NCBI GenBank assembly: GCA_026386995.1
Contig: JAPLMO010000301.1
Span: forward strand, 1-9,301
From: Planctomycetota bacterium
GTDB lineage: Bacteria; Planctomycetota; Phycisphaerae; FEN-1346
DNA: 9,301 nt
Reading direction: 5' to 3'
The notes beneath the pieces are model-generated. The model was not told the DNA's origin, made no database searches, and saw only the letters and a program-made list of their open reading frames with translations. Shown here in pieces: positions 1 through 9,301 of this stretch. Numbering within the stretch: position 1 is the stretch's first letter; the number at the start of each line of letters is the position of its first letter. Both the position numbers and the translations under genes were made by a program.

Positions 1-1
1 T

Positions 2-43
2 TCCCGACTCCCGAATCCCGACTCCCGACTCCCGACTCCCGCC
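2..43. repeat. Heptamer tandem repeat TCCCGAC
   Basis: Six consecutive 7-base units can be read: four exact TCCCGAC units (2-8, 16-22, 23-29, 30-36), one TCCCGAA (9-15) and one TCCCGCC (37-43), followed by a decaying TCCGCTT. The array touches the left edge, so its full length is unknown. It is not a CRISPR array because there are no spacers. The period of 7 would shift frame with each unit gained or lost, which fits non-coding DNA. Confidence 0.85.
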
Positions 44-122
44 TCCGCTTATGATATCGATCTTGGCATTAAACCATACGCAAAATTAGGGACACCCGCG
101 AGCCCTGTGAAAAATTTCACGA

Positions 123-155
123 ACGTAAGTGTTTTTGCAAAAGTGGCACTTACGT
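123..155. repeat. 33-bp inverted repeat element, copy 1
   Basis: Perfect 9-bp arms ACGTAAGTG (123-131) and CACTTACGT (147-155) flank a 15-base centre containing TTTTTGCAAAA. The element has the same length and nearly the same left half as a second copy at 359-391. It could be a REP-like dispersed palindrome, a protein binding site, or an RNA hairpin. A 14-base near-palindrome with arms GTGAAA and TTTCAC lies at 107-120, directly beside it. Confidence 0.8.
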
Positions 156-170
156 CAAATGGGACCCCTC

Positions 171-245
171 AAAAACCGCTCCAGAAGGCTCAAAACACTA
201 TCAAGTTCTGATCAAAAACTGACAAAACTGATCAAAAAGGATCAA
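171..245. other. Phased A-tracts and ATCAA repeats
   Basis: Runs of four or five A begin at 171, 192, 214, 224 and 234, spaced by 21, 22, 10 and 10 bases, close to multiples of the helical repeat. The word ATCAA begins at 200, 211, 231 and 241, again near-helical spacing, and CTGATCAAAAA occurs twice (208-218 and 228-238) at a 20-base step. Phased A-tracts are known to curve DNA. Whether this serves a promoter, a binding protein or a mobile element end cannot be told from sequence. Confidence 0.5.
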
Positions 246-288
246 GTTTGGTCTTGCCCATCTTAACATTTTGACGCGCCACCCCCTC

Positions 289-302
289 TGGCGCTAGCGC
301 CA
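289..302. repeat. 14-bp perfect palindrome
   Basis: TGGCGCTAGCGCCA reads identically on both strands. It is followed by a short stem AAGGC/GCCTT (302-306 and 314-318) that ends in TTTT, and by a second hairpin at 324-340. Together these could form a weak transcription stop for a gene to the left of the window, but this is inference. Confidence 0.5.
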
Positions 303-323
303 AGGCCGTTTTTGCCTTTTCGG

Positions 324-340
324 ACCCCCAAAAAGGGGGT
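324..340. repeat. ACCCCC-AAAAA-GGGGGT hairpin
   Basis: A 6-bp stem (324-329 with 335-340) encloses a five-A loop. There is no U-run after it on the plus strand, so it is not a canonical intrinsic terminator. It sits 18 bases before the second 33-bp inverted repeat. Confidence 0.5.
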
Positions 341-358
341 GCGCCGCTCTAATAATTG

Positions 359-391
359 ACGTAAGTGTTTCTGCAAAAACGCGACTTACGT
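359..391. repeat. 33-bp inverted repeat element, copy 2
   Basis: The arms are ACGTAAGT (359-366) and ACTTACGT (384-391). Compared with copy 1, the first 20 positions differ only once (T to C at position 13), while positions 21-25 diverge and the outer 8 bases of the right arm are conserved. Equal length, conserved arms and a variable inner segment argue for a shared element family rather than coincidence. Confidence 0.8.
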
Positions 392-640
392 TCAACTGCC
401 AAAATGGCTGGAACCGGGAACCCGCCCTTAAGCCTGGCGGGCAGGCCGGGAAAACGTCAAAAGCCCGGCGGCACGTTCAGCCGGCGACTTCGCCCAGGCG
501 AATCTTCGACTCGGCCGCCGCGGCGCAAGGGTTCGCGGCGGCTGAATCGCTCCAACGACTCGATGCCGAGGGCGAATTCCCTGAGCCTGCGGCACGTCTT
601 CGGGCACGCGGCTTCGCAGGTTCTGGGTGGCCATTATTGG

Positions 641-654
641 AAATTCGCGAATTT
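641..654. promoter_or_regulatory. AAATTCGCGAATTT palindrome, possible operator
   Basis: This is a perfect 14-bp palindrome within a short AT-rich dip (about 632-660) in GC-rich surroundings, roughly 90 bases before the preferred start of the sigma factor gene. It may be an operator or part of a promoter. A GGAAAT (639-644) followed by CGTT (657-660) loosely recalls ECF promoter elements, but the 12-base gap is shorter than usual, so I do not claim a promoter. Confidence 0.35.
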
Positions 655-743
655 TTCGTTTGCGTGTGCGTTTCAAGCAGAGGAAAGTCAGTGCATCGGA
701 GGCCAGTCTTCATCAACGGTCCATTCGGGGACAACTGCCACGC

Positions 744-1256
744 GTGAACCGGCCGAGCGAACAACAAGTTACCGCATGGTATCCGCGGTTGTTTCGCACT
801 GCGTTGCGATTGACCGGCAATGCCGAGGATGCCGCCGACCTCACCCAGCAGGCCTTCTGCAAGGCTCTCGGCACATGGGACCGGTTTGACGGAGCGGCCC
901 TTGCAACCACATGGCTTCACCAGATTCTGCTCAACTGCGTCAGGGACTGGGTCCGCCGACGGGCGGTTCGAAACGCCCCGCAAGTCGAGGAATGGGATCT
1001 TCTGCCTGCCATTGACGATGCCCCGGAAGGCCGCGAGAGGATCGAAAAGCAGGAGGAGGGGGCCGCGGTCCGCAGTGCGGTTGAGGGGCTCCCTGCCGGG
1101 GTCCGCAGTGCCTTGGTGGCCACGGTTATCGACGGGTATTCATACTCGGAGGCGGCCGAGTTGCTCCAGGTGCCGGTTGGGACAATTGCGTCGCGCGTTT
1201 ATCGGGCGCGGACCCTTTTGCGAGCCGCAATGGGCGATGCAACGGAAGAGGTGTAA
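744..1256 (+). CDS. ECF-type RNA polymerase sigma factor
   Basis: This is a small sigma-70 family factor of the extracytoplasmic function group, which directs RNA polymerase to a dedicated set of promoters. Counting from GTG at 744 (170 residues), region 2 spans about 12-75: WYPRLFRTALRLTGN, then DAADLTQQAF (2.2 core) and TTWLHQILLNCVRDWVRRR (2.3-2.4). Region 4 spans about 112-160, with the helix-turn-helix GYSYSEAAELLQVPVGTIASR followed by VYRARTLLR. There is no extra C-terminal domain. The frame stays open upstream, with GTG codons at 666 and 627, but those residues look unlike sigma factors and cover an AT-rich palindrome, so I prefer 744. The ribosome site there (GGGGA near 727-731) is poor, and the start is uncertain. 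The next gene begins two bases after the stop, which suggests co-regulation with its membrane partner. Confidence 0.9.
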   Translation: MNRPSEQQVTAWYPRLFRTALRLTGNAEDAADLTQQAFCKALGTWDRFDGAALATTWLHQILLNCVRDWVRRRAVRNAPQVEEWDLLPAIDDAPEGRERIEKQEEGAAVRSAVEGLPAGVRSALVATVIDGYSYSEAAELLQVPVGTIASRVYRARTLLRAAMGDATEEV

Positions 1257-1258
1257 CC

Positions 1259-2170
1259 ATGACCCAGGATGACACGCATCATGCCGATACGGCCGAGCGT
1301 CTTCAGGCGCTCCTGTCGGGAAGTCTCTCGCCCGCCGAAATGCGCCACGTGCTGGCGATGGTGGCCCGCGACGACGGCGCGAGGCGGATGCTCGACGAGA
1401 TGTTGGCACTGGAGCGCACGGTCCGCGCGGCCTACGGGTATGACCGCACGGAGGAGAAGATGAGGGACTCGCTTGCTTCCCTCCTGGCTTCGCTTCGAGC
1501 GGGCGGGATTCCCGCTGAAAAGGAGCGGCTTCGTGCTTCGCGCCGACCGGCCTTCAGGGTGCGGCGAGTGCTGGGCTCGCTGGCCGCATCGGTGGTTGTC
1601 GCCGCTTCGCTGTACGCGGCCATCTCGTCGCACCTCCTGAACCGGTCGATGCAGACCCAACTCAGCCAGGTCCCGGGTTCCGCCGCGCTGCCCAAGGTAA
1701 CCGAGACCGAAAGGGCCGGTTATAGCCGCATCTGGAGCGAGATCGCCCAGGCCGCCAGCGGTCCGAAACCGTGGATTCTCCTCTCGAACGGCGGGGGCGA
1801 GTTCGGATATCTCCCGTCGCCGTCCGCAGGAGCGGGAGAGGAGCGGCTCCTTCTTGTCAGATGCCTCGTCACGACAGGCGACGACGGGCGAGTCCAGACG
1901 ATCAACCTGCTGGTGCCGGCTCGGAGGAACCTCAGGCTGTCGCTTCCCGGAATCACCCACTTGGCCGGTCAGCCGGTGGCCTGCGACATCGCCATGTACG
2001 CCGACTCGGCAACCGTCGGGCTGACGGTGGGCAAGGGCTTAGCCGACGCCGTGGGCGTTCGGGGCCGCGTCGGCTTTGGCAACCAGTCAGTAGAGATCGG
2101 CGAGTTCCTCCTCGGCGGAAAGCCGATGCGCGTCGTGGTGCAAGCGGTGCCACTGGGCGCGGTTGGCTAG
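1259..2170 (+). CDS. Single-pass membrane protein, putative anti-sigma factor
   Basis: This 303-residue protein probably holds the adjacent sigma factor inactive at the inner membrane (inference from position and layout). The cytoplasmic part (about 1-103) opens with LLSGSLSPAEMRHVLAMVARDD, resembling the N-terminal helices of anti-sigma factors, and is basic just before the membrane (RRPAFRVRR). One transmembrane segment follows at about 104-126. Then comes an outside domain of about 175 residues with no recognised family, ending in beta-like sequence. The HxxxCxxC zinc motif of many anti-sigma factors is absent. The start is well supported by GAGGTG (1248-1253) five bases before ATG. The TAG stop lies inside the inverted-repeat element at 2167-2305, so the natural C-terminus may have been altered by its insertion. 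It could instead be an unrelated membrane sensor. Confidence 0.75.
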   Translation: MTQDDTHHADTAERLQALLSGSLSPAEMRHVLAMVARDDGARRMLDEMLALERTVRAAYGYDRTEEKMRDSLASLLASLRAGGIPAEKERLRASRRPAFRVRRVLGSLAASVVVAASLYAAISSHLLNRSMQTQLSQVPGSAALPKVTETERAGYSRIWSEIAQAASGPKPWILLSNGGGEFGYLPSPSAGAGEERLLLVRCLVTTGDDGRVQTINLLVPARRNLRLSLPGITHLAGQPVACDIAMYADSATVGLTVGKGLADAVGVRGRVGFGNQSVEIGEFLLGGKPMRVVVQAVPLGAVG

Positions 2171-2305
2171 AGCAGTTCACGCTTGACTGTAGCGAGTGGG
2201 TGCGCGGTGGGCAGTCTTGCCCACCGCACCGCCTCTCGACATTCCGCGCGGCGGGCAGGACTGCCCGCCGCGCGAGGGGCTACAAGCAAGCGTGAACTGC
2301 CCTAG
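2167..2305. repeat. 139-bp inverted-repeat element with two inner hairpins
   Basis: Terminal inverted repeats of 27 bp (2167-2193 and 2279-2305) share the core GCAGTTCACGCTTG and differ at 3 positions; both ends begin with CTAG. Inside are two strong hairpins. The first is GGTGGGCA/TGCCCACC (2206-2213 with 2218-2225), extended by GGTGC/GCACC. The second is a perfect 14-bp stem (2245-2258 with 2261-2274), extended by GCCTCTCG with CGAGGGGC. Folded, this gives a cloverleaf-like shape. It resembles a MITE or REP-type element. It includes the stop codon of the upstream gene and separates the regulatory pair from the exported-protein genes. Confidence 0.85.
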
Positions 2306-2336
2306 GGGACCGCGGTTGGGCAAAAGGAGACGACCC

Positions 2337-4346
2337 ATGAGTAAAGTAATGTTATCGTGGCTGCCGGTGGCGATGGTCGCATTTGCCGCAGCAGTTGTTT
2401 GGGCCGCTGACGCACCTCCCGTGGGCACGGCAACCACCGCGAGTGCCCCGGCCGCAACCGGCGACGCCGCTGCGGCAAAGGCGGCCCTGGTCACCGTTGC
2501 CGTCCTGGACTATGAGGCGGCTTCCCCGGGCAACCCTGAACTTGGGTCGCAGATTGCCGAGATCATGACCGCGCGGCTGAGTGTCGAGGACGGGCTGGAC
2601 CTGGTGGAGCGCGCCAAACTCGGCCAGGTCCTGAAGGAGCATCACCTGCCGCTCGTCGGCCTGGCCGACCAGCAGCAAGCCGCCCAGATCGGCAAACTCC
2701 TCGGGGCGAAACTGCTCGTCATGGGCAAGGCCTTCATGATGGACTCCAAGTTGATGATCGTCACGAAGGTCGTCGGCGTCGAGACCGGCCTCGTCAAGGG
2801 AACCCTGCGCTCGGTTGAGCAGAGCAAGCCCCTTTCAGAGGCCGTTGCCTCGGTGTCGGAAGACGTGGCCGCCCTGGTCCGGCGGGATGCGGCCAAACTC
2901 CTTCCGGCCGACGTGAAACTGGAAGACCCGGTTGCACAGATACGCAAGGACCTCGGCGACCGGCCCCGGCCCACGGTGGCCGTCATCATCCCCGAGCAGC
3001 ACCGGACCCGCGTGGTCATCGACCCGGCCGTGGAGACGGAGATCAAGCACCTTTTGGTGGAGTGCGGCTTCCGGGTCCTCGATACCGGCCGCAACGACCT
3101 GGCCGACTGGGCCAAGGGCATGATGCAAGGGCAGAAGGCGCCGTGGCCGGCGGCCCTGGCCGACGCCGACCTCATCGTCGTGGGCGAGGCGTTCAGCGAG
3201 TTTGCCCTCAGGACCGGCGACCTGGTGACCTGCGCCGCCCGGGCCGAGATCAACCTCATCAGCCGCCACAACGGCGAAATTCTGCTGGCCGACCGCGATA
3301 CCCAGCGTGCCATTGACCTGGCCGAGGCCATCGCCGGGAAGACCGCCCTTCAGAAGGCCGGCCGACGGCTGGGCGTGACCGTTTGCCGGCGGCTGGTGAC
3401 GTACAAGGGTCCGATCCTTCCGCCGCCTGCGCAACCGGCCCCGGCTGCGACCCCCGCCGCCGCGCCGTCGCCGCCCGCGAAGGGACCGGCGGGCGAAACG
3501 GGGCCAGCCGGTCCGACGGCGTCCGCCAAGCGGACCGTCTTCGCGGCACTGTTCGAAAACGAAACCGGCCAAGAGCAGTACGACCCCGCCGCCGCGGGCA
3601 TGGGCGACCTTGTGGCCGTGTTGCTGGCCGAGAGAGAGAATGTCCGCGTCGTGGAGCGGCAGCGGCTCGAGGCCCTCACGGACGAGCAGGCCCGAGCCCT
3701 CAAGGGTCTGACGGGCGAGGCGCACGCCATCAAGGCCGGCAAACTCTTCAAGGCCGATACGGTCATCACGGGCAGGCTATTCCTCCTGGAAGGCAAAATG
3801 ACCGTCAGCGCCAAGGCCATCGACATCGCCACGGAGCGCATCGTGGCATCGGACCAGATGTCGGGCCGCCCGGAGGACATCTTCGAGGTGGCCCTCCAAC
3901 TGGCGGGCAAACTGGCGAAGCAGATGGAATGGCCGCTGCCAAAGATCGACCTCTCGCAGATCGACAAGTCGCCCGTCGCCAGCCTGCACTTCGCCAAGGC
4001 CCTCAGCCACTACTATGCGGGGAACATGGACGAGGCCATTATGCAGTTCATGCGGACGATCGACCTCGACCCGAACTACACCGAGGTGCACTACTGGATG
4101 GGCCTGTGCTACGAAAAACTGGGCGAGCCGACGCACGCGGCCATCGACTTCGAGGTCTATCTGAAGGAGCATCCGAAGGGCAAGTACGCCCAGGACGCGG
4201 CGAAGCGGCTGGCCGTTGCCACGCAGAAGGCCGCCTCCGAGGCCGTCCCGCGCCTGGTGCCGGCCACCGTCCCCGCGCCCGCGGCGCCGGCCAAGGCCGT
4301 TACGCCGCCGCAGAAGGTTCCGACCGCCGAGGGGACCGCGAAATGA
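2337..4346 (+). CDS. Exported protein with CsgG/FlgO-like domains and TPR
   Basis: This 669-residue envelope protein probably forms assemblies or binds partners; no enzyme motif is visible. A signal peptide covers about 1-24 (MSKVMLSWLP...VVWAA). Residues 51-185 form a CsgG/FlgO-like domain: VTVAVLDYE, LGSQIAEIMTARL, LVERAKLGQVLKEH, IGKLLGAKLLVMGKAF. Residues 212-356 look like a divergent relative (PTVAVII..., ADLIVVGEAF). A Pro/Ala-rich linker (360-398) contains four Gly-X-Y triplets. Residues 399-532 are a second clear CsgG-like domain (VVERQRLEAL, KLFKADTVITGRLFLLEG). TPR-like helices follow at about 547-626 (HYYAGNMDEAIMQFMRTIDLDPN), then a Pro/Ala tail. ATG 2337 is chosen because AGGAG (2325-2329) lies seven bases upstream and a signal peptide follows. 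The stop overlaps the next start as ATGA, indicating translational coupling. Confidence 0.85.
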   Translation: MSKVMLSWLPVAMVAFAAAVVWAADAPPVGTATTASAPAATGDAAAAKAALVTVAVLDYEAASPGNPELGSQIAEIMTARLSVEDGLDLVERAKLGQVLKEHHLPLVGLADQQQAAQIGKLLGAKLLVMGKAFMMDSKLMIVTKVVGVETGLVKGTLRSVEQSKPLSEAVASVSEDVAALVRRDAAKLLPADVKLEDPVAQIRKDLGDRPRPTVAVIIPEQHRTRVVIDPAVETEIKHLLVECGFRVLDTGRNDLADWAKGMMQGQKAPWPAALADADLIVVGEAFSEFALRTGDLVTCAARAEINLISRHNGEILLADRDTQRAIDLAEAIAGKTALQKAGRRLGVTVCRRLVTYKGPILPPPAQPAPAATPAAAPSPPAKGPAGETGPAGPTASAKRTVFAALFENETGQEQYDPAAAGMGDLVAVLLAERENVRVVERQRLEALTDEQARALKGLTGEAHAIKAGKLFKADTVITGRLFLLEGKMTVSAKAIDIATERIVASDQMSGRPEDIFEVALQLAGKLAKQMEWPLPKIDLSQIDKSPVASLHFAKALSHYYAGNMDEAIMQFMRTIDLDPNYTEVHYWMGLCYEKLGEPTHAAIDFEVYLKEHPKGKYAQDAAKRLAVATQKAASEAVPRLVPATVPAPAAPAKAVTPPQKVPTAEGTAK

Positions 4347-7300
4347 GAGTCGCCGGCCGCCTCTTGCTTCTGGCCGTTGCCTTGGCCGCCTGCGCCGCGC
4401 CGTCATTGGCCGCCACGCCCGTGGCGGTCTTCAACTTCCAGATGAAGTCCGACACGCCCGACTGGAAGTGGCTGGAGAAGGGCCTCTCGGACCGCATCAC
4501 GACCGACTTCACGCGTGTCCGCGGGGTGACGGTCGTTGCCCGCGATGAGATGCAGATCATGGCCCAGGCGCTCCACTGGGTGCCGGAACTGGCCACCACC
4601 GACGCCAAGGCCGCCGGGACCATCAAGGCGCAACTCAAGATCAACACCCTTGTGACCGGCGTATACAGCGTCGAGGGGGACCGGATTCGCCTGACCGGCC
4701 AGATCATCGACGTGTCGACCCGCGAGGAGGTCGCCCGAAAGGAAATCGAAGGCCCCGCCCAGGAGGTGCTGGAACTCCAGCGTCAACTGTCGGCGGAACT
4801 CCTGTCGGTAGTGGTCAACAAGCCCGCCGCAGGCATCCTGGCGTCCCTGCCGGTCTGGACCCGCAGCCTCCCGGCGACCAAGGCGCTGTACGAAGGCATG
4901 GATCTCTACGACCAGGGGCGGTACGCGGAGGGGTGGCTTAAGTTCCGCCAGGCCTCGAAGACCGACCCGGGGTACATGGAGGCCCAGTACTGGGTGGGCA
5001 AGATGTATTACTTCATGGACCGCTACGAACACGCCCGGCTGGCGCTGGAAAAGTTCATGTACCTCGACACGACGCACCCGCGCGTCGGCGACACGATCAT
5101 GGAGTTTGCGCACACCTATGAGTCTCGCGGACTGCCGGCGGATGCGCTCCTGAAACTTTACGACGATCTCGGCCGGCGGTACCCTGAGGCTCGCCTCTGG
5201 GAGGGCTATGGCCCCTACGGCCGGTTAGGCTGGATCGATTGCCAGGAGTGGGCCAAGTACAAGTCGGCCCAGGTGCTCTTGCAGACCGGCCGCGCCAAGG
5301 AGGCCGCCATCCTGGCGGCTCCGGCGACGACTTTCGTCAACTCCAACATCGAGCCGCCGGTCGGCCTTATGAGCCTCCTGCGGCACAACGCGCTGACGGC
5401 CGAGCAGTTCGGGCCCGAGGTGATTTCCAATATTCACTCCCACAGCGACATTGTGCGGTTCACGGCCGACGGCCGCGAGGCCGTGATCGAGTTGTCGCAG
5501 CAGATGCGCATCCTGGGCCGGGAACAGAGAAACTTCGACCAGACCGCCATTTTCGACAGGGAAGAAACGGAGTTCTTCAGGTACCTTGTTGCGCCATCGG
5601 GGTACGTTTTCAAGTCGCTCCGCTTTTACCCGCTCGGCAGCGGCGATGATGCCAATATGGAGGTGAGATTGCGGCTCTTCGATGGCTACGATGCGCCCCG
5701 GTCGGCGCCCGTTGCGACGGCGCGAAAGAGCGGCATAGTGTTTGAGCCTTGCCCGCGGAGGGGCATTATGGTCGCCCACTGCACCCTGCGCGTGACCGGC
5801 CCGACGAGTTCGCCGGTGGTTGTGAGCGGTGCCCGCATCGCGGCGGCTCTGGAGAAGATGGTCGACCCTGGGGCCGTCGACGTGTCGTGCGCCGAGACGG
5901 CCTACTTTCGCGTCGAAGTCGACGGCGTGTTGGCGCGGTGGTTCCACGGCCTGGCGGGGCCGCTGGCGCCCGGCGAGCATACGGTGCGGCTCTCCCCGAT
6001 CTATGCCGACTCGCCGTACGGCGAGTGCACCGCAAAAGTTACGGTTTCGGCCGGCGAGGTGTCGCGGTTGCCGCTTCACCTGCCGTGGAAGGAAGGCGGC
6101 GGCTGGTCGGGTTGGACCCACGTGACGGTGCCGGACGTGTATCCCGGCCTCGCTCTCAAACTCAATCATACGCCTGGGGCGCCGGCCGTTCTGGCAGGCG
6201 ACGAGGACCTGCGGCTGGTGTGGTCGCGCGGCGGCGACCTGTGGTCCGCCGTCAGCACAGACGGCAAGGTTTTCTCGGAGCCGCGGAAACTGGACCTGCC
6301 GGTCTCAAGCGGCTGGATGGAGGGCAACCCGCGGCTCATGCGCGACGCTCGGGGGCGGTTTGTCCTGACGTTCGTGTCGGACCGCGATGCCCAGCACCGC
6401 ACGCTGGCATACAGCGCGTGGTCGCGAGATTTCGTGCACTGGAGCGCCCCGGCGGCAATCTCGAACCGTTCCATTCGCGAACGCTGGGCCGTCATGGCCG
6501 ACGATCGCGGCCGGACCCTGTGGGTCGAATCCCAAGATGGATTGTTGCGCATCTATGCCACCGGCGACGGCATCCGCTGGGAGGAACTCGCCGCCCTCAA
6601 GTCCGCGGAACCCAAGGGAAGCCTCTTGTCCCCCCACCTGTTTCAACGGCCCGACGGGCAGTACGAATTGCTGGCAACGAGCGGCAGGGTCTACTTGAGC
6701 GCCGATAAGCCCGACCCGAAAGACTGGCACGGCTGCGTGCGGTACCTGAGCGGCGACGCCAAGGTGTGGTCGCAGCCCCAACGTCTCTGGGATTCGCCGG
6801 AACTGCCGTACTCATGGGCCGGGGCCGCACGCGGCGATAAAGGCGCGGTTATCCTGGGTTTCGGCTCGGAGCGTGCCAGCGGGCTCACGAGCCTCTTCGC
6901 GGAACTGCCCGATGGCACGTGGAAGGCATCGGGCACGTTTCGCGGCTTGATACCCGGCGCCGGGGGGGCGATAGCATACCATCCGCGGTGGGGCTACGTC
7001 ATTGCCTGGATCATGCCCGAGGAGGACGACGGGTTTAACCGGCATCCGGCCTACGGTCCGTTCGTTATGCGCAATCCCTCTCTCGATGCCGTGATGGCGG
7101 CTCCCGGGGTGCGCATCGAACCGAAAAAACAGCCGCCGCCTCGCACGGATATCAAGCGTTTGCTCCAAGTGAGTCACGGAGATGGGCCGGTCACGTATGA
7201 GGAACTCAAGGAACCCGTTCGCACTGAGGGACCGACTTTGCCCCCGCCCGCGCCGGCGACACGCATCGGCGAACTGGCCTACGTCCGGGCCGCTCCGCCC

Positions 7301-8284
7301 GACGACATAGACACCGAAAGCATCGAGGTGAAAGGAAGGGAGAACTTCAAGAAGCCTGCCGCCGACTCCGGGACGGTCAACCCGAACGCCCTCGTCGTGA
7401 CCCTTCGACGCGCCCCGCTCGTGCTGGCCGTGGCCCTCGACAACGACAAGCCGGAGGCCCGGACCTTCAATCTTGCCCGCCTCGACTTCACCGGCAAGGG
7501 CGACTTCAAAAACGCGACCATCATTCCGCAGGAGCGCGCCGGGTTCGAATATCGCAAGAAAGAAGTCTTTTACAATTTCTCAAAAGACCGCGCCAATGTG
7601 AAGGTCGGCGAGCGGGTGTACTCGCTGGCCGTGTTCGTGTCTTACACCGACACCCCGAACGAGCGGACCCTTGAGGTCAAGATCGATGCCTCGGCTGAAG
7701 GGGTCTGTATGTTCGGATCCAAGGCGCACAAGATACGTTTCTGCGACGGGACGTCGAACCTGCGTATCGACGATGTCGCCACGCCGGTTTTCGAGGACGG
7801 CCGGTACAAGAAGAAGGAGGTCGGCGATTCGTTTTTCGTCGACCTCGGCAACGGGAAGTTCCGGAAGTTCGCGTACGGCCTGTACGGCCACCCGGTGGCC
7901 GTGGACGGCGCGGTCTGGAACGTCAAGATATCTCCCGACGGCTCGCAGGTGACCGCCGAGCCCTACCCGGGCCCGACCGGCATGGTGCATCTCGATCACC
8001 CGGCGTGGCGGGCGCTGATGGCCAGGCCGGGTATGATCATGGTGCTCTACGGCGATGCGGGCGCGATACCGCTGCCCGCGGGCCGTTTCGAATTGAATGA
8101 CCTTGAGGAATGGCTCACCCCCGATGCCGGCGAACCCCGCGCGAACCTCTCGGTACACAGTTCGAGCGGCGGGGACTTCATCGACATCAAGCCCGGGGAG
8201 ACCCTCGAACTGGCGGCCGGGTCGCCCGTCGTCGTCTGGGTCAAGGCCACGCAGGAGGGCGACACCGTGCGACTGGCGTTATGA
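4343..8284 (+). CDS. Large exported protein: CsgG-like, TPR, Asp-box propeller, C-terminal beta domain
   Basis: This is a 1313-residue protein in the envelope or outside the cell. A signal peptide covers about 1-23. A CsgG/FlgO-like domain follows at about 25-160 (TPVAVFNFQ, VVARDEMQIM, INTLVTGVYSVEGDRIRLTG), and TPR-like helices at about 178-245 (LYDQGRYAEGWLKFRQASKTDPG). Residues 250-600 are mixed, the latter part beta-rich. Residues 615-915 look like a sialidase-type beta-propeller with Asp-box-like repeats near 638-644 (STDGKVF), 694-700 (SRDFVHW), 740-746 (TGDGIRW) and 803-809 (SGDAKVW). No sialidase catalytic set is evident, so binding is as likely as catalysis. A Pro-rich linker (about 928-972) leads to a beta-rich C-terminus. 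GAGGGGA (4329-4335) precedes ATG by seven bases. The reading frame continues past TGA 8282-8284 with apparent coding sequence, so the protein may be truncated. Confidence 0.85.
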   Translation: MRVAGRLLLLAVALAACAAPSLAATPVAVFNFQMKSDTPDWKWLEKGLSDRITTDFTRVRGVTVVARDEMQIMAQALHWVPELATTDAKAAGTIKAQLKINTLVTGVYSVEGDRIRLTGQIIDVSTREEVARKEIEGPAQEVLELQRQLSAELLSVVVNKPAAGILASLPVWTRSLPATKALYEGMDLYDQGRYAEGWLKFRQASKTDPGYMEAQYWVGKMYYFMDRYEHARLALEKFMYLDTTHPRVGDTIMEFAHTYESRGLPADALLKLYDDLGRRYPEARLWEGYGPYGRLGWIDCQEWAKYKSAQVLLQTGRAKEAAILAAPATTFVNSNIEPPVGLMSLLRHNALTAEQFGPEVISNIHSHSDIVRFTADGREAVIELSQQMRILGREQRNFDQTAIFDREETEFFRYLVAPSGYVFKSLRFYPLGSGDDANMEVRLRLFDGYDAPRSAPVATARKSGIVFEPCPRRGIMVAHCTLRVTGPTSSPVVVSGARIAAALEKMVDPGAVDVSCAETAYFRVEVDGVLARWFHGLAGPLAPGEHTVRLSPIYADSPYGECTAKVTVSAGEVSRLPLHLPWKEGGGWSGWTHVTVPDVYPGLALKLNHTPGAPAVLAGDEDLRLVWSRGGDLWSAVSTDGKVFSEPRKLDLPVSSGWMEGNPRLMRDARGRFVLTFVSDRDAQHRTLAYSAWSRDFVHWSAPAAISNRSIRERWAVMADDRGRTLWVESQDGLLRIYATGDGIRWEELAALKSAEPKGSLLSPHLFQRPDGQYELLATSGRVYLSADKPDPKDWHGCVRYLSGDAKVWSQPQRLWDSPELPYSWAGAARGDKGAVILGFGSERASGLTSLFAELPDGTWKASGTFRGLIPGAGGAIAYHPRWGYVIAWIMPEEDDGFNRHPAYGPFVMRNPSLDAVMAAPGVRIEPKKQPPPRTDIKRLLQVSHGDGPVTYEELKEPVRTEGPTLPPPAPATRIGELAYVRAAPPDDIDTESIEVKGRENFKKPAADSGTVNPNALVVTLRRAPLVLAVALDNDKPEARTFNLARLDFTGKGDFKNATIIPQERAGFEYRKKEVFYNFSKDRANVKVGERVYSLAVFVSYTDTPNERTLEVKIDASAEGVCMFGSKAHKIRFCDGTSNLRIDDVATPVFEDGRYKKKEVGDSFFVDLGNGKFRKFAYGLYGHPVAVDGAVWNVKISPDGSQVTAEPYPGPTGMVHLDHPAWRALMARPGMIMVLYGDAGAIPLPAGRFELNDLEEWLTPDAGEPRANLSVHSSSGGDFIDIKPGETLELAAGSPVVVWVKATQEGDTVRLAL

Positions 8285-8533
8285 ACGACCGATGTGACGG
8301 GGCGGCGGTGGGTGGATGTAAGGTCGGCGCAGGACCAGTGGGCGCCGCCCGCGGTCGTCACCATTCGCGATGCCGCGGGCCGCAAGGTCGCCACCTGCAA
8401 ATTGGAGGGGGGTGATTTCACCGAGGAATGGCGCGTCCCGGCCGGCATGAAGGGCACGTTTACCGCCACGGTGGCTTTCGACCCCTGCGGCTTCGCCGTT
8501 CAGCCGAAGCCGACGACCTTCGAGGTGAAATGA
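8285..8533 (+). pseudogene. Detached C-terminal segment of the preceding gene
   Basis: These 82 codons continue the same reading frame directly after the TGA at 8282-8284 and end at TGA 8531-8533. The translation looks real and beta-sandwich-like, for example APPAVVTIRDAAGRKVATC, EEWRVPAGMKGTFTATVAF and FDPCGFAVQPKPTTFEV. A separate 79-residue gene could start at GTG 8294, but there is no ribosome binding site before it and no signal peptide, although the sequence looks like part of an exported protein. The simplest reading is that a nonsense change (for example CGA to TGA) split one gene. Alternatives are stop readthrough, a sequencing error, or a genuine small protein. Confidence 0.6.
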
Positions 8534-8534
8534 C

Positions 8535-8798
8535 ATGCGCCACACCCCTGGGCTTGCGTTCTGTGCACGGTTGCTCATTCTTCTTCTCCCCGGCGCGGTC
8601 TCGGCCGCCACGCCGGTGGCCGTCTTCAACTTCCAGATGAAGTCCGACACGCCGGACTGGAAGTGGCTGGAGAAAGGGCTGGCGGACCGCATCACGACCG
8701 ACTTCGTCAGCGAAAGGGTGTGCGTCCCGAAAACTCCGTCCGCGGTCTGCATGGTGAGTGACGGGTGTCAGCGGGTGTTATCTGCGGCAACCAGATGA
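8535..8798 (+). pseudogene. Truncated paralogue of the 4343 gene (N-terminus only)
   Basis: A start with a good ribosome site (GAGGTG 8522-8527, seven bases before ATG 8535) leads into a signal peptide (about 1-24) and then the CsgG-like N-terminus found in the gene at 4343. Codons 24-57 (8604-8705) match codons 23-56 of that gene (4409-4510): by my count 95 of 102 bases are identical, and 33 of 34 residues. Similarity stops abruptly after TTDF at 8705. The remaining 30 residues (VSERVCVPKTPSAV...) have no family resemblance and run to a chance stop. The signal peptides differ, so this is an older duplicate and not a recent copy of the whole start. The product, if made, would be a non-functional exported peptide. 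Confidence 0.8.
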
Positions 8799-8967
8799 CG
8801 GATTCTGGCGCGATGCCGTCCTTTCTGCCTGGAAGACCTCAATCGTAGCGGCGCAGAGCATGGCAGACAAGAGACGTAAGTGCTTGTAGAATAAGGCGGA
8901 CGGAATTCTTGGGAGGAACAGCGGCTCTTTTACCTTGCACGCACCGCCGGCGGCTACAAGGTGTTCG
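8706..8967. other. Junction region after the gene break
   Basis: This stretch joins the truncated paralogue to the oppositely oriented PEP-CTERM gene. It has no convincing gene and shows no similarity to the matching part of the intact copy. It contains the isolated ACGTAAGTG half-site (8874-8882) and a 10-bp palindrome CCGCCGGCGG (8944-8953). It probably marks an insertion or rearrangement boundary. No clear intrinsic terminator was seen between the two convergent genes. Confidence 0.5.
8874..8882. repeat. Isolated ACGTAAGTG half of the 33-bp repeat
   Basis: The same 9 bases that form the left arm of the repeats at 123 and 359 recur here. No matching right arm follows at the expected distance. 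The sequence is embedded in a 5-bp inverted pair ACAAG (8867-8871) and CTTGT (8883-8887). It may be a degenerate member of the family, or chance. Confidence 0.4.
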
Positions 8968-9301
8968 TCAGCGGCGGCGGCGGCCCCTGGCGGCCGCAAG
9001 CAGCCAGCCGGCAGCCAGCAGGCACAGGGTGCCCGGCTCGGGGGCGTACCACGCCAGGGCGTACGGCTCGGCGACGGACGGGCCGAGGTCGTAGTTCTCG
9101 CCGGTCCACTTGACGCGGAGCAGGTAGTAGCCGTCGGCGGGCGCGCTGAAGCGGAGGTGCTCGACGTTGTTGTAGAGGCCGGCCGACTCCGCCACGAGGG
9201 CATCGGCCGGGTCGCCGCCGCCGGCCAGTTTCCAGACCTCCAGGTCGAGGTTGGCGAACTGGACCTCATCCGCCGCCAAGCCGCTGACGGCCCGGTCCAC
9301 G
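8968..9301 (-). CDS. PEP-CTERM surface protein, C-terminal part
   Basis: Only the last 110 or so residues are in the window; the gene enters from the right edge. The C-terminus carries a PEP-CTERM sorting signal: PEPGTL, a hydrophobic segment LCLLAAGWLLAAA, and a basic end RGRRRR. In known systems this tail is recognised by an exosortase, and the protein is sorted to the cell surface. The preceding part (about residues 5-85, e.g. NLDLEVWKL, LVAESAGLYNNVEHLRF, APADGYYLLRVKW, ALAWYA) resembles the beta-sandwich domain often found at the C-terminus of secreted peptidases and other surface proteins, so a secreted enzyme is possible but cannot be confirmed here. The TGA stop is at 8970-8968 on the minus strand. 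The gene points toward the truncated paralogue. Confidence 0.85.
   Translation of the reverse strand, partial: VDRAVSGLAADEVQFANLDLEVWKLAGGGDPADALVAESAGLYNNVEHLRFSAPADGYYLLRVKWTGENYDLGPSVAEPYALAWYAPEPGTLCLLAAGWLLAAARGRRRR

Follow-up and report, generated by a model that had tools for sequence, protein, structure and literature searches.

ECF sigma factor operons are commonly of output design, and in those with a class I anti-sigma factor a sigma gene encoding regions 2 and 4 is followed by the gene of a protein having one TM segment and an extracytoplasmic domain, an ECF-like promoter pattern lying 5' of the sigma gene. The planctomycete cluster considered here shares this arrangement of sigma gene, one-TM partner and promoter-like pattern, but differs in its fixed set of further genes, namely X and CsgA, joined in most loci by CsgB and CsgG2. 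The other described systems closest to it are proteins of the CsgG, FlgO, LpoB and PelC fold, the periplasmic sensor CadC, TolB, and the propellers of sialidases (GH33) and GH43/GH93 enzymes. The CsgG pore has been described as a nonamer with a 36-stranded barrel (PMC7304575). The cluster as a whole is apparently undescribed so far: a search of the literature, covering titles and the openings of abstracts of open-licence papers, returned no description of this gene set.

The window, i.e. the whole stretch of 9,301 nt that was analysed, carries one copy of the cluster (Table 1). A first-pass annotation had proposed an ECF sigma factor, a one-TM partner and two CsgG-TPR proteins on one strand, the last two genes joined by an ATGA overlap, and both the gene set and the overlap were confirmed. 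The sigma and anti-sigma genes are separated by 2 nt, and the CsgG1 protein of the window is the counterpart of CsgA plus CsgB in other genomes. The sigma frame stays open further 5', with an alternative start at 627.

Table 1. Positions of the cluster genes and associated elements in the window
Feature	Position	Strand	Remarks
ECF-promoter-like motif AATTT-N14-CGTT	650..672	+	71 nt from motif end to sigma start codon; single match within the whole window
ECF sigma factor gene	744..1256	+	170 aa; Pfam Sigma70_r2 4.7e-14, Sigma70_r4_2 4e-13
Putative one-pass anti-sigma factor gene	1259..2170	+	303 aa; hydrophobic segment at residues 104-122
Imperfect palindrome with two inner hairpins	2158..2314	none	36-nt arms, 83%
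CsgG1 gene	2337..4346	+	three predicted CsgG-like domains and TPR
CsgG2 gene	4343..8284	+	signal-peptide-like start, CsgG-like, TPR, beta domains, propeller, C-terminal beta domain
In-frame TGA ending CsgG2	8282..8284	+	38/39 long relatives read on at this site
Continuation of the CsgG2 frame 3' of the TGA	8285..8533	+	82 codons and stop
Truncated second copy of the CsgG2 start	8535..8735	+	open frame to 8798; E 1.2e-23

The genes for sigma, anti-sigma, X, CsgA, CsgB and at least one CsgG2-type protein follow each other in a conserved order, and the junctions that were measured are short gaps or ATGA overlaps. In a sample of 397 genomes of the class, for which as a rule five candidates were scored per genome, a strong anti-sigma match was found in eight genomes, and in every one of them sigma, anti-sigma, X and CsgA follow in that order, with sigma adjoining anti-sigma (8/8; in G397 the sigma gene is cut by the contig start). 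Concerning a second class, the sigma pair and CsgA stand together in three of the four CsgA-bearing genomes, and in the fourth the locus is cut off by the contig end. The order is thus not unique to one genome, and the sigma pair is not regularly found without the exported genes, a strong anti-sigma match without a CsgG gene occurring in none of the eight. The sigma of the window is 50-56% identical to three syntenic homologues, and the distances that sigma, anti-sigma and CsgA show across 8-9 loci are correlated with one another (r 0.76-0.81), which common descent alone would also give. One protein set is tied to a sigma pair across two planctomycete classes, which offers a defined complex in which to look for input or output.

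CsgG2-type genes are repeated in G002, G003, G417, G427 and G782. G407 possesses sigma, anti-sigma, X and CsgA, and a search there for CsgB or CsgG2 found neither. In four genomes of the taxonomic order the anti-sigma matches were weak and N-terminal only (E 7.4e-6 to 2.6e-4); these four also lacked a match of the CsgG1 type. Weak anti-sigma matches were recorded in G415, G418, G425, G426 and at two further places in G002; other weak matches concern CsgA in G220 and part of CsgG in G275. At L069 and L025 the sequence begins inside the operon.

It is possible, even if we hold it somewhat unlikely, that the cluster is a pure output operon, in which the sigma factor answers an envelope stress of another kind, while the exported proteins serve in repair or in the surface layer and take no part in sensing. 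This would fit the common design of ECF operons, and a PD40 gene (L026) and trypsin-PDZ genes (L029) are found among the cluster genes of two genomes. However, in L068, for which neither CsgB nor CsgG2 was found, anti-sigma, X and CsgA are still together, suggesting that CsgA is tied closer to the regulator.

The putative anti-sigma factor has the class I feature of a single hydrophobic segment in 9/9 loci, its gene adjoining that of the ECF sigma, and the protein analysed (P0002) gave no match to a recognised family, Pfam included. Two of the three equivalents in the second class match zf-HC2. A profile comparison of the two types by hhalign, with A1 on one side and the zf-HC2 type equivalent from L031 on the other, was negative (probability 1.5). 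Gene X gave no Pfam match in 3/3 cases; a GATase1-like identity was also considered, and, the structure match being weak (E 0.62), the gene was left unnamed.

In the seven upstream regions a GGAAC-type ECF pattern had no match. The looser pattern AATTT-N14-CGTT came after this failure and was drawn from the same seven regions, so that its count is post hoc: it occurs 5' of sigma in 6/7 loci, a number reached by 0/500 shuffles (L001 is masked upstream). A further locus, L074, has the identical pattern at nearly equal spacing. In the second class the looser pattern was found in none of three loci (L031, and L084 and L085 on the + strand).

The extra CsgG-like domains that had been noticed in one of the two large proteins were recovered as three predicted domains in CsgG1 (residues 52-188, 213-354 and 399-529), followed by TPR (544-633). 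A CsgG-like fold is indeed obtained by structure prediction, and the proteins of the cluster are predicted to consist of CsgG/LpoB/PelC/TolB-N-type domains joined to TPRs. With the CsgG, FlgO, LpoB and PelC fold proteins they share the predicted alpha/beta domain and the matches to CsgG, LpoB, PelC and FlgT, but differ in having up to three such domains each, a TPR and, rarely, a lipobox. Comparison by sequence with the PDB placed the best stretches of CsgG1 all in or just before the TPR, among the 60 matches listed, and gave nothing significant for CsgG2; the VIA comparison of CsgG1 returned mostly TPR chains, with CsgG not among the matches listed, and was uninformative on the CsgG-like domains.

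It could be supposed that CsgG1 oligomers form a CsgG-like outer-membrane channel exporting CsgG2 or another substrate, as the export pore suggested in the first-pass annotation implied. In its favour, CsgG1 scores 59.8 bits against Pfam CsgG (cut-off 20.8), the first three Foldseek matches of its predicted model are CsgG pre-pore chains, and the strands of its middle domain are longer (13-15 residues) than those of the other two. However, the best of the Pfam stretches covers model positions 4-100 of 210, and the best stretches of the relatives likewise do not pass position 100. The hairpins of the CsgG barrel have their usual place in the fold; in the predicted model of CsgG1, unlike the pore, no barrel hairpins appear, the loops between core strands being of 2-5 residues with no hairpin insertion, and a 32-row alignment contains no insertion of four or more columns between core strands. 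A lipobox-like motif is present in 6/65 CsgG1/CsgA-type and 7/96 CsgG2-type proteins, counting those starting with M (65 of 69 and 96 of 105, respectively); in the window CsgG1 has no lipobox at its start, whereas CsgG2 has the lipobox-like LAAC. We therefore regard an export channel as very unlikely. The same model (model 1) has a pTM of 0.46 and consequently does not fix the arrangement of the domains. The Foldseek matches besides CsgG, which are LpoB, PelC, TolB (TolB-N), FlgT and CadC, were counted in favour of a non-pore assembly. The CsgG/TolB-N fold appears in bulk: CsgG1 has three predicted copies of it and the adjacent CsgG2 has it too, apparently with no pore being formed.

CsgG2, with a CsgG-like domain at about residues 25-160, adds a predicted sialidase-fold propeller head at about 584-921. 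The Asp-box propeller and C-terminal beta domain announced for this protein thus stand as to propeller and beta domain, while the Asp boxes (three motifs) were found with a loose pattern only, a stricter one having no match. By structure comparison the propeller matches sialidases and GH43/GH93 enzymes, and one relative has a weak Glyco_hydro_43 match; both would fit a reading in which CsgG2 is secreted and acts on carbohydrates as a sialidase- or arabinanase-like enzyme, the cluster being a glycan-use locus. Genes for GH20 (L026), a sialic-acid acetylesterase family protein (L071) and a sulfatase (L024) also lie within a few kb of cluster genes, but each in one genome only and from a non-systematic look at the neighbours. 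The FRIP motif is a mark of sialidases, and FRIP/YRIP is missing in 105/105 proteins; moreover, the CsgG2 propeller, unlike those of the known enzymes, is embedded in a TPR protein. We consider an enzymatic role of this kind quite unlikely. Over 45 rows the mean top-residue frequency is 0.70 in the CsgG-like domain and 0.81 in the TPR, against 0.55 in the sandwich, 0.48 in the propeller and 0.42 in the C-terminal part, a comparison biased by the fact that the homologues were gathered, among the candidates listed, with words taken from the N-terminal 500 residues. Some homologues have other C-terminal parts, such as CBM9 (P0079) and ankyrin (P0105).

Taking these data together, the large, putatively exported proteins resemble components of a periplasmic scaffold or receptor more than they do export pores, and in front of them the sigma pair probably acts as a self-regulating switch for outside signals. 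The explanation that we prefer, and to which we give about an even chance, is that an ECF-sigma-controlled operon builds a periplasmic, non-pore assembly, an autoregulated scaffold or receptor module in which the dock is constant and the heads vary. The sigma factor would transcribe its own operon, and the CsgG-fold and TPR parts of the exported proteins would be the dock, on which CsgA, CsgB and the paralogues of CsgG2 would assemble at the envelope; exchangeable heads for binding a ligand, possibly a glycan, may be supplied by the propeller and C-terminal domains. A loaded or damaged state would reach the anti-sigma factor at its periplasmic domain through a contact that we propose, and the anti-sigma factor would then release sigma, so that more complex is made. 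Counted in favour of this explanation were the kept gene order and the linkage of the sigma pair with CsgA in 8/8 genomes, the promoter-like motif in 6/7 loci and then in L074, the correlated distances, the fold matches besides CsgG, the higher conservation of the CsgG-like and TPR parts, the repeated CsgG2 genes and the differing C-terminal parts. Counted against it were the unrecognised anti-sigma family with its negative profile comparison, the motif-free second class, the bias in the conservation values, the pTM of model 1 and the longer strands of the middle CsgG1 domain, and G407. As for the surface export or sensing machine suggested in the first-pass annotation, roles in the envelope and in sensing stay plausible, while the export pore is not supported.

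The scaffold or receptor module recalls CadC, in which an alpha/beta domain is likewise followed by an alpha-helical one; the Foldseek alignments span 307 columns against chains of 322-323 residues, with a TM-score by target of 0.28-0.29, so the relative placement of the domains is not matched. Unlike CadC, the cluster proteins are separate, and CsgG1 and CsgG2 have no Pfam DNA-binding domain. We put forward, as a speculation with rather low odds, that a CadC-like sensor of CsgG-fold and TPR became separated from its cytoplasmic output part and is now exported as a receptor of several proteins whose propeller heads can be exchanged. Such a receptor would use an anti-sigma factor for signalling, in place of a DNA-binding domain, and would amplify itself, which would be a new form of envelope signalling. 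From TolB the cluster protein differs by the TPRs in between and by a propeller of sialidase rather than PD40 type, and at E values up to 1 Pfam gave no TolB_N match in the cluster proteins.

The copy of the cluster in the window has its own peculiarities: it is without X, has an in-frame TGA in CsgG2 and ends with a truncated duplicate, with a break after 8717. The palindrome occupies the site that gene X has in relatives, its first bases overlapping the end of the anti-sigma gene, and the segment 2158-2340 folds with -119.9 kcal/mol (z -8.7). Within the duplicate, positions 8603-8705 are 93% identical to 4408-4510.

The first-pass annotation had proposed an ECF sigma factor, a partner with one transmembrane (TM) segment and two coupled CsgG-TPR genes, and all of them are present on a single strand of the window (see table). 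CsgG1 matches the Pfam CsgG family with 59.8 bits against a cut-off of 20.8 and is joined to CsgG2 through an ATGA overlap; export of both products is putative, from a by-eye reading of their N-termini. Individual members are already labelled as 'TolB-like protein' (JGI) or 'CsgG/HfaB family protein' (NCBI). A search of open-licence papers, by titles and abstract openings, for planctomycete ECF factors with CsgG, FlgO, TolB or TPR partners revealed none that treats this gene set. We file the cluster among the ECF sigma operons, a known kind, with a particular gene set that is apparently new.

Features of the operon in the window, and glycan-related genes near clusters at other loci (L)
Feature	Position	Strand	Remarks
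ECF sigma factor	window 744-1256	+	Pfam: sigma regions 2 and 4
One-TM protein, putative anti-sigma	window 1259-2170	+	
CsgG1	window 2337-4346	+	Pfam: CsgG and TPRs
CsgG2	window 4343-8284	+	no domain above Pfam cut-offs
GH20 gene	L026 11436-14048	-	some kilobases from cluster genes, one genome
Sialic-acid acetylesterase family gene	L071 2806-4371	-	some kilobases from cluster genes, one genome
Sulfatase gene	L024 130-1614		some kilobases from cluster genes, one genome

When one genome per species was scanned, three related loci were obtained (L001, L002 and L003), all in planctomycete MAGs of a single taxonomic order and each with sigma and anti-sigma. In the window and L001 CsgG1 is a single gene, whereas L002 and L003 have a neighbouring pair, CsgA and CsgB, in its place. 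Among 397 genomes of the class, with as a rule five candidates scored per genome, the anti-sigma profile matched at E 1e-15 or better in eight (G001, G002, G003, G397, G407, G417, G423 and G436). Sigma lies directly upstream of anti-sigma in all eight (in G397 it is cut by the contig start), and the gene order supposed for the system recurs in every one as sigma, anti-sigma, X (an extra gene), CsgA. Among the strong anti-sigma matches none was seen without CsgA. CsgB is downstream or fused in six of the eight and CsgG2 was found in five; both are located on another contig in G417, neither was found in G407, and the contigs of G397 and G423 terminate in or just after CsgB. G427, whose contig starts at the anti-sigma end, is consistent with the order, and in G402 CsgA is close to a contig end. 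On the opposing side stand weak N-terminal anti-sigma matches in G415, G418, G425 and G426 (order search, threshold E 0.001), where no CsgG1-type match was obtained; they may represent other anti-sigma factors. The CsgG2 profile matched 5 of 38 genomes of one order and, with as a rule two candidates scored per genome, 3 of 392 in a phylum sample, G275 only in the CsgG part.

In a second planctomycete class the CsgA profile matched 5 of 75 genomes, four along nearly the full length. Sigma and a putative anti-sigma, of zf-HC2 type in G389 and G780, stand upstream of CsgA in these two genomes and in G782; the G783 contig is truncated. Between anti-sigma and CsgA the X profile matched in G782 (E 2.9e-11) and weakly in G389 (3.7e-6); in G780 it gave no match and a 586-codon frame occupies that place. 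G389 carries additional genes between CsgA and CsgB. As the order is seen across the eight class genomes and the second class, we infer that it is old. Within the G389 cluster (L029 5716-9468) one gene has trypsin-like and PDZ domains and another PDZ matches, a possible link to envelope stress.

X precedes CsgG1 in L001, L002 and L003, spread across two frames in the last, and is missing from the window. Its position is occupied there by a 157-nt palindrome (2158-2314; RNA fold of the region, z -8.7) with two inner hairpins (GGGCAGnnnTGCCC), possibly a mobile repeat that has displaced X.

The CsgG2 frame ends with a TGA at 8282-8284, and the following 82 codons up to 8533 stay in frame. The alignment of 44 relatives (A7) comprises 39 long proteins (1272-1481 aa) and five of a short type (906-956 aa), which terminate earlier. 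Past the TGA position 38 of the 39 have 71-101 additional residues, including P0007 (85% identity); the remaining one, P0029, has 2. Because so many long relatives continue there, CsgG2 looks broken in this record, through mutation or sequencing error; relatives hold intact copies. From 8535 onwards the CsgG2 start is repeated, and this second copy then breaks off. Palindromes around ACGTAAGTG...ACTTACGT lie upstream of the operon (123-155 and 359-391), and their 9-mer, not found in L001-L003, recurs at 8874, after the truncated copy; they might belong to a dispersed repeat connected with the break that follows 8717. At 8968-9300 (-) lies the C-terminal part of a PEP-CTERM protein (PF07589, 1.7e-4) extending beyond the window.

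Concerning regulation, six of the seven loci for which upstream sequence is available carry the pattern A[AG][ATG]TT-N13-16-CGT[CT], ending 53-95 nt ahead of the sigma start codon (shuffled control: mean 0.33, maximum 3 in 500). This proportion overstates the case, since the pattern was devised after viewing these regions, a stricter one having failed, and L002 and L070 are closely related. Unchanged, it matched AATTTCCCCCCTGCCCATGCGTC in a previously unused locus at near-usual distance to sigma; it occurs once in the window, at 650, and is absent from the second-class loci L031, L084 and L085. Every anti-sigma has one hydrophobic segment (9/9 loci). The sequence distances for sigma, for anti-sigma and for CsgA correlate with one another (r 0.76-0.81, p 0.002-0.024, 8-9 loci), as expected either for a jointly inherited unit or from common descent alone.

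Conservation of CsgG2 is highest in the CsgG-like and TPR parts and the heads are variable, a comparison biased by gathering homologues with words from the first 500 residues. Some homologues end in CBM9 or ankyrin domains, and several genomes have more than one copy: L002 has two CsgG2-type genes in tandem, and G003 (L026, L027) has one before sigma, one after CsgB and a third further on. Together this suggests a shared dock with interchangeable heads. Proteins of about 786-906 aa adjoining CsgG2-type copies (L003 4316-6739; L024 9837-12197 and 15089-17806) have a HEAT and PDZ appearance by eye; none of the three has a Pfam match. Proteins of about 950-1800 aa with a CsgG-like start stand after CsgA (L068 8102-13555, L072 1-2847, L029 2460-5645 and, some kilobases on, L071 15171-18548).

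The products of the sigma operon could form a scaffold or receptor complex that may feed the anti-sigma, a proposal to which we give an even chance. CadC (PMC5936718) can serve as a model of how a periplasmic domain with alpha/beta and helical parts acts as sensor; the Foldseek alignment to it covers 307 columns with the same domain order, but the target TM-score of 0.28-0.29 means that the arrangement of domains is not matched. That the complex is only a product of the sigma/anti-sigma pair, feeding nothing back to anti-sigma, seems to us rather unlikely. A glycan role of the heads is possible in view of the GH20, acetylesterase and sulfatase genes of the table; each, however, was met in one genome and they form no conserved neighbourhood so far as seen, and they raise only slightly the rival reading of a glycan-use cluster, which we hold to be improbable. 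Near the G003 cluster, three genes of some 360 aa each stand in tandem (L027 12740-16064, -); the one scanned has FGE-sulfatase and PEP-CTERM domains.
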